From Oscillospiraceae bacterium (lineage in GTDB: Bacteria > Bacillota > Clostridia > Oscillospirales > Ruminococcaceae): a DNA stretch of 64,000 nucleotides. The DNA is taken from NCBI GenBank assembly GCA_018110925.1, contig JAGAZJ010000016.1:1-64000 (forward strand). Reading direction: 5' to 3'. The translations under genes and the position numbers were made by a program. Of this stretch, positions 1 through 64,000 are shown piece after piece. Under the pieces are notes generated by a model. That model saw nothing but the letters and a program-made list of their open reading frames with translations. It was not told where the DNA came from and ran no database searches. Position 1 is the first letter of the stretch; each line of letters opens with the position of its first letter.

Positions 1-554
1 ATTGCCATCCTGTACAGACCCTGCTGTGCCATTTCCGCCCCTGCCAGTATTTCGGCATGACACTGTACAGCTTCGGCGTATTTCCCTGCGGCTTTCCCGG
101 TCACCGGGGCGCTGTCGTTCACTTCTTCATCGTCATCATCGGGCGCATCATCGTCCGTGAACTCCACGCCCTCGTCAGGGTCGGGCTTTCCCGAGACCAG
201 CCCGCTTATCTCGTCTATATCCTCCTCGGATATATCCCCGGAGCTGTCGTCTGACCGCTCCCCCAGAAACTCATGTATCAGTTTTGCCGCCTTGTTCCAC
301 GTCAGCTCAAAGCAGGTGTGCAGATCATCGACCGTCACCTCCACTCCCTTCGGTGTCCCCTCGATATGCCCCGTGGAAGTCGTCCTCCCGTTGAAACTGC
401 TGCCGTGTCTCTTCTTCATCATATTTCCAAGGTCCCCGTAGGATATGAGGCGTGCCTGTCTGCGCTCCTCATCCGTCATATACTGCACGAGCGCATCTGC
501 GATAGTCCGCCCGTATGATCTGCCGTCCCACCTGACCCGTTCGATCTGAGCCAT
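1..554 (-). CDS. Hypothetical acidic protein of the integrative element (3' end cut by window edge)
   Basis: An open frame runs leftward from ATG at 554 to the window edge without a stop, at least 184 codons. The start is supported by GGAAGGAG seven bases upstream. The N-terminal part (begins MAQIERVRWDG) is basic and mixed; residues about 105-150 are strongly acidic, with runs of Asp and Glu. No domain is recognised. It lies downstream of the HUH replication gene in the same direction, so it probably belongs to the mobile element's replication or transfer set. Function unknown. Confidence 0.7.
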   Translation of the reverse strand, partial: MAQIERVRWDGRSYGRTIADALVQYMTDEERRQARLISYGDLGNMMKKRHGSSFNGRTTSTGHIEGTPKGVEVTVDDLHTCFELTWNKAAKLIHEFLGERSDDSSGDISEEDIDEISGLVSGKPDPDEGVEFTDDDAPDDDDEEVNDSAPVTGKAAGKYAEAVQCHAEILAGAEMAQQGLYRMA

Positions 555-681
555 ACTGATGCTCCTTCCAAATTCGTATTTCTAAACTTTCTTGTAAACA
601 GAGGGCTGAGCGTTGGTCTGAAAAAGCCGCTCCGGAAGCTCTTACAGGGCAGGGGGGTATCCTGCCTGCGGAAATGGGGAG

Positions 682-1446
682 TTATCCGTCATCCCCCGTC
701 CAGAAAAGGTCTTCAAGCTCTATCTCTGTCTCATCATCCTGCGGTATAAGCACATAGACCTGATACGGCGCACCGTATATATCACGACCGTTTTTTACGG
801 TCGAGACACGAAAGCCTCTCGGCGCCGTCGGCGGATTTTTCCAGGATACGGCTTTCGCTTCGGTGATCTCTGTCTCTGGCTTGACCAGGTTGCGTGACGT
901 GTTATATGAGCGCACTCCCTTATCATGAGGCTTGTGCTTGTCGTCGGCAATGAGATACGCCGCCAGCTGCTTATATGTCTGCTTATCCTTATACAGCGTG
1001 TGTCCTGCTGACAGTTTACCGTCAGAAACAGTCATTGCCCAGGCTGCTTCTACCTGATACTGTCTTGCGCCGCTTGTGATCAGATGATGATGTATACTGC
1101 CTCTCTCAGTTGTGTGCGTGCAGTAGACATATTTGATATCAGGACAGGTCTTTCTCAGAAGTTTAAGACAAGCGGCTACATTTTTCTGGGCAGTTCTTTC
1201 GTTGTCAGGGCACTGTCCTCTCGGATAGTGCAGTGTGAGATTCAGATCCCCCTGACCGAAATTCGCCTGTAAAAGAAATGTCAGGTTTCTAATGCGGAGC
1301 TTCTCGTTGTGGCGGCGTTGCTTTTCCGTCTGTTCACGGGTCTTCTTTTCTCTGCCCGAAAGCCCGTGAGCGTTGATCATACCGCTGTTATATGTCTTCT
1401 GAACATACACGAATTCACCGACATACGTTTTCTTTATGTAGTACAC
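682..1446 (-). CDS. HUH-type replication initiator / relaxase-like protein
   Basis: 254 residues. Likely a rolling-circle replication initiator that nicks one DNA strand at an origin. Around residues 112-124 it has the HUH-like motif RGSIHHHLI, as in Firmicute plasmid, phage and ICE Rep proteins. The preceding stretch NFGQGDLNLTLHYPRG also fits that family. A downstream Tyr-rich stretch (YKQLAAYLIADDK) may hold the catalytic tyrosine; which residue is not certain. The start is GTG at 1446, chosen because GGAGGTG sits six bases upstream; no ATG fits as well. Next to an SSB gene, which fits element replication. The region just upstream holds a terminator pointing the other way, a possible antisense control. 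Confidence 0.75.
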   Translation of the reverse strand: MYYIKKTYVGEFVYVQKTYNSGMINAHGLSGREKKTREQTEKQRRHNEKLRIRNLTFLLQANFGQGDLNLTLHYPRGQCPDNERTAQKNVAACLKLLRKTCPDIKYVYCTHTTERGSIHHHLITSGARQYQVEAAWAMTVSDGKLSAGHTLYKDKQTYKQLAAYLIADDKHKPHDKGVRSYNTSRNLVKPETEITEAKAVSWKNPPTAPRGFRVSTVKNGRDIYGAPYQVYVLIPQDDETEIELEDLFWTGDDG

Positions 1447-1517
1447 ACTGCACCTCCTTCTGAAAATAGTTCCGAATTCTTCACAGACGAGAAGTTAATA
1501 CCTTAAACGAGTTGCCC

Positions 1518-1541
1518 AAGCCGCCCGAAGCGGCTTTTTTT
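1518..1541 (+). terminator. Plus-strand Rho-independent terminator opposite the rep leader
   Basis: Stem AAGCCGC / GCGGCTT with a five-base loop followed by seven T on the plus strand. All neighbouring genes are on the minus strand, so it would end a plus-strand transcript antisense to the replication gene leader. On the minus strand it reads as a hairpin without a T-run. Confidence 0.55.
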
Positions 1542-1554
1542 AAAAGCACTTGCG

Positions 1555-1845
1555 TCATTTTGCAAGCGCTTTTCTGTGTTCCTCACGGCGCTGTTCGAGC
1601 AGTGCCTCGTATATGTCGGGCTTGGGCTTGTCGAGCGCATATGTTCCGAACAGCGGATCATATCCTATCCGGATAAGCTCAGGCTTTACCTGCTTCCAGA
1701 ACGCATTCTCGATGCGCCCTGTAAATGCACGGAAAATGAGCACCGGGTTTTCATCCTCATCTATCACCCGTTCATTCTCATAGAGCCGCCACTTGCCGCC
1801 CTGCTCTCCTTCTATTCGCCATTTGCCCCCTTTTATAAGAAGCAT
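1555..1845 (-). CDS. Small hypothetical protein of the mobile element
   Basis: 96 residues from ATG at 1845 (MLLIKGGKWRIEGEQGG). A longer reading of this frame starts inside ssb, but the ATG at 1845 is preceded by GGGGTGAG and begins just after the ssb stop, so it is the better start. The protein has a repeated GGKWR element at residues 6-10 and 16-20, a central aromatic/basic region and a charged C-terminal helix rich in Glu and Arg. No family is recognised. It lies between ssb and the replication gene and is probably co-transcribed with them. Confidence 0.65.
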   Translation of the reverse strand: MLLIKGGKWRIEGEQGGKWRLYENERVIDEDENPVLIFRAFTGRIENAFWKQVKPELIRIGYDPLFGTYALDKPKPDIYEALLEQRREEHRKALAK

Positions 1846-1858
1846 ATGCTCACCCCGC

Positions 1859-2233
1859 TTATCTGAAGGGGAATGGATCCAGCACTTCGTCAAAGTCTGA
1901 CAGATCCGGAGCAACGGGTTCAGGCTCTTTCTTCCTTCCGCCGATGAATTCCACCGACTGTGCAGATATTTCATAGAATGTGCGACTTCCTCCTGCGTCC
2001 GAAAACCTGTTGGCATGAAGGGAACCTTTTACGATAACTCCGCTTCCTTTTGTAAGATAGCTGCGGATATTTTCGGCGGTCTTTCCGAATGCCACGCAGG
2101 GCAGAAAGTCTGCTTTCTCCGAACTTCTGTTGACGGCAACTGTAAAATGCGCCGTGAGCGTGCCGTCCTGTGTCTGGCGGATATCAGGCTCTGCGGTAAG
2201 ATTACCAGATATGACAATCACATTTGTGTTCAT
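1859..2233 (-). CDS. ssb: Single-stranded DNA-binding protein
   Basis: 124 residues, OB-fold SSB. It binds single-stranded DNA during replication of the element. Visible features are the N-terminal strand MNTNVIVISGNLTAEPDIR, the conserved stretch FTVAVNR, and the LTKGSGVIVKGSL strand typical of SSB. The C-terminal tail is acidic and ends DPFPFR, a variant of the usual DDDIPF partner-binding tip. Two upstream ATG codons exist in frame; the one at 2233 has AAAGGA at the best distance. Shorter than most housekeeping SSBs, as is common for plasmid and ICE copies. Confidence 0.88.
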   Translation of the reverse strand: MNTNVIVISGNLTAEPDIRQTQDGTLTAHFTVAVNRSSEKADFLPCVAFGKTAENIRSYLTKGSGVIVKGSLHANRFSDAGGSRTFYEISAQSVEFIGGRKKEPEPVAPDLSDFDEVLDPFPFR

Positions 2234-2250
2234 ATTCATTTCCTTTCGTA

Positions 2251-2472
2251 TCAGCACATTATGTTGAGCCACATCCTGAAACAGTCGTCCGCACTGACAG
2301 GTACGGGCTTCATCTGTGGTGTCTGTCCTATCATCGGCTCAAAGCCGTAGCATATATCACCGTCGTGGGGTCGCTTCTCTCCGGTGTAGATGATGTAGTT
2401 GCACCCTGTCCACTCATCGGTCTTGCTTTTGAACCCCGAGAAGCGGCACTTTCGGCAGACTTTCCTATCCAT
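2251..2472 (-). CDS. Small cysteine-rich protein, possible zinc binder
   Basis: 73 residues. It begins MDRKVCRKCRFSGF and has CxxC near the N-terminus, then single Cys residues in TGCNYI and DICYGF, spacing that could bind a metal ion. The C-terminal half has no recognised motif. The start overlaps the stop of the preceding 46-residue gene by eight bases, so translation is probably coupled. Part of the element's leftward run of small genes upstream of ssb. Confidence 0.6.
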   Translation of the reverse strand: MDRKVCRKCRFSGFKSKTDEWTGCNYIIYTGEKRPHDGDICYGFEPMIGQTPQMKPVPVSADDCFRMWLNIMC

Positions 2473-2605
2473 TGGTCATCACCAGCGCATATGGCTCGCC
2501 GCCCATCTCACGCACCGCCTGTGTTGCCTTTTCAAGGTCACGGGCGTATACTCTTATGGAGAACTTCATTCTCCCTGCTCTGAACTTGATGATGTATAAC
2601 TTCAT
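2465..2605 (-). CDS. 46-residue hypothetical protein
   Basis: A short frame from ATG at 2605 to TAG at 2465, sequence starting MKLYIIKFRAGRMKFS and ending ALVMTNG. GGAGGG lies just upstream of the start. Its ATG overlaps the stop of the upstream gene as ATGA, and its own end overlaps the next gene by eight bases; such tight overlap on both sides supports a real gene. It looks like a compact beta-beta-alpha protein. Function unknown. Confidence 0.6.
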   Translation of the reverse strand: MKLYIIKFRAGRMKFSIRVYARDLEKATQAVREMGGEPYALVMTNG

Positions 2606-2814
2606 GACAATGCCCTCCATATATCGTGCATAATTGCGATACAGCTGTCGCCCGTCACATCCTGCATGATCGTGGTACCGCCTGCAAGCTGTATCTTCAC
2701 AAGCTCCGTGCCGCTCTCAGTTACGGCATACTCCATCTTTGCGATCTTCTCCCTGCTGTACAGTATCAGTGCTGTTTCCAGTGCCGACACGAAGGCTCTC
2801 TTGTTTTCGTTCAT
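2602..2814 (-). CDS. 70-residue hypothetical protein
   Basis: Starts at ATG 2814 (MNENKRAFVSALETALILY), with GGAGG at eight bases; an earlier in-frame ATG lacks such a site. An N-terminal amphipathic helix is followed by a beta-rich part (KIQLAGGTTIMQDVTGDS). Its first 98 bases overlap the 3' end of the upstream excisionase-like gene in another frame, an unusually long overlap for two leftward genes. Function unknown. Confidence 0.6.
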   Translation of the reverse strand: MNENKRAFVSALETALILYSREKIAKMEYAVTESGTELVKIQLAGGTTIMQDVTGDSCIAIMHDIWRALS

Positions 2815-3016
2815 TGGCTGTTTCCTCCGGTATCCCATATAGGTTTTCAAACCAGGTATCGAATGTCTTCTTCGGGATCATTATCTTGTTTCCAGCCATA
2901 AGGTAATGAAAATCCCATCCTGTCGCCCTGTCTTTAAGGGCTGTACGGACAGTATTTTCCTGTATGCCAAGTTTACGGCTTACTTCTTTGACAGTGTAGT
3001 GAAGCTTGATTTCCAT
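2717..3016 (-). CDS. Excisionase-like HTH DNA-binding protein
   Basis: 99 residues. The N-terminal half (YTVKEVSRKLGIQENTVRTAL, then DFHYLMAGNKIMIPKKTFDTW) has the winged-helix pattern of excisionase/MerR-like proteins, with the KLGIQENTV turn. In integrative elements these proteins steer excision or regulate the integrase. RBS AAAGGGTG precedes ATG 3016. Residues after about 67 are polar and lie in the segment that overlaps the downstream gene, so the tail may be unstructured. It sits next to an XRE repressor-like gene and close to the integrase. Confidence 0.7.
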   Translation of the reverse strand: MEIKLHYTVKEVSRKLGIQENTVRTALKDRATGWDFHYLMAGNKIMIPKKTFDTWFENLYGIPEETANERKQESLRVGTGNSTDTVQQGEDRKDGVCRN

Positions 3017-3020
3017 GATA

Positions 3021-3233
3021 TCACCCTTTCACTATATCATTCAGGTCAACGTCAAGTGCCTTTGATATTTCTACCGCTGTATCGAGGGTCAGAGCCCTCT
3101 TGCCCGCTTCAAGCTGAGAAACATCAGCCTGAACAAGACCAAGTTTGTCGGCAAGCTCGGTCTGAGTTATGCACTTGTCCCGCCTCAGTTCCTTTATCCT
3201 GAGACCGTACCCTGTCTTTCTGTATGTCATCAT
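3021..3233 (-). CDS. XRE/Cro-CI family transcriptional regulator
   Basis: About 70 residues, a single helix-turn-helix domain of the Cro/CI type: RIKELRRDKCITQTELADKL, then the recognition helix QADVSQLEAGKR, then LTLDTAVEISKALDV. Probably the repressor that controls the element. The frame also opens at an upstream TTG, but ATG 3233 with AGAGGTG ahead is preferred; the adjacent ATG at 3230 is also possible. Four bases separate it from the excisionase-like gene. A plus-strand promoter-like sequence overlaps its 5' end, a natural target for self-control. Confidence 0.85.
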   Translation of the reverse strand: MMTYRKTGYGLRIKELRRDKCITQTELADKLGLVQADVSQLEAGKRALTLDTAVEISKALDVDLNDIVKG

Positions 3234-3244
3234 GTTATCACCTC

Positions 3245-3273
3245 TTGACAAATCGGATGTTTAGTGGTAGTAT
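3245..3273 (+). promoter_or_regulatory. Plus-strand sigma-A-like promoter over the XRE gene start
   Basis: TTGACA at 3245-3250 and TAGTAT at 3268-3273, separated by 17 bases. It faces the integrase and runs against the small gene at 3334-3465. It lies directly beside the XRE gene start, so it may drive the integrase through a long leader or make an antisense RNA. Confidence 0.5.
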
Positions 3274-3284
3274 GAAGATGTCCC

Positions 3285-3310
3285 AAAAGTCGGACGGCGA
3301 ACCGCCCGAC
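3285..3310 (-). terminator. Rho-independent terminator after the 43-residue gene
   Basis: On the minus strand GTCGGGCGG, loop TTCG, CCGTCCGAC, then TTTT. It closes the transcript of the small gene just upstream and separates it from the XRE gene. Confidence 0.7.
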
Positions 3311-3333
3311 CATTAGGGACTGATTGATTAGGC

Positions 3334-3465
3334 TTATTTGCTGGTGTAAAGAGCTTCTACCTTTTCAATCAGTTCGTTTCTTTCGGCTTCATCAGTGATA
3401 GTGTCCTTTATCATCTGAATGATAGCCGTTAGGAACGAATCAAACTGGTTGTTGGTCATATCCAT
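3334..3465 (-). CDS. 43-residue hypothetical protein
   Basis: Short frame from ATG 3465 to TAA 3334, sequence starting MDMTNNQFDSFLTAII and ending EALYTSK. The ribosome binding site GGAAAGGAGGGAGG is among the strongest in the window, and a good terminator follows within 25 bases, so this is very likely translated. Predicted all helical and acidic. Its position between integrase and repressor suggests a regulatory or recombination accessory role, but nothing in the sequence proves it. Confidence 0.65.
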   Translation of the reverse strand: MDMTNNQFDSFLTAIIQMIKDTITDEAERNELIEKVEALYTSK

Positions 3466-3588
3466 TACACCTCCCTCCTTTCCTTTGGTGTAATTATATT
3501 TTATCATACGTCTTTATAGAAATCCGTATATATATATATATGATGTAAATTATTTATGAACATAAGCGATAATCTGTAAGGTGAGAAA

Positions 3589-4536
3589 ATGAGAAATCCA
3601 AACGGATATGGCAGCATCACAAAGCTGACAGGTAAACGCAGACGTCCATATATGGTACGAACCGGCGGAAAGAAACGTGAAGTTATCGGGTATTATGCCA
3701 CGAAAAAGGAAGCGCTCCAGGCGCTCGCTGAGTACAATAAAAATCCGTATGATGTATCGACGCATTCCACTTTTGCTGATATATTTGTAATGTGGTATCA
3801 CGAAAAGGAACGCGCGGTCGGTACTAATACACTGAGTTCATACCAAGCCGCATTCAAGCACTGCTCTGATATCCATGACAGGGCATTGTGTGATCTGCGA
3901 TTGTCAGATTATCAGAAGATCGCTGACAGCATGAGCAACAGATCACAGTCATCGGCTAACAATGTGAAGATCGTCCTTAACGGTGTTAATACCTATGCTC
4001 TTAAACATGACATCATTCCTCGTGATTATTCTCAGCACATCATATTGAGTTATGCACCGCCGACGGGTAAGCATAAGGTTTTTACCGCTGAGGAGGTCGA
4101 TGCTGTCTGGAATATGCCTGACAGTACCGGACGGGATATTACCCTGATACTTCTTTACTCAGGGTGGCGCATCTCAGAGCTTCTTGAAATTGATAACATT
4201 GACATTGAGGCAATGACAATGACCGGAGGCAAAAAGACCAAAGCAGGGCGCAACAGAATAGTACCTATACATCACAGGATATTGCCCATGGTCAAAAGGT
4301 TCGCCGCTCTCGGTCGGCGCATGACTTATAACGACTATCAGGAGTGGCTTATGCAACACACAGGGCATTTGTGCCATGACACAAGACACACTTTTATCTC
4401 GCTCATGCAGTCTGCCGGGGCTGATCATGTGTGCCTTGAACGCATAGTCGGGCACAGTTCTAAAGGTATGACCGACTTAGTTTACACCCACAAGAGCATT
4501 GATGAACTAAGAGAAACTATTGAATTGCTGAAATAA
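3589..4536 (+). CDS. int: Tyrosine recombinase (integrase of the element)
   Basis: 315 residues, phage-integrase family; catalyses site-specific insertion and excision. The N-terminal arm-binding segment (NGYGSITKLTGKRR) is followed by a SAM-like core-binding domain (about 57-150) and a catalytic domain. Catalytic residues are all present: Arg194 in SGWRISELL, a Lys near 215-218, His263 and Arg266 in CHDTRHTF, His289 in VGHSS and nucleophile Tyr299 in VYTHK. RBS AAGGTGAG precedes the start. It reads outward and is the last gene of the element, so the element end lies between 4577 and about 4715. No tRNA gene is next to it. Confidence 0.92.
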   Translation: MRNPNGYGSITKLTGKRRRPYMVRTGGKKREVIGYYATKKEALQALAEYNKNPYDVSTHSTFADIFVMWYHEKERAVGTNTLSSYQAAFKHCSDIHDRALCDLRLSDYQKIADSMSNRSQSSANNVKIVLNGVNTYALKHDIIPRDYSQHIILSYAPPTGKHKVFTAEEVDAVWNMPDSTGRDITLILLYSGWRISELLEIDNIDIEAMTMTGGKKTKAGRNRIVPIHHRILPMVKRFAALGRRMTYNDYQEWLMQHTGHLCHDTRHTFISLMQSAGADHVCLERIVGHSSKGMTDLVYTHKSIDELRETIELLK

Positions 4537-4577
4537 AAAAAGCCTATCAGGTCATTGTGAACCTGATAGGCTTTTTG
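4535..4577 (+). terminator. Terminator after the integrase
   Basis: AAAAAGCCTATCAGG, ten-base loop, CCTGATAGGCTTTTT. The A-run before and T-run after make it bidirectional, so it also stops leftward transcripts. Confidence 0.9.
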
Positions 4578-4719
4578 AGTAATAATTTACACATTCAAAA
4601 TAATCGGTAATATGAATAGTTTTTATCGGTAGCAAATTGGTAACACAAGTATCTAACAAATGGCTTTATATAGGCAGTTTGCCTGTGGATGAATTTAAAC
4701 AGTCATTAAATCCGCAGCG
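4578..4719. other. Presumed element end / junction region
   Basis: No gene is seen. The stretch has short repeats (ATCGGTA twice, then TTGGTAACA) that could be arm-type integrase sites, and at 4694-4714 a sequence that recurs with two mismatches at 7125-7145 beyond the ABC permease gene. The exact attachment site cannot be set without the other end of the element. Confidence 0.35.
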
Positions 4720-7083
4720 CTATTCTATATCAGCCGTATCCGATGCCTTGATGTTCTTTGTGTAAAGTGCGGTAAGAAGTGCTCCTGCTATGACAGCGCC
4801 GAATATTATCACAGGGAATATCACAAATGTCTCAACGGGGTCTATCGCATAGTCTATGCCCTTTGCCGCGCCCATCATTGCAAATATGGGATCCATCACG
4901 AGCTTTGTGACGGGGACTGACAGTACAGCCGCCATGACCAGGGAAACGAGCGTTATCACCATGAACCGCATCACATGGATATGTACCACGCTCCTGCTTT
5001 TGAAGCCCAGCGCCTTCATAAGGGCTATCTCCGACTTTTCCTTTGATATAAAAGACCTCTCTACCAGAACACTTATCATTATCAAGACCATGACCGCAAC
5101 GATGAGCGTCAGTTTTTTTGCGCCCATGACAGCATCTGCCGCTTTTGTACAGTCATTAACATATCCCCTGCTGTCATACACATTGTTCGTGCCGAATATC
5201 TCCTTTATCTTCTCCGTGCGCTCCTTTATCACAGCGCTGTCCGGAGCATCATCAAAGTATATCTGATATGCCATAAGATTTGCTATTTCGGTGTCGTTTA
5301 TCCTTTTGCTCTCATGGAACCTGCACGTCATGCCCAGATTGTTCAGGCTGTCGAACAGCGCTGTGACCAGGTATTCCTCGTTATTTCCGCCGACGTTCAC
5401 CAGCACCTTTTCACCTATGTCAACGCCTGTCCGTTCAGCCACAAGATATGATACCGCTATCTCTTTCTCATTTCTTGGGGGAGTTCCCTTGCCGTAGACA
5501 TAGTCCTCGGCACGGGTATCGTGGCAGTACATGAAGCGCACGGATGTTTCCCTGCCACCGTATGTCATGGACGCCGGTATCTGCTCCTCAACGATGACCT
5601 GTGCCGCCAAGCCGCTGTCAGACAGCTTGCGGCTGATATTCCCGCAGGACTCGGCTATCGTCATCGTACCGCCCATGATACGGGGGATATCCTCGGTGGT
5701 GACAAGATACACATCACTGTGTGTAACGTTTATCAGAAACAGCAGTTTGTCGCTGGAGAGCGTAGCCGCAGTGGAGGACAGCATCATGACCAGGATCGCA
5801 CACATAGTGAATACCGCCGTCAGCATCACCGTCTGCCTCGGTGAGCTGAACACATCATTCACCGCAAGGAACAGATCCGCGCCCATACCGCTCCTGACCA
5901 GCGACAGAGAGGCGTGCTTGGCGAACCTCTCGCCTGTCTGACCGCTCCTTACCGCATCTATGGGCGAGAGTTTATTTATTTTTGCCGTACAGCCCCAGCA
6001 GAACAGCAGTATTATGCCCACCACAAACAAACAGCACAGCACATCGGTCAGTATCACATGGTCGTTGCCCAAAATCATGCTCCTGCTGACGGATGACAGC
6101 ATGATATTGCCGAAGGGTATCGCCGCTGCGGCACCGACCGCCGCTCCCGCTGTGGCTATGCCCAGATACTTGATGATATAAAGAGATCTTACAGACCTGT
6201 TTTTCAGCCCCACCGCCTTCATGACCCCTATCTCACGGAAGTCCTCATCTATGGTGAAGCCGATGGTGAACCTGAGCACCACGAATGCGATGATGATAAG
6301 ACATATGCTGACCGCCAGTATCACTCCCGCTATGAGCAGATTGACTATGTATGCCGAGCTTATCTGCTCCCGTGATGCCTTGAAGCGCACACCGTCCGTA
6401 TCTGCCAGAAGCTTTTCTATCTCTGCCGTATCATCGGTATCTATATAATACATGGAGAGCATCCAATAGGACTGTATTTCTTCATTCGCTCTCAGCTTGC
6501 CGAAGCTGTCGGCATCTGTCAGGAAACGGGGATTATCCATAACGTCTGAGCCGAGCGCCGCATCCTTGCATACTCCCGCATACTCCAGAGACAGCGTTTC
6601 ACCGCACATCTCTATCGACAGGATATCCCCCTTTTCAAGGCCTGCCTTGTCGGCAACGGCGGCAGTGACATAGACCTTGCCGCTTTCAACGGCGCTGATC
6701 TTGTTATTGTTCTCATCGAAATAGCTGTATCCGCTCCCGGAAGGGTCGATGAGCAGAGCCGAATTTGAAAAACCGCCCATTTTTTCGCCGTCTACACTTA
6801 CATTGTCGGCATTGACAGGCACACACCTCTCTCTGCGCCAGCCCGATGCACTGCTGTGTCTGAGCTTTTCCTCAAAACATCCGTTTTCATGATAATCGAC
6901 CATAAGCGCTGTATAATCGCCGATGCCTGCCATATCAAAATATCTGCCGACCCCTCCCGCTATGGATATGATATTATTCACGCTCGATGCGAAGAACATT
7001 GCGGACAGCACCACAAACAGCAGTATTATCAGGTTCATCGTCTTTTTTCTTTTAAGATCCTTTTTCAGTATAGAAAGATACAT
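4720..7083 (-). CDS. FtsX/MacB-type ABC transporter permease
   Basis: 787 residues. A permease of the type VII ABC family (lipoprotein or peptide export, or bacteriocin resistance). It has one membrane segment near residues 17-38, a large extracytoplasmic domain, then two FtsX repeats. The first is around 245-370 (with EIGVMKAVGLKNRSV) and the second at the C-terminus around 665-780 (with EIALMKALGFKSRSV). RBS GAAAGGAAG. The normal ATP-binding partner is not found on either side, so this copy is an orphan, or the ATPase is elsewhere. It abuts the integrative element, which may have separated it from a partner. Confidence 0.85.
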   Translation of the reverse strand: MYLSILKKDLKRKKTMNLIILLFVVLSAMFFASSVNNIISIAGGVGRYFDMAGIGDYTALMVDYHENGCFEEKLRHSSASGWRRERCVPVNADNVSVDGEKMGGFSNSALLIDPSGSGYSYFDENNNKISAVESGKVYVTAAVADKAGLEKGDILSIEMCGETLSLEYAGVCKDAALGSDVMDNPRFLTDADSFGKLRANEEIQSYWMLSMYYIDTDDTAEIEKLLADTDGVRFKASREQISSAYIVNLLIAGVILAVSICLIIIAFVVLRFTIGFTIDEDFREIGVMKAVGLKNRSVRSLYIIKYLGIATAGAAVGAAAAIPFGNIMLSSVSRSMILGNDHVILTDVLCCLFVVGIILLFCWGCTAKINKLSPIDAVRSGQTGERFAKHASLSLVRSGMGADLFLAVNDVFSSPRQTVMLTAVFTMCAILVMMLSSTAATLSSDKLLFLINVTHSDVYLVTTEDIPRIMGGTMTIAESCGNISRKLSDSGLAAQVIVEEQIPASMTYGGRETSVRFMYCHDTRAEDYVYGKGTPPRNEKEIAVSYLVAERTGVDIGEKVLVNVGGNNEEYLVTALFDSLNNLGMTCRFHESKRINDTEIANLMAYQIYFDDAPDSAVIKERTEKIKEIFGTNNVYDSRGYVNDCTKAADAVMGAKKLTLIVAVMVLIMISVLVERSFISKEKSEIALMKALGFKSRSVVHIHVMRFMVITLVSLVMAAVLSVPVTKLVMDPIFAMMGAAKGIDYAIDPVETFVIFPVIIFGAVIAGALLTALYTKNIKASDTADIE

Positions 7084-7125
7084 CTGCCCACTTCCTTTCT
7101 GATAAATATGATATCACAGAAATTA

Positions 7126-7206
7126 TTAAACAGTCCTTAAACCCGGTCTGTCCCGGTGCTGTGTCCTCAGATCCCTGCTCCTGAGTTTCAATGATGTTTT
7201 ACCCAT
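7126..7206 (-). CDS. Possible 26-residue peptide or gene remnant
   Basis: Short frame from ATG 7206 to TAA 7126 (begins MGKTSLKLRSRDLRTQ), with a good CGGAGGTG site six bases upstream. It ends about 40 bases before the permease gene. It could be a leader peptide or the 5' remnant of a lost gene. No homology is recognised. Confidence 0.3.
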   Translation of the reverse strand: MGKTSLKLRSRDLRTQHRDRPGLRTV

Positions 7207-7324
7207 TCCGAACACCTCCGTGTTGTTTTCCTCATGTATTTTGGTCTATGAGTATGACCTTCTATACTGATGACAGCACAGTAAAAGCTGGACATTCAAG
7301 GACATCTTTGTGTGAGGGCATAAA

Positions 7325-7353
7325 AATACCGCACATCATTGAAATGTGCGGCT
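7325..7353 (-). terminator. Terminator of the leftward two-gene locus
   Basis: Minus-strand stem CCGCACAT / ATGTGCGG followed by TATTTTTAT. It lies about 120 bases after the stop of the gene at 7473. Confidence 0.65.
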
Positions 7354-7472
7354 TGCATTAAAACAGATGATATTATTCTGTATTTGCAAAATACGTAATA
7401 TGTCCTCTGTCCTTCCTGATCCCGGTAAACTCTTGTGCTATCGTAATGAACATGATCCAAGCTGAATGGGTA

Positions 7473-8165
7473 TTACTTATCGAGCAACCTTATTATCGCA
7501 TCCAATGCCGTTCCTGCAATACCACCGAAAGGAAGAAGCTTCAAGATTTCCTTTATCACTTCTTTTGAAGCGTTCTTGACAAGCTCACTCATTCCGTCTT
7601 CAAATGAACCTGACAGTATTTTTTCAATGGCAGACATTTCCCTGTCACTGACGGACAGCTTTTTAAGTGCATTTTCGGTTTTCTCGTCAAAGGGGATGTC
7701 TTCCCCAAGGCTTTTGCACAATGCTATGAAATAATCAAGCCTGCACTGGAACAGTCTGGGATTGAGCTGGAATTCATCGAACCAGCCGTTGCTGTAGACA
7801 TAGTTCCTGACATCATTGAGCAGGTTCACATCACCGATATTCATCTGTATCAGCTTCTTGACATCATTGTAGCGTGCATTCGGGATGAGGGCAACAAACA
7901 TCTTCTTCCAGTCATAGTTCTCATACGGGTATTGAAGCTGCTTGCGCTCTTTAAGCCCACGCACCTTTGTTTCAGTTATACCAAGGTGACAGGCGATCGT
8001 ATAGTCATCAAACGGCAGGCTGTTGTCAAGACAGTGTTCGATATAGGCTGAGAATATGAGAGTATCTATATCAGCTTTCAGCATCGTTCCGAAGTTGCGG
8101 TTAAAATATCGTGCAGCTATCTTATCAAACAATGCGACTTTTTCATCCTGTGTAAAGTCCATCAT
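7473..8165 (-). CDS. Hypothetical HTH-containing protein with hydrophobic C-terminal helix
   Basis: 230 residues, not recognised. Residues about 53-75 (YTIACHLGITETKVRGLKERK) look like a helix-turn-helix. The middle is helical and charged. The C-terminal 25 residues (with KLLPFGGIAGTALDAI) form a hydrophobic, glycine-containing amphipathic helix that could sit in a membrane. It overlaps the upstream zinc-ribbon gene by four bases (ATGA), with AGGAG ahead, so the two are translationally coupled. A regulator or membrane-acting effector are both possible; neither is shown. Confidence 0.75.
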   Translation of the reverse strand: MMDFTQDEKVALFDKIAARYFNRNFGTMLKADIDTLIFSAYIEHCLDNSLPFDDYTIACHLGITETKVRGLKERKQLQYPYENYDWKKMFVALIPNARYNDVKKLIQMNIGDVNLLNDVRNYVYSNGWFDEFQLNPRLFQCRLDYFIALCKSLGEDIPFDEKTENALKKLSVSDREMSAIEKILSGSFEDGMSELVKNASKEVIKEILKLLPFGGIAGTALDAIIRLLDK

Positions 8166-9217
8166 TTCCAGCTCCTGTCTTTATAGGGGGTATCCTCGAA
8201 GCCCCTGTTTTTCAGATCATTGACCATATGGTCAAGTCTGCCCTTCCACATTTTTCTGAACCACTCCGTATGTCCGAACCATCGAACAACAGTCGGGCTT
8301 ACTGCATAATAGAGATGGATAAAGGCACGACCATACCATGTCTTTGCGAGAGAATGATCACGATAGCGGCGTAATGTCCACACTTCCGGACAATCATAGG
8401 AACCATAGACACAGGTCGCTACATAGCAACCACCATTGAGATTTGAAGACTCTTCATGCCATTCAGGATAGATTTCCAATATACGTTTCTTTTTATAATC
8501 ATTTAAAAAGTGAGTTCTATTTTGGGAGACACTGTACCACAAATCAGCATTTTTATAAAGGGTAGCAATAGTTTTCTTCGTTGGAAGAGCTGATTCTCTA
8601 CTGCCCTCTTTCCATTCCTTTGTTTCCGAGAGCATAGCTAATCCGTCACCAATTGTTTCTGCGCATTGTCCAATGATCTCACACCTTGAGGATAACTGCT
8701 TCTTTTTTTCGTCCATATTATAGCTATTATTCTGCTTCGTATACATGTCAATTAGTGTGTTTGCAGCTCCAGTAAGAATATGTAAGGAATCTCCGCCTAT
8801 TTGAGTGATTCTCAGTTGTTTTTCAGAAAACGGTATATCAGAATCCCATACAAGCTTCATTGCTTTGGGACAAGATGAAGTAAAAGTAACAACAGCGTTT
8901 TCTATATTTATCACTCTGGACTCGGCAAGCTGAAAATATGCTGCATAGAATACAGCCTCCCAGTCATTAGGTGCTATCGACAATATCTGCTGATAATACT
9001 TTAATGCGTTTGAACCGTCGTTGGTTTCCTTCGCTCTGCGTGCAAGCGTGTACAGATTATCCAGTTCATTTGACTTGTCAACCTGTACCGTTCCCTCGAT
9101 CATCAGTTTCTTTGCATCTTCCGGCGTGTATTTAGTGCCGCAGCTCTGACATACATAGAATCCATCCTGCTTTATAAGGTCACCGCTTCCGCACATTTCA
9201 CAGGCAAATCTCTTCAT
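8162..9217 (-). CDS. Zinc-ribbon / TPR-like protein with CFI-box-type C-terminus
   Basis: 351 residues from ATG 9217 (GGGAGGA upstream; an earlier ATG lacks a site). The N-terminus has a zinc ribbon, CEMCG ... CQSCG. Residues about 55-95 look like a tetratricopeptide-like helical pair (YYQQILSIAPNDWEAVF). The C-terminal 80 residues contain CYVATCVYGSYDCPEVWTLR, then RRYRDHSL and a TWYGRAFIHLYYAVSP stretch. This matches the pattern of the CFI-box C-terminal domain seen on many Firmicute proteins of unknown function. Co-transcribed and coupled with the downstream HTH protein. Its promoter overlaps a 15-base homopolymer. Function unknown. Confidence 0.75.
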   Translation of the reverse strand: MKRFACEMCGSGDLIKQDGFYVCQSCGTKYTPEDAKKLMIEGTVQVDKSNELDNLYTLARRAKETNDGSNALKYYQQILSIAPNDWEAVFYAAYFQLAESRVINIENAVVTFTSSCPKAMKLVWDSDIPFSEKQLRITQIGGDSLHILTGAANTLIDMYTKQNNSYNMDEKKKQLSSRCEIIGQCAETIGDGLAMLSETKEWKEGSRESALPTKKTIATLYKNADLWYSVSQNRTHFLNDYKKKRILEIYPEWHEESSNLNGGCYVATCVYGSYDCPEVWTLRRYRDHSLAKTWYGRAFIHLYYAVSPTVVRWFGHTEWFRKMWKGRLDHMVNDLKNRGFEDTPYKDRSWK

Positions 9218-9616
9218 AACGTCCTCCCGTATCATAGCATGAGATTTCATGCAGTCTTTCGTTCAATTATACTGCACAGGATTTACAAAAAAAAAAAAAA
9301 AGTTAATATTTCGTTAACTTTAGCGATTTTTAACGAATTTATGATATATGCAGGATACAATAAGTCAAATTGCATCCTGTTATTTCGGATCTTATCCGAT
9401 AAGTCCCACTGTGCCGCCCTCGCAGTGTTCCCGAGGGTCGAGCGGAGAACGGCATCTGTGCATAAAAAATCGTTTAATTCACATTTTTATAAAATATATT
9501 CTATTTATCTTGACAACGGCTGTATAATCTGATATAATAGTACGGTATTGGTGTTGTGGTCTATCCGCGGTACCAAGTCAGATGAATTCACATATTCATA
9601 GAAATGAGGAATACAG
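9218..9616. other. Divergent intergenic region with promoters for the zinc-ribbon gene and purA
   Basis: No gene is supported. On the minus strand TATAAT (9266-9271) lies 15 bases from a run of 15 A/T pairs (9287-9301) that would occupy the -35 position. AGTTAA and TTAACT form an inverted repeat at 9301-9319. The purA promoter is at 9510-9538. A small inverted repeat CCCTCG/CGAGGG lies near 9419-9437. Confidence 0.5.
9510..9538 (+). promoter_or_regulatory. Consensus sigma-A promoter of purA
   Basis: TTGACA at 9510-9515 and TATAAT at 9533-9538 with a 17-base spacer, giving a leader of about 70 bases before purA. Confidence 0.9.
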
Positions 9617-10891
9617 ATGTCTGCTAATATCGTTATCGGAACTCAGTGGGGCGATGAGGGCAAGGGCAAGATCATAGACCTGCTCGCATCAAGGGCTGAT
9701 GTTGTTGTACGTTCACAGGGCGGCAACAATGCAGGCCATACCGTTGCAAGCGGCGGTGAAACATACAAGCTCCACCTCATTCCATCAGGCATACTTTATA
9801 AAGATACACTCTGCCTTATCGGTGCGGGCGTAGTTCTCGACCCCAAGGATCTGCTGGGCGAGATCGACGACCTCTCCAAGAGGGGCATATCCTTTGATAA
9901 TCTGAAGATCGACCCAAGAGCACATATCACTATGCCGTGGCATATAGCTCTCGACGGTCTTTCGGAGAAGTTCAGGGGCAATAAGGACATCGGCACCACA
10001 CACAGGGGCATAGGTCCTGCGTATATGGACAAGTATGAGAGAAGCGGCATACGCTTCTATGACCTTGTAAACCCTGAGCTTTTCAGAGAAAAGGCTATGA
10101 GCACAGGCAGGCTCAAAAACGAGATAATAACCAAGGTGTACGGCGGCGAGGCTATCGACCTTGAAGCTGTCATAGAGGAGTATATCGGCTATGGCCAGCG
10201 CCTGAAGAGCCACATGGCTGACGTTTCGGTGCTTACATACGAGGCTAACAAGGCAGGCAAGACCATACTCTTTGAGGGTGCTCAGGCCACGCTTCTTGAT
10301 ATAGACTTCGGCACATATCCCTATGTTACAAGCTCTCATCCTCTTTCGGCAGGTGCCTGCATCGGTTCGGGCGTCGGCCCCATGATGATAAACGGCATCT
10401 ACGGCGTTGCCAAGGCTTACACCACAAGAGTGGGCAAGGGTCCTTTCCCCACAGAGCTTTTTGATGCAACAGGCGATTATATCAGGGATAAGGGTCATGA
10501 GTTCGGCACTATCACCGGCAGACCCAGACGCACAGGCTGGTTCGATTCTGTCATAGTTCGCCATGCAGTAAGAGTAAACGGTCTTTCCGCGCTCTGCATA
10601 AACAAGCTGGATACTCTTGCAGGCCTTGATACTCTGAAGGTATGCGTTGCCTACAAGAAGCCCGACGGCAGTGTGATAAAGGATTTCCCGCCCACGCTCG
10701 AAGGGCTTGAGGGCTGTGAACCCGTATATGAGGAATTTCCCGGATTTACCTGCGACATTTCCGACAGCAGGAAGTTTGAGGATCTCCCCGAGGTGTGCCG
10801 CAGCTATATAGCAAGGCTCGAAGAGCTGTGCGAATGCCCCGTAAAAATGGTCGGTGTTGGTCCCGACAGAACACAGATAATCGAGAGATAA
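9617..10891 (+). CDS. purA: Adenylosuccinate synthetase
   Basis: 424 residues. Joins IMP and aspartate to adenylosuccinate using GTP, the first committed step of AMP synthesis, in the cytoplasm. The N-terminal GTP loop GDEGKGK with catalytic Asp, then GGNNAGHTV, is diagnostic. Also seen are the IMP-binding GTTHRGIGPAYMDK, the FEGAQ segment and the C-terminal TGRPRRTGW and NKLDTL (guanine-binding NKxD). Length is that of the family. The start has a GAGGAA site. Alone in its transcript, between a strong promoter and a terminator. Codon use is strongly biased, as expected for a well-expressed gene. Confidence 0.97.
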   Translation: MSANIVIGTQWGDEGKGKIIDLLASRADVVVRSQGGNNAGHTVASGGETYKLHLIPSGILYKDTLCLIGAGVVLDPKDLLGEIDDLSKRGISFDNLKIDPRAHITMPWHIALDGLSEKFRGNKDIGTTHRGIGPAYMDKYERSGIRFYDLVNPELFREKAMSTGRLKNEIITKVYGGEAIDLEAVIEEYIGYGQRLKSHMADVSVLTYEANKAGKTILFEGAQATLLDIDFGTYPYVTSSHPLSAGACIGSGVGPMMINGIYGVAKAYTTRVGKGPFPTELFDATGDYIRDKGHEFGTITGRPRRTGWFDSVIVRHAVRVNGLSALCINKLDTLAGLDTLKVCVAYKKPDGSVIKDFPPTLEGLEGCEPVYEEFPGFTCDISDSRKFEDLPEVCRSYIARLEELCECPVKMVGVGPDRTQIIER

Positions 10892-10895
10892 TGTG

Positions 10896-10927
10896 TGTGC
10901 CCGATGATGAGTCGGGCACATTCTTTA
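10896..10927 (+). terminator. purA terminator
   Basis: GTGCCCGA, seven-base loop, TCGGGCAC, then ATTCTTTAT. Begins a few bases after the purA stop. Confidence 0.75.
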
Positions 10928-10951
10928 TGTGTTCGGTCGATCACATATTGC

Positions 10952-10980
10952 TTGACATGAGCTGACTTTTGGTGTATAAT
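10952..10980 (+). promoter_or_regulatory. Consensus promoter of the hydrolase gene
   Basis: TTGACA at 10952-10957, 17 bases, TATAAT at 10975-10980. Gives a roughly 45-base leader. Confidence 0.88.
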
Positions 10981-11030
10981 TCAGTTCAGAAAGACTGCTT
11001 TATGATGTTCGTATGAAGGAAGGGGCTTGT

Positions 11031-11939
11031 ATGAAACACGCTGATTTCAATATGAAAGAGCATGGCTTTGTCGGTCATCTGTCTGAGCCTGACGGCGGCA
11101 GTGACAGAGCTGTCATAATAGTTATGGGCGGCGAGCAGAGTATGCTCCCCGGAACGGTTTTCGCCGACAGATTTGCCGATTACGGCATAACAGGCCTCGC
11201 CGTGTCGCTTTTCGGCGCTGAGGGACTGCCTGATTCTCCCGATAATATCCCGGTGGATATGTTTGCATATGCGGCAGAGTATCTGCGCAAGGAGAAGCAT
11301 ATAAGCAGGATCAGCATATACGGTCAGTCTATGGGCTCTATCTTCGCCACCCTCGCCGCTCAGTGCGTGGGAGGATTTGAAAATCTGATACTGGTGTCAC
11401 CCACCCATGTGCCCTTTGAGGGAACACTCTCCGACCGCCGTACAACCACGGGCAGGAGCGTCGCCACATGGCAGGGCAAGGATATACCCTTTGTGAAGCC
11501 CGATTTTCTTTCTGAGAATATTAAAAGATATTCCCGTCACCGTGCCGCATCGTGCAGTGTAACGGGAATGTGGAAAGCATTCTATAAAGCATATCAGGAC
11601 AGGGAAGCTGTCAGAAAGGCGTGGCTCCACCCCGAGAGATCCTTTGCAAGGATACTTCTCATCGCAGGGGAAATGGACGAGATGTGGCCGTCCTCACTGT
11701 CGGTCATGGCTATAAACGCCTATCTTGTAAAGAAGAATTATCCCAAGGATTTCAAGGTGGTCATATACCCCAAGGGGAGCCACCTGTGCGGTCTTGTGCC
11801 GAACAGGGAAAGAGAAAAGAAGCTGTATGCGGGTCTGCCGTTCATCGGCTTTGTATACAGAAGCTTCGGTCTGTATCTGAGAGATAATATGAAATATCTT
11901 GAACAGTGTGAACATGAGATAATCGAATGGCTCGCATAG
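11031..11939 (+). CDS. Alpha/beta hydrolase (acyl-thioester hydrolase / dienelactone hydrolase-like)
   Basis: 302 residues from ATG 11031, chosen because GGAAGGGG lies just ahead; an ATG 18 bases earlier has no site. The nucleophile elbow YGQSMGS gives the catalytic Ser. The acid is probably Asp in AGEMDEMWPS and the base His in KGSHLCG, the order seen in BAAT-C/dienelactone-type hydrolases. The start HGFVGHLSEPDGGSDRAVIIVMGG resembles the strand before the oxyanion loop of that group. No signal peptide, so cytoplasmic. The substrate cannot be read from the sequence. Monocistronic. Confidence 0.8.
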   Translation: MKHADFNMKEHGFVGHLSEPDGGSDRAVIIVMGGEQSMLPGTVFADRFADYGITGLAVSLFGAEGLPDSPDNIPVDMFAYAAEYLRKEKHISRISIYGQSMGSIFATLAAQCVGGFENLILVSPTHVPFEGTLSDRRTTTGRSVATWQGKDIPFVKPDFLSENIKRYSRHRAASCSVTGMWKAFYKAYQDREAVRKAWLHPERSFARILLIAGEMDEMWPSSLSVMAINAYLVKKNYPKDFKVVIYPKGSHLCGLVPNREREKKLYAGLPFIGFVYRSFGLYLRDNMKYLEQCEHEIIEWLA

Positions 11940-12009
11940 CGAGACATATGGCTTGCGGAGTGTGACAGACCCCTCGTTTTGCGTGACGTCGCCGAACATC
12001 TATATGTAT

Positions 12010-12044
12010 AAAAAACAGCAAGGCTTTTCGTCTTGCTGTTTTTT
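12010..12044 (+). terminator. Bidirectional terminator between the hydrolase gene and thiN
   Basis: AAAAAACAGCAAG, eight-base loop, CTTGCTGTTTTTT. Serves the rightward hydrolase gene and the long leftward operon that ends with thiN. Confidence 0.92.
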
Positions 12045-12080
12045 GATCTGTATTCAACCATACGAAGTTCTTTATCAAAC

Positions 12081-12665
12081 TCACTTATCCATTATCATCA
12101 GCACATCACCGCAGATGACCTTTATGCCGAAAGCCCCGTCTGCACGGTTGCTGACCCCCAGCGGGAATGTGCGTTCAAGCGTGAACCTGCCGCTGTATCT
12201 TGCTCCCGTTATCTCGACATCAGCAGTATCCGACAGGGCAAACAACGAGAAATATCCCTCGTGAACGTAAGTTCCCTCGGAGCAGAGCCTTACTGTGCAG
12301 TCATCCCCTGCAAGCACCGCATCCGCACCCTGTGAACGTGCATAGACAAGGGTCTGTATGTTTGCTATGGTGTGACTCAGCCTGCCGCCCATGCCGCCGT
12401 AGATGATAAGCTCATCACACCCGACGGAGGCGGCTTTTTTCACGGCGAGCATGGTGTCTGTATCGTCCTTCTCACAGGGCACGACAACTACATTATCACC
12501 GTCGGGCACATAGCCCAGACTGTCAAAATCCCCTATGACCATATCAGGGACTATCCCCTGCTCCGTGCAGTATCTCAGCCCTCTGTCCGCCGCTATCACC
12601 AGTGAGCCCTCGGGCACGTCTATCCTGCATTGATCACCGCCGCCGACTATCACCGCTTTTCCCAT
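12081..12665 (-). CDS. thiN: Thiamine pyrophosphokinase
   Basis: 194 residues. Transfers pyrophosphate from ATP to thiamine to make the cofactor TPP. Motifs in order are AADRG near residue 25, VIGDFDSLG near 43, the KDDTDTMLAV metal-binding stretch, GGRLSHTIAN and, near the end, PLGVSNRADG. Length fits. Its start overlaps the end of rsgA by 16 bases. Last gene of the operon, as in Bacillus subtilis, but rpe, which lies between rsgA and thiN there, is absent here. Confidence 0.92.
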   Translation of the reverse strand: MGKAVIVGGGDQCRIDVPEGSLVIAADRGLRYCTEQGIVPDMVIGDFDSLGYVPDGDNVVVVPCEKDDTDTMLAVKKAASVGCDELIIYGGMGGRLSHTIANIQTLVYARSQGADAVLAGDDCTVRLCSEGTYVHEGYFSLFALSDTADVEITGARYSGRFTLERTFPLGVSNRADGAFGIKVICGDVLMIMDK

Positions 12666-13510
12666 TCTTTTATGCTCCCTGCTTCCTCATACATCTGCAA
12701 ATAGCTCCTGTGTCTGGACAGGGCTATATCTCCCCTCTGCACCGCATCGAGCACGGCACAGTCCTTTTCCTTGGTGTGTGTGCAGTCGGCAAACCTGCAT
12801 TTGCCCTCATACTCCTCAAATTCACGGAAGCAGTATTTCAACTCCGCCCTCGTCACTCTGGCGTATTGCAGATAGTCAAATGACGAAAAGCCAGGCGTGT
12901 CGGCGATATACCCGCCGAACAGCTTGTACAGCCTTGACACTCTTGTGGTGTGTCTGCCTCTTCCCAGCTTTTTGCTGATATGCGCCGTTTCAAGGGAAAG
13001 TTCGGGGGCAATGAAATTGAGAAGAGTGGATTTGCCCACCCCGGTATTTCCCGTGAAAGCGCATACATTACCGTTTATCAGCTCTTTTATCGGCTCGGTG
13101 GATGCGCTGTCCTGATAGTCACAGACAAAGACGGGTATGCCTATCGAGGAATAGACCGCCGGTATGTATTCATTGGTGGCAAGGTCGTTCTTTGTCAGCG
13201 CCACAGCAGGAGCAATACCCTTGTATTCGCACACTGCGATGAACTTGTCAAGGAGCATCGTATCGGGGGACGGCTCACAGGTCGATATGACAAATATCAT
13301 CACGTCGATATTCGCAAGGGGGGGACGTATTATGCTGTTTTTACGCTCATATATGCTGTCGATCACATCTCCCGTGATGTCACACCTGTCCCCTGCGCAG
13401 GGAGAGATCCCGTTTTTGCGGAACACGCCCCTTGCCTTGCAGGTGAGCACGCCCTCCCCGGTTTCTACGGTATAACTGCCTCCGAGACAGTCAAGGATAA
13501 GTCCTTCCAT
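12650..13510 (-). CDS. rsgA: Ribosome small-subunit biogenesis GTPase RsgA
   Basis: 286 residues from ATG 13510. A circularly permuted GTPase that acts in late 30S assembly. It begins with an OB-fold (MEGLILDCLGGSYTV), then G4-like TKNDL, the P-loop GNTGVGKSTLLN, DTPGFSS, and a C-terminal zinc site with CRFADCTHTKEKDCAV. The frame is open 51 codons further upstream through an intergenic hairpin, but the family start and the AAAGGGTG site favour 13510. The ribosome site directly follows the T-run of a terminator, which suggests partial read-through control. Confidence 0.93.
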   Translation of the reverse strand: MEGLILDCLGGSYTVETGEGVLTCKARGVFRKNGISPCAGDRCDITGDVIDSIYERKNSIIRPPLANIDVMIFVISTCEPSPDTMLLDKFIAVCEYKGIAPAVALTKNDLATNEYIPAVYSSIGIPVFVCDYQDSASTEPIKELINGNVCAFTGNTGVGKSTLLNFIAPELSLETAHISKKLGRGRHTTRVSRLYKLFGGYIADTPGFSSFDYLQYARVTRAELKYCFREFEEYEGKCRFADCTHTKEKDCAVLDAVQRGDIALSRHRSYLQMYEEAGSIKEWEKR

Positions 13511-13522
13511 AAATACACCCTT

Positions 13523-13552
13523 TAAAAATGAGGCAAGAATTGCTCTTGCCTC
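13523..13552 (-). terminator. Terminator/attenuator directly before rsgA
   Basis: Minus strand GAGGCAAGA, five-base loop, TCTTGCCTC, then ATTTTTAAA. The T-run runs straight into the rsgA ribosome site, so it lies inside the operon and would reduce rsgA-thiN expression or be regulated. It follows the structured element at 13562-13655. Confidence 0.7.
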
Positions 13553-13561
13553 TTGTTTATA

Positions 13562-13655
13562 ATACTGATTTCTGACCGGTGTATAGACAAGAAGCAAGCC
13601 GCAAATGCTTGAGTATAAGGGATTTGAGACTTGGAGATTGTCTATACATCGAGAA
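13562..13655 (-). ncRNA. Candidate structured RNA element, copy A (strand uncertain)
   Basis: Shares with 50339-50429 the blocks ATACTGATTTCTGAC, CAAGCCGCAAATGCTT and ATCGAGAAA (given on the plus strand). A 14-pair outer stem joins 13577-13590 with 13638-13651 (one G-T pair). An inner CAAG/CTTG pairing lies at 13595-13598 and 13630-13633. In the other copy the outer stem is kept with changed bases. Minus orientation is assumed because both copies then lie in leaders (rsgA here, the binding-protein gene there). Not matched to any riboswitch class I know. Confidence 0.5.
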
Positions 13656-13665
13656 AAAATCATTA

Positions 13666-15879
13666 TCAGTTGCCGCCGATGTTGTCCCAGAATCCTCCGC
13701 CCGGATTTATGATATCCGCAGGATCGACAAAGTCTGTCTCAAAAGGAACATCGGGTATTATCTCTATAAGCTCCTCTGTCTCGCTCGTGGTCGCAGCCTG
13801 TGCGGGATAAAGCGTGCGGAGCAGGTCGGAGTCAAACTCCGTCTCGGTGATAGCGCCCGTGTTGAAATCAACGTTGTACTCTGCCACCTTATGTGCGTGT
13901 CCGTCCTCTGTAACGGTCTCAACAACGACCTTCTGTATCTCCTGACCCTTGACGGGGATGTTTATCGTTGCCACATAGCCGATATTGTCTATCGTCGTCG
14001 TGCCTGAAAGGTTGCCGCCCACATACGCATTGAATACCGCAGGTCCGTCCAGTCCCTCGGGGACTGTGAATGTGATGTTCTGTGTGGTGGTGGGCACCTC
14101 GCCGGACGAATATGTGATTATGACCGTCTGCTTCGGGTTCACGATATTGGGTTCGCCTTCCTCATCCGTGGGAGGTATGCTCTGTGCCGTTACCTCGTTT
14201 GCGGGTGCTACGGAGTCTTCCTTCTCGGATACTACCGTGAAGCCCTTGCCCTCAAGGAGCTGTACCGCTTCAACCAACTCCATGCCCACAACATCGGGCA
14301 TCACTATGTCGTATTCCTCAGGGCCGAGGCTGACGTATACAAGCACTGTCGAACCGACCTCAACGAGAGTGTTTCTCTCAGGGTCTGTCTTTATGACGTG
14401 ATTTGCTTCCTCATCGCTGTTTTGCATAACGAGCGAATATTTAAGTCCCTGTCCCTCTATCATGGATGTGGCGGTGTTTGCCTCGATGGTGTAAGTGTTG
14501 GGAACATTGACCATTCGTGCGCCCTTGCTGACCACTGCACGAACCTCGGAGTTGCCGACCATAATGGGCGAGTCCTTCTTAGGCGAGTGAGATATGATCG
14601 TACCGGCGGGGAAGTCGGGGTTGTATTCTTCCTTCTCCACCACAAGACTGAAGGAGTCCTCATACCTGCTTCGCATCTCGTTGAAGTCACGACCCACAAG
14701 GTCTACCATGGGCTGTGTCTGGGTAGTGCCGCCGTTTGTAAATTCCTTTGCGACCACAATTGCAATAAATACTGCAACGATTATGATAACAGCCGCCGCA
14801 ATCGCCGTGAGCGCCACGACAAAGTAGGAAGACTTTGATACCTCTTCCTCCTCATCATCGTCATCGTCGTCGTCATCATCGTATTCTTCATACTCGGGCT
14901 CGGGCTTTCTGCGTTTTCTGGGCTTGTCGTCCTCGCTCATGTGTCTCGGTTTTCTGTCAGCCTCCTTTTCATCGGAGGGCTTGTCGAAATACTGTGTCTT
15001 TTCCTCGCTCTCATTCTCTGCGGCGGGAAGGTCGTATTCAAACACCATGCTGGGATCTCTCTTGAAATCCTCTATGTCCTTTATCATCTCCGATGCGGAC
15101 TGATAGCGCTTTGAAGCGTCTTTCTGCATTGCTCTCATCACAATCTCATCGAGCCCGTCGGGGATGGAATCATTTATCCTCTTGGGTCTCCTGGGCGTGG
15201 TCTGCATATGCATGAGTGCGACAGCTATCGGTGTATCGCCGTCAAAGGGCTTGACACCCGTGAGCATCTCATACAGCATCACGCCTACGGAGTATATATC
15301 GCTCTTTTCGTCGGTTATGTCTCCTCTTGCCTGTTCGGGGCTTATGTAGTGTACGCTGCCTATGGCCTTGTCAGACATCGTCTTGCCCTCTTCACGGGCA
15401 AAGCGTGCTATGCCGAAGTCCATGACCTTTATGGTGCCGTCCGGGAACAGCATTATATTCTGCGGCTTAATGTCCCTGTGGACTATGCCCCTGTCATGCG
15501 CGTGCTGCAGGGCACGGAGTATCTGGGTTATAAAATGCACGGAATCCTTCCATTTCAAAGCGCCCTGCTGCTCCATGAATTCCTTGAGTGTTATCCCGTC
15601 GATATACTCCATGACTATGAACTGTATCTTGTCCGAAAAGCCCACGTCGTATATCTTGACTATGTTCGGATGACTGAGGACTGCGATCGCCTTAGACTCA
15701 TTCCTGAAACGCCTTACAAAATCGTCATTGTCAGCATACTCGTTCTTGAGTATCTTTACAGCGACCGTCCTGTTCTCAAGCAGGTCTACAGCCTTATAGA
15801 CCTCGGCCATTCCCCCGATACCGATAAGCTCGGTTATCTCGTAACGGCCGTCCAGCTTGCGTCCGATGATCTTATCCAT
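13666..15879 (-). CDS. prkC: PASTA-domain serine/threonine protein kinase
   Basis: 737 residues. Membrane Ser/Thr kinase that senses cell wall fragments or lipid II and controls growth and wall synthesis. Kinase domain 1-270 with GIGGMAEVY, the VAVKIL lysine, HRDIKPQN and DFGIAR. Then a charged linker with a run of Asp and Glu (about 325-345), one membrane helix (about 350-372), three PASTA repeats (about 385-605) and a C-terminal beta domain rich in Thr. The third PASTA begins IVMPDVVGM. Follows its phosphatase gene prpC by about 120 bases, the usual pairing. Confidence 0.95.
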   Translation of the reverse strand: MDKIIGRKLDGRYEITELIGIGGMAEVYKAVDLLENRTVAVKILKNEYADNDDFVRRFRNESKAIAVLSHPNIVKIYDVGFSDKIQFIVMEYIDGITLKEFMEQQGALKWKDSVHFITQILRALQHAHDRGIVHRDIKPQNIMLFPDGTIKVMDFGIARFAREEGKTMSDKAIGSVHYISPEQARGDITDEKSDIYSVGVMLYEMLTGVKPFDGDTPIAVALMHMQTTPRRPKRINDSIPDGLDEIVMRAMQKDASKRYQSASEMIKDIEDFKRDPSMVFEYDLPAAENESEEKTQYFDKPSDEKEADRKPRHMSEDDKPRKRRKPEPEYEEYDDDDDDDDDEEEEVSKSSYFVVALTAIAAAVIIIVAVFIAIVVAKEFTNGGTTQTQPMVDLVGRDFNEMRSRYEDSFSLVVEKEEYNPDFPAGTIISHSPKKDSPIMVGNSEVRAVVSKGARMVNVPNTYTIEANTATSMIEGQGLKYSLVMQNSDEEANHVIKTDPERNTLVEVGSTVLVYVSLGPEEYDIVMPDVVGMELVEAVQLLEGKGFTVVSEKEDSVAPANEVTAQSIPPTDEEGEPNIVNPKQTVIITYSSGEVPTTTQNITFTVPEGLDGPAVFNAYVGGNLSGTTTIDNIGYVATINIPVKGQEIQKVVVETVTEDGHAHKVAEYNVDFNTGAITETEFDSDLLRTLYPAQAATTSETEELIEIIPDVPFETDFVDPADIINPGGGFWDNIGGN

Positions 15880-16003
15880 TGAGTTTCACTCCATATTCCG
15901 GATAAGCGTTATCCGCTATCCTCTTAAAATCTTTCTTTCCAAAAGCGTGTCTGTGTCATGCATAGCCCCACACCATACCCCGCTCAGTGCGGGCAGGTAT
16001 CCA

Positions 16004-16726
16004 TCAGCTTTTCATGAGCACAGCAGTTATATTGTCTCCGCCCTCGTTTTTGAGTGCGGTCTGAACCAGATATTCGGGCACTTCCTCGGGCGGCATATCC
16101 TTGACCGCACGGAATATTATCCCCTCGTCGCAGAAGTTGTAAAGCCCGTCCGAACAGAGCAGTACAGCCGCTCCCGCGGGTATCTCGCACTCGAAATAAT
16201 CGGGCTCCACATCATCACACACACCCACAGCCCTTGTTATAACATTGCGCTTGGGGTGGTTCTTTATCTGTTCCTTGGTGATATCGCCGCTCTCGTAAAG
16301 ATTCATCACCATGGAGTGATCCTTGGTGATCTGGCTTATCTGGTGTGTTATCAGATATGCCCTTGAATCTCCCACATTGACTGCATACAGCATACCGTTT
16401 CTTATGAGCACTGCAACACAGGTAGTGCCCATACCGCTCCACTCGGGCACAGCCGAGCCGAGCTCATATACCACGGCATTTGCGGTCCGCACCGCCGCAA
16501 CGAGCAGATTTCTTATCTTGTTCGGATCATAGTCACTGCGATAGCTTGCTTCTATGCGTTCCTTTATGATGGTGACAGCCCGCTCGCTGGCTTCCTTGCC
16601 TGCATTCTGACCGCCCATACCGTCGCATACGACAGCAAATACGGCATCCTCCAGCACAGCAGTGCTGAAGCTGTCCTGGTTTTCATTGCGCTTGTTTCCT
16701 ATGTCTGTATGAGAATAGACCATCAT
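16004..16726 (-). CDS. prpC: PP2C-family serine/threonine phosphatase
   Basis: 240 residues. Removes phosphate from targets of the neighbouring kinase PrkC. Family motifs are visible in order: SHTDIGNKRNENQDS, VCDGMGGQNAG (metal-binding Asp), GMGTTCVAVL, VNVGDSRAYLI, DHSMV, and the C-terminal LLCSDGLYNFC and GGDNITAVL. Length is standard. Located between rlmN and prkC, as in most Firmicutes. Confidence 0.95.
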   Translation of the reverse strand: MMVYSHTDIGNKRNENQDSFSTAVLEDAVFAVVCDGMGGQNAGKEASERAVTIIKERIEASYRSDYDPNKIRNLLVAAVRTANAVVYELGSAVPEWSGMGTTCVAVLIRNGMLYAVNVGDSRAYLITHQISQITKDHSMVMNLYESGDITKEQIKNHPKRNVITRAVGVCDDVEPDYFECEIPAGAAVLLCSDGLYNFCDEGIIFRAVKDMPPEEVPEYLVQTALKNEGGDNITAVLMKS

Positions 16727-16771
16727 GCTCTTTCAGGTCCCCCCTTCAAAGGTGGATTCCCAATCTAGGGA

Positions 16772-17809
16772 TCATATTTCATATTCACGCCTCAGCTGAC
16801 CGCAGGCGGCATCAATATCCGCACCAAGCGTTCTTCTGACGGTGACGTTCATCCTGCGTTTTTCCAGTGCAGCGGCAAAATGCTCCACACTGCGCCTGTC
16901 GGCTCTGTAATCCCGTTCCTTTATGGAATTGACGGGTATCAGATTTATATGACACGAAAGCCCTTTCAGCAGATTGGCGAGCTTTGCGGCATCTTCATCG
17001 CTGTCGTTCACACCGCATATCACCGCATATTCAAAGGATATGCGTCTGCCTGTGAACTCTGTATATTCCCTGCACGTTTCTATAAGCTCGTTCACGTCCC
17101 AGCGGCGGTTCACAGGCATGATACTGCTCCTGTGAGCATTGTCCGGAGAGTGGAGCGATACCGAGAGGGTCACACCGAGCTTCAGCTCCATGAGCTGCTT
17201 AATCCTCGGCACAATGCCGCAGGTAGACAGCGATACATGGCGCAGGCTCTGCGCACGGCCTCTCTGATCGCTGACGAGCGTCAGAAAGCGCACCACATTA
17301 TCATAATTATCGAGCGGCTCGCCTATGCCCATAAGGACTATGCTGTCGGCGTGCCTGCCGCTCTCGTCCTCGGCTCTGTATATCTGAGAGAGTATCTCAG
17401 CCGCCGAGAGGTCACGTCTGAACCCTGCTATGGTCGATGCACAGAACGTGCATCCCATTTTGCACCCGACCTGAGTTGACACGCATATGCTGTTGCCGTG
17501 GTTATACTCCATGAAAACAGTTTCCACGTGGTTGCCGTCGGGCAGTTCGTAGAGATATTTTATGGTAGGGTCTTTTTTAGACTCCAGTTTTCGCACTATC
17601 CTCAGCTGTGGGATGAAATACTTTTCCTCCAGCTTTTCTCTCAGAGCAAGAGAGAGGTTGGTCATATCGGAAAATGACCTGACCTTCTTTTCATGGAGCC
17701 ATGTGAAGATCTGCCCTGCTCTGAATTTCTTCTCTCCGATCTCCCCAAGGGCATCGGAGAGCTCCTCAAAGGGCATCGACAAAATATCTATCTTTTCACC
17801 ATTCTGCAT
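16772..17809 (-). CDS. rlmN: 23S rRNA (adenine-2503-C2)-methyltransferase, radical SAM
   Basis: 345 residues. Methylates A2503 of 23S rRNA (and A37 of some tRNAs) by a radical SAM mechanism. The 4Fe-4S motif GCKMGCTFCAS lies near residue 114; GIGEPLDNYDN and LSLHSPD follow, and the C-terminus has VRRTLGADIDAACGQL with the second catalytic Cys. Its 5' end overlaps rsmB by 22 bases, so the two are translationally linked. Confidence 0.96.
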   Translation of the reverse strand: MQNGEKIDILSMPFEELSDALGEIGEKKFRAGQIFTWLHEKKVRSFSDMTNLSLALREKLEEKYFIPQLRIVRKLESKKDPTIKYLYELPDGNHVETVFMEYNHGNSICVSTQVGCKMGCTFCASTIAGFRRDLSAAEILSQIYRAEDESGRHADSIVLMGIGEPLDNYDNVVRFLTLVSDQRGRAQSLRHVSLSTCGIVPRIKQLMELKLGVTLSVSLHSPDNAHRSSIMPVNRRWDVNELIETCREYTEFTGRRISFEYAVICGVNDSDEDAAKLANLLKGLSCHINLIPVNSIKERDYRADRRSVEHFAAALEKRRMNVTVRRTLGADIDAACGQLRREYEI

Positions 17810-19026
17810 ATGTAAAAGCCGTCGCTGTCCTCTCTGAATATGGTTTTTTCAAACTCTTTCTCAAATCCCTGTCCCTTCACGAAGCGGTCCGTAACGCCGC
17901 CGTTTTCGGCAGGCTCGACCGTGCAGGTCGAGTACACTATCGTACCTCCTGCGGTCAGATACCCCGCAGATGTGCAGAGTATGCTGTACTGGAGCTCGGG
18001 GAGATCCTTAACGGCGTCATGCGGCTTATAGCGTATCTCCGGTTTGCCGGAAACGCCGTACCCCGAACAGGGCACATCGCAAAGCACCTTTGTCGGATGG
18101 TATGAAGCGAGCTTTTCGCTGTATACCGTTCCGTCGTTCACTATCACTTCTATATCGTCAAAGCCGAGCCTCGCCGCCTCACGGCGTATGAGCCCCGCAC
18201 GTCTTTCATAAAGTTCGCATGAGATGACCCTGGCACCGCTCTGAGCCATTGTAAAGCTCTTGCCGCCCGGTGCGGCGCATATATCGAGTATCACGTCACG
18301 GTCCGATGCCTGCACGGCATCCGCACACATCTGGGACGAAAGCCCCTGTACATAGTAAAGTCCTTGTGCAAACGAAGGCTTGTCAAAATCTGTCCTGCCC
18401 AGCTTTATACTGCCCTCAACAGGTCCTTCCGACGGTTCGAGTTCCTCGGCGGCAAGCTTCTCCATAAGCTCTGCGGTACTTGTCCTGCGGGTATTTGTGC
18501 GTATGTAGGTATCAGGCACGCTGTCAAGGCGTCTGAGCCATATGAGCGCATTGTCCATACCGTATGCACCGCTGACCCTGCGTATAAGGTCATCCGGCAC
18601 GGAATACTCAACACTGAGCTTGTCGCAATCATCGCCCTTTACAGGCGGTATGACCTTGCCGTCACGGATGAACGAGCGGAGTATACCGTTCACCATTGCG
18701 CCTGCGGAAACAAATCTCAGCTTTTTTATCAGCTTCACCGATTCATTCACAGCAGCATTGTCCGGCACGTTCATATACAATATCTGACACAGTCCCATGA
18801 CAAGCACTGTACGAACCGGTTTGTCCAGCTTCTCTATCGGCTTTTTGGAATAGGCTCTGAGTATATGTTCAAGGGTGAGCCGTCTTTCGGTGCAGGTAAG
18901 CGCGATCTTTGCCGCAAACGCCTGATCCTCCGCTGACAATGTGGATATGCCGCCTATCAGCAGGTTTGAATATGCGCTGTCCTCTATGCGGCGTATCCAG
19001 TGATATGCCGCTTCCCTTGCGGTCAC
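17788..19026 (-). CDS. rsmB: 16S rRNA (cytosine-967-C5)-methyltransferase
   Basis: 412 residues. N-terminal NusB-like RNA-binding domain (about 1-130), then a Rossmann methyltransferase domain. SAM-binding stretch DICAAPGGKSFTMAQ, catalytic region CDVPCSGYG and STCTVEPAEN (the two cysteines of m5C enzymes) are present. Overlaps fmt by four bases upstream and rlmN downstream. Expression follows the operon. Confidence 0.94.
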   Translation of the reverse strand: MTAREAAYHWIRRIEDSAYSNLLIGGISTLSAEDQAFAAKIALTCTERRLTLEHILRAYSKKPIEKLDKPVRTVLVMGLCQILYMNVPDNAAVNESVKLIKKLRFVSAGAMVNGILRSFIRDGKVIPPVKGDDCDKLSVEYSVPDDLIRRVSGAYGMDNALIWLRRLDSVPDTYIRTNTRRTSTAELMEKLAAEELEPSEGPVEGSIKLGRTDFDKPSFAQGLYYVQGLSSQMCADAVQASDRDVILDICAAPGGKSFTMAQSGARVISCELYERRAGLIRREAARLGFDDIEVIVNDGTVYSEKLASYHPTKVLCDVPCSGYGVSGKPEIRYKPHDAVKDLPELQYSILCTSAGYLTAGGTIVYSTCTVEPAENGGVTDRFVKGQGFEKEFEKTIFREDSDGFYICRMVKR

Positions 19027-19940
19027 AGCTTGTTACCTCTGAGATAGTCCGCAGTCTTCATGCGCTTTCCTCCCTCAGCCTGCACCTCGGTAAAGGTTAT
19101 TCCATAGCCGTCGCCGCATACTATCGTAAGATCCGTCTTGTCGGCTATCTCACCCGCAGGCAGATCAAAATGTCTGCCTTTGAGCGTACTCTTATAGACC
19201 TTGAGCCGCCTGCCGGCGATCTCTGCCACAGCACACGGCCATGAGGACAGACCTCTTATCTGGTCGTGTACCTGCTGTGCGGTCTTGTTGAAATCTATCG
19301 GACACAGCGCCTTTGTGAGCATCGGCGCATATGAGGCTATCGAATCATCCTGCGGCACGGGTGTGAGCGTGCCGCTCTCTGCGGCAGTGAGCGTCTCCGT
19401 GAGCACCTCTGCCCCAAGCTCTGCGAGCCTGTCATGAAGCTCATCCGCAGTTTCATCTTCACCGATAGCGGTAGACTTCGATATGAGCATATCGCCCGTG
19501 TCAAGCCCCTCCGCCATCTGCATGGACGTTACACCCGTTTCCTTCTCTCCGTTGAGGACAGCCCACTGTATGGGGCCAGCGCCCCTGTATTTCGGGAGCA
19601 GAGAGGAATGTATGTTGATACAGCCGTATCTCGGAAGGTCAAGTATCTCCTTCGGAAGTATCTTGCCGTATGCCGCAACCACTATCACATCGGGGGCAAG
19701 CTCTTTCAGCAGAACGAGCGACCTTTCCGCATCTTCGCCCTTTTTAAGGCTCTGCGGCTGATAAACGGGGATGCCGTTCTCCTCTGCCGTTACCTTTACG
19801 GGCGGCGGAGTAAGCTTATATCCTCTTCCCTTGGGCTTATCGGGCTGTGAGAACACCGCCTGCACCTCATGCTCCGAGGATATCAGTGCTTTCAGCGACG
19901 GTACGGCAAATTCGGGCGTACCCATGAAAACTATTTTCAT
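19023..19940 (-). CDS. fmt: Methionyl-tRNA formyltransferase
   Basis: 305 residues. Formylates initiator Met-tRNA for translation start. N-terminal MKIVFMGTPEFAVPSL, the folate-site loop INIHSSLLPKYRGAGPIQW with the catalytic Asn-His pair, and GLDTGDML are diagnostic. The C-terminal domain binds tRNA. Begins directly next to the def stop, so the two formyl-methionine genes are adjacent as usual. Confidence 0.96.
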   Translation of the reverse strand: MKIVFMGTPEFAVPSLKALISSEHEVQAVFSQPDKPKGRGYKLTPPPVKVTAEENGIPVYQPQSLKKGEDAERSLVLLKELAPDVIVVAAYGKILPKEILDLPRYGCINIHSSLLPKYRGAGPIQWAVLNGEKETGVTSMQMAEGLDTGDMLISKSTAIGEDETADELHDRLAELGAEVLTETLTAAESGTLTPVPQDDSIASYAPMLTKALCPIDFNKTAQQVHDQIRGLSSWPCAVAEIAGRRLKVYKSTLKGRHFDLPAGEIADKTDLTIVCGDGYGITFTEVQAEGGKRMKTADYLRGNKL

Positions 19941-20462
19941 TTATTTCCTTTTTCTCCTGTTTTTCCTGCTGTTCTCCCTTGCCTCTTCCAGATCCTCCGG
20001 GCGGACTATCTCGGTAGCAATGTCGGTAAACAGCTCACCGTCAAGATGCGCTCTCTCATGAGCAGCGCACTGTGCGCCAAGACCCGAAAGCGCCATTTCA
20101 AAGGGCTCGCCGTTCCTGTCAACAGCTTTAAGCGTGAGAGACTCGGGTCTGTCAACATATCCCCACTTGTCGGGAATCGACAGGCAGCCTTCAAGAACGT
20201 GCTGATTGCCTTTAAGGTCGCATATCTCGGGGTTCACAGCCTCCACTCTCTGCTCATTGCCCTCCTCATCGGTCAGGTGCATGATGAATATGCGTCTGCA
20301 TATCCCCACCTGCGGTGCGGCAAGACCAACTCCGTCAGCCTTGTCAAGGGTATCATGCATATCATCTATGAGAGTATGCAGTTTTGCATCGAACTTTTCA
20401 ACGGGTCTGCACTTTTTTCTCAGTATCGGATCACCGTCAAGATAAATGTTTCTTATCGCCAT
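19941..20462 (-). CDS. def: Peptide deformylase
   Basis: 173 residues. Removes the formyl group from new proteins; metal enzyme. The three motifs are present: GVGLAAPQVG, EGCLSIP (metal Cys) and AAHERAHLDG (HExxH). The third motif differs slightly from the common QHExDHLxG, with Arg-Ala for the variable pair. The start at 20462 has AAGGA six bases ahead; an upstream ATG in frame lies close to priA and has no site. Confidence 0.94.
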   Translation of the reverse strand: MAIRNIYLDGDPILRKKCRPVEKFDAKLHTLIDDMHDTLDKADGVGLAAPQVGICRRIFIMHLTDEEGNEQRVEAVNPEICDLKGNQHVLEGCLSIPDKWGYVDRPESLTLKAVDRNGEPFEMALSGLGAQCAAHERAHLDGELFTDIATEIVRPEDLEEARENSRKNRRKRK

Positions 20463-20485
20463 AACTATTCCTTTGCATTCAAGAA

Positions 20486-22876
20486 TCACGGTATATCGCC
20501 GTTCATATCCGCATAAACGGAAATATCCTTCATCACGGGGAGCTTTGAGGCACTGCGCCTTACGTCCCCTATCATCTCACGGAACCTTTCGTTGTTCCTG
20601 CACTTTATGATTATCCTCCAGCGGTATCTGCCGTTTATGCGCTCAACACTGCATCTTGATGCAGGATATATGCGAAGCGGCATCTTACCGTCTGCAAGCC
20701 TCTCGGCGGCGGCCTTTTCAAGCAGTTCGCCGAAGCTCCTTGCCGCCTTGCCCGTGCCCTCATCGTCAAGGCCTGAAAAGCCTATGACGCATATGTCACA
20801 GTAGGGCGGATATATCATGGCTTTGCGCACAGCTGACTCCTGATGATAGAATTCCTTATAATCCTGTGCCGCCGCCAGAGATATTATGTAGTGATCGGGT
20901 ATGGCAGTCTGTATCAGAGCACTGCCGCCCTTTGAGCGTCCGCTCCTGCCGACCACCTGGGTTATAAGAGAAAATGTCCTCTCATAGCTCCTGAAATCGC
21001 CCGCAAAAAGCGCACGGTCGATATTCAGCACGCCGACCAGCGTCACATTCGGGAAATCAAGTCCCTTTGCGATCATCTGCGTGCCTACCATGATGTCATA
21101 CTCACCGTTTGCAAAGGCAGAGAACTGCTTCTCATAGGCAAATCGTGACATCGTTGTGTCCGCATCCATTCTCAGCACTCTGGCATCAGGAAAGAACTCT
21201 GCGATCTCCGCTTCCAGCTTCTGTGTGCCCACCCCCGTGAGGGAGAGCTCGTTTCCTCCGCATTTGGGGCAATGCGGCGTGAACTCCTCGGAGTATCCGC
21301 AGTAGTGACAGATAAGTCTGCCGTTTTTCTTATGGTATGTGAGCGCTATCGAGCAATTGGGACAGGTAAGGGTCTCTCTGCACGATGTACAGGTCACATA
21401 GGTGTGAAATCCCCTGCGGTTGAGGAGCAGTATCGACTGCTCGCCCCTGCCCAGCCTGTCACGGACGGCGTGTATCAGTTCATCGCTGAGATCACGTCTC
21501 AGCCCTGCGGTATCGACTATCTGCACATCAGGGAGAGCCGCACTGCCGTATCTCTCGGTCAGCTCAAACAGGTGCATACGACCGTTTACCGCCATATACC
21601 AGCTTTCCACCGACGGCGTTGCCGATGCCAGAAGCATCGTGCCCCCGTGATACAGGCACCGCTGTGCCACTATGTCCTTTGCGTTATATCTGGGATTGGA
21701 CTCTGATTTATATGTACGCTCTCCCTCTTCATCGACTATCACAAGGCCGACATTGTCGAGAGGAGCGAATACAGCGCTTCTTGTGCCCACTGCTATGCGG
21801 CACACGCCGTCACGCAGTTTTTTATACTCAGCCGACCTCTGCGACAGCGAAAGACCGCTGTGCATCACAGCCACAGTCTCACCGAACAGCGTCCTGAACC
21901 GCCCCACCGTCTGCGGTGTGAGCGATATCTCCGGTATCAGGACTATAACGTTCCTGCCGATCTCAAGAGTGTGTTTTATCAGCTTTGCGAATACGAGCGT
22001 CTTGCCGCTCCCCGTCACGCCGTAGAGCAGTGCGGCAGAGGGCTTTTTTTCATTTATCAGTGCGGCGATGCCGTCGTATGCCTTTTTCTGCATGGGGCTG
22101 AGCACTATATACGAGACACTTTGTCCGGGGCTATCCTGCGGTCTCTCGGTGTACTCCTCCTCATATATCTCGCACACGCCGTCGGCGCACATCTTTTTTA
22201 TGACCGTCTGCGTACAGCCTGCAAGATAGCACAGCTCCTTCACGGAAGCCGCTCCCTCACGGGCAAGCACTTCGGCGGCGGCAGACTGCTTCTTTGTCAG
22301 CTTTTTGCCGGAGCAGCCGTCCCTGAGCCTGACCATAGCTATGGTCTTGTCTCTTATGCGCTGTTTTGCGGCGGTGAGTTCTTCGACACAGCCCAGTCTC
22401 AGAAGCTCCCCCCTCCCCTGACTGTCTGAGGAAAGTATCAGCTCCTGCTCGTCTGCATCCTCCGCCTCCTCGGCGGACATATACAGCCTGTACGCCCTGT
22501 CCGAGCATCCGCCCTTCTGCGGCCGCTTCACCAGCTTGTAGGTATTGTCTATATCAACGCCCAGCCCGGGAGGTATCAGCGCACGGAGCGCCTCATAATA
22601 TGTGCACATGGCGGTGTCTTTCAGCCTTATGAGCAGCTTTTGCTGTTCATCGTTCAGAAAGTCCCCGTCGTCTATCAGCGCACATATCTCTTTTGCCCCG
22701 TCGGCACTGCCCTCAAATGTTCTGAGGACTATGCCCATCCTGCGTCTGTCGCCCCGCCCAAAGGGCACGACGACACGTCTGCCGGCTCTGACATCCAGCC
22801 CGTCGGGCACAGAGTAGGTATAAGCCGCATCATATGCAAACGCAGTACCGCTCACGCCGACCTCGGCAAGAAACAT
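20486..22876 (-). CDS. priA: Primosomal helicase PriA
   Basis: 796 residues. Restarts stalled replication forks by loading the replicative helicase. N-terminal 3'-DNA-binding domain (1-100), a winged-helix part, then SF2 helicase motifs: GVTGSGKTLVF (Walker A), LIPEISLTPQ, VDEEGE (Walker B), ASATPS, and C-terminal VGRSGRSKGGS. Two zinc sites between, CTSCRETLTCPNC and CHYCG...CPKCGG. Odd point: the Walker B box reads DEEG, where PriA usually has DEEH. Lies between rpoZ and def; coaBC, which precedes priA in Bacillus, is missing. Confidence 0.95.
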   Translation of the reverse strand: MFLAEVGVSGTAFAYDAAYTYSVPDGLDVRAGRRVVVPFGRGDRRRMGIVLRTFEGSADGAKEICALIDDGDFLNDEQQKLLIRLKDTAMCTYYEALRALIPPGLGVDIDNTYKLVKRPQKGGCSDRAYRLYMSAEEAEDADEQELILSSDSQGRGELLRLGCVEELTAAKQRIRDKTIAMVRLRDGCSGKKLTKKQSAAAEVLAREGAASVKELCYLAGCTQTVIKKMCADGVCEIYEEEYTERPQDSPGQSVSYIVLSPMQKKAYDGIAALINEKKPSAALLYGVTGSGKTLVFAKLIKHTLEIGRNVIVLIPEISLTPQTVGRFRTLFGETVAVMHSGLSLSQRSAEYKKLRDGVCRIAVGTRSAVFAPLDNVGLVIVDEEGERTYKSESNPRYNAKDIVAQRCLYHGGTMLLASATPSVESWYMAVNGRMHLFELTERYGSAALPDVQIVDTAGLRRDLSDELIHAVRDRLGRGEQSILLLNRRGFHTYVTCTSCRETLTCPNCSIALTYHKKNGRLICHYCGYSEEFTPHCPKCGGNELSLTGVGTQKLEAEIAEFFPDARVLRMDADTTMSRFAYEKQFSAFANGEYDIMVGTQMIAKGLDFPNVTLVGVLNIDRALFAGDFRSYERTFSLITQVVGRSGRSKGGSALIQTAIPDHYIISLAAAQDYKEFYHQESAVRKAMIYPPYCDICVIGFSGLDDEGTGKAARSFGELLEKAAAERLADGKMPLRIYPASRCSVERINGRYRWRIIIKCRNNERFREMIGDVRRSASKLPVMKDISVYADMNGDIP

Positions 22877-22877
22877 A

Positions 22878-23123
22878 TCAGACTGCGCTCTCCAAAGACT
22901 TAGGCAGCTTTACGGCAGGATCCTCGACGATCGTGAATTTCCTTGAAGCGAACTCCTCGACCGCAAGAGCCACAGGCTTCTCATCGGGAGCCTTCTGCTT
23001 GTTTTCCTTCTCCTTTTCAAGCTCCTCCGCTATCTCTCTGGCACGCTTTGCTATGCCCACAACGACGGAATAGTAGCTTTCACCATGAACTGCCATCTGA
23101 CTCATGGAAGGTTTGAGCATCAT
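22878..23123 (-). CDS. rpoZ: RNA polymerase omega subunit
   Basis: 81 residues. Small subunit that helps assemble RNA polymerase. The stretch YYSVVVGIAKRAREIAEEL is the conserved omega helix (usual R/K-R-A-R-x-I) and KPVALAVEEFASRKFTI is the C-terminal motif. ATG at 23123 (AAGGAG upstream) overlaps the gmk stop. The N-terminus is slightly divergent but length and context are right. Confidence 0.92.
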   Translation of the reverse strand: MMLKPSMSQMAVHGESYYSVVVGIAKRAREIAEELEKEKENKQKAPDEKPVALAVEEFASRKFTIVEDPAVKLPKSLESAV

Positions 23124-23737
23124 AACTTATTATCTCCTTTTTCACTGATTTTATCTATAAGCGCATGACTGCGCTTTACTGTCATCTTTTCCGCTTTTAT
23201 GACCGTGAGGAAATTCTCGACAGCTTCGTCAAGATCGTCATTGACCACAACATAGTCGTAGTTCACCGACTGAGCTATCTCGCCCGCCGCCTCTGCGACA
23301 CGCTTCTCTATGACCTCCTCGGTCTCGGTCTTACGCTTGTTGAGCCTGTGCCTGAGCGTGTCCACCGACGGAGGAAGAATGAATATTAGCACAGCCTCAG
23401 GGCATTTCTCCTTGACCTGCATGGCGCCCTTTACCTCTATTTCAAGAACAACATCCTTGCCTGCGGCGAGCATCTCCTCCACGGGTCCTCTCGGTGTACC
23501 GTAGTAGTTATCGCAGTAGGATGCGTATTCAAGCACGCCGTTGTCGCTCACGAGCTTCTCAAAGCCCTCTTTTGTCATGAAGTGATAGCTGACGCCGTCC
23601 TTCTCCCCCTCTCTGGGTGCTCTTGTGGTCGCCGAAACGGAATAGTAGAACTCGTGCCTTTTCCTAACCTGTTCAAGTATAGTGCCCTTTCCGCAGCCCG
23701 ACGGTGCGGAAACGACTATCAGAAGACCTCTTGACAT
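23120..23737 (-). CDS. gmk: Guanylate kinase
   Basis: 205 residues. Phosphorylates GMP to GDP with ATP. P-loop SAPSGCGKGT at the N-terminus, the GMP-binding SATTRAPREGEKDGVSYHF, and VVLEIEVKGAMQVK are all present. The start at 23737 has GAGGAG six bases ahead; earlier ATGs in frame overlap remA and are unlikely. Followed directly by rpoZ. Confidence 0.96.
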   Translation of the reverse strand: MSRGLLIVVSAPSGCGKGTILEQVRKRHEFYYSVSATTRAPREGEKDGVSYHFMTKEGFEKLVSDNGVLEYASYCDNYYGTPRGPVEEMLAAGKDVVLEIEVKGAMQVKEKCPEAVLIFILPPSVDTLRHRLNKRKTETEEVIEKRVAEAAGEIAQSVNYDYVVVNDDLDEAVENFLTVIKAEKMTVKRSHALIDKISEKGDNKL

Positions 23738-23741
23738 AATA

Positions 23742-23996
23742 TCACTCCTCATCAGACCTGTCATCGCTCTCCGCCCGTGTCATGACCGACGCGGGTGAAA
23801 GCGCAGACAATATCACATGATCGCTGTCCATGACGAGCACGCATTTAGTTTTCTTGCCGTAAGTAGCATCTATGAGCATACCTCTGTCCCTGGCATCCTG
23901 TATGATACGCTTTATCGGGGCGGACTCAGGGCTGACCGCACAGACAAGTCTCTGTGCCGACACGGCATTTCCGTAGCCTATGGGGATAAGTTCCAT
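23742..23996 (-). CDS. remA: RemA/DUF370 family regulatory protein
   Basis: 84 residues. In Bacillus subtilis RemA is a DNA-binding activator of matrix and osmoprotection genes. [12 protein letters not shown] at the N-terminus and [14 protein letters not shown] are the conserved family stretches. The acidic C-terminal tail is variable. Standard place between yicC and gmk. Four bases separate it from gmk. Confidence 0.92.
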
Positions 23997-24002
23997 ATCG
24001 CA

Positions 24003-24881
24003 TCACTCTATATTCTGAATCTGTTCTCTTATTTTCTCGATCTCGCTCTTTAGCTCCACGACTGCCTTTGTTATGGCGATGTCCTGAGCCTTTGAGCCTA
24101 TGGTATTCGCCTCACGGTTGAATTCCTGTATCAAAAAGTCCAGCTTTCTGCCCGCAGGCTCATTCATGGAGAGCATATCCGTGAGCTGGGCTATGTGGCT
24201 CTTCAGCCTTACGGTCTCCTCAGCCACAGCGGTCTTGTCGGCAAATACAGCCGCCTCGGTGACGATGCGCTGTTCATCTATGTTCTTGTCCTCAAGCACC
24301 TCGCAGAGCCTTGCGTAGAGCCTGTTCCTGTAATTTTCCACCGACAGGGGCGACAGTCTCTCTATCTCACAGACAAGGCGATCTATCACATCAAGGCGTT
24401 CAAGCACGTCCTCACGCATCCTGGCGCCCTCTTTTTCCCTCATGGAGACGAACTTGTCTATTGCCTCGTCAGTGACCTTTCTGACATCTTCCCATATCTG
24501 CTCCTCGTCCTCAGCCGCCTTTCTGACGGTGAACACATCGGGCAGACGCATTACGTTTGAAAGCGTCAGGTCATCGGTCAGCCCAAGCTCGGAGCTGACA
24601 CTGCGGAGCGCTTCGACATACCCCTTTGCAACCGGTAGATTTACGGCGATCTCGGTATCAGCCGCCTCGGTATTGGTGATAAGCACGCTCACCTCCACCT
24701 TGCCTCTGGATATCCTGCCGCCAAGGTGAGTTTTCAGCTTCTCTTCAAGATAGCCGTAGGCTCTTGGCACTCTTGCGGAAAACTCATAGTATCTGTGGTT
24801 CACCGAACGTATCTCAACTGTGATATCACGTCCTGCGGCAGACATCTCAGCTCTGCCGAAGCCTGTCATACTCTTTATCAT
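24003..24881 (-). CDS. yicC: YicC family endoribonuclease
   Basis: 292 residues from ATG 24881 (MIKSMTGFGRAE), the usual start of the family; an upstream in-frame ATG lies in the promoter region. The N-terminal YicC domain has EIRSVNHRYYEF, and the C-terminal DUF1732 part has the conserved GRKLDFLIQEFNREANTIGSKA. YicC proteins are reported to be RNases acting on small RNAs and stress transcripts. First gene of the 13-gene leftward operon. Confidence 0.93.
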   Translation of the reverse strand: MIKSMTGFGRAEMSAAGRDITVEIRSVNHRYYEFSARVPRAYGYLEEKLKTHLGGRISRGKVEVSVLITNTEAADTEIAVNLPVAKGYVEALRSVSSELGLTDDLTLSNVMRLPDVFTVRKAAEDEEQIWEDVRKVTDEAIDKFVSMREKEGARMREDVLERLDVIDRLVCEIERLSPLSVENYRNRLYARLCEVLEDKNIDEQRIVTEAAVFADKTAVAEETVRLKSHIAQLTDMLSMNEPAGRKLDFLIQEFNREANTIGSKAQDIAITKAVVELKSEIEKIREQIQNIE

Positions 24882-24952
24882 AATATGCTCCGTATCGTTA
24901 TCCTGCGCCCGTCGGGACACAGCTATCCTATTTTTAAACAAACCTATGATAC

Positions 24953-24981
24953 AGTATACCACAGTATTCTTATAAAATCAA
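24953..24981 (-). promoter_or_regulatory. Promoter of the yicC-thiN operon
   Basis: Minus strand TTGATT (24976-24981), 17 bases, TATACT (24953-24958). Starts about 70 bases before yicC. Confidence 0.7.
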
Positions 24982-25111
24982 GCGTTTGCGCCCAAATTGC
25001 ACAGATTTTGTGCAGTATGCACACAGATGTTTTTCTGAAAGTCCGAGGCGCTGTATAAATAAGGAAGTCAAGACAGTCTGTGACAAAAAACTGAAAAAAA
25101 TCAAATACCGC

Positions 25112-25140
25112 TTGACACAGATGCTTTTTTGAGTTATAAT
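25112..25140 (+). promoter_or_regulatory. Consensus sigma-A promoter of pckA
   Basis: TTGACA at 25112-25117, 17 bases, TATAAT at 25135-25140. The resulting leader is about 160 bases. Confidence 0.9.
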
Positions 25141-25173
25141 ATGCTTATTGAGATCATAAACGGAGCCGGGCTT

Positions 25174-25217
25174 TAAGCAAATGGATTGGGATCCTTGCTT
25201 TTAGCTTTTTTGAGACT
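25174..25217 (+). promoter_or_regulatory. Possible attenuator hairpin in the pckA leader
   Basis: AAGCAA and GGAT pair with GATCC and TTGCTT, followed by TTAGCTTTTTT. It lies well before the pckA ribosome site AAGGAG and could end transcription early. Confidence 0.45.
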
Positions 25218-25307
25218 GTTTTTTTTGCAAGTTTCAGGTTTGTAAAATTCATTTTCTGCCGTTTTGGTTTTGTTTTAAATTAAATTTAATATAAAGGAGA
25301 TAGTATC

Positions 25308-27137
25308 ATGGCTAAAATGCTCAACGCGCCTCTTACCAAGAACCCTTACGTTCTTAAATGGGTAGAGGAGCAGATCGCTCTCACAACTCCCGACTACGTT
25401 ATGTGGATCGACGGTTCTCAGGAACAGCTCGATCAGCTTATCGACGAGGTTTGCGCACTCCCCGAGGGACATAACGACAAGATGTACAGACTCAACCCCG
25501 TTAAGCTCCCCGGTTGTCTTTATCACAGAACTCTTCCCAACGACGTTGCACGTGTTGAAGACAGAACTTTCATCTGCACACCCACAAAGGATGAGGCAGG
25601 CCCCACAAACAACTGGATGGATCCCGCCGAGATGCACGCTAAGCTCGAAAAGCTCTACACAGGCGTCATGAAGGGCAGAACAATGTATGTTATCCCCTAC
25701 TCCATGGGTCCTATCGGTTCTCCCATCGCCAAGGTAGGCGTTGAGCTCACCGACTCCATCTATGTTGTACTCAACATGAACATAATGACAAGAATGGGCG
25801 TTCAGGCATTCTCCAACCTCGGCGACGAGAACCCCGACTTCGTTAAGGGTCTCCACTCCAAGGCTGACGTTAACCCCGACGAACGCTATATCGTTCAGTT
25901 CCCCCAGGAGAACAGCATCATGTCCATCAACTCCGCATACGGCGGAAACGTTCTTCTCGGCAAGAAGTGCTTTGCTCTCCGCATAGCTTCCTACCAGGGC
26001 AAGAACGAGGGCTGGATGGCTGAGCATATGCTCATCCTCGGCGTTAAGCGCCCCGACGGCGATATCAAGTATATCACCGCTGCATTCCCCTCTGCCTGCG
26101 GCAAGACCAACCTTGCAATGCTCATTCCTCCCAAGTTCTTCAAGGAGCAGGGCTATGAGATATTCACCGTCGGCGATGACATCGCATGGATGAAGCCCGG
26201 CAAGGACGGCAGACTTTATGCTATCAACCCCGAGAACGGCTTCTTCGGCGTTGCTCCCGGCACCAATGAGAAGTCCAACTTCAACGCTCTCGCTTCCACC
26301 AGAAAGAATACCATCTTCACCAACGTTGCCATGAACGACGAGGACAAGACAGTATGGTGGGAGGGTCTCTCCAAGGATGCTCCTATCTTCGCAAGAGAGT
26401 GGAAGGGTTCATATGTAAACGGCAGAGCATATGTTGCTGACGGCAACAAGCTCGCTCATCCCAACTCCAGATTCACAGCTCCCGCTGTAAACTGCCCCTG
26501 TGTATCCCCCGAATTCAACAATCCCGAGGGCGTTCCCGTTTCTGCTATGATCTTCGGCGGCAGAAGAGAGAGCACAACTCCTCTGGTATATCAGTCCTTC
26601 GACTGGACACACGGCACATATGTAGGCTCCGCAGTATCCTCCGAGACAACTGCTGCCGCAACAGGTGCTGTCGGCGTTCTCCGTCACGATCCTATGGCTA
26701 TGAAGCCCTTCATCGGTTACAATGTCGGCGACTACTGGGCTCACTGGCTTGAGATGGGCGACATTCTCGGTGACAAGGCTCCCAAGATCTTCAACGTTAA
26801 CTGGTTCAGAAAGGACGAGGAAGGTCACTTCATGTGGCCCGGCTTCGGCGATAACATGAGAGTTATCGACTGGATACTCAAGAGATGCGACGGTACTGTT
26901 GATGCAAATGAGACAGCTATCGGCTATCTCCCCAAGCCCGAGGATATCAATCTCACAGGTCTTGAGGATGAAGTATCCGCTGAGACACTGGGCAAGCTCC
27001 TCAGCGTGGACAAGGACCTCTGGAAGAAGGAAGTCGCTCAGATGAGAGACTACTATGCAGAGCTCACCGCAGGCGGCGCTCACATTCCTCAGGCTCTCTA
27101 CGATGTACTCGACAAGATCGAGAGCAAGCTCGGCTGA
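25308..27137 (+). CDS. pckG: Phosphoenolpyruvate carboxykinase, GTP-type
   Basis: 609 residues. Interconverts oxaloacetate and PEP with GTP/GDP; in rumen and gut Clostridia it often runs toward oxaloacetate for succinate formation. The kinase loop FPSACGKTNLAML near residue 260 is the GTP-class signature. VGDDIAWM (metal site) and the later NWFRKDEEGHFMWPGFGDN stretch agree. Start has AAGGAG. Codons are extremely biased (mostly CTC, CCC, AAC, TCC), a sign of very high expression. It stands alone with its own promoter and terminator. Confidence 0.96.
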   Translation: MAKMLNAPLTKNPYVLKWVEEQIALTTPDYVMWIDGSQEQLDQLIDEVCALPEGHNDKMYRLNPVKLPGCLYHRTLPNDVARVEDRTFICTPTKDEAGPTNNWMDPAEMHAKLEKLYTGVMKGRTMYVIPYSMGPIGSPIAKVGVELTDSIYVVLNMNIMTRMGVQAFSNLGDENPDFVKGLHSKADVNPDERYIVQFPQENSIMSINSAYGGNVLLGKKCFALRIASYQGKNEGWMAEHMLILGVKRPDGDIKYITAAFPSACGKTNLAMLIPPKFFKEQGYEIFTVGDDIAWMKPGKDGRLYAINPENGFFGVAPGTNEKSNFNALASTRKNTIFTNVAMNDEDKTVWWEGLSKDAPIFAREWKGSYVNGRAYVADGNKLAHPNSRFTAPAVNCPCVSPEFNNPEGVPVSAMIFGGRRESTTPLVYQSFDWTHGTYVGSAVSSETTAAATGAVGVLRHDPMAMKPFIGYNVGDYWAHWLEMGDILGDKAPKIFNVNWFRKDEEGHFMWPGFGDNMRVIDWILKRCDGTVDANETAIGYLPKPEDINLTGLEDEVSAETLGKLLSVDKDLWKKEVAQMRDYYAELTAGGAHIPQALYDVLDKIESKLG

Positions 27138-27150
27138 TAAGCGATAACAC

Positions 27151-27185
27151 AAGGGACGGTCACACGGCCGTCCCCTTTTTTTGTT
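27151..27185 (+). terminator. pckG terminator
   Basis: GGGACGG, loop, CCGTCCC followed by nearly unbroken T. Strong hairpin about 15 bases after the stop. Confidence 0.92.
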
Positions 27186-27215
27186 TGTTGAAGGTATAAA
27201 GTTAAAATTCATCCG

Positions 27216-27244
27216 TTGCATTTGGTCGGATCATATGATATAAT
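27216..27244 (+). promoter_or_regulatory. Promoter of the small membrane protein gene
   Basis: TTGCAT (27216-27221), 17 bases, TATAAT (27239-27244). The -35 box is one to two bases off consensus. Confidence 0.6.
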
Positions 27245-27302
27245 AAATACAGAATTTCCGTTATCCGTATCGGAACAAAGATAAAAAAAGGCGGTAAACC
27301 GA

Positions 27303-27761
27303 TTGAATAAAGCTCCGAGCAAAAAAGGGATAATATTCTGTGCGGCACTGATGCTCACGGCGGCGATAGCATTCTTTATCGCAGGCAGGTGGCAGATGAG
27401 CATTTACAGCGGCCTTAAAACCAACTGCACCGCTCAGGTAACGGGCGTGGTGGACAATGAGAGCAAAAGCCGTACAAGCTTTCGGCCGTCCGCCGAGAAC
27501 AGGTATCTTACAGGCAAACACTGGCGGCATATCAAAGTTGACACTGATGATGTCTTCAAGCTCACCGAGATCTATGCCAACCCCGGTCCTGAACATGAAG
27601 GCGATGAAGTCATAATTTGTTACGACCCGAACGAGCCCGACAACTACTACTTCGGCGATATGGCGGATCATTACAGGACAGCCGCCGTTTTTGCCTATGC
27701 CGCAAGCGGTCTGATGCTGGTAGCTGTTCTGATAATGGCGAAAATGATACCGAAGAACTAA
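27303..27761 (+). CDS. DUF3592-like membrane protein
   Basis: 152 residues starting with TTG at 27303 after AAAGGCGG. Two membrane helices (about 8-28 and 125-147) flank a domain with TAQVTGVV at its start and ICYDPNEPDNYYFGD near its end. This layout, with the xYDPxxPxxYY stretch, is typical of DUF3592 proteins, whose function is unknown. Single gene between pckG and the NRPS, facing the NRPS end. Confidence 0.7.
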   Translation: MNKAPSKKGIIFCAALMLTAAIAFFIAGRWQMSIYSGLKTNCTAQVTGVVDNESKSRTSFRPSAENRYLTGKHWRHIKVDTDDVFKLTEIYANPGPEHEGDEVIICYDPNEPDNYYFGDMADHYRTAAVFAYAASGLMLVAVLIMAKMIPKN

Positions 27762-27822
27762 AAAAGCAGGGCTGATGATGGTGAGGTATGCCCGCCGATA
27801 TCCTGTCGGAACGAACGGACGA

Positions 27823-27866
27823 TAGCCCACGGAAGCGCTTGAAAAGCGTTTCCGTGGGCTTTTTGT
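27823..27866 (+). terminator. Terminator after the DUF3592-like gene
   Basis: AGCCCACGGAA, inner stem AGCGCTTGAAAAGCG, TTCCGTGGGCTTTTTG. Strong rightward terminator facing the NRPS 3' end. Confidence 0.9.
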
Positions 27867-27909
27867 CTCATCGGTGTTCACACAGAGCCTGTGTCCCGAG
27901 GCTCCGTAT

Positions 27910-30900
27910 TCAGTCCTCTGTATCATCGAAGAAGCCGAGACCGCTGAGGGCAGACACAAATCTGCCGATATAGTCCCATGTGGTCACAGGCCAGCTGAAT
28001 CCCAGACGATACAGCACCTGCATGGTGTATTCGCATTTTCTCGGCAGCCTGATGCTGCGTCTCTCACCGGACGAGGGCATATATGCCATGATGCTCGTGA
28101 GCATTGATGCCTTATCGGGGTCGTTCTGAGCCTGTGCGAAGGCTTTGGCAAATTCATCAGCCTCTGCGTATCGTATGGTATAACCAAGTGCGGTAAGCTC
28201 TCTGAACACGTTCTCCATCATGATCTTCTGATTGTTGAAAGCGTGGAAAACCGTGCAGTCGTCGGGTGTGCCCGAAAGCAGGACTATCGCCCTTGCAACA
28301 GCATCTATGGGCGAGAACTCCATCGTGGAATCAAGTATGTCATAGGATGCACAGCCCAGCATCGCATATGCCCTGAGCCTGCCCATAGAGGAGTTGGTGC
28401 CCGAATTTATCTGGAACTCACCGTCGCTGTAACGGGCGGCAAGATTCCCCAGGCGGACGATCTTTCCCCGAAGTCCCTTGTCCGCTATCGCTTCAAGGAC
28501 CGCCCTTTCAGCCAGGAACTTGGAGCGGACATATTTGTTAGTAAGTAGCTGTCCCATATACAGTGTCTGTTCTGACGGCTCAAAGCCCTCGGGTATATCA
28601 TCCTCATACGCTTCGTTGAGCACGCTCATGGTGGATGTCTGCACCAGTGCCGCACCAGTTCTCAGGCAGAAATCTATAAGATTCTGCGCTCCGCCCACGT
28701 TCACATCCTCTATCACCGTGTCGGCGGCAAAGTGCTTGACAACAGCCGCACAGTTGATCACCGTGTCGATGTGTTCACCGTCAAGGGATGCAAGTACGGC
28801 AGGGTCTGTGACATCGCCGTCAACTATGATGAGCCTGTCACCGATAAGGTCGGATATATGGGTGTCGAAGTAGTAATAATACATACGGGGCAGGCGCATC
28901 TGAGCGGCGGTATCCCTGTGTGAACGGAGCAGGCAGTATATTTTGCCGTCACTGTTGTCGATAAGCTCATGGAGTATGTGTATTCCCAGATACCCCACTG
29001 CACCTGTCAGAAGCACATTGCCGAGCGAACGGCACTCACCGCTGCGGAAGCTGTCCAGTGTATTCCTTGCGAGGATCTCCTCTATTGCAGTATAGTCATA
29101 GTCCGTTATGCCGCTGTCCTCACTTGGTACAGCCTCGCCCTTATCCCCCGAAAGAGCCGCAAGAGCCTTGGGCGTGGGGTTGTCAAACACATCGCTGAAT
29201 GCGATCCTTATACCATACTTGCCCGCTTCTATCACGATATTTGTCACCAGCAGGGATGTGCCGCCCAGATCAAAGAAGTTCTCTGCCGCACCCACGTTGT
29301 CAACGTGCAGTACCTTGGAGAATATGTCGCAGAATATCTGTTCTGTCTTTGTGGATGCGGCTCCTCCTCTGTCTCCGCGGTAAAGCTCGGGCAGGGGCAG
29401 GCTCCTCAGATCCAGCTTGCCGTTGGGGGTCATGGGCATCTCATCCAGCTGCATATATGCAGTGGGCACCATATAATTGGTGAGCGTCCTGCCCAGTTCC
29501 TTTCTCAGCTCTCCTATATCGACCTTATGGTCTGCGGTGAACCATGCACAGAGGTGCTCTATGCCGTTTATCTTCTCTATCTTGACGGCTGTGCGGCTGA
29601 TGCCCTCAACAGCGCCCAGGACAGCATCCACCTCATCGAGCTCTATGCGCAGGCCTCTCAGCTTTATCTGATTGTCCTTTCTGCCGAGTATCTCCACATA
29701 GCCCTCTGGCGTCCATCTTGCAAAGTCGCCCGACTTGTAGACACGTCCACCGCCGTATTCGATGAATCTTTCCGCTGTCATTTCGGGCAGACCGTTATAT
29801 CCTGCGGCAACGCCCACGCCGCCTATGTACAGTTCACCGACCAGTCCCGCAGGGAGTTCGTTGCCGTCGCTGTCTACGATATATTCCACCACGCCGGGAA
29901 GCGGCCGTCCTGTGTTGACAAGATCCTGTGCCGAAAGCTCTGCGGTGTTGCTGGAAACCGTTATTTCCGTAGGTCCATAGGTGTTAAATATGAGCCTGTC
30001 GGTCTTTTTAAGTGCAGCAAGGAGCTGCTCGGGGTACTTTTCACCGCCGCAAATCACAACCTTGCAGTTCTCAAATGCCGCGGAAAATTCGGGGGAGGCA
30101 AGGAGCATCAGCAGTCTTGAAGGTGTTGAGCCGAAAACATCCGTATCAGTCCGCTTCATCCTCTCAGCCAGCTTTGCCGCATCATTTATCTCATCATCCG
30201 CCGCTACCGACAGGGTGAGCCCGTTGAACAGAGGCGCCGCCCATTCCTTGACGGAGAAGTCAAAGGAGAACGTGGTTATGGCGGTTAGGACATGGCCTCT
30301 TTCGGTCATGCCGTTTACAAGTATATTGCCGGGGGTATTGGTGACATAGTTGACCGCACCCCTGTGTCTGAGCATAACGCCCTTGGGCTTGCCCGTTGAA
30401 CCTGATGTGTAGATAAGATATGCAAGATCATCCTGACTAATCTTCACATCGGGTTTGGAAGTATTCTGCTCGGTGAGCAGCACTTCGGCATCTGCGGCAG
30501 GTCTGTCTGTAAATCTTCCCAGCCTGTCTGCTGTGGTCATCACGAGAGATGCACCGGAGTCATCTATGATGTGCTTTATCCTCTCCACGGGATAGTTGGG
30601 GTCACAGGGGATATATGCCGCTCCTGCTTTGAGCACCCCGAAGAGAGAGAAGAACATAAGCGCCGTGCGCGGAAGGAGAAGGACCACCCTGTCGCCTTTT
30701 TTCACTCCTCTTGCGATAAGGGCATTGGCGACCCTGTTAGCATTCTCGTTGAGCTGTCTGTATGTGTATGTGCCGTCTGCGGCAATGATCGCAGTCTTGT
30801 CGGGTATTTCTGCCGCAAAGCGCTCCATACCCGAATGAAAGAGCACATCCCCGGGGATATCCGGGTCAACGGGTCTCTTTCTGAAACCGTTCAGCACCGC

Positions 30901-33900
30901 CTCTCTCCCGGCATCGAGCAGGCTTATGCCCCTGAGCTTCTCATCACCCCTGCGGCTGAATTTGTCGGTCACTATGACGTAGGAACGCAGAAATTCCTTT
31001 ATGAAACCTTCGGAGTACACACCGTCGTTATATTCCGCCTCTATCTGCGCCCTGCCGTCCCTGTCGATTATCCTTACGGCAAGGCCGAACTTGGTCTCTG
31101 CCTGTGCAAGGCTCTGTATGCCGGTCAGATGAGGTATATCCTGCTTTTCAAGTATCCCTCTCTGATACTCATACATGATGTTTATGCCGTATCCCCATTT
31201 TGCCGCAATATTTGCAAAGGGATAATTCTCATGCTCTATTGCGCTGTCAAAGCCTTTTGCGACCTCTCTGACAAAATCATCGGTGCTGCCGTGGGAAAGC
31301 TCCGCCGCAAGGGGCACTGTGTTGACGAACATACCATAGGTATCCGCAAAGCGTGTATCTGCTCTGCCGCTGGATATGGTGGATATATACACCCTGTCGG
31401 ATGCGGTCATCCTTGCGAGCGTGCAGTCAAGAGAAGCAAGCATAAGTGCGGCTTCTGTCACGCCCGTTCGGATGCAGGCTCGCTTTACTCTTGCCTCATC
31501 GTATTCGGTGTAGGCAAAGCACTTCCTGCCTTTTTCCCTGCCGCTCACATCCCCCGTCAGCTTGGTGGGTGACTCAAAGTTCTCAAGAAGTCCTCTGAAA
31601 TAACGCTCGTACTCCTCGCCTGCTTCGCCTGCAAAAAGAGCCTTCTGCTCTCTTGCATAGGTGAAGTATGATGCGCTCTCTGCTTCGGGCGCAGAGTCTG
31701 TCTTCAGCGCAGTCTCCAGATCTCTGAGGAACAGGCTCATGGAGAACCCGTCAAATATAAGATGATGCAGGTCGCACAGGAGCCTTACCGCCTTCTCCGT
31801 CCTTACCACGGAGAACCTGAACAGCGGTGCTTTGTCAAGGCGGAATGGAGCGACGGATCTTGAACGGTAGAACTCATACTTATCCTCTGTCAGCTCCGTC
31901 ACCTTTATATCCGGGGCACTAACTTCATCCCTGACAGCCATCACCTTGTCATCGACTATATCAAAATGTACGAACAGAGAGGGATGCGCCATAATAACAC
32001 GCTCCACAGCCTTTACAAGCCTGTCCGTATCCATGCCGCCGTCAAAGGTAAGCTCGGAGGGGATATTGTAGACAGTGCTGTCGGGAGACTTCATGCACTC
32101 GATATACACGCCTGTCTGAGCGGCGCTCAGCTCCGCCGAAGCGGCTTCTTCGGTGATATTCTCCGCCTTGCTGCCGTTCATCCATCCTCTTATGATAAGA
32201 TCCTCTATCCCTGCTATGGTGATATCCTTCATTCCCTTTACGGGGATATTCACGCCGAATCTCTTGCTCATGCCCGTGGACAGACGTATCATGCTGAGAC
32301 TGTTGAAGCCCAGATATTCAAGAGGAGTATTCAAGGGAGGTCTGTCCATATTGACAGCCGAACCTATCATCTTTCTCAGTTCTGCTTCGAGTATATTGTC
32401 GGTATGTCCGTTGTCTTCCTCTGACGCCGTCATCACAGGCTCGGGAAGTGCCTTTCTGTTGACCTTGCCGTTCTGATTGAGAGGTATGCTGTCTATCTGC
32501 ATTATGGATGCAGGCACCATATAGGGCGGCTTTCTGTCCCTTATAAAGTCTGCTATCGCCTTGGGGTCTATCTTTTCATCGCTGACAAAGTATGCGGCAA
32601 CAGCTTTGCCATCAGCCCCCAGATCCCTTGCCACTACCGCAACATTTTTCACACCGCTGTATTCTCTTATGACAGTCTCTATCTCGCTGAGTTCTATACG
32701 GAAGCCGTGTATCTTCACCTGTCCGTCACGTCTGCCGATGAATTCTATCTTGCCGTCTGTTCTGAAACGAACTATGTCCCCTGTCTTATAGGCAGATGAA
32801 AATTCGCCTCCGTCAAAGGGATCGTTTATAAACATCTCCGCCGTCTTATCGGGACGGTTAAGGTAGCCTCCGCCTATCTGCGGACCTGCAAGTATAAGCT
32901 CGCCCAGAGCGCCGGGAGGCACCCTGTGACCGAAAGGATCCACCACATAGGCCTTCATGTTGTCAAGAGGTCTGCCTATGGGAATATTGTCCTCTTTCTT
33001 TGTCACCTGTTCTATCGTGGAAAAAATGGTACATTCCGTGGGACCGTATCCGTTATACAGTTTGAAGCCCTTGGGAGGATCCATTGATGCCAGCTTTTCA
33101 CCGCCCACGGAGACCGCACGCAAATACGGGTTATCCATCTCTGCGGCAAACTGTCTTCCTACCTGGGTGGTCATAAAGCTGAGAGTTACCCTGTTCTTGA
33201 TGTAGTACTCATTCAGCCTGTTCAGATCGAGCCTCATATCCTCTGCCACTATGACCACGGCAGCACCCGAACAGAGGGCAGGGTACATATCCATCATGCA
33301 GGCATCAAAGCCATAGGATGCGTACTGGCTCACCCTGTCGCTTTCGGTCAGCTCATAGAATTTTCTGTACCAGTTTATAAAACACACGAGATTGGCATGA
33401 GTGAGCTTTACGCCCTTGGGCACGCCTGTGCTGCCGGATGTGTAGAGAAGTATGAATGTATCCTCGGGAGAGCATACATTGACGGGCTTTTCCTCGGGCA
33501 GTCTGTCCGTATCATCGGCGGATAGTCTTTCACCCTCAAATTCCGTTATTATATCCGCAAGCTCCGGTGCGGTTATGAGCATACGGGCAGAAGCATCCTT
33601 GACCATGAAGTTAAGACGTTCGGGAGGATAGGTAGGGTCAAGGGGCTGATATGCACAGCCTGCCTTCAATGCGCCAAGGGATGCTGTCACCTGATATATG
33701 CCCTTGGGGATGAGGACAGATACCACATCTCCCCGTCCGATGCCCCTGCTCTCTATGTATGCGGCGATACTGTCGGATCGTCTGTCCACCTCCGCATAGG
33801 TAAGAGATGTGTCACCGAATATGACTGCGGTATTGTCGGGATATCTTTCGGCAGCTCTCCTGAACAGCGACACCACCGTCTGTGAGCGGTCATAGTCCGT

Positions 33901-36819
33901 TTCTTTCCTGTTCCATTCCCTGAGAGTTTCCAGCTCCTTATACCCTGCAAGGGATATTTCACCTATCTTTTCGGCGGACAGCATCCTTGCCAGTACATTC
34001 TCAAAGCTGTTGACAAATATATCTACGAACTCAGCGGAATACAGGTCGCTCCTGTACTCCACACGGATGCTGTATACACCGCCCTTTTTGTACATCTGCA
34101 CAGCAAACTGCTCACCTGTGGCATTGTCCATGAGGGGGATGCATCTTACAGGTTCTCCCGCAAAGCCGCCCACATCAAGGAGATCGCCCTGATATACGAA
34201 CATCAGCCCGCTTGTGATGCCCGTCTTTGCCGCAAGGTCTGCAAAGGGATATATGTCATTGTTCATACAGCCAAGCATCTGCTCCTTCTGCGCAGACAGG
34301 TACTCCCTTATGTCTGTATCCTTGTCAAAGCGGGAATACACGGGCAGAGTCTTGACAAGCATCGCCACCGTCCCTGCGGTGCGCAGGGAATCCCTGCCGT
34401 TGTATATGGTGGTGAAGAGTGCCTCGTTCATGCCTGCATACAGCCCGATGCACACGCCGAAGGCTGCTGTGGTGTAAATATTCTCGGTCACGCCGTATCT
34501 GCGGCACAGATCCTCCGCCTCGGAAGTGTCAATGGCAAGCTCCCTTTCTCTCACCCCGAAAGCCGTTATATCCTCATGCCTGTCGGGTATGGGCATACTG
34601 TCCGTCTCTGTTCCGCCGAAGGTATCAAGATACCATTTCTCAGCCGATCCATAGTCTGTCTTTCTGCGCTCCGCCTCGTCCTCCGCCGCTTCAAAGCCGC
34701 TGTAAGTCTCCTTTTCAAGTTTCTCTCCACGGTATGCCTTTTCCAGATCCTTCATGATGATGAGCATGGATGAGCCGTCAAAGATGATATGATGCATATC
34801 CATAAAGATATGTCTGCCCTCATCCGTCTCAAATATGCGTATTCGGAAAAGTCTGTCTGAAAGCAGTCTGAACGGCTGCATAAGACCCGGAAGGAGCGCT
34901 CTGAACTCGCTCTCGCTCATTCTCTCCACGGTCTGGGAATAGGGGGCATCATCATTTCTTACCTGTACGGGGTCTCCGTTTTCATCCGTTTTCAGCTTTA
35001 ACTTTATGAAGGGATGAGCCTCCACTACCGCTTCACAGGCATGACAGAGCCTCTCGGTGTCTATGCCGTCACCGAGCTGTAAAAGGATGGGGTTGTTATA
35101 TGCTGCTTCACCGTCCCTGTTCACAGACTCGATATATATGCCGAGCTGTGAGGACGACAGGGGATACTCCTGCTTTATGACACGCTCCCTGACAGTGCCC
35201 CTCTTCACGCACTCTGCGGCGATGGCTCTCGGCGTCTTTGCGGAGTATATGATCTTGCTGGTAAGGTCAAGCTCGGGGCATGACACAGCAAGCGTCATAA
35301 CGCTTATACTGCTACCGCCCATATCAAAGAAATCGTCATCGATGCCGACACACTCTGCACCGAGAACCTTCTCAAAGGCACGACAAAGCACTGCCTCGGT
35401 CTCGTTTTCAGGTGGAGCATATTCGGCTCTCTTTGTCATTATGTCGGGCTCGGGCAGGTTCTTCCTGTCTATCTTCCCGTTCTGATTAAGAGGAAATCTG
35501 TCCATATGCGTATAGAACGCAGGTATCATATATGCAGGCAGTTTCTCGGACAGCTTTTCTCTGATGAAGCTGTCCTCCGTCTTTTCACCTGTGTAGTAGG
35601 CGCAGAGGACGATGCGGCCGCCTGCTCCCTTTACCGCCTTTACCACAGCCATATCAATTCCGTCAATGTCCATCATGCGGTTCTCGATCTCACCGGGCTC
35701 TACACGCTGGCCGTTTATCTTCACCATCCAGTCCTTGCGGTTTATGTAAACAAGGTTGCCGTCGGGCAGCTTCCTCATTATATCTCCTGTATGGAGCCAA
35801 CCGCCCCTGAACAGCTTCGCTGTTGCTTCGGGATCCTTGAAATACCCCATGGTAAATGGTCCCTTAACGCAGAGCTCGCCCTCTTCACCCTCGGACACAT
35901 CATTGCCGTCCTCGTCCAGTATCGTCCATTCCGTACCCGCCTTGGGTATGCCCACAGGGGTCTCCTCATAGGGTCTGTCAACAAGGAAGGAGCAGATCGT
36001 GCCCATAGTCTCGCTCATGCCGTAGTGATTGAACAGCTTATAACCCTCACGGCTGCACTGACCTGTAAGCCTCTCACTGCCTGTCATCACCGCCCTGAGA
36101 GCATCGGATCTGCTGTGGAAATTTGCCAGCACAGAGGGGCTTATAAATCCGAAGGTTATGCCGTTTTTCTCATAGTAGTCCTCCAGCTTCGCCACATCAT
36201 GCATGGTCTCCGATGAGATAAGATGCACACATCCGCCATATGTCAGGATCTTGTATGAAAGCACGGATGCCACAAAATACATAGGTGCCCCCAAAGCCCA
36301 CTGCTGACCCGCTGAATAGCTTGCGGGGTCACCCACCGCTCTGTTTGCAAGTAGCCCCATAAAGCTGTGAAGTATGCCCTTGGGCATACCTGTAGAGCCG
36401 GACGTATAGATCAGAAACGCCGCTTCATCATCGGATGTATCGGGGAAAAGTGATATATCGGCGTGCTCTGTTCCCATGATCTCATCAATAGCCGCCTCAT
36501 CTATGATAAAGGGGGCATCACAGTTGGTGCTGATGTATCTTATCCTCTCCTGCGGGAAAGATGTGCCCATAGGCACAGCAACATGGCCTGAGAGCCATAT
36601 CCCGAATACAGCCGCCGCATACTCCGCAGAGGAATCCAGGCACACGGGGATGAATGAACGTTCATCCAGTTCCTTTGCATATATCCAGGATGCCGTCCTT
36701 ACAGCAAGGTCACGTATTGTGCTGTAATCGGTCATTCTCGTGCCGTTTCTGTCCACAACTGCGGCCGCATCCCCGCAGCTCTCTGCTGAATCAAGGAACA
36801 GCTTTACATAATCGTTCAT
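27910..36819 (-). CDS. Nonribosomal peptide synthetase, A-T-C-A-T-C-A-T-R
   Basis: 2969 residues. Domains: A1 1-455; carrier T1 465-540 (GGSS, Ser503); C1 552-965 (HHIIFDG at 676); A2 975-1460; T2 1475-1545 (FNSLS, Ser1507); C2 1563-1975 (HHLIFDG at 1685); A3 1990-2475; T3 2490-2560 (GGTS, Ser2522); terminal reductase 2595-2969 with TGAVGYLG and YVRSK. The reductase should release the chain as an aldehyde. A1 has FVAS where FDAS is usual, so the Asp that holds the alpha-amine is missing and an acid without alpha-amine is likely loaded. A2 specificity residues read DAMFSGGIF (aliphatic-like); A3 reads DFKGIGTVS, with a Lys that could pair with an acidic side chain. RBS AAAGGGAGAG; 21 bases after the MATE gene. 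Confidence 0.95.
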   Translation of the reverse strand: MNDYVKLFLDSAESCGDAAAVVDRNGTRMTDYSTIRDLAVRTASWIYAKELDERSFIPVCLDSSAEYAAAVFGIWLSGHVAVPMGTSFPQERIRYISTNCDAPFIIDEAAIDEIMGTEHADISLFPDTSDDEAAFLIYTSGSTGMPKGILHSFMGLLANRAVGDPASYSAGQQWALGAPMYFVASVLSYKILTYGGCVHLISSETMHDVAKLEDYYEKNGITFGFISPSVLANFHSRSDALRAVMTGSERLTGQCSREGYKLFNHYGMSETMGTICSFLVDRPYEETPVGIPKAGTEWTILDEDGNDVSEGEEGELCVKGPFTMGYFKDPEATAKLFRGGWLHTGDIMRKLPDGNLVYINRKDWMVKINGQRVEPGEIENRMMDIDGIDMAVVKAVKGAGGRIVLCAYYTGEKTEDSFIREKLSEKLPAYMIPAFYTHMDRFPLNQNGKIDRKNLPEPDIMTKRAEYAPPENETEAVLCRAFEKVLGAECVGIDDDFFDMGGSSISVMTLAVSCPELDLTSKIIYSAKTPRAIAAECVKRGTVRERVIKQEYPLSSSQLGIYIESVNRDGEAAYNNPILLQLGDGIDTERLCHACEAVVEAHPFIKLKLKTDENGDPVQVRNDDAPYSQTVERMSESEFRALLPGLMQPFRLLSDRLFRIRIFETDEGRHIFMDMHHIIFDGSSMLIIMKDLEKAYRGEKLEKETYSGFEAAEDEAERRKTDYGSAEKWYLDTFGGTETDSMPIPDRHEDITAFGVRERELAIDTSEAEDLCRRYGVTENIYTTAAFGVCIGLYAGMNEALFTTIYNGRDSLRTAGTVAMLVKTLPVYSRFDKDTDIREYLSAQKEQMLGCMNNDIYPFADLAAKTGITSGLMFVYQGDLLDVGGFAGEPVRCIPLMDNATGEQFAVQMYKKGGVYSIRVEYRSDLYSAEFVDIFVNSFENVLARMLSAEKIGEISLAGYKELETLREWNRKETDYDRSQTVVSLFRRAAERYPDNTAVIFGDTSLTYAEVDRRSDSIAAYIESRGIGRGDVVSVLIPKGIYQVTASLGALKAGCAYQPLDPTYPPERLNFMVKDASARMLITAPELADIITEFEGERLSADDTDRLPEEKPVNVCSPEDTFILLYTSGSTGVPKGVKLTHANLVCFINWYRKFYELTESDRVSQYASYGFDACMMDMYPALCSGAAVVIVAEDMRLDLNRLNEYYIKNRVTLSFMTTQVGRQFAAEMDNPYLRAVSVGGEKLASMDPPKGFKLYNGYGPTECTIFSTIEQVTKKEDNIPIGRPLDNMKAYVVDPFGHRVPPGALGELILAGPQIGGGYLNRPDKTAEMFINDPFDGGEFSSAYKTGDIVRFRTDGKIEFIGRRDGQVKIHGFRIELSEIETVIREYSGVKNVAVVARDLGADGKAVAAYFVSDEKIDPKAIADFIRDRKPPYMVPASIMQIDSIPLNQNGKVNRKALPEPVMTASEEDNGHTDNILEAELRKMIGSAVNMDRPPLNTPLEYLGFNSLSMIRLSTGMSKRFGVNIPVKGMKDITIAGIEDLIIRGWMNGSKAENITEEAASAELSAAQTGVYIECMKSPDSTVYNIPSELTFDGGMDTDRLVKAVERVIMAHPSLFVHFDIVDDKVMAVRDEVSAPDIKVTELTEDKYEFYRSRSVAPFRLDKAPLFRFSVVRTEKAVRLLCDLHHLIFDGFSMSLFLRDLETALKTDSAPEAESASYFTYAREQKALFAGEAGEEYERYFRGLLENFESPTKLTGDVSGREKGRKCFAYTEYDEARVKRACIRTGVTEAALMLASLDCTLARMTASDRVYISTISSGRADTRFADTYGMFVNTVPLAAELSHGSTDDFVREVAKGFDSAIEHENYPFANIAAKWGYGINIMYEYQRGILEKQDIPHLTGIQSLAQAETKFGLAVRIIDRDGRAQIEAEYNDGVYSEGFIKEFLRSYVIVTDKFSRRGDEKLRGISLLDAGREAVLNGFRKRPVDPDIPGDVLFHSGMERFAAEIPDKTAIIAADGTYTYRQLNENANRVANALIARGVKKGDRVVLLLPRTALMFFSLFGVLKAGAAYIPCDPNYPVERIKHIIDDSGASLVMTTADRLGRFTDRPAADAEVLLTEQNTSKPDVKISQDDLAYLIYTSGSTGKPKGVMLRHRGAVNYVTNTPGNILVNGMTERGHVLTAITTFSFDFSVKEWAAPLFNGLTLSVAADDEINDAAKLAERMKRTDTDVFGSTPSRLLMLLASPEFSAAFENCKVVICGGEKYPEQLLAALKKTDRLIFNTYGPTEITVSSNTAELSAQDLVNTGRPLPGVVEYIVDSDGNELPAGLVGELYIGGVGVAAGYNGLPEMTAERFIEYGGGRVYKSGDFARWTPEGYVEILGRKDNQIKLRGLRIELDEVDAVLGAVEGISRTAVKIEKINGIEHLCAWFTADHKVDIGELRKELGRTLTNYMVPTAYMQLDEMPMTPNGKLDLRSLPLPELYRGDRGGAASTKTEQIFCDIFSKVLHVDNVGAAENFFDLGGTSLLVTNIVIEAGKYGIRIAFSDVFDNPTPKALAALSGDKGEAVPSEDSGITDYDYTAIEEILARNTLDSFRSGECRSLGNVLLTGAVGYLGIHILHELIDNSDGKIYCLLRSHRDTAAQMRLPRMYYYYFDTHISDLIGDRLIIVDGDVTDPAVLASLDGEHIDTVINCAAVVKHFAADTVIEDVNVGGAQNLIDFCLRTGAALVQTSTMSVLNEAYEDDIPEGFEPSEQTLYMGQLLTNKYVRSKFLAERAVLEAIADKGLRGKIVRLGNLAARYSDGEFQINSGTNSSMGRLRAYAMLGCASYDILDSTMEFSPIDAVARAIVLLSGTPDDCTVFHAFNNQKIMMENVFRELTALGYTIRYAEADEFAKAFAQAQNDPDKASMLTSIMAYMPSSGERRSIRLPRKCEYTMQVLYRLGFSWPVTTWDYIGRFVSALSGLGFFDDTED

Positions 36820-36840
36820 TTTGTGTCTCTCCCTTTCGGT

Positions 36841-38589
36841 TTATCTAATATCAACGATAGTATTATTGAGTTCAAGGACTCTCATATAGCTTATCTTGAA
36901 CGGCATTTTCTTTACTATCCCCAGACCTCCGGGATAGTCTCCGCTGTTTTCAGGTTCATAGGATACGGGGTCAAAGGCTGTGCCGTTGTCCCTGAACCTC
37001 AGGGTCATATTGCCCCCCGCCTTTGCGATGGATATATCTATATGATCCCCGTCCGCGCTGTCATATCCATATTTTCCAATATTCGCCGCTATCTCCTCCA
37101 CGATAAATCTGATCTCAGCGGCTTCCTCATCGGATATGCTTTCTTTTCGGCAGTATTCCATGATCTCCCTTGCCGCATCCACTGCTTCCGGATTACTTCC
37201 GCGTATCGTAAGCTCCAGAGTGCTGCCGTTGTTTTCAGGTATCGCCATAAAGCCCTTGTACTGTATCCTGCCTGCTTTATGCATGATGAGCCTTACGATA
37301 TTGAGGATGCCAAAGGTCAGCAGTTCGCTCACCACAACAGCTCCGAAAAGACCGCTGAAACCGAACCTGCTCATCCCGTACACCATCAGGGGTACTTTGA
37401 TAATGAGCAGTTCCAGGGCACAGCTTGCGGTCGAAAGTGCGGTGAGCCCGATGGTGCGGTAATAGTTCTGTGAAACAGCATTGAGCGTGAAAGCTACGAA
37501 ACTAAGAGAGAATATGCGCAGACCCGTCATAAGATCAGGCATCACCTCGTTGACATCAAAGCCGTACATCCTGACGATGACCTGCGGCACCGCAAGGAAT
37601 GCCGCCGTTATGACAGCACACGATATGAGAGCTGCGCTGAGTACCCGTCTGAACACGGATCTCATCCCGAAGAAGTCACCCTCCCCGTACAGCACTCCCC
37701 CGACAGTTGCAATGACAGACGATATGCCGTTCAAGAACATCTGGACAATATGCAGGGTGTTGTTTGCAACGGAGTAAGCGGAAAAATATCCGCTCCCAAG
37801 TGCGTGCAGCACCGCCGCATTAAGCACCGACATACCGATGACCGTCATAACAAGATTTGTGAGATCGGGGAGACCTCTTTTGAGCGCACTGCCTATCATG
37901 GGCTTTGCTTCTTTCATTCCCCTGAGCACAGGCGTTAACACCCTGTCGGCGCTTTTGGCATATACGGGGATGAATATGAGACCTGCCATGACATATCCTA
38001 TGACCGTTGAGAGCGCCGCCCCCCTTATGCCGAGAGGGGTGAACCTTACCAGAAACCAGTCGAAGGCGAGATTTATCACATTTGCTGATATATTCACCTT
38101 TGCCGCCAGTCCGGGATGATTATCAACATTCATGAAGAACGCCGTCTCTATGACAATGCTGACTAAGGGCATACCGAAGGAGTATATGAAGGCAATGTCC
38201 GTGATCATACTTTTTAGCTGTCCCTCAGCACCGGTGAGCCCCACAAAAAAAGGGACGATCACAGGCGAAAGAATAAGGAAGAGCAGAGTATATACAAATC
38301 CTGCCGCAAGGCAGAAACCCATCACCCTGCCTGCGCCACGGGCATCTCTTTTGCCCAGCAGCACTGCCGCAGTTACCGCCCCCCCGGATGACAGGAGTAT
38401 CGCCGCCGCCTGAAGTATGTACACATACGGCAATGATGCATTAACAGCGGAATTGCCTATGCTGCCTATCAGATTGCCCACTATCATGGCATCCACCACA
38501 TTGCCGAGCTGCAGTGCAACAGTGGTGAGTATACCTGTGAGCATATACTTGTACACCCTGCCCTTTATCAGGCTGTCATTTCTTTTCAT
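36841..38589 (-). CDS. MATE-family exporter fused to an RsbW-like ATPase domain
   Basis: 582 residues. Residues 1-440 are a twelve-helix MATE transporter (starts LTGILTTVALQLGNVVDAMIVG; second half begins RGLPDLTNLVMTVIGMS), which would export drugs or peptides driven by Na+ or H+. Residues about 455-582 are a GHKL ATPase fold of the anti-sigma-kinase type: FIVEEIAANIGKYGY (N box), RFRDNGTAFDP (G1) and GGLGIVKKM (G2). Such kinases phosphorylate STAS proteins, and a STAS gene lies 22 bases upstream. The NRPS follows 21 bases downstream, so it probably exports its product. The ribosome site (GGTGAT) is weak. The fusion is the oddity. Confidence 0.92.
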   Translation of the reverse strand: MKRNDSLIKGRVYKYMLTGILTTVALQLGNVVDAMIVGNLIGSIGNSAVNASLPYVYILQAAAILLSSGGAVTAAVLLGKRDARGAGRVMGFCLAAGFVYTLLFLILSPVIVPFFVGLTGAEGQLKSMITDIAFIYSFGMPLVSIVIETAFFMNVDNHPGLAAKVNISANVINLAFDWFLVRFTPLGIRGAALSTVIGYVMAGLIFIPVYAKSADRVLTPVLRGMKEAKPMIGSALKRGLPDLTNLVMTVIGMSVLNAAVLHALGSGYFSAYSVANNTLHIVQMFLNGISSVIATVGGVLYGEGDFFGMRSVFRRVLSAALISCAVITAAFLAVPQVIVRMYGFDVNEVMPDLMTGLRIFSLSFVAFTLNAVSQNYYRTIGLTALSTASCALELLIIKVPLMVYGMSRFGFSGLFGAVVVSELLTFGILNIVRLIMHKAGRIQYKGFMAIPENNGSTLELTIRGSNPEAVDAAREIMEYCRKESISDEEAAEIRFIVEEIAANIGKYGYDSADGDHIDISIAKAGGNMTLRFRDNGTAFDPVSYEPENSGDYPGGLGIVKKMPFKISYMRVLELNNTIVDIR

Positions 38590-38611
38590 AATATCACCAA
38601 AGGCTCACATA

Positions 38612-38917
38612 TCAGTTGTCGGCACCGATAAGGAAGTCAGCCAGACCGCTGAGATCGAGTATCTCCCTGACACTGCTCTTTATGTTAAGCATTTGCATCG
38701 AGCCCTGCTTGTTCATCATCTTGCGGAACTTGACGAAGGTGCGAAGCCCCGCAGAGGAGATGTAGTCAAGTTCCTCAAGGTCGATCACAAGCTCTGTGAT
38801 GCCTTCAAAACACTTCATTATATCTGCTTCAAGCTCGGGAGCCGTAGTCCTGTCAAGGTCGCCCCCGATACGGACGGTAAGTCTTGAGCCTTCTTTTTTC
38901 TTTGATATATTGAACAT
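38612..38917 (-). CDS. STAS-domain anti-anti-sigma-factor-like protein
   Basis: 101 residues, one STAS domain. The stretch LVIDLEELDYISSAGLRTFV has the phosphorylation-site serine (Ser55, in the S-x-G-L position of RsbV/SpoIIAA). In partner switching the dephosphorylated form binds an RsbW-type kinase and is itself its substrate. Here the kinase domains are on the MATE protein and on the phosphatase. Strong AAGGAGG site. First gene of the STAS-MATE-NRPS operon, with two promoter candidates upstream. Confidence 0.93.
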   Translation of the reverse strand: MFNISKKKEGSRLTVRIGGDLDRTTAPELEADIMKCFEGITELVIDLEELDYISSAGLRTFVKFRKMMNKQGSMQMLNIKSSVREILDLSGLADFLIGADN

Positions 38918-38958
38918 ATCAGGTTCCTCCTTTTTGTTAATGAACTATAAATTATTTA

Positions 38959-38987
38959 ATTATATCATATAAGATATTAAAAATCAA
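38959..38987 (-). promoter_or_regulatory. Proximal sigma-A-like promoter of the STAS-MATE-NRPS operon
   Basis: Minus strand TTGATT (38982-38987), 17 bases, TATAAT (38959-38964), about 40 bases before the STAS start. Confidence 0.7.
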
Positions 38988-39062
38988 TAGTTTTGACATA
39001 ACTTAGCACTAAATTTTAACAATAATGAAAGCGACTGCGGGTATTTCCCACCGATCACTTGT

Positions 39063-39097
39063 ATTATATCATGCAGACCTTTGCAACTTCTTTGCAA
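39063..39097 (-). promoter_or_regulatory. Distal promoter with tandem TTGCAAAG operator, copy 1
   Basis: Minus strand: TTGCAAAG (39090-39097), three bases, TTGCAAAG (39079-39086), ten bases, TATAAT (39063-39068) within TGATATAAT. The same layout occurs at 41355-41389 before the phosphatase gene. The 11-base phasing places both half-sites on one DNA face, where a regulator would replace a poor -35 box. Confidence 0.6.
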
Positions 39098-39193
39098 GCA
39101 GCCGGAAAATATTTTTTCATAATAGTTTCTGAAAGATGCAACAAGAGCCAAAGCCCTTGCGGATATGCATGGGAACTCCGGCTCTTGTTCGGA

Positions 39194-41164
39194 TCAGCTC
39201 TTACTGCCAGTGCTGACAGAGAGCGTCAGGATATTTGCGTCATCATATCTGTAGGATATGCTGTCGGTGAGCTCCTTCGTAAGATATATGCCCAGACCGC
39301 CGATCCTGATATCATCCAAATCGTCGGGTATATCAGGGTCGCTCTTCCCCGTAGGGTCAAAGGGCTGACCGTGGTCCGTAAAGGTGATATTCAAAAGACC
39401 TGTCTCCTTATCCTCCGATACCGTCACAGTGACCGTGCCGGCTTTATCCGGATAGGCATAGTCAACGATATTGCCGAAGATCTCCTCCGATGCAAGTCTC
39501 AGTGATGATATGCGGCTCTTGTCAACGCCTGCCCTTTCCGCCTTGTGCATAACAAGCTCCGTCACGGCAGAAAGCTCATCATCTGATGCATTGACAGTTA
39601 TCGTGTCCGTACCGTTATATTTGAAGCAGATCATGCATATGTCGTCAAACTGGTCTGCACTGCCGGAGAACCGCTTTATATCAGTGCGCATGGAGCTGAC
39701 GATACTCTCCGGGTCGGTGCTGCCGCACCTGTCAATAGCCTTTAGTATACCGTCTTCTCCGAAGCGTCTCCCTGCGGAATCCAAAGCATCAGTAACGCCG
39801 TCTGTATACACGAATATCATATCACCGGGTTCAAGTGCATATTCGCGCTGTGTGTATCCTGCATCAGGGGTAACGGCGGCAGGCATCATATGCGGATATC
39901 TGCAGATCTCCCAACTGCCGTTGTGCCTTACAAGAGGATTTTCATGCCCTGCATTGACCACGGAGCATTTTCCCGTGATAAGGTCTATGACTGCGAGCCA
40001 TACCGTAACGAACATTCCTGCCTCGTTCCTGTCGGAAAGCTGCTCGTTGACCTTTCTCATAACTGTCTCGGGTCTCTCGTTCTGTTTCATCTCGCTCTTT
40101 ATCAGCGAACGTGCCGCCATCATGAACATTGCCGCAGGTATGCCTTTATCGGATACATCTGCAATGACAAGGCCGATGTGGTGACCGTCGATCATAAAGC
40201 AGTCGTAAAAGTCGCCGCCCACGCCTCTGGCAGGCTCTATATAGGCGCTCATGTCAAACTCGTTCCTGCCCGATATCTCCTTTTGTATGTCGGGGAGCTG
40301 GCTCAGCTGAATTTTGGTGCAGACATCCATCTCCGCCTTTTCACGCTCCAACATTGATGCATAGTTCATCTTTTCTCTGTGATAACGTCTGTATATCATG
40401 ATTATGAAAAGATCGATAAGCAGCAGCAATATCACATTGGCGATACTGATACCGACGGAGTCACGGGTTATCATCTTTTCCACATCTGAGTAATCCCTTC
40501 TCCATATTATTACAGCCTTTACCTCGCCGTCATGTATTATGGGGATATAGTAAACAAGATAGGTCACCCTGTCCTCTGCCGAGTAATACGTCTCCATGAC
40601 ACCGTCGCCATCCGGGGCATCAATCATATCTTTGAGCGCCCGGTGCTCATCAAATTCGATATGTATGGTCTTATCAGGCAGATGATAGTTGTTACTGCTG
40701 TCATCATCAGCTTTGAAAAGGACACGGGCTGTGTCCCCCTCCATGCTGATACAGCTCAGTTCTTCTGTATTGAATGAAGAATAGAGCATATCAAAGCCAT
40801 AGGCTATGCGGGTGTAGCAGATGTATGAGTATGCCTCCTGCTCCTCCTTTGACATAGCTCTCACTTCTTCCTCCGTGACCAGCGGAAGATCAAGAATGTT
40901 TATCCATGAATACTTCATTTCATCGACGGGCTCCGATACGCCTCCTGTTTCAAGCCAGTGGTCTATGAGCCATCCGTATGCCTCATAGGAGGTTATACGG
41001 TTCTTTGCGTATACAGAAAGATTGTCAGCTTCCGTCTGCACCTCATCCATGTGGGATCTGATGTGGATATATCTTATGAACAAAGTGCTGATGGCGCTTA
41101 TCAGAAAAAACATCGCCACAAATACTAGATATATCTTGCAGGATCTCTTTTTGATGTTATTCAT
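39194..41164 (-). CDS. Membrane RsbU/SpoIIE-type phosphatase with C-terminal RsbW-like domain
   Basis: 656 residues. Membrane helix at about 8-28, an extracytoplasmic sensor region (30-235) and a second helix (236-258). A SpoIIE/PP2C phosphatase domain (about 290-515) has GGDFYDCF, ADVSDKGIPAAMFM and FVYTDGVTDA. The last 135 residues are a GHKL ATPase domain with LRLASEEIFGNIVDYAY, FTDHGQPFDP and GGLGIYL. Likely senses an outside signal and dephosphorylates the STAS protein encoded just downstream, while its own ATPase domain could also act on it. It has its own promoters, one sharing an operator with the NRPS operon. Confidence 0.9.
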   Translation of the reverse strand: MNNIKKRSCKIYLVFVAMFFLISAISTLFIRYIHIRSHMDEVQTEADNLSVYAKNRITSYEAYGWLIDHWLETGGVSEPVDEMKYSWINILDLPLVTEEEVRAMSKEEQEAYSYICYTRIAYGFDMLYSSFNTEELSCISMEGDTARVLFKADDDSSNNYHLPDKTIHIEFDEHRALKDMIDAPDGDGVMETYYSAEDRVTYLVYYIPIIHDGEVKAVIIWRRDYSDVEKMITRDSVGISIANVILLLLIDLFIIMIYRRYHREKMNYASMLEREKAEMDVCTKIQLSQLPDIQKEISGRNEFDMSAYIEPARGVGGDFYDCFMIDGHHIGLVIADVSDKGIPAAMFMMAARSLIKSEMKQNERPETVMRKVNEQLSDRNEAGMFVTVWLAVIDLITGKCSVVNAGHENPLVRHNGSWEICRYPHMMPAAVTPDAGYTQREYALEPGDMIFVYTDGVTDALDSAGRRFGEDGILKAIDRCGSTDPESIVSSMRTDIKRFSGSADQFDDICMICFKYNGTDTITVNASDDELSAVTELVMHKAERAGVDKSRISSLRLASEEIFGNIVDYAYPDKAGTVTVTVSEDKETGLLNITFTDHGQPFDPTGKSDPDIPDDLDDIRIGGLGIYLTKELTDSISYRYDDANILTLSVSTGSKS

Positions 41165-41269
41165 CCATTGTCACCCCGGTCTGCTGTCAGGCGCAATGCC
41201 TGTCCCGATAAAACATCTGATACCGCTCGCTCCGTGTTTTCTGTCCTTGCCTGAGAACAGTTTGAACAA

Positions 41270-41299
41270 ATTATAGCACATTGTCAGGTATATAGTCAA
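41270..41299 (-). promoter_or_regulatory. Proximal promoter of the phosphatase gene
   Basis: Minus strand TTGACT (41294-41299), 18 bases, TATAAT (41270-41275). Confidence 0.7.
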
Positions 41300-41354
41300 G
41301 TACACGATGGAGCGTGATCCTCGGATAATGTTGTTTTACTCTTGCTGTGTTCTC

Positions 41355-41389
41355 ATTATATCACTGTCTTCTTTGCAAGACCTTTGCAA
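41355..41389 (-). promoter_or_regulatory. Distal promoter with tandem TTGCAAAG operator, copy 2
   Basis: Minus strand: TTGCAAAG (41382-41389), three bases, TTGCAAAG (41371-41378), ten bases, TATAAT (41355-41360) within TGATATAAT. Identical spacing to copy 1 while the sequence between differs. Confidence 0.6.
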
Positions 41390-41541
41390 AGTATGTGCGA
41401 TTGTCGGGGCAGAGATCGTCTAAACCCAGAGGAATAAATTATCATATCTGTTTCGGTGGTGAAAAAGCACAAAAAATTAACAAATATCAATGCAAAGTAC
41501 GGGAGGATATGGTATACTTACGATAAAGAGGAGGTATCGCC

Positions 41542-42486
41542 ATGAAAAACAATGGTACAAATACACCGTGCAGAGATGTGATGATAGGAACCTGGGCGTG
41601 GGGCGCAGGATACAACGGCTCTAAGATGATCTTCGGAAAAGGCTATGATGAAGCAGGGCTGAAAAACACTTTTGACAAAGCGGCGGCGTTGGGCTTTCTG
41701 AAATGGGATACCGCCGCTGTATACGGCATGGGCTCGTGTGAGAAGCTGCTCGGAAGATTTATACACAACAGAGAGGATATCTTCATTTCCACAAAATTTT
41801 TCCCGAACATGATTTTTAAAAGCGGAGCGCTTTTAAAGTCATTTGCTGAAAGCACCGGACGGCTCGGGATAAAATATGCGGATCTTTTCTGGATACATAA
41901 GCCCAATAATCTGCTCAAAAATCTGAATGAGGCAGTGCCGCTTATAAAAGACGGCAGGATAAGGTCGATCGGTATATCAAACGTCTCCTTGAGCGACATA
42001 AAGAATGCCGAAGAGTTACTTGACAAACATAAACTCAAGCTAGGTGCGGTACAAAATCATTTCAGCCTGCTGAGAAACGATCAGCAGCCGATCATAGACT
42101 ACTGCAAGCAACGGGGCATCACATATTATGCCTATATGGTGCTTGAACAGGGAGCGCTTGCGGGAAGGTACAGCGCAGAAAACCATTTCCCGACATTCTC
42201 GATGAGAAACCTTTCTTTCCCGAAGAGTAAATTCAAGAAGATAGAGGGGCTTCTCGATACGATGAAGGAGATAGCCGACAAACACGGTATCGACAGATCC
42301 CAGATACCGATACTCTGGGCAACAGCAAAGGGAGCTGTTCCGATAGTCGGTATCACAAAACCCTCCTATGCGGAAAAACTGGCAGATGCATTAAAGGTCA
42401 CTCTGTCAGGCGAAGAGATCGACAGACTGACAGAAGAAGCACGAAAGACGGGTATCCGTCAGCAGAGTTCATGGGAGCCGCAGTAA
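41542..42486 (+). CDS. Aldo/keto reductase
   Basis: 314 residues. NAD(P)H-dependent oxidoreductase of the AKR fold. The catalytic tetrad is visible: Asp in WDTAAVYG, Tyr in the same segment, Lys in FISTKFF, and His in DLFWIHKP. C-terminal cofactor-site stretch GAVPIVGITKP. RBS AGAGGAGGT. Transcribed away from the phosphatase gene. It could act on the aldehyde made by the NRPS, but only position suggests this; general carbonyl detoxification is equally possible. Confidence 0.88.
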   Translation: MKNNGTNTPCRDVMIGTWAWGAGYNGSKMIFGKGYDEAGLKNTFDKAAALGFLKWDTAAVYGMGSCEKLLGRFIHNREDIFISTKFFPNMIFKSGALLKSFAESTGRLGIKYADLFWIHKPNNLLKNLNEAVPLIKDGRIRSIGISNVSLSDIKNAEELLDKHKLKLGAVQNHFSLLRNDQQPIIDYCKQRGITYYAYMVLEQGALAGRYSAENHFPTFSMRNLSFPKSKFKKIEGLLDTMKEIADKHGIDRSQIPILWATAKGAVPIVGITKPSYAEKLADALKVTLSGEEIDRLTEEARKTGIRQQSSWEPQ

Positions 42487-42549
42487 CAAAGCCATAAACG
42501 GATACACGGCATCCGATCCCGGCATCACACATAAAAAGGAGCGGCAGAG

Positions 42550-43278
42550 ATGGATATTACAAAAAGGCTGTTTCCCATCGTTACAAACGAGACCCGTAAA
42601 TGCGGAGAGATACTGTATTATGCACAGAGCGGCATGACCTGTTATGTGCTGAGAGGCACGCATGGAGATCTTCTGATAGACACGGGATTGTTTCAGATAT
42701 GGAACGGGCTCGGCAAATGGCTCGGACAATATGATATAAAATATGTGCTTCTCACCCACGCCCATGCAGACCATGACTGGAATGCGGCCAGACTGCAAAA
42801 GGCAGGTGCTGAGATACTGCTTTCCGAGCATGACAAAGACCTGCGTCAGAATTATCTCTCCCAGAGAGTACAGCCGACAATGCCGAAATATACTTTTCGG
42901 AACTACACTCAGTGGATAAGCGGAAGCCTTTTCAACAGTCCTCATTACGATGCGGACATCTATATCGGCAGACAGGACAGGGCGCTTCTTCGGGGGCTGG
43001 GATTTGATGCGGATATCATACCTCTGCCCGGGCATACCTACGGGTCTGTCGGAGTGTGCAGCAACGGTGTTCTTTATTGCGGTGATGCTTTCACGGCGCT
43101 GTGGAAACGTCCCGACATCACACCTCACGCTGTCAGTCCCGGACTGATGAAAAGATCACTTGAACGGATAGTGAAGCTGTCACCCGAATGGTTAGCCTGC
43201 GGACACGGCTTGCCTGTACGGTTTGAGACCGCACTGCCTGTTATAGCGGAGTATATCGAGTCCAAAACGGTACACTGA
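42550..43278 (+). CDS. Metallo-beta-lactamase-fold hydrolase
   Basis: 242 residues. Zinc hydrolase fold with LLTHAHADHDWNA (HxHxDH), then LPGHTYGSVGV and CGDAFTA, and a final GHGLPV histidine. No signal peptide, so cytoplasmic. AAGGAG precedes the start. Lies 63 bases after the aldo/keto reductase and is probably co-transcribed. Glyoxalase II-like or lactonase activity are possible; substrate unknown. Confidence 0.88.
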   Translation: MDITKRLFPIVTNETRKCGEILYYAQSGMTCYVLRGTHGDLLIDTGLFQIWNGLGKWLGQYDIKYVLLTHAHADHDWNAARLQKAGAEILLSEHDKDLRQNYLSQRVQPTMPKYTFRNYTQWISGSLFNSPHYDADIYIGRQDRALLRGLGFDADIIPLPGHTYGSVGVCSNGVLYCGDAFTALWKRPDITPHAVSPGLMKRSLERIVKLSPEWLACGHGLPVRFETALPVIAEYIESKTVH

Positions 43279-43285
43279 CCAATCA

Positions 43286-43312
43286 GCGGTCGGTGTACCG
43301 CATCATTTTATA
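43286..43312 (+). terminator. Weak terminator after the metallo-hydrolase gene
   Basis: GCGGT, six-base loop, ACCGC, then ATCATTTTATATAT. Short stem, so modest support. Confidence 0.4.
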
Positions 43313-43351
43313 TATACACACATCAGGGAAAAGATAAATTATCCAAAGTCA

Positions 43352-43380
43352 TTGACAAAATGCCCGAAATATGAGATAAT
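43352..43380 (+). promoter_or_regulatory. Promoter of the gltX-iorAB-punA operon
   Basis: TTGACA (43352-43357), 17 bases, GATAAT (43375-43380). The leader of about 90 bases contains a palindrome ATCTGTATACAGAT. Confidence 0.8.
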
Positions 43381-43471
43381 GGTAGTTGTCGGCAAACTGC
43401 ACAGCGACAAAGAAATTTTCCGTCCGACTATCTGTATACAGATGCCGGAACGATGATAAAGGATAGATCAT

Positions 43472-45106
43472 ATGGATTACAAAGCACTTGCAGATTTTCT
43501 GTTTCCCGATGTCAAGGACACACCCGATGATATCGAGGCACGTTTCCCCGAAAGAGACCTCCCCGACGGCGCCTGTGTCACAAGGATAGGCCCCAGCCCC
43601 ACAGGGTTTGTACACCTCGGCAATCTCTACAACGCCATAATCGGCGAGCGCATCGCTCACCAGTCGGGCGGCGTTTTCTATCTCAGGATAGAGGATACCG
43701 ACAACAAGCGTGAGGTCGAGGGCGCAGTTGAAACGGTCATAAATGCAATGGACTATTTCGGAGTACACTTTGACGAGGGCGCTACCGCAGAGGGCGACAA
43801 CGGAAGCTACGGCCCCTACCGTCAGAGACAGAGAAAGGATATATACCACGTTTTTGCAAAGCTCCTGACAGAGAGAGGCCTTGCATATCCCTGTTTCATG
43901 ACCGCTGAGGAGATAGAGACTATCCGTGAACAGCAGACCGCCAAGAAGGAAAACCCGGGAGTATACGGCAGTTATGCAAAGTGCCGTGATATGTCCCTTG
44001 ATGAGATAAAGACAGAGATAGCCGCAGGCAAGGAATGGGTGCTCCGATTCAGGGGCGAAGAGACTGGCGAGACCATAACCGTTGACGATGCCATAAGAGG
44101 CAGGCTGGAGATGCCAAGGAACAATATGGATTTTGTTCTGTTAAAGAGCGACGGCATACCCACTTATCACTTTGCCCATGTCATAGACGACCACTTCATG
44201 CGCTCAACCCACGTTATCAGGGGCGAGGAGTGGATATCATCACTGCCGATGCACGTTGAGCTTTTCAACACCCTCGGCTGGAAGATGCCCGTATACTGCC
44301 ACACAGCCACACTTATGAAGATGGACGGTGCCAGCAAGAGAAAGCTCTCAAAACGCAAGGATCCCGAGCTCGCCCTCTCCTACTATCAGCAGGAGGGCAT
44401 AAGCAAGGATGCAATATGGGAATTCCTGCTCACTCTGCTCAACTCCAACTATGAGGAGTGGCGCATAGCAGACCCGGAGTCGGACTATCACGAGTTCCCG
44501 TACAGTCTTGACAAGATGTCCGTATCGGGCGCACTAGTGGATCTTGACAAACTGCGTGACATATCCAAGAACGTCATATGCCGTATGTCGTCTCAGCAGG
44601 TCTTTGACGGCTGGCTTGAATGGTGCAGCGAATATGATGCAGAGCAGGCGGCTCTCATAAGGAAATATCCCGAAAGGACCCTTGCCGCACTGGGCGTGGG
44701 CAGAGGCGGAAACAAGCCGAGACGTGACATAGAAACATGGAAGCAGGCCTGCACGTTCATGAGCTTCTACTATGACGAGACATTCAGTGTCACCGACGAG
44801 ATGCCCGAAGAATGTGATGCTGACACGGTTAAGGAATTCTTCACAAGGTATCTCGCTTCATACGACCATAACGATGACCCGACAGCATGGTTTGACAAGG
44901 TAAAGGCTATCACGGAGGATATGGGTTTTGCAGTAAAGCCCAAGGACTATAAGAAGTCCCCCGACAGCTACAAGGGCAGTATAGTGCATATCACGAATAT
45001 GCTGAGAATAGCACTGACAGGTCATGCAAATGCCCCCGACATATGGGAAGTGAGCCATGTGTTGGGCGAAGACATCACCCGTGACCGTCTTTCAAGATAT
45101 GCGTGA
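43472..45106 (+). CDS. gltX: Glutamyl-tRNA synthetase
   Basis: 544 residues, class I tRNA synthetase that charges tRNA-Glu (and possibly tRNA-Gln before amidation). Near residue 34 GPSPTGFVHLGNLYNA holds the HIGH signature (HLGN), RIEDTDNKREVEG follows, and KRKLSKRKD is the KMSKS loop. The C-terminal anticodon-binding part is longer than in E. coli but usual for Clostridia. First gene of an apparent operon with iorA, iorB, a small membrane protein and punA. Confidence 0.95.
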   Translation: MDYKALADFLFPDVKDTPDDIEARFPERDLPDGACVTRIGPSPTGFVHLGNLYNAIIGERIAHQSGGVFYLRIEDTDNKREVEGAVETVINAMDYFGVHFDEGATAEGDNGSYGPYRQRQRKDIYHVFAKLLTERGLAYPCFMTAEEIETIREQQTAKKENPGVYGSYAKCRDMSLDEIKTEIAAGKEWVLRFRGEETGETITVDDAIRGRLEMPRNNMDFVLLKSDGIPTYHFAHVIDDHFMRSTHVIRGEEWISSLPMHVELFNTLGWKMPVYCHTATLMKMDGASKRKLSKRKDPELALSYYQQEGISKDAIWEFLLTLLNSNYEEWRIADPESDYHEFPYSLDKMSVSGALVDLDKLRDISKNVICRMSSQQVFDGWLEWCSEYDAEQAALIRKYPERTLAALGVGRGGNKPRRDIETWKQACTFMSFYYDETFSVTDEMPEECDADTVKEFFTRYLASYDHNDDPTAWFDKVKAITEDMGFAVKPKDYKKSPDSYKGSIVHITNMLRIALTGHANAPDIWEVSHVLGEDITRDRLSRYA

Positions 45107-45141
45107 TACCTGAAACAGAGCTTTGATTTGGAGGAATTACA

Positions 45142-46890
45142 ATGAAACTTATGCTGGGAAACCAGGCTGTGGCAAGAGGTCTGTATGAAGCGGGAGTTGA
45201 CGTTGTATCGTCATACCCCGGTACACCGAGCACAGAGATAACCGAGTTTGCCGCAAAATATGACGAGATGCATTCCGAGTGGGCGCCCAACGAGAAGGTA
45301 GCCGCCGAGGTTGCTATCGGCGCGAGCATAGGCGGAGCAAGGTCATTCTGCGGAATGAAGCACGTCGGTCTGAACGTTGCCGCCGACCCCCTCTTTACTG
45401 CGGCCTACACAGGCGTGAACGGCGGATTTGTACTGGCGGTCGCAGATGACCCCGGTATGCATTCATCACAGAACGAGCAGGACAGCCGCCATTATGCCAT
45501 AGCATCAAAGGTCGCCATGGTAGAGCCGTCCGATTCGGGTGAGTGCAAAGAATTCACAAAAATGGCATACGACCTTTCAGAAAAGTTCGACACCCCCGTT
45601 ATACTCCGTCTTTCCACAAGAGTTGCCCATTCACAGAGCATAGTCGAGGAATGTGACAGAGTACAGCATGACACGGGCGCATATGAGAAGCACCCCGAAA
45701 AGTATGTCATGATGCCTGCTTATGCACGCCCCAAGCATATATTTGTCGAGGAGCGCACCGCAAAGCTCAGGGAATACGCTGAGAACTGCCCGTTCAACCG
45801 CATAGAATGGGGATCTGATGAAATAGGCGTGATAACCTCCGGCATATCCTATCAGTACGCAAAGGAAGCACTGGGCGACAGGGCAAGCTACCTGAAGCTC
45901 GGCCTTGTAAATCCCCTGCCCGAAAAGATGATAAAGGACTTTGCCGCAAAGGTAAAAAAGGTCTACGTAATAGAGGAGCTTGACGATGTGATAGAGACAC
46001 ATTGCAGAAAGCTCGGCATAGACGTTGTGGGCAAGGAGCTTTTCACGTTCATCGGTGAGTATTCACAGAGCTATATAAAAGGCAAGATATTCGGTGAAAA
46101 GGATGAGTTCGACACATACCCCGCAGAGGTGCCTGTAAGACCTCCCGTAATGTGTGCCGGATGTCCCCACAGAGGGCTGTTCTTCATACTCAAGAAGCTG
46201 GGTGTTATGGTCAGCGGCGACATAGGCTGCTATACCCTCGGCGCCGCCGCTCCCCTGAGTGCGATAGATACCACGGTCTGCATGGGTGCGTCTGTCAGCG
46301 GTCTGCACGGCTTCAACCTTGCAAGAAAGGGCGAGTATGAGGGCAAGGCAGTTGCCGTCATAGGCGACTCCACATTCATCCACTCCGGCATCACAGGTCT
46401 TATTAACATAGCGTACAATGCGACAAATTCCACTGTCATAGTCCTTGATAACTCCATCACGGGCATGACAGGTCATCAGAACAATCCCGCAAACGGCTTC
46501 AACATCAAGGGCGAGCCTGCTTCCGCTGTCAGCATAGAGGCTGTATGCCGTGCTGTCGGTATAGACAGGGTCAGAGTCGTTGACCCCAACAACCTGGCTG
46601 AGACAGAAGCAGTCATAAAGGAAGAGCTTGCCGCAGCGGCACCCTCTGTCATAATCACCAGAAGGCCCTGCGCACTGCTCAAATCCGTAAAGCACAATCC
46701 TCCCGTACACGTTGACACAGAGAAATGCCGCTCCTGCAAGGCCTGCATGAAGATAGGATGTCCTGCTATCTCGATGTCCACAGGCAAGGCAAGGATAGAC
46801 ACCACTCTTTGCGTGGGCTGCGGCCTTTGCGAACAGCTCTGCCGTTTTGATGCAATAGGCTATCAGTTCTGCGGCACTGCCACTGACTAA
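45142..46890 (+). CDS. iorA: Indolepyruvate:ferredoxin oxidoreductase, alpha subunit
   Basis: 582 residues. With IorB it oxidises aryl-2-oxo acids (from Trp, Tyr, Phe) to aryl-acyl-CoA, reducing ferredoxin; in gut anaerobes it often runs toward amino acid synthesis. The N-terminus has the pyrimidine-binding SYPGTPSTEITEFA. The TPP-binding part has GDIGCYTLG and GDSTFIHSGITG. The C-terminal ferredoxin-like domain has two 4Fe-4S clusters, CRSCKACMKIGCP and CVGCGLCEQLC. GGAGG precedes the start. Confidence 0.96.
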   Translation: MKLMLGNQAVARGLYEAGVDVVSSYPGTPSTEITEFAAKYDEMHSEWAPNEKVAAEVAIGASIGGARSFCGMKHVGLNVAADPLFTAAYTGVNGGFVLAVADDPGMHSSQNEQDSRHYAIASKVAMVEPSDSGECKEFTKMAYDLSEKFDTPVILRLSTRVAHSQSIVEECDRVQHDTGAYEKHPEKYVMMPAYARPKHIFVEERTAKLREYAENCPFNRIEWGSDEIGVITSGISYQYAKEALGDRASYLKLGLVNPLPEKMIKDFAAKVKKVYVIEELDDVIETHCRKLGIDVVGKELFTFIGEYSQSYIKGKIFGEKDEFDTYPAEVPVRPPVMCAGCPHRGLFFILKKLGVMVSGDIGCYTLGAAAPLSAIDTTVCMGASVSGLHGFNLARKGEYEGKAVAVIGDSTFIHSGITGLINIAYNATNSTVIVLDNSITGMTGHQNNPANGFNIKGEPASAVSIEAVCRAVGIDRVRVVDPNNLAETEAVIKEELAAAAPSVIITRRPCALLKSVKHNPPVHVDTEKCRSCKACMKIGCPAISMSTGKARIDTTLCVGCGLCEQLCRFDAIGYQFCGTATD

Positions 46891-46905
46891 TTTCTGAAAG
46901 GATCT

Positions 46906-47487
46906 ATGGATATGACTCGATCAATAATGATAGTAGGTGTAGGCGGTCAGGGCACTTTGCTTGCAAGCCGCATGATAGGCAGTGTACTGCTCTCGCAGGG
47001 CTTTGACGTCAAGGTGAGCGAAGTACACGGGATGAGTCAGAGAGGCGGCTCGGTAGTCACCTATGTAAAATACGGCGAGGACGTTGCCTCTCCCGTTATA
47101 GAAAAGGGACAGGCGGATATGATAATATCCTTTGAAGCGCTCGAAGCGGCACGCTGGGTATCGTTCCTCAAAAAGGGCGGCAGGATAGTCACCAACACAC
47201 AGCAGATAGAGCCCATGCCCGTAATAACGGGTGCGGCCGAGTATCCCGCAGATATAGTTGAGAACATAAGGGCGCTCGGCATTGATGTGACCGCTCTCGA
47301 TGCCCTCTCACTCGCTGAGGAGGCAGGCACTTCAAGGGCAGTGAACGTCGTGCTCATGGGAGTGGTATCAAATATGCTCGGCATTGATGAAGCCGCATGG
47401 ACAAAGGCACTTGAGGAATGTGTGCCCAAAAAGGTCATCGAGGTCAACAGGAAGGCTTTTGCTCTCGGAAGGGCAGTAAGGATATAA
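46906..47487 (+). CDS. iorB: Indolepyruvate:ferredoxin oxidoreductase, beta subunit
   Basis: 193 residues. Gamma-type domain of 2-oxoacid:ferredoxin oxidoreductases. MIVGVGGQGTLLASRMIG and EVHGMSQRGGSVVTYVKYG are the hallmark motifs. Fifteen bases after iorA; the pair is the usual two-subunit enzyme. Confidence 0.96.
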   Translation: MDMTRSIMIVGVGGQGTLLASRMIGSVLLSQGFDVKVSEVHGMSQRGGSVVTYVKYGEDVASPVIEKGQADMIISFEALEAARWVSFLKKGGRIVTNTQQIEPMPVITGAAEYPADIVENIRALGIDVTALDALSLAEEAGTSRAVNVVLMGVVSNMLGIDEAAWTKALEECVPKKVIEVNRKAFALGRAVRI

Positions 47488-47488
47488 C

Positions 47489-47932
47489 ATGACTAAGACA
47501 AAAAAAGCAGGCAAGGCACTTGCGGGTCTTGTTCTGCTGCTTACAGCCGTGACAGGCGGTGCATCCTGGTATCTGGGCGGTCAGACAAGGGCTGTGGAGA
47601 AATACTGCGCCAGCCTTGCCTCGGGCAATCTGGGCGATTATCAGTCGGTTACGGAGGATACCAGCTTCACCGACAGGGATGTATTCAAGACGGATATGAG
47701 ACAGGTGCTCAATAAGAGCGGGAACTTCTCAGACCTTGAAGAAAACGACGTTATAGGCTCTGACACCGATGTCAGGGAGCATATCTGCATAACGCCCGAA
47801 CAATGGATATGCACGGCGGATATAGAGTATTTCTGCAAGGATATGAGCCTTACCTGCACAGAGAAATTCACCATGGTGTTCAGAAACGGCAGATGGATCA
47901 TCACGGACACAGGTCTTGATGATATGGAATGA
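47489..47932 (+). CDS. Small membrane-anchored hypothetical protein
   Basis: 147 residues. One hydrophobic helix at about 9-30 (AGKALAGLVLLLTAVTGGAS) after a basic start, then an outside domain with a Cys-containing strand region (EYFCKDMSLTCTEKFTMVF) ending RWIITDTGLDDME. This looks like a small NTF2-like or DUF4878-type secreted fold, but that is only an impression. It begins one base after iorB, so it is co-transcribed. Confidence 0.7.
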   Translation: MTKTKKAGKALAGLVLLLTAVTGGASWYLGGQTRAVEKYCASLASGNLGDYQSVTEDTSFTDRDVFKTDMRQVLNKSGNFSDLEENDVIGSDTDVREHICITPEQWICTADIEYFCKDMSLTCTEKFTMVFRNGRWIITDTGLDDME

Positions 47933-47941
47933 GGTGCATTT

Positions 47942-48760
47942 ATGAGCGTGCTTGATGAGATCACCGCTGAGATACGCAGACGGACAGACTTCTCCCCAAA
48001 GACAGGCATAGTGCTCGGCACGGGTCTGGGAGCGCTGGCTGACGAGATAGACGCAGTTTGCAGGATACCGTACCGTGAACTGGAGGGTTTCCCCGTTTCG
48101 ACCGCCGAGGGACACAAGGGGGAATATATCTTCGGATATATAAACGACGTACCCGTCGTGCTTATGAACGGCCGTGTACACTACTATGAGGGGTATCTGA
48201 TGGAGCAGGTGGTGCTTCCCGTGCGCATACTCGGCAAGCTGGGTGTGAAAACGGTGATACTCACCAACGCCGCAGGCGGTCTCAACAGGTCTTACCATGC
48301 AGGCACGATAATGTGTATAAAGGATCACAACACCGCTTTCATCCCCTCGCCGCTGATAGGAAAGAACGACGATTCTCTCGGCACACGCTTCCCCGATATG
48401 AGCAGGGTATATGACAGACATCTCATAGAGCTTCTGCACGAAACGGCGGCAGAGCAGGGTACGGAGCTGGAAGACGGCATTTATCTTCAGATAACGGGGC
48501 CTGCCTTTGAAACGCCCTGTGAGTCAGCCATGTTTGCGGCTCTCGGTGCAGATGCCGTGGGCATGAGCACCGCCTGTGAGGCGCAGGCGCTCAGGCACAT
48601 GGGCATAAATGTGCTCGGCATAAGCTGTATAACGGATATGGCGATAGACAATGAAGATACCGTGACCACCCATGAGGAGGTACAGCGCATTGCCAATGAA
48701 TCGGGTCAGAAACTTCTTGATCTGGTCAAGGGCACTGTTGTGAAGATTGAAAATGAATAA
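47942..48760 (+). CDS. punA: Purine nucleoside phosphorylase, trimeric type
   Basis: 272 residues. Splits inosine or guanosine with phosphate for purine salvage. Phosphate loop GIVLGTGLGALADEI, GFPVSTAEGHKGEYIFG, LMNGRVHYYEGY, TNAAGGLN, and GMSTACEAQALRHMG are the family blocks of the PNP (PunA) group. GAGGTG precedes the start. Last gene of the gltX operon. Confidence 0.95.
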   Translation: MSVLDEITAEIRRRTDFSPKTGIVLGTGLGALADEIDAVCRIPYRELEGFPVSTAEGHKGEYIFGYINDVPVVLMNGRVHYYEGYLMEQVVLPVRILGKLGVKTVILTNAAGGLNRSYHAGTIMCIKDHNTAFIPSPLIGKNDDSLGTRFPDMSRVYDRHLIELLHETAAEQGTELEDGIYLQITGPAFETPCESAMFAALGADAVGMSTACEAQALRHMGINVLGISCITDMAIDNEDTVTTHEEVQRIANESGQKLLDLVKGTVVKIENE

Positions 48761-48763
48761 ATC

Positions 48764-48807
48764 ATGCCCCCGAAGCACTATAAAAGTAACAGTGCTCCGG
48801 GGGCATC
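48764..48807 (+). terminator. Hairpin between punA and the solute-binding protein gene
   Basis: ATGCCCCCGAAGCACT and AGTGCTCCGGGGGCAT pair around a 12-base loop. No good T-run, so it may be a bidirectional stop or a repeat; a similar hairpin occurs at 54263-54292. Confidence 0.5.
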
Positions 48808-48832
48808 GTGTCAATCAGGACTTATATGTATA

Positions 48833-50239
48833 TCAGAAATTGTCCTTTATCTGCTGATTGAGTGCTTCAATCTCGGTCTCGACTGCGGGAGTGATCTCGT
48901 CTCTTGTGGTAGCCCAGTCCTTGCCGTTGTAGGAAGCGTCCTTTATGGGGTTATGTACAAGGTCATAGATATCGGAGGAACAGCCTGCATAGAAGTCTAT
49001 GACGGGGTTCTCATTTGTAAGCTCCTTGGTCTTGTGCCACATATCTATCATCTCATCTGTCCAGCCGTAGTCCTCACGGTACTGCTTTTCGGCGATAGCC
49101 TGACCGTTCTCGTCGCCGACAGCTATGAGCTTGCACTTCATGAAGGCAGCCGCACCCTCGGGATTGGGAGCGCCCTTGCAAAGCGCATAAGCATCCACGC
49201 CTGAGGGCAGATAGTACTTATCAGCCTCGGGATCCTTAGGCATGGGAACGAACATTATCTCGCCCTCTGCGCCGAACTTGGAAAGGTCAGTCTCGTAAAG
49301 GCACCATACGCCGCAGGGATAGAACAGTGTCGTGCCCTCGGCTATTCTCTGGGGCTGCTCCACCCAGTCATATTCAGCCTTGGGAAGAGGGAGCTGATTC
49401 TTGTTCATGTCGAGCATAAGATTCTCACAGCGCTCCATCTCGGTGCTCATGAGATTGCTCTTGATAACGCCGTCCTCAACGTCGATAACAGGCTTGCCCG
49501 TGGTGAGGAGCAGGTTTATCTCAAACCACCAGCCGTCAAAGCCGTACTTCTTCTCATCGGGATCCGAGAACTGCATACACATATCCTTGAATGCGTTCCA
49601 GTCCCACTTGCCCTCGTCAAGAAGCTCAGCAGGATCTGGCAGGCCGTTCTCCTCAATGACACGCTTGTTATATATACATACACAGCCGGCGTCGGTAGAT
49701 ACTACCGATACATAGTGCTTACCGCCAAGCATATGGTCGTCAGAGAGTTTCTTTGCACCGACTGTCCAGAGGTCGCTGTCAAAATCGAGATAGTCGTCAA
49801 AGGGCTCGAACATACCCGAGATAGCCTTGCCGGGGAATGTATCCAGGTCAGCTGCCGGGAAAAGGTCGGGGGATGTGCCGCCCAGCACCTGTGTGGAAAG
49901 GTCGCTGTATCTTGTTTCGTATGTGGTGGGGATAAGCTCTATCTTACCACCGTACTTGGTCTCAAAAAGCTCCAGCTCGACCGACTTGGGCTTGCCGTTT
50001 GCAGGGTTGAGATCCCAGAATGAGAGCCACTTTACGGTGCCGACAGATGTGTTCTCCTCCTCATCGCCCGTGTCCATCTCGGCAACGATGTTTGCATCCT
50101 CCTCGTCGAGCTGCTTGGGCTCGGTAGCCGCTGTGGTCGCTGCTGTTGTAGTCTGCTCGGTAGTGCCGCCGGATGCGCACGCTGTCATTGATGATGCTAC
50201 TGTTACTGCTGCAAATATAGCTGCAAGTCTTTTCTTCAT
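48833..50239 (-). CDS. ABC transporter solute-binding lipoprotein (family 1)
   Basis: 468 residues. Signal peptide with lipobox SMTAC at about residue 22, so a membrane-anchored surface lipoprotein. An acidic and Thr-rich linker follows, then a periplasmic-binding-type fold with TPDLFPAADLDTFPG, DYLDFDSDLW and FFYP-type aromatic stretches typical of sugar-binding family 1 proteins. No permease or ATPase gene lies next to it, so it is an orphan. Ribosome site GAGGAGG. Its leader contains copy B of the structured element. Confidence 0.88.
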   Translation of the reverse strand: MKKRLAAIFAAVTVASSMTACASGGTTEQTTTAATTAATEPKQLDEEDANIVAEMDTGDEEENTSVGTVKWLSFWDLNPANGKPKSVELELFETKYGGKIELIPTTYETRYSDLSTQVLGGTSPDLFPAADLDTFPGKAISGMFEPFDDYLDFDSDLWTVGAKKLSDDHMLGGKHYVSVVSTDAGCVCIYNKRVIEENGLPDPAELLDEGKWDWNAFKDMCMQFSDPDEKKYGFDGWWFEINLLLTTGKPVIDVEDGVIKSNLMSTEMERCENLMLDMNKNQLPLPKAEYDWVEQPQRIAEGTTLFYPCGVWCLYETDLSKFGAEGEIMFVPMPKDPEADKYYLPSGVDAYALCKGAPNPEGAAAFMKCKLIAVGDENGQAIAEKQYREDYGWTDEMIDMWHKTKELTNENPVIDFYAGCSSDIYDLVHNPIKDASYNGKDWATTRDEITPAVETEIEALNQQIKDNF

Positions 50240-50338
50240 ACTGTTTCCTCCTCATATTGTTCTCCCCGTCCGCAGTTCTTACCTTGTCGGGAAGATGTAT
50301 CCTTGCCGTCACGTTCTCCACGGGGACGGAAGCGGTTC

Positions 50339-50429
50339 ATACTGATTTCTGACGATGAGCTGACTGGGAACAAGCCGCAAATGCTTTATCATCCGGCATG
50401 AAGCTTGAAGATCGTCTGCACATCGAGAA
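50339..50429 (-). ncRNA. Candidate structured RNA element, copy B (strand uncertain)
   Basis: Shares blocks with copy A at 13562-13655. The outer stem joins 50353-50364 with 50414-50425 (ten of twelve positions pair), and CAAG 50371-50374 pairs with CTTG 50404-50407. Relative to copy A, two central stem pairs change A-T and T-A to G-C and C-G, so pairing is kept. About 100 bases before the solute-binding gene on the minus strand. Confidence 0.5.
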
Positions 50430-50564
50430 AGGATCGGTATTATTGCTCTTTACAGCTATAACATATCACAAACAGGCATAAAGGTATATCAGATTTTTGA
50501 TTAAAATATCATACGGATGATATGTTTCGGCGTGCTAAGCATTTTCAGCTCACAAAACACGATA

Positions 50565-50593
50565 TTGACACAGGGGAAAAAAAGTGATACTAT
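50565..50593 (+). promoter_or_regulatory. Promoter of the EAL-domain protein gene
   Basis: TTGACA (50565-50570), 17 bases, TACTAT (50588-50593). TATAAT also occurs at 50591 but at a 20-base spacing. Confidence 0.55.
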
Positions 50594-50659
50594 AATAATA
50601 ACGGTACGCACGGCGCCGTTCATGACCATGCCGCAGATGCAGATAAGGAGTGACAGACT

Positions 50660-52996
50660 ATGAGTTTGATAAAGAAGATATTCAAAAAGAACGCATATAA
50701 AGCAAATGGTACTGCTAACAAAGTTCCTGCCGAAATAACCGAGGGAGATATCCGCCCCGCTTCGGTCGGCGTGACCCCGGAAGAGCCTGCCGGCATACCG
50801 TCTGAAACGGCAATACCCGATGAGAATAATATCACTCCCGATACCGCACAAGCTGTACAGACGGACGATAACGATGTGCGTGAGATCACACAGGATAAGG
50901 ATGAACCGGATACAGAGGATACCTTCACAGTAGATATACGCAAGCTGATACTCATTGCCGACAGCGATGAAAAGGTCTGCAGAACACTTGAAAAGGCGCT
51001 CAAAGGCGAATACGACCTCATTTTTTCCACCGACACCGAGAAAACATATTCGGCGCTTAAAGAGCATATAGGTGCTCTGACTCTGCTTCTGCTCGATGTG
51101 CAGATGGAGGACAGAAAAGGCATGGACATTCTCCGTGCCGTGAAGAGCGATCCCTCTCTCGGGGGCGTGCCGGTGCTGGCACTTGCCGCAGATACAGACT
51201 CTCAGATAAAGAGCCTCGGCATGGGTGCGGCGGATTTCATACCAACTCCGCTCCCCGACCAACTCATTGTACGCACAAGAGTCAGAAGATGTGCCGAGCT
51301 TGCCGAGAGCCGCAGTATCATACGCTCCACCGAGCGTGACAAACGCACATCCCTGTTCAATGCCGATTATTTCACATATCATGTTGATCTCTTTGATGCT
51401 CATTATCCCGACACAAGAATGGACGCCGTATTTGCCGTGGTCAGCAACTACGGCATGATAACCAAGCACTACGGCAGACGCTTTGCCGATTCCGTGATGT
51501 ACAGGATAGGCGAAGCGGTGAACTCCCTTAGCGGCATAACCTACGGCTGCTCAAAATCCGAGGACTCCTTCCTGATATATCGTTCACATTCGGATGAGCA
51601 CCGTACTCTGCTCGACAGCCTCACCGCCGGTCTTGACAACGACCCCGATACCGCCACAAAGGTTCGCCTTTGTCTCGGTGTATACGAGGATGCAAACAAG
51701 GATCTGCCCATAGATCAGCGTTTTGACATGGCGAGGATCGCCGCACGCTCCGTTGTGGACAGCCTCACCGAAAACATTGGCATCTACGATGCCAAGATGA
51801 AGGAGGATGAGCTTTTCAGGGAGCAGATACTGAATGAATTCATCCCATCACTGAACGAGGGCAGGTTCAAGATCTACTTCCAGCCCAAATTTGACATCAG
51901 AGGCAGTTTCCCCGTGCTTTACAGCGCAGAGGCGCTCGTAAGATGGGATCACCCCACCCTCGGCATGATGAGCCCCGGAAAGTTTATAAGCATACTGGAG
52001 GAGTACGGTCTCATAACACGTCTTGACAGGTATGTATGGGGCGAGGCTGCTGCCCAGATACGCCGCTGGAAGGACGAACTGGGCTATTCCGTACCTGTTT
52101 CGGTGAATATCTCCCGAATAGATATGCTCCTCCCCCTGCTCAAGAATATATTCAACGAGATACTGAAAACATACTCTCTCAACGAGGATGACATCATACT
52201 TGAGATAACCGAATCTGCCTATGACAGCGAAAATGACAGGATACTCTCCGCCGCACAGGAACTCAGGGGAATGGGTATGGGTCTGCGCATAGAGCTTGGC
52301 AGCTTCGGCACGGGCTACTCCTCTATCGGTATGCTCTCACATATGCCTGTTGACGCTCTGAAGATAGATATGACCTTCGTTCACAACTCCCTCGGCGACA
52401 ACAAGGATATGGGCATGATAGAGCTTATCATAGACATTGCCGACTATCTGCACGTTCCGGTGCTTGCAGAGGGCGTAGAGACCGAGGAACAGTATCTTCT
52501 GCTGAAGGCACTGGGCTGTGACCTTGTGCAGGGCTTCTATTTCTCAAAGCCCGTACCCAAAGAGGAATTTGCACACTTTATAAGCGAGAGCAAGGGTGAC
52601 TCCGCGCGCATCATTACCGACACCAGAAACTACCTGAGCATATCAAAGGCTCTCACAGGCGAATATGAGCGCATAATCTACATCGACCTGAACACCGACC
52701 ACTATATGCAGTTCTACTCGGGCTCGAACGGTGCTTTCCGCATACAGACGGGCGGCAAGGATTTCTTTGCGGATACCGGCGTGATACTCGATATGGTGAC
52801 GGAGGAAGACCGTGAGCGTATAGGAAAACTGCTGAACAAGGACAAACTCATGGAATGGACTGATGAAGATCCCCTCTCCACCCATTTCAAGAGCACAGAC
52901 GAGACAGGCACACTGCTCACCCTTGAAACGGTGCGCACAAGAAATCAGGACGACCATCATGTTGTTCTGGGCATACGCCAGAACAAGGGCACATGA
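50660..52996 (+). CDS. REC / degenerate GGDEF / EAL protein, probably a c-di-GMP sensor rather than an enzyme
   Basis: 778 residues, no membrane helix. After a polar N-terminus comes a receiver-like domain (about 95-205, phosphate Asp146 in LLLLDVQ; the usual conserved Lys is Thr-Pro). The GGDEF-like domain (about 225-385) has CSKSEDSF in place of GGDEF. The EAL domain (about 390-640) keeps Glu424 in AEALVRW, Asn483 in VNIS, Glu in ILEITES, Lys568 and AEGVET. However, the metal-binding pair of DDFGTG is changed to GS in LGSFGTG (547-548). A C-terminal domain of about 130 residues is PAS-like. Loss of both catalytic centres suggests ligand binding without turnover. Confidence 0.88.
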   Translation: MSLIKKIFKKNAYKANGTANKVPAEITEGDIRPASVGVTPEEPAGIPSETAIPDENNITPDTAQAVQTDDNDVREITQDKDEPDTEDTFTVDIRKLILIADSDEKVCRTLEKALKGEYDLIFSTDTEKTYSALKEHIGALTLLLLDVQMEDRKGMDILRAVKSDPSLGGVPVLALAADTDSQIKSLGMGAADFIPTPLPDQLIVRTRVRRCAELAESRSIIRSTERDKRTSLFNADYFTYHVDLFDAHYPDTRMDAVFAVVSNYGMITKHYGRRFADSVMYRIGEAVNSLSGITYGCSKSEDSFLIYRSHSDEHRTLLDSLTAGLDNDPDTATKVRLCLGVYEDANKDLPIDQRFDMARIAARSVVDSLTENIGIYDAKMKEDELFREQILNEFIPSLNEGRFKIYFQPKFDIRGSFPVLYSAEALVRWDHPTLGMMSPGKFISILEEYGLITRLDRYVWGEAAAQIRRWKDELGYSVPVSVNISRIDMLLPLLKNIFNEILKTYSLNEDDIILEITESAYDSENDRILSAAQELRGMGMGLRIELGSFGTGYSSIGMLSHMPVDALKIDMTFVHNSLGDNKDMGMIELIIDIADYLHVPVLAEGVETEEQYLLLKALGCDLVQGFYFSKPVPKEEFAHFISESKGDSARIITDTRNYLSISKALTGEYERIIYIDLNTDHYMQFYSGSNGAFRIQTGGKDFFADTGVILDMVTEEDRERIGKLLNKDKLMEWTDEDPLSTHFKSTDETGTLLTLETVRTRNQDDHHVVLGIRQNKGT

Positions 52997-53051
52997 ACGT
53001 AACGGTACAAACACACCGCACCATAAGGGCAGCGCTGATATAGAAGTTTTA

Positions 53052-53098
53052 AGCCATGGTATTTCTGATGCAAAGTCAGAAGTACTATGGCGTTTCTA
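53052..53098 (+). terminator. Hairpin after the EAL-domain gene
   Basis: GCCATGGT-A-TTCTGA pairs with TCAGAA-GT-ACTATGGC, followed by GTTTCTATT. Reasonable stem, weak T-run. Confidence 0.5.
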
Positions 53099-53127
53099 TT
53101 GACAGTGCAGCGATATTGTGCTATAAT
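53099..53127 (+). promoter_or_regulatory. Consensus promoter of the membrane-anchored hydrolase gene
   Basis: TTGACA (53099-53104), 17 bases, TATAAT (53122-53127). Leaves a leader of about 130 bases. Confidence 0.88.
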
Positions 53128-53266
53128 TGCTACTGATAAAAAACAGATTTTGCGGATGGCACCCGCTGGCATACCACGGTTTCTGTCTGCATTTGCGGGA
53201 TGTATTTTACTCGCATTATTGACAGTATGAAATGGGAATGTCTCATGCTGAAAGGAATCGGATTAT

Positions 53267-54226
53267 ATGAAAAAAGCGCTCAAAATCATAGGAAAAGTTT
53301 TCCTCGGATTTCTGATCCTGATTGCGTTATTCCTTGTCATTATGACGGTATACAATCAGATCATGATGAAAAAGAACAAAGCTCTCTACGAAACGCCGCT
53401 CGGACAGCTTGTTGAGGTGGACGGTCACAATATGAGCATTTATACCGAAGGCGAGGGAGAACATACGGTCGTGTTTCTGTCAGGTCACGGGACTGCCTCA
53501 CCAATCCTGGATTTCAAGCCGCTGTTCAGCAGGCTTTCCGACAAATACAAAATCGTTGTTGTGGAAAAATTCGGCTACGGCTTTAGCGATTTGGTTGACG
53601 GCGAGCGCGATCTTGACACGATCCTCCGGCAGGACAGGGAGGCACTCGAAAAGTGCGGCATTGAAGCGCCGTATGTGCTGTGTCCGCATTCATTTTCAGG
53701 CTATGAGGCGACCCGCTGGGCGCAAGAATATCCTGATGAGGTTGAAGCAATCGTCGGGATGGATATGTGTACGCCGCACTGTATGGACGTCAATAAACTG
53801 AAAGAAGCTGATTCCGGCTACACGTTCCTGCGCGGGATTGCAAGGTTTATGAAAGCAGCCGGAATCGTCCGCCTGTTTGACTACAACGAATCGGGTGCGC
53901 TCTCTGAGGAGGACTGCGCAATCTATAAAGAAATCGCTTGTCACAAAAATGTGAATGATACGATGCAGAATGAGAGCAATGTGGAAAACATTATCGCACT
54001 GAATGATGACCGCAATTCCGCCCCGCTGCCGACCGTTCCTGTGATGCTGTACGTTTCAAACGAACCCTCAAATGACGAATACTGGGTAGGCGGGATGCAG
54101 GCGATGGTCGATGCTTCCTCAGACGGAACGCTGATCCAGCTTGACTGCGGGCATTATGTGCATAATTATGCCTATGAAAGAATCAGTCAGGATATGAAGG
54201 CGTTTATTGAAAAACTGAACAACTAA
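53267..54226 (+). CDS. Membrane-anchored alpha/beta hydrolase
   Basis: 319 residues. A basic start and one membrane helix (about 9-32) anchor the protein, with the hydrolase domain outside. EKFGYGFSD is the typical cap-side motif and the elbow reads CPHSFSGYEA, giving the nucleophile Ser with Pro instead of the usual Gly before His. LDCGHYVHNY supplies the catalytic His. Base use (frequent ATT, GCG and CCG) differs from its neighbours and hints at recent transfer. Monocistronic with its own promoter. Substrate unknown. Confidence 0.85.
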   Translation: MKKALKIIGKVFLGFLILIALFLVIMTVYNQIMMKKNKALYETPLGQLVEVDGHNMSIYTEGEGEHTVVFLSGHGTASPILDFKPLFSRLSDKYKIVVVEKFGYGFSDLVDGERDLDTILRQDREALEKCGIEAPYVLCPHSFSGYEATRWAQEYPDEVEAIVGMDMCTPHCMDVNKLKEADSGYTFLRGIARFMKAAGIVRLFDYNESGALSEEDCAIYKEIACHKNVNDTMQNESNVENIIALNDDRNSAPLPTVPVMLYVSNEPSNDEYWVGGMQAMVDASSDGTLIQLDCGHYVHNYAYERISQDMKAFIEKLNN

Positions 54227-54262
54227 AATATGATTTATCTTAGCAGTTGTATAAAATACAAT

Positions 54263-54292
54263 GCCCCGAAGCATTTCAAAGTGCTTCGGGGC
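54263..54292 (+). terminator. Hairpin after the hydrolase gene
   Basis: GCCCCGAAGCA, eight-base loop, TGCTTCGGGGC. Lacks a rightward T-run, so efficiency is uncertain. Confidence 0.5.
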
Positions 54293-54349
54293 AAAACTTC
54301 TATATGGGTATCTGTTTTATGGTGCGGTGTACTCGTTTTGTTGTACGTC

Positions 54350-54371
54350 AAATACAACGTTCGTTGTATTT
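54350..54371. promoter_or_regulatory. Orphan operator-like palindrome
   Basis: AAATACAAC, GTTC, GTTGTATTT is a perfect nine-base inverted repeat, the size and style of a TetR-family operator. It lies between two converging genes where no promoter is needed, and no regulator gene is nearby. It may be the relic of a lost regulator locus. Confidence 0.45.
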
Positions 54372-54414
54372 CAAAAGGCTCCGGGATATATCGCCTGCAC
54401 ATCAAGAATAGCTG

Positions 54415-55728
54415 TCAGTACTCCTTGAAGATATGTTTGAACTTGCCGCTGACTTTGTTTGCCTGCGGCGCTTCATCAGAAAGAAAGATTGTCGCATCTA
54501 TCCCCCTGGCCGCAAAGAATGAAAGCAGCTCCGCTTTTGCCTCTTCAAACGCACTGTCTCTGTCATCAGCGGTGATGCGCAGTTCCATCCTGTTTTCAGA
54601 ACGCTGTACAAGCTGAAAACGGCGTATGGACCTCACCTCTTCAAGTATCTTGTAAAGCGACATGGGGGCTATGCTCACACTGCCGAACGTCAGTATATCA
54701 TCTGTCCTGCCCTCTATCTCCAGCCAGCGTGTGTTTCGTCCGCAGGGACATTTTTCATCGTGGACTATCACACGGTCTGTCAGTTCATAACGTATGAACG
54801 GCTGTATGCGGTTCGAAAGATTGGTAATGAGCAGTTTATCCGAAAGGACACCGTATCCCACAGGGACGTTGTTCTTATCAACAGGTTCGGCAATTATCCA
54901 GTCTTCATTGATGTGCAGGTGTTTCTCCGAGCATTCACAGGCGATCTCACCGCCCTCCGTATAGGAATAGTGCGTCTGAACATAGCACCCGAACCTGTCG
55001 CTAAGCTTTTTTCGTATCTCATCGGTGAGAAGCTCTCCGCCCGTTATGACCACATCCGGATGTATGTCAAGTCCCGTACTGTCAGCCAGCAATGCGAGAT
55101 TTGAGGGGTAACCGCTGAGCATTGCCGGCTGAAAATCGTTCAGTTCCTTTACTATCTGCTCCTCGGGGGCATTGACATCCACGGTTATCTTTGTCTGCTT
55201 TGATGGCATTTTCAGCTGAAGATACCGTGACATACCGCAGGCAAGGTAAAATCCGTAATTTGCGAAGACCCCTGCGGTCTTTTTGCCGTGCTTCATAAAT
55301 GCTTTGAAGTCCTCATTTCTTGCAAATGTGCGGAAAGCCGCTATCGCAGAGGAAACATCTATACAATGCCTGTCATAAAGCACCACTGCCGGATTGCCCG
55401 TTGAACCGGATGTCTTGAAGATAAGATATTTCCCGTCGATCATATGCCCAACACGCCCTGTGTCCGACGTGAATTCTTCTATCCGCTCCATATTGATATT
55501 TCTGTCGGTCATCACACTGTCAAGGTTTGCCATCATTTCGGGCTTGTTTGTGGGCGGCAGACCACTCAGACAAAAGTCATCCGGAACATCGGCAAAAAGC
55601 CGTTTGTAATAGGGGCTGTTCTCTCTTGCATAGCTCACGAGCTTTTTCAGTCTGTCTCTCTGTGTCTTCTCTGTTTTCTCCCGTGACCAACTGTCAGCGG
55701 AATGTGTTGCTATCATCTCTGTTATCAT
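54415..55728 (-). CDS. PaaK/CapK-like adenylate-forming enzyme
   Basis: 437 residues from ATG 55728 (AAAGGAGG upstream). The frame is open further up but only through the tRNA gene. Resembles phenylacetate-CoA ligase and coenzyme F390 synthetase relatives, which activate a carboxylic acid as the adenylate. AMP-binding loop FKTSGSTGNPAVVLYD, then ITGGELLTDEIR, the YSYTEGGEIACEC segment, and GRTDDILTFGSVSI near the C-terminal hinge. The pathway cannot be told from neighbours; sugar-polymer or lipid acylation is common for this group. Confidence 0.82.
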   Translation of the reverse strand: MITEMIATHSADSWSREKTEKTQRDRLKKLVSYARENSPYYKRLFADVPDDFCLSGLPPTNKPEMMANLDSVMTDRNINMERIEEFTSDTGRVGHMIDGKYLIFKTSGSTGNPAVVLYDRHCIDVSSAIAAFRTFARNEDFKAFMKHGKKTAGVFANYGFYLACGMSRYLQLKMPSKQTKITVDVNAPEEQIVKELNDFQPAMLSGYPSNLALLADSTGLDIHPDVVITGGELLTDEIRKKLSDRFGCYVQTHYSYTEGGEIACECSEKHLHINEDWIIAEPVDKNNVPVGYGVLSDKLLITNLSNRIQPFIRYELTDRVIVHDEKCPCGRNTRWLEIEGRTDDILTFGSVSIAPMSLYKILEEVRSIRRFQLVQRSENRMELRITADDRDSAFEEAKAELLSFFAARGIDATIFLSDEAPQANKVSGKFKHIFKEY

Positions 55729-55826
55729 GCTGTGCCTCCTTTTTCCCATACTACCATACCAACGGGTGAAAGTAAAGAGAACACAGATATTTTTAATCTG
55801 ATTATAATGTTGATATACAGACAAAT

Positions 55827-55858
55827 ACCGCCGTCTGTGATATACCACAAACGGCGGT
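55827..55858 (-). terminator. Terminator of the tRNA-Arg gene
   Basis: Minus strand ACCGCCGT, inner TGTG/CACA, ACGGCGGT, then ATTTGTCTG. Begins six bases after the CCA end. Confidence 0.7.
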
Positions 55859-55864
55859 GGAATC

Positions 55865-55941
55865 TGGTCTGCCCGACTGGAATTGAACCAGCAGCCTTCA
55901 GAGTCGGAGTCTGACGCTCTATCCGATTGAGCTACGGACAG
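55865..55941 (-). tRNA. tRNA-Arg (anticodon CCG)
   Basis: A full cloverleaf can be drawn on the minus strand: acceptor CTGTCCG with CGGGCAG, D arm GCTC...GAGC, anticodon stem TCAGA/TCTGA with loop CTCCGAC (anticodon CCG, reads CGG), and T arm CTGG-TTCAATT-CCAG. The discriminator is A and CCA is encoded. Confidence 0.95.
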
Positions 55942-55971
55942 ATACGGACGGTGTGCGTCCGGTACCATATC

Positions 55972-56000
55972 ATTATAATATAAACAGACAAAAATGTCAA
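55972..56000 (-). promoter_or_regulatory. Consensus promoter of tRNA-Arg
   Basis: Minus strand TTGACA (55995-56000), 17 bases, TATAAT (55972-55977), about 30 bases before the tRNA. Confidence 0.9.
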
Positions 56001-56002
56001 TG

Positions 56003-57199
56003 TCAGTCGAGAATAAAAATTAGTATACGGTAATTTTTGTAGTAATCGGTGTAGCTGATATTTCCCTTGTAGCCCAGCCTGTCGGCGACCGCCCGTATGT
56101 CGGAGTTGCCCTCATCATCGGAGGGACGGGTCAGTTCATTGAGCGTGCTGAGATACAGATTGGAGGAATCCAGCTTTATCATAAAGTATTTCTGCCCTGA
56201 ATCGATGCATGAACGGCAGGTGTCTTCTATCATGGCAAGGGCTTCGTCATAGTTGTGCGCATATTTTCCCTCATGCACAAAATAGCTCATATCATCGCTG
56301 TCTGCCGCAGGGGGGTCGCCCAGCGACCTGCTAATGCTCCTGTGGTCGTTTTGTATGACCGAATCACTGGCAAGGAAATACTGATATAGCACCATATCCG
56401 GGCAACGTGCCGTCAGCGCCTCGGCGGGCTTGTCCCAGCCGATGTCGATGTGATACCACTTGCCGTCAAGCTTTACCATGTTCCACATATGGTCTATTTC
56501 GGTAAAGCCCGTGACTATCATATTCTCTATGCCCGACAGATTGCAGAGATATGAAAACGCCTTTGCATAGCCCTCACAAAGAGCCTGCTTCTCAACAAGC
56601 GCACCGTAGATGGAATCTGCGTGTTCGCTGTCCACCGAGCTTTCAACATTTCTCACCAGATAGTCGTGGAATAATTTCAGCTTTTCATAATCGCTCATAC
56701 TGTCATCGGTGAGGGCGATTATCTTCTTTGCCTCTTCCTCGGTCTGCCTGAGCATTGTATTAACTTCTTTTATGGTATATTTATACTGAAAATCCATCTC
56801 AAAGGTCTGTGCCGCCGAGTTGTAATCACCCACCGTCCTGTTTTCCAGGTAGAAAAAAGCAAGCTGTTCACAGCGGACTATACCCAGTATCTTTGAATAA
56901 TCCTTCGTTGAGACAGTAAGGGGTATGAGGGATTTTTTCTCATAGCCGGTTATGGTATCAACTATGCCGTCATACGCCTCCTGCATACGCTTGTCAAAAT
57001 CGAGCGAGGCGTATCTGGTCACCATGCCCTCGGGTATACGGATCTCCGTTTCGGATATCTCATCAGACACATCCTCCGAAGCCGACACATCTGTGTCATG
57101 GGTTATGACCGTAAGTTCCGGCTCGTTTTTGTGACAGGCAGGGAGCAGTGTCATCAGCGCCGCCGTGAAGATGAGAAAATATCTTTTTATTAGCTTCAT
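56003..57199 (-). CDS. Transglutaminase-like lipoprotein 1
   Basis: 398 residues from ATG 57199 (AGGAGGTG upstream; a GTG nine bases earlier is part of that site). Lipobox LLPAC puts it on the cell surface. The transglutaminase-like (cysteine protease fold) domain has catalytic Cys in QALCEGYAKAFSYLC, His in DHMWNMVKLDGKWYHID and Asp in HIDIGWD. Its last motif (GWDKP) is more divergent than in the next four genes. Family members act as proteases or cross-link or cleave peptide chains. Last of five adjacent related genes. Confidence 0.85.
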   Translation of the reverse strand: MKLIKRYFLIFTAALMTLLPACHKNEPELTVITHDTDVSASEDVSDEISETEIRIPEGMVTRYASLDFDKRMQEAYDGIVDTITGYEKKSLIPLTVSTKDYSKILGIVRCEQLAFFYLENRTVGDYNSAAQTFEMDFQYKYTIKEVNTMLRQTEEEAKKIIALTDDSMSDYEKLKLFHDYLVRNVESSVDSEHADSIYGALVEKQALCEGYAKAFSYLCNLSGIENMIVTGFTEIDHMWNMVKLDGKWYHIDIGWDKPAEALTARCPDMVLYQYFLASDSVIQNDHRSISRSLGDPPAADSDDMSYFVHEGKYAHNYDEALAMIEDTCRSCIDSGQKYFMIKLDSSNLYLSTLNELTRPSDDEGNSDIRAVADRLGYKGNISYTDYYKNYRILIFILD

Positions 57200-57212
57200 G
57201 CCTGTCACCTCC

Positions 57213-58241
57213 TTATGTGAATATCCTTATCACCAGTGTATCGGGATCGCACGAATATCCCGCACCGTCAAAACCGTCCTTGTCCGTGAGGATGTCTCTC
57301 AGACGGGGCGTGTCACCGAAAAGGGCTTTTTTTATATCTTCATATACCCCTTTGTCTGCGGCTCTGAACTGTATGACCTCAGCATCAGAACGTTTTATGA
57401 TCCTCTCTGCCGAGTCGGTACTGTCGGCGATAAGACCGTATTCCTCAAAGTAACTGCGCCCTTTGGCGGCGTCAGGTATATCCTGCGTGATCTCCTGCCC
57501 TGTGTCATCAAGGCAGAAACAGTCGTACTTTGCATACGAAGGATGAGCAACATCATCGGGGTCGTCCCATGTCACGTCTATGTGATACCATTTTCCGTCC
57601 AGATACGCCATAGACCAGATATGCGTATCGTCCCTGTCACGGACGGATGCCGTCCTGATCCCCGCACGGGAGCACAGATAAGAGAACGCCGCAGTATATC
57701 CCCGGCACATGGCAGAGCCCTCAACAAGACAGCCGTATGCCGTGTTTCCGTATCCGCCCTCGCCGTAACGGCAGGCGGCTATTATGCCGTCATGTATCGC
57801 AAGAGCAGTGCGGTAGCTGTCAAGCCCCTCCGTTTGACAGAGTATCCTGTCTGCGGCGGTATCAAGGCGCTTCTGCATCGCCGTCTGCTCCTCCCGGGTG
57901 CAGGTGTAGCTGAACGTCATAGTGCCGCTGTCGGCATCATAGCCGAAACGGGGCGAGGCGAAAAATATCCTGTATTCATCGGTGTATATTAGCTGATATA
58001 TACCGTAAATCTCATCATATGTAAATCCCTGTGAACTGTCCGTCTTTATTCTGTCCCTGTGATACATCAGAGCGGATGCGACCGTGTCGTACAGCACCCT
58101 CTCCCTGTGAGAAAGAGCATAATACGCATAAGGGTGTTCTCCCTGTGCAATCGCAGGATGAAGCTCCTGCGGGCGTTCGGCACGACCGCAGGAGGACAGC
58201 ATCGCCGCCATCATAAACGCAGTACTAAGTTTCCTTAGCAT
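57213..58241 (-). CDS. Transglutaminase-like lipoprotein 2
   Basis: 342 residues. Lipoprotein signal ending LSSC at about residue 18. Catalytic Cys in SAMCRGYTAAFSYLC, His in THIWSMAYLDGKWYHID, Asp in HIDVTWDDP. It has a short N-terminal region and a C-terminal part with GYSCDPDTLVIRIF, which returns in lipoproteins 3 and 4 in varied form. Seventeen bases of its start overlap the upstream gene, so coupling is likely. Confidence 0.85.
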   Translation of the reverse strand: MLRKLSTAFMMAAMLSSCGRAERPQELHPAIAQGEHPYAYYALSHRERVLYDTVASALMYHRDRIKTDSSQGFTYDEIYGIYQLIYTDEYRIFFASPRFGYDADSGTMTFSYTCTREEQTAMQKRLDTAADRILCQTEGLDSYRTALAIHDGIIAACRYGEGGYGNTAYGCLVEGSAMCRGYTAAFSYLCSRAGIRTASVRDRDDTHIWSMAYLDGKWYHIDVTWDDPDDVAHPSYAKYDCFCLDDTGQEITQDIPDAAKGRSYFEEYGLIADSTDSAERIIKRSDAEVIQFRAADKGVYEDIKKALFGDTPRLRDILTDKDGFDGAGYSCDPDTLVIRIFT

Positions 58242-59373
58242 ATATCATCTCCACATGGATTATAAACTCGTCGGGATTTAGATATCTGACGTAGGTGGTC
58301 TCAAGCACCTTTTTGTCCGAATGAGCATTTGCGTATCTCAGCACATTCTTCATCCCACCCGTTTCAAACAGCAGCGTGTTGGCGACATCATAGGAACGCT
58401 TGTCGTCAAAGCGCACCTCTATGCACTTTCTGTCCTCGGAGAGCTTCCTGACCGCCTGCTTTGAGAGAACGTTCTCGGCATCCGTCGCCACAGACAGCAT
58501 CAGACCCTCACGGGTGTAATAGTTATCCTCCGCCTGACAGGCAGGCCATGTATAGTATCTCTCGTCGAGCATATGCGTCACCCCGAGGATATCGCTGTCG
58601 TTGGCGAGGAAATAGTAGTGACGGTCAAACTCGGTGTCGGGGGGATCAAGTATGGGGTCGTCCCATGTGCAGTCAACGTGGTACCATTTGCCGTCAAGCT
58701 CTGCAATGTTCCAGCTGTGAGTAGCGCCCGTTGTATTATAGCCCATGACGGTCATGCAGTTTATATCCGCAAGACTGCACAGATAGTCAAATGCCTTTGA
58801 GTATCCCACGCACTGCGCCTGACCATCGACCAGCGCACCGTAGAGCGTTCTTGCGCTTTCCTCATCGTCGCCGAAGGTGCAGCCGAGGACTATCTCATCA
58901 TGAAACACACGCATCTTCTCATAGTCCGTGGCATCGTCGTCTATCTTCTCAAATATCTCCTCAACACGCTCTCTGACCTCCTTGCGCATTGCGTCAAGGT
59001 CTCTGTCCTCAAAGCGGTAAAAAAGCCTGAGACGGTCCGAGGCGGCGGCAGGCTTTTCAAAATAGCTCGCCAGCCAGAAGATATGTTCTTCCTGATAATA
59101 AACAGCCATAAAGAGCTTTTTCAGCTCCTCGGGCTCCAGCTTTTCGGGGAATATAACGCCGTGCTCGCCATTCTCCGCCGCTTTTTTTACCAGTTCGTAG
59201 TATTCCTGTTCCTTTTCGGTAAATGTGCTGAACACATACCTGCTGTTGTCTATGACCGTATCAAAACGGCTGTTCGCCGAATTATCGTCGACGGGTGGCA
59301 CGTCTTCTATAATCCTCGAACAGCCTGAAAGAGCTGTCATAAGCAGGACAGCGCATAAAAACTTTCTGTCCAT
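58225..59373 (-). CDS. Transglutaminase-like lipoprotein 3
   Basis: 382 residues. Lipobox ALSGC at about residue 18. Catalytic Cys in QAQCVGYSKAFDYLC, His in THSWNIAELDGKWYHVD and Asp in VDCTWDDP. The first 170 residues form a helical region shared by the set (E-K-E-Q-E-Y-Y repeat style). The C-terminus has LNPDEFIIHVEMIYA. Probably secreted and membrane-anchored, acting on peptides or peptidoglycan outside. Confidence 0.85.
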   Translation of the reverse strand: MDRKFLCAVLLMTALSGCSRIIEDVPPVDDNSANSRFDTVIDNSRYVFSTFTEKEQEYYELVKKAAENGEHGVIFPEKLEPEELKKLFMAVYYQEEHIFWLASYFEKPAAASDRLRLFYRFEDRDLDAMRKEVRERVEEIFEKIDDDATDYEKMRVFHDEIVLGCTFGDDEESARTLYGALVDGQAQCVGYSKAFDYLCSLADINCMTVMGYNTTGATHSWNIAELDGKWYHVDCTWDDPILDPPDTEFDRHYYFLANDSDILGVTHMLDERYYTWPACQAEDNYYTREGLMLSVATDAENVLSKQAVRKLSEDRKCIEVRFDDKRSYDVANTLLFETGGMKNVLRYANAHSDKKVLETTYVRYLNPDEFIIHVEMIYAKET

Positions 59374-59388
59374 ATGACCTTTATTAGT

Positions 59389-60840
59389 TTATGAATAGAG
59401 CAGACCCAGCTCAATAACGAGAGTTTCGGGGTCACAGTTGGATGACACCGACTTTACAGCGGAGTTCTCGCTCTTTATCCATGATGCGTATTCCTTGAGA
59501 TTAGCGCTTGCCGTCATCTTGTCGTAGAGATCCTTGCTTGACACTCTTATCTCGGCAACTCTTGTCTTGTTTGCCGCAGCTGTCTTCATCTGGGTCTTGA
59601 GCGCCTTTTCGGCGGATGCCATGTCACTGTAAAGCAGATTTTCCTGCTTGAAGTAGTTCATATCCTCTGCTGTGCAGGCAGGGGGATCGAAATACTTGAC
59701 TTTGGTGCCCGATACCTTGGTGTTGATGTTGTAGTGGGACTTGTTGTGTATCCACGCATCGGGAACGCCGAAATATCTGTGTCTGAGGTTCGTGGGATCG
59801 GCATTGGTGAGTATGGGGTCATCCCATGTGGCATCCACATTGTACCACTTGCCGTCGATCTTGATGACGTTCCATGCGTGGGAATCGCCGTCCTTGTTGG
59901 TTCCCGATACTACCATCGACTCTATGCCGCTGAGGTCGCAGAGATACTGCATGGTCTTTGCATATCCCTCGCACTGTATCCTGCCGCCCACAAGACCGCC
60001 GTATACAGTGAAGTTGAAGCAGGTCTCGGATATCTTGTTCTTGTCATACATCTGGAACGTATCGTGAAGAACGATATAGTCGTGGAATGTCTTGACCTTT
60101 TCATAGGTAGATTTGCCCTCGGCAAGACCGAGCACCTCTCCCGCCTTCTTGTCTATCTCCGACTGGAGCGACTTTATCTTATCGGGGTCGGTCTCCCAGT
60201 ACCAGAAGCGACCCTTTTCGGTCTTGTTTGCGATCCAGAAAAGCTCGGGCTCCTGTGAGTACATACAGCCGTATACCTTGATCCACATCTCGTTTGTAAC
60301 GCTGTCATCGACCTCAAGTCTGAGTCTGACAGACTTTACAGCCTCCAGCATCCTCTTGTAAAGATCCTTCTCGGCGGCGCTCAGCTGGTTGTAGCCGTAA
60401 CGGGTGGTACAGTCGATATTGTATTCTTTCATGACAGGCGCTTTGGGAGCGGCTGTTGTTGTGATGCCCGCCTCGATCATCTCTGCGAGCTCATCCTCGT
60501 TCACGGTAGTGCCCTCTGCGGTCTGAGACATATAGTACTCGTCATCATGGCTCACATCCGTGGACATACCTGCGGCAGGGTCATCAAATGTAGCACTTGT
60601 GACCGTTATAGTCTCACCGTTCTCATCGGTGACAACATTTCCTTCGCCGTCAACCGCAACAGCAGACTCGGGAACTGCGGTGTCTGTGCCCTCTTCCTCT
60701 GCGGTGGGGGCTTCCGTGCCGTTCTGTATCACCTGCATGGACACCTCGGTGTCGCCGTTATTGTTCTTGCTTGAACAGCCTGCAAAAGCGGACGACGCCA
60801 TGAGCACAGCCGCCGCAAATGCCAAGATCCTTTTGTTCAT
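59389..60840 (-). CDS. Transglutaminase-like lipoprotein 4
   Basis: 483 residues from ATG 60840 (GGAGAT upstream). Lipobox AFAGC, then a 100-residue Thr/Glu-rich linker. Catalytic Cys in RIQCEGYAKTMQYLC, His in SHAWNVIKIDGKWYNVD and Asp in VDATWDDP. The domain is close to that of lipoprotein 5; they seem the most recent duplicates. C-terminus has SNCDPETLVIELGLLY. Confidence 0.87.
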   Translation of the reverse strand: MNKRILAFAAAVLMASSAFAGCSSKNNNGDTEVSMQVIQNGTEAPTAEEEGTDTAVPESAVAVDGEGNVVTDENGETITVTSATFDDPAAGMSTDVSHDDEYYMSQTAEGTTVNEDELAEMIEAGITTTAAPKAPVMKEYNIDCTTRYGYNQLSAAEKDLYKRMLEAVKSVRLRLEVDDSVTNEMWIKVYGCMYSQEPELFWIANKTEKGRFWYWETDPDKIKSLQSEIDKKAGEVLGLAEGKSTYEKVKTFHDYIVLHDTFQMYDKNKISETCFNFTVYGGLVGGRIQCEGYAKTMQYLCDLSGIESMVVSGTNKDGDSHAWNVIKIDGKWYNVDATWDDPILTNADPTNLRHRYFGVPDAWIHNKSHYNINTKVSGTKVKYFDPPACTAEDMNYFKQENLLYSDMASAEKALKTQMKTAAANKTRVAEIRVSSKDLYDKMTASANLKEYASWIKSENSAVKSVSSNCDPETLVIELGLLYS

Positions 60841-60894
60841 CGGTATATCTCCATTTCTTACTGCCCTTCGGACAGTTCTCTTTTTACATATTTC

Positions 60895-60919
60895 GGGACA
60901 GAAGGATAACTTCTGTCCC
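60895..60919 (-). terminator. Hairpin between lipoprotein genes 5 and 4
   Basis: GGGACAGAAG, five bases, CTTCTGTCCC. No T-run, so it may act as an RNA stability or processing element inside the operon. A second small stem (ACTGCCC/GGACAGT) follows. Confidence 0.5.
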
Positions 60920-60928
60920 ATGTTCTTA

Positions 60929-62752
60929 TCAAGCGTACATTATGTCGTAGTGAACGACGAGCACGCCCTGAGTGTAGCTCTTCTGGCGCTTGAGCTTTGC
61001 GACTTTCTTGGACTTGCCCTGAGCATACTTCTGTATTGTCTTGAAGTAGGAGTCGCTCATGAGAGAATCATAGATAGCCTTGTCGGTAACTCTTACCTCG
61101 CACACATAAGTGCCGTTTGCGATAGCATCATCGACTTCCTTCTTGAGAGCCGCCTCAGCATCCGACTTAGAGCTGTACAGCTTCTTGTAGGTGTCGAAGT
61201 AGTTGCACGCCGACTTTGTGCAGGCAGGAGGATCAAACAGCTTGTACTTCTGACCGTTGCTCTTGTAGGAGTTTATGTCAAAGTGAGTTATGTTGTGTAT
61301 CCATGAATCAGGCACGAGGAAGAACTCGTACTGGATGTACTTGGAGTCAAAATCGTTTATGGGGTCTGCCCATGTCGTATCGAGGTTGTAGTAGCCGTTC
61401 TCACAGTATACAACGTTCCATGCGTGGCTGTCACCGGAGCTGGTAGTACCGCATACAACGGTGGACTCTATGCCGAGCATATCGCAGAGATACTGCATGG
61501 TGCCTGCATAGCCGGAGCACTGGAGCTGGCCCTTGCCTGTGAGGCCGTTGTATATGGATGTGTTGTATCCCTCGGAGGAAAGGCTGAAGTCATTCTTTGC
61601 AACTATGGTATCATAGCAAACCTTCAGCTTTGATACTGTGCTCTTGTAGCCGTTTGCCTTCTTGATGATGGGGGCAGCGGCAGCATCTATCTCCTTCTGC
61701 ATTGCAGCAATCTCATCCTTGTTGTTGCACTTGAGTGAGAATACAAGGTTCTTTGACGTAGACCATGCGCTGAGGCTCCTGCCGCTCATCCAGAACAGCT
61801 CGGGCTCTTCCTGGAGAACGATCCTGTATATCTTCTTTGCGCCCTCGTCGCTTATGTCATTGCCGTAAAAAACGGATGTGTTGAGGTTAACGACTGCCTT
61901 TACGATCTCATCATAGAGCTTCTGCTCTGTCTGCGAGAGCTGCTTGTACGCATATCTCTTGGAGTAGTCTATTCTGTAGTTGCCGGCCGTGATGACAGTG
62001 CCGTTGAGCGTTACAGCGCCCGAACCGCTTGAAGTGAATGCGGGAGCGGATGCGCTCGAACCTGCGGTAGCCTGGGTGGTCGCAGGCTCCTCTGTAACAG
62101 GTACTTCAGTGAAGATGCTCTCTCCGTCCTCACCGTCACCGTCGTCTATGAGTTCTTCCTCAATTTTGGCAGTGGTCTTTACGACCTTCTTTGTTCCGGG
62201 CTTGGTGTCGGAAAGATACTCTTCGTGGATAAATCCGCCTGCCTTGACCTTGTAGTAGCCCGTGTCGGTCTTTGCGACGATAGTTACCTTATCGCCGGCA
62301 TGGTATGTAGCGATGGGAGTAGCGCCGATAACAGCCCTCTCTCTTGCATATACGGGGTCCTTGCCCGACTTCTCGTCGGTGTGGTCAAAGCTTACATACA
62401 TGACCTGAGACATGGGTGTTTCGCTCCATGACTTGGCAGCCGCCTGAATGGGGTCATACACCACGCCGCCCTCGATGAGTATATCCTCTTCCTCTTCGGG
62501 CATGGTCACGGCCGCTGTCTCTGTGGCGATCTCTTCCTCGGTCACGGGAGCTTCCGTAACAGCCTCGGTCACAGCCTCTGTCTCATCGGTGATAACGTCC
62601 GTCTCCTCGGTAAATACGGTCTCCTCCGAGGGAGTAGACACGGTAGTTCCCACAGTGGGTATGGGGTCGCCCGCAGTCTGTCCGCAGCCTGTTGCAACAA
62701 TGGTCATCACTGTGGCAAGCGCCGCGATCCTTGCTATACTTGTCTTTTTCAT
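60929..62752 (-). CDS. Transglutaminase-like lipoprotein 5 with SH3-type domain
   Basis: 607 residues. Lipobox VATGC near residue 23; a long Thr/Glu linker. A bacterial SH3-like domain (about 125-180, with YHAGDKVTIVAKTDTGYYKV), which usually binds cell wall peptides, is followed by another acidic linker. Then the transglutaminase-like domain with Cys in QLQCSGYAGTMQYLC, His in SHAWNVVYCENGYYNLD and Asp in LDTTWADP. The SH3 domain makes a wall-directed role likely for the set. First of the five in transcription order. Confidence 0.88.
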   Translation of the reverse strand: MKKTSIARIAALATVMTIVATGCGQTAGDPIPTVGTTVSTPSEETVFTEETDVITDETEAVTEAVTEAPVTEEEIATETAAVTMPEEEEDILIEGGVVYDPIQAAAKSWSETPMSQVMYVSFDHTDEKSGKDPVYARERAVIGATPIATYHAGDKVTIVAKTDTGYYKVKAGGFIHEEYLSDTKPGTKKVVKTTAKIEEELIDDGDGEDGESIFTEVPVTEEPATTQATAGSSASAPAFTSSGSGAVTLNGTVITAGNYRIDYSKRYAYKQLSQTEQKLYDEIVKAVVNLNTSVFYGNDISDEGAKKIYRIVLQEEPELFWMSGRSLSAWSTSKNLVFSLKCNNKDEIAAMQKEIDAAAAPIIKKANGYKSTVSKLKVCYDTIVAKNDFSLSSEGYNTSIYNGLTGKGQLQCSGYAGTMQYLCDMLGIESTVVCGTTSSGDSHAWNVVYCENGYYNLDTTWADPINDFDSKYIQYEFFLVPDSWIHNITHFDINSYKSNGQKYKLFDPPACTKSACNYFDTYKKLYSSKSDAEAALKKEVDDAIANGTYVCEVRVTDKAIYDSLMSDSYFKTIQKYAQGKSKKVAKLKRQKSYTQGVLVVHYDIMYA

Positions 62753-62771
62753 CCGTTTGATTCTCCTTTGC

Positions 62772-64000
62772 TTAGTCGCTTATGTTTTCATCCTTTATAT
62801 CATTGTGCTTTACCGCTTTTATGCGCTCTATGCGCATATCCTCGGCAACCAGCACAGTAAATGTCAGATCCTTGTAATCAACAGAGGGTGTCTCTCCGTC
62901 ATCGGGTATGCCGCCCAGAAGGTCGGTGACAAATCCGCCCATGGTATCAAAATCGGTATCATCGGGCAGGGGCGCTCCGAGAGCCTCCATAGTCTCCTCA
63001 GCATCGGCGGTGCCGCTTATGAGCCACACGCCGTCTGAAATGACGGTCATTTCATCTTCCTCGCCGTCGTCGTATTCATCCCTTATCGAGCCGAATATCG
63101 ACTCCACTAGATCCTCCATGGTGACCACACCTGCCGTGCCGCCGTATTCATCGACGACCACCGCAAACTGTATCCGCTTCTCCGTGAACATGGAGAATGC
63201 TTCGTCACACACACAGCTGTGAGGGATATACTCCACATCGTGCATGAAGGTGCTGACAGACGCATCCGTGGGAGATGTTCCTATAAGGCAGAGCAGGTCC
63301 TTTACATAGATGACCCCCTCTATATGGTCTATGTTCTCCCTGTAAACAGGTATCCTTGAAAATCCGCTGTTTATCGCCGTATAGACCAGATCGGACACGG
63401 AATCGTCAACACTGACGCCCACCACATCCGTCCTGTGTGTCATAACATCCTCAACGGGCATTTCATGAAACTCAAATACATTTGAGATCATCTCACGCTC
63501 GGACTGTTCGATGCCGCCGCTCTCATTGCCCTCATCAACGAGCTGGAGAACGGTCTCCTCAGTCACGGCCGGACTCGCCGTTTCATCGGCTATATAAGAG
63601 GAGAGGCCGTGAAACACCGACGTTACGGCGTGAATATATCCGTATGACCTGACGGCCTTCTGACAGGCACTCAGAGCGAGCTGCTCGTTTTTATCGGCAT
63701 CGGGGCTCTCATATCCGGGCACAAGACGCACCGCCACGATAAATACTGCCGTGCCCAGCACCCATACGAGTATCCTGAGAAACAGGGTCGTGTCGAACCT
63801 CATCGCAAACACACCGAACGCCGCCGCAAAAACCAGCAGGTGCAGGATATTCGCCAGAAAGCATGAGATCCATGTGAGCCTGTCGCCCGCAACAGCGAGG
63901 ATCTTTTGCTTTATGCCCTCGTCTGCGCTGACTTTGTCCATGCGCTCCTCGCTCACTCTGGCATAGGCAGAGCGGCATACGTTGAGGCCGCGCCCGAAGC
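62772..64000 (-). CDS. CNNM/CorC-type CBS-domain membrane protein (5' end beyond window)
   Basis: The frame is open to the right edge, so the protein start lies outside; at least 409 residues are present. A GTG at 63956 could be a start, but the upstream codons read CRSAYARVSEERMDK, which fits the DUF21 membrane domain of this family. Two membrane helices follow, then two CBS domains (HEMPVEDVMTHRTDVVGV and RIQFAVVVDEYGGTAGVV) and a CorC/HlyC C-terminal domain. Such proteins are linked to Mg2+ or Co2+ efflux. Nineteen bases before lipoprotein 5. Confidence 0.88.
   Translation of the reverse strand, partial: FGRGLNVCRSAYARVSEERMDKVSADEGIKQKILAVAGDRLTWISCFLANILHLLVFAAAFGVFAMRFDTTLFLRILVWVLGTAVFIVAVRLVPGYESPDADKNEQLALSACQKAVRSYGYIHAVTSVFHGLSSYIADETASPAVTEETVLQLVDEGNESGGIEQSEREMISNVFEFHEMPVEDVMTHRTDVVGVSVDDSVSDLVYTAINSGFSRIPVYRENIDHIEGVIYVKDLLCLIGTSPTDASVSTFMHDVEYIPHSCVCDEAFSMFTEKRIQFAVVVDEYGGTAGVVTMEDLVESIFGSIRDEYDDGEEDEMTVISDGVWLISGTADAEETMEALGAPLPDDTDFDTMGGFVTDLLGGIPDDGETPSVDYKDLTFTVLVAEDMRIERIKAVKHNDIKDENISD

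Follow-up and report, generated by a model that had tools for sequence, protein, structure and literature searches.

A nonribosomal peptide synthetase locus of an Oscillospiraceae bacterium with a linked candidate phosphorylation switch and an exporter-fused GHKL domain

The window analysed here is a stretch of 64,000 nucleotides from a gut bacterium of the Oscillospiraceae whose genome is 69% complete. Four leftward genes had been placed at 27910-41164, and all four were recovered there on the minus strand by ORF and Pfam analysis (Table 1). Their products are a membrane phosphatase with SpoIIE and GHKL domains, a STAS protein, a MATE exporter that ends in a GHKL domain, and a nonribosomal peptide synthetase (NRPS). 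The STAS, MATE and NRPS genes are tightly packed, with gaps of 22 and 21 bp, and 276 bp separate them from the phosphatase gene. Because of this gap, and because a copy of one shared promoter motif stands before each unit, the locus probably consists of two transcription units, one for the phosphatase and one for STAS-MATE-NRPS. A single four-gene operon was rejected in view of the second promoter motif before the STAS gene.

Table 1. Positions of the genes, domains and promoter motifs of the NRPS locus
Feature	Positions	Strand	Basis
NRPS, A-T-C-A-T-C-A-T-R, 2969 aa, thioester reductase at end	27910..36819	-	ORF, Pfam
Terminal reductase domain (NAD_binding_4)	28285..29010	-	Pfam
First adenylation domain (A1), lacking the Asp that binds the amino acid; probably acyl-loading	35440..36819	-	sequence comparison
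MATE exporter, GHKL domain at C-terminus, 582 aa (P0003)	36841..38589	-	ORF, Pfam
Exporter GHKL domain, SpoIIAB/RsbW-like; E498, N503, D534, G536 intact	36916..37194	-	Pfam, alignment, PDB profile search
STAS protein, 101 aa (P0002)	38612..38917	-	ORF, Pfam
Codon of STAS Ser55, predicted phosphorylation site	38753..38755	-	alignment
Promoter motif TTGCAAA-N4-TTGCAAA-N11-TATAAT before STAS, 0 mismatches	39063..39097	-	motif search, matrix
Membrane PP2C phosphatase of SpoIIE/RsbU type, GHKL domain at C-terminus, 656 aa (P0001)	39194..41164	-	ORF, Pfam
GHKL (HATPase_c_2) domain of phosphatase protein	39218..39589	-	Pfam
SpoIIE phosphatase domain, residues 327-516	39617..40186	-	Pfam
Identical promoter motif before phosphatase gene, 0 mismatches	41355..41389	-	motif search, matrix

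The phosphatase protein matched the Pfam families SpoIIE (1.9e-48) and HATPase_c_2 (2.9e-20), and its phosphatase (metal-binding) aspartates D318, D321, D336, D455, D507 and D508, as well as the E/N/D/G residues of its GHKL domain, were invariant in six aligned sequences, two of them partial. No Response_reg match was found by Pfam in this protein and no Pfam family matched residues 1-270; a region of some 200 residues, flanked by two hydrophobic stretches, is read as a predicted extracytoplasmic sensor. In the STAS protein (Pfam STAS, 4.4e-17), Ser55 aligned with the RsbV serine that lies in the D-S-T-G motif, and this position was serine in 42 of 42 aligned rows, which include P0002, one protein that occurs twice (L036 and L205) and that of L217, encoded on the other strand. 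The exporter matched MatE (3.1e-18) and HATPase_c_2 (5.3e-12). Its GHKL residues E498, E499, N503, D534, G536, R570 and N575 were identical in all 56 NRPS-type rows, namely P0003 and 55 homologues, 52 of the latter with an NRPS within 3 kb; of the other MATE-GHKL rows, which include a few NRPS-linked ones, 31 of 56 retained N503. A PDB search with the exporter GHKL profile placed VraS at the top, followed by four rows of SpoIIAB (E 0.0007 to 0.0023). Since resolvases (E 0.037-0.13) scored beside RsbW (0.065) in this search, only the first rows count. The GHKL N and G1 box residues of partner-switch kinases are present in both proteins.

In the NRPS, Pfam detected three AMP-binding, two Condensation, three PP-binding and one NAD_binding_4 domain, and the translation of the reductase domain contains YVRSK, which we take to be its YxxxK motif. 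The original prediction described this enzyme as a three-module NRPS, and three A and three T domains are indeed present; a more fitting reading is an acyl-loading A-T unit followed by two amino-acid modules and a reductase. Three amino-acid modules were rejected for this locus, as A1 lacks the amino-acid-binding Asp. This Asp is absent from A1 in 19 of 23 A-first NRPSs and kept in the other four (L226, L244, L250, L258). Relatives that start with a C domain have two amino-acid modules, such as L228, which is C-A-C-A-R. Given the missing Asp in A1, the locus probably yields an N-acyl dipeptide aldehyde, like known gut clusters, and such a peptide aldehyde would be a probable protease inhibitor. 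Gut dipeptide aldehyde NRPS clusters have reportedly been described by Guo et al. The present NRPS is like those clusters (BGC0001686; ruminopeptin, Ruminococcus bromii) in having two amino-acid modules and a terminal reductase; the known clusters begin with a starter condensation domain, whereas the starter here is an adenylation domain without Asp. N-acyl dipeptide aldehydes are described for this NRPS class in the excerpts seen of PMC8518294 and PMC12327764, and those excerpts do not mention a linked switch.

A putative direct-repeat operator stands before both units of the NRPS locus, a new observation, and is common to these promoters and to a regulon beside a two-component system. When four genomes were searched for it, each had 10 or 11 sites. 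A matrix was trained on 28 of 29 sites that lie outside NRPS loci and have up to two mismatches; an identical copy and every site with three mismatches were omitted. With it the promoters of the NRPS locus scored 50.4 and 38.9 bits in the window, 37.2 in G090 and 37.2 in G177, and the best background score was 8.8 bits in 1.02 Mb of unrelated loci. In G071 and G180 the matrix scan of the NRPS loci found no operator scoring more than 5 bits, the NRPS locus of G055 reached only 5.7 bits, and only L220 (the locus of G177) exceeded 12 bits among L206-L260. With scores this low elsewhere, the proposed operator-based control would hold within the genus only.

The response regulator of that system (P0006), encoded nearby outside the window, has a receiver domain in front of a predicted DNA-binding C-terminal domain. 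A PDB search with the latter gave EmbR as best match (E 0.0045), then the OmpR-type 1p2f (0.022) and AfsR third (0.024). The regulator therefore looks SARP-like, SARP and OmpR types not being cleanly separated because 1p2f scores between EmbR and AfsR. Trans_reg_C was matched by Pfam in 9 of 14 members (E up to 1, best 4.8e-05). The putative operator consists of direct heptamer repeats with a 4-nt spacer at the predicted -35 region; SARP operators are described, in the portion seen of PMC10972967, as heptamer repeats with 4-15 nt spacers that overlap the -35 region, classically in 11-bp units. The system may resemble the SARP regulators EmbR and AfsR in the PDB matches of the C-terminal domain and in its putative operator, but differs from them in the receiver domain in front and in that Pfam found no BTAD domain. 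Transcription is probably set by this separate two-component regulon, a layer beyond the earlier reading.

Linkage of the genes was followed in related loci and proved partly conserved. An NRPS lay within 3 kb in 52 of 55 homologous exporter loci (partial L229 left out), a biased rate, as the query was built from NRPS-linked exporters. Among the 53 of the loci L205-L260 in which the rule found the anchor, the NRPS adjoined in 49, phosphatase and/or STAS in only 21, both in 9 and neither in 32; several of the last are at contig ends, and they include G177, of the same genus and 97% complete. The whole set recurs in L205 (G090), and L228, L231 and L237 carry it reordered as SpoIIE-GHKL, STAS, NRPS, MATE-GHKL. 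These loci are not all independent, as L205, L212, L220 and L251 duplicate the contigs of G090, G071, G177 and G180, respectively, and L235, L236 and L238 look near-identical.

Among the matches listed, a SpoIIE, STAS or GHKL gene lay within 6 kb of 38 of 57 MATE-GHKL loci of all kinds and of 1 of 22 plain-MATE controls (Fisher p 4e-7); the HMMs were built from loci including L052 and L053, which were later among the controls. The MATE-GHKL sample comprised, from the best matches listed, 40 of the 49 rows reaching the GHKL end, besides the window and G180 (seven were unused, one of them partial), and 16 further loci from a second set of best matches. Pfam assigned SpoIIE to 27, STAS to 18 and HATPase_c_2 to 14 of 135 same-strand neighbours of MATE-GHKL genes (up to two genes per side, up to 1200 aa; best 25 of 97 families). 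For the controls, 45 neighbours were scored (up to three genes, up to 900 aa; best 25 of 86 families), and single-member families lie partly outside both sets of best families.

Switches of the RsbU/RsbV/RsbW type work by phosphorylation and are best known as controls of sigma factors. The locus resembles these and SpoIIE/SpoIIAA/SpoIIAB of Bacillus subtilis in its PP2C phosphatase, its STAS protein with the aligned serine and its SpoIIAB/RsbW-like GHKL domains; unlike them it has no linked sigma factor that we could find, and its GHKL domains are fused to the phosphatase and to a transporter. SypE/SypA of Vibrio fischeri is similar in joining kinase and phosphatase domains in one protein that acts with a STAS protein. 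In the parts seen of PMC10120452 and PMC8256260, these SypE domains control SypA, whose target is unknown there, and SypA is not described as an anti-sigma antagonist. SypE is a response regulator with a receiver domain, whereas the phosphatase protein here has none and looks like a membrane sensor, and here a second GHKL domain, on the exporter, is a candidate target. Coupling of a transporter to a STAS domain is described for SulP/SLC26 transporters in the part seen of PMC8256260; there STAS itself is fused, whereas here the transporter carries the GHKL partner and STAS is a free protein. Searches of the open-licence literature, by title or abstract opening, found no MATE-GHKL switch.

The original prediction let the switch act on the exporter or on production itself. 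The intact motifs, the lack of a detected sigma factor in the neighbourhoods scanned, the linkage of switch genes to MATE-GHKL genes and the recurrence of the set in another gene order speak for this; the 32 exporter loci without adjoining phosphatase or STAS, and the Bacteroidales loci described below, speak against parts of it. Recurring sets with no sigma factor found nearby suggest that the switch may control the making or the export of the compound itself. We give about even odds to the following explanation. The locus would make and export a reactive N-acyl dipeptide aldehyde, and the two-component system with its SARP-like regulator would bind the direct TTGCAAA repeats and switch on both units. 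When no signal is present, a GHKL kinase, that of the phosphatase protein and/or of the exporter, would phosphorylate STAS Ser55; a signal sensed by the membrane phosphatase would lead to removal of this phosphate, and the free dephosphorylated STAS protein would bind the exporter GHKL domain and so gate export. A switch like SypE/SypA would thus tune output after transcription and without a sigma factor. Gene content, intact motifs, recurring linkage and the shared promoter motif are observed; we infer which product is made, that STAS is phosphorylated, which way control runs, that the exporter is the target, and that regulator and operator belong together. For the sigma-free type of switch represented by SypA, an exporter with an RsbW-like domain, physically linked to the switch genes, is the candidate target in these loci. 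Gut dipeptide aldehydes are a compound class reported to inhibit host proteases. If the explanation is true, a fast phosphorylation switch would join transcription in gating the release of a host-active metabolite. The operator motif would also offer a direct way to learn when such a cluster is active.

Alternatively, the STAS protein could be the output, acting on the NRPS, the MATE body or another protein, with the exporter GHKL domain as an extra docking site or kinase. Bacteroidales loci L263, L271, L274, L275 and L279 keep the phosphatase-GHKL, STAS and NRPS genes beside a MATE without GHKL, and therefore production, or something else, may be what the switch acts on; the exporter GHKL domain as sole possible target is weakened by these loci. 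SypA likewise works downstream of SypE (PMC10120452, seen in part). We still regard this alternative as unlikely, as the exporter GHKL catalytic residues are invariant across NRPS-type exporters and switch genes are enriched beside GHKL-bearing exporters.

Flow in the reverse direction, in which the exporter reports load or substrate through its GHKL kinase, STAS is phosphorylated and the phosphatase or a regulator is informed, would agree with kinase residues that are intact even where no STAS is linked and with the packing of STAS, MATE and NRPS as one operon. It appears rather improbable given that the locus holds no downstream regulator and the phosphatase has a membrane sensor-like region of its own.

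The switch could also be an ordinary one, with the STAS and GHKL domains controlling a remote sigma factor and the NRPS and MATE nearby only incidentally. The incomplete genome has STAS genes and five Sigma70_r2 genes elsewhere, which could provide a remote target. This contig carries none of the five, however, and as no sigma factor was found in the locus or in the scanned neighbourhoods, a nearby one as target was rejected. Six query frames from the five loci, one of them antisense, gave 0 matches in L205-L283 and 0 in 57 fusion stretches, a search in which distant sigma types could be missed; its two matches were both in control loci. No sigma family occurred among the Pfam families with two or more members in the 135 fusion neighbours (best 25 of 97 families). 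As the linkage also recurs in different gene orders, we consider this alternative quite improbable. That the exporter GHKL domain alone is a nucleotide sensor or MATE regulator, with phosphatase and STAS a separate module, would fit the 32 of 53 loci in which neither adjoins but is very improbable in view of the enrichment among the matches listed.

Returning to the exporter GHKL domain as receiver of the STAS signal, we propose tentatively, and with somewhat less than even confidence, that transporter-directed partner switching may be a general class in gut anaerobes, in which an exporter-fused RsbW-like GHKL domain would receive a phospho-regulated STAS protein, a conjugate-making enzyme would be paired with the exporter, and a signal would gate export, not transcription. 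GHKL-SDF fusions were rare among matches from 291 genomes, with two further full-length cases; their GHKL domains scored weakly, and the 14-15 kb examined around them held no switch genes. The exporter in this broader reading would be a MATE protein, rarely an SDF symporter, and the paired enzymes for exported acyl or amino-acid conjugates would be NRPS, GH3, formyltransferase, LPG_synthase_C and ATP-grasp.

All four minus-strand genes of the original prediction were found with the coordinates and domains described (see table), on contig C12 of a source genome of 1.67 Mb that is 69% complete. Because the STAS, MATE and NRPS genes are separated by gaps of only 22 and 21 bp, the arrangement suggests a single operon; the phosphatase gene lies 276 bp upstream. 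The reading of the module as one without a sigma factor was supported within the sequence searched. Ser55 of the STAS protein, P0002, aligned (6m36) with the Ser of the DSTG motif in RsbV, and neither the phosphatase aspartates nor the GHKL residues of P0001 varied among six relatives, of which two were partial sequences.

Features of the locus and of related gene groups (window positions unless a locus is named; L084, G000:C12:64001-84000, begins just past the window end)
Feature	Coordinates	Strand	Context
P0001, SpoIIE-type phosphatase-GHKL	39194-41164	minus	
P0002, STAS protein	38612-38917	minus	
P0003, MATE-GHKL exporter	36841-38589	minus	
P0004, NRPS	27910-36819	minus	
Second MATE	L084:391-5040 = G000:C12:64391-69040		between ATP-grasp/GNAT and LPG_synthase_C proteins
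Paralogue cluster	L084:5470-13995		
Histidine kinase and response regulator with putatively SARP-like C-terminal domain	L084:14173-16390		adjoins paralogue cluster
GHKL-SDF fusion	L226:8223-9878		beside MATE-GHKL and NRPS
STAS-GHKL single chains	L132:9809-11404, L145:10951-12540, L144:7229-8815, L139:3865-5484		near MATE-GHKL genes
Second STAS and GHKL gene group	G000:C17:39894-43182		same genome as window

The surroundings of MATE-GHKL genes were compared in 57 loci (56 fetched and the window) with those of 22 plain-MATE controls. A SpoIIE, STAS or GHKL gene lay within 6 kb in 38/57 MATE-GHKL loci versus 1/22 controls (Fisher p 4e-7). Pfam analysis of 135 same-strand neighbours of MATE-GHKL genes gave SpoIIE (27), STAS (18) and HATPase_c_2 (14), as well as GH3, formyltransferase and APH (4 each) and LPG_synthase_C (3). 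Among 45 control neighbours, chosen under a slightly different rule, MarR was most frequent and none of SpoIIE, STAS and HATPase_c_2 had two or more members. Given this linkage and these neighbour counts, GHKL-bearing MATE exporters tend to be accompanied by partner-switch genes and by enzymes joining acyl or amino-acid groups. The C-terminal part of the second MATE, just past the window end, matched our own GHKL HMM weakly (34.7 bits; no Pfam call). GHKL was also found fused to an SDF sodium:dicarboxylate symporter; 291 genomes of the class gave two more full-length matches of this kind. Four single chains combine STAS and GHKL, and the two that were Pfam-scanned (L132, L145) carry an APH-type kinase domain between these two domains. 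The second STAS and GHKL gene group of the source genome is a possible source of cross-talk.

A named-genome scan with five NRPS-linked exporters as queries returned 79 loci. Where the exporter was full-length in L205-L260, NRPS domains lay within 3 kb in 52/55, and two of the three exceptions were on contigs shorter than 4 kb. Under a stricter rule, which left 53 loci with an anchor, the NRPS adjoined in 49, SpoIIE and/or STAS in 21, and both in nine (L205, L226, L228, L231, L237, L240, L249, L257 and L258). The gene order in L228 (Ruminococcus sp. zg-924), L231 and L237 was different, namely SpoIIE-GHKL, STAS, NRPS, MATE-GHKL, and the set therefore survives rearrangement. The linkage is conserved in that the set recurs, but it is patchy: no adjoining phosphatase or STAS gene was found in 32/53 loci, several of them cut by contig ends. 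These include that of the same-genus genome G177, which has two STAS matches elsewhere.

The remaining 23 loci (L261-L283) extend the comparison to a second phylum: they had Bacteroidales-type titles, except L274 (uncultured bacterium), and NRPS domains lay near the MATE gene in 17 by our count. L264 and L273 combine an NRPS with a GHKL-bearing MATE. Five others (L263, L271, L274, L275 and L279) show, from the stretch edge, a GHKL gene, STAS, an NRPS of C-A-C-A-R organization and a MATE without GHKL, with SpoIIE visible in four. Since switch genes and NRPS are paired here with a GHKL-less MATE, the switch can accompany an NRPS pathway whose exporter lacks the partner domain. These five resemble dipeptide-aldehyde NRPS clusters; their set includes a gene of 433-447 aa, and the two such genes scanned both match Alginate_exp, an outer-membrane protein family, one above the cut-off.

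In the exporter itself, E498, E499, N503, D534, G536, R570 and N575 were identical in 56/56 rows (P0003 and 55 homologues), versus retention of N503 in 31/56 and G536 in 15/56 rows of other MATE-GHKL proteins. The top PDB match of its GHKL profile was the VraS sensor (E 0.0007); the next four rows were SpoIIAB (E 0.0019-0.0023), and those after them were at chance level. The nearest working model is SypE/SypA, in which a STAS protein of unknown target is controlled by a single protein that carries both a kinase and a phosphatase domain (PMC10120452); here the exporter's RsbW-like domain offers a candidate target. Gating of the exporter by the switch, one of the two actions originally proposed, is plausible but unproven, and we give it about an even chance. 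The Bacteroidales loci with a GHKL-less MATE are the strongest result against the exporter GHKL domain as a necessary target. Action of the STAS protein elsewhere in the pathway appears unlikely, and each other reading was rated lower still. No publication on such a system appeared in the counts and listings of open-licence literature.

The first adenylation domain (A1) of P0004 has V at the position of the conserved Asp of amino-acid-activating domains. This Asp was absent from the first A domain in 19/23 A-first NRPSs and kept in L226, L244, L250 and L258; other relatives have a starter C in place of A1-C (C-A-C-A-R). By alignment, at positions which we take to follow PheA numbering, the A2 code is DAMFSGGIF and that of A3 DFKGIGTVS, the latter giving no confident side-chain prediction. 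The product is probably an N-acyl dipeptide aldehyde. Such compounds are reported from gut clusters of the same class; they inhibit proteases and include ruminopeptin of Ruminococcus (PMC8518294, PMC12327764).

Both predicted transcription units begin with TTGCAAA-N4-TTGCAAA-N11-TATAAT. With up to three mismatches, the repeat part had 4 matches in the window versus 0.24 expected, and the full motif had 11 in the source genome (G000), 10 and 11 in the same-genus G090 and G177 and 11 in G071; a reversed control motif had zero in each of the four. The highest other counts among 197 family genomes were 11 in G069 (control 3) and 8 each in G063 and G114 (control 1 each). A matrix built from 28 sites outside NRPS loci scored 50.4 and 38.9 bits at the window promoters and 37.2 at those of both G090 and G177, against a best background of 8.8 bits in 1.02 Mb. 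The G071 and G180 NRPS loci had no score above 5, that of G055 reached 5.7, and within L206-L260 only L220 (G177) exceeded 12 bits; the link of motif to NRPS locus therefore holds in the three genomes of the genus.

Seven minus-strand motif sites (up to three mismatches) lie in L084. Four stand 61-81 bp upstream of genes from a group of six paralogues of about 200-260 aa, one precedes an 855 aa Flg_new-repeat protein of the same cluster, and two precede neither. The paralogues look secreted, judging by eye from a signal-peptide-like start, and conserve YGR, GTDFP and EWKP motifs; no Pfam family was found for the four of six scanned. The adjoining response regulator is 93-95% identical in two same-genus genomes, and orthologues of at least 64% identity occurred, of 197 genomes, only in G000, G090, G177 and G071 (next best 51%). 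Against the PDB, its C-terminal domain matched EmbR best, an OmpR-type regulator second and AfsR third. SARP operators are described as repeated heptamers, classically in 11-bp units, that lie at the -35 region and are separated by short spacers (PMC10972967). We infer that this regulator may bind the TTGCAAA repeat as a candidate operator.
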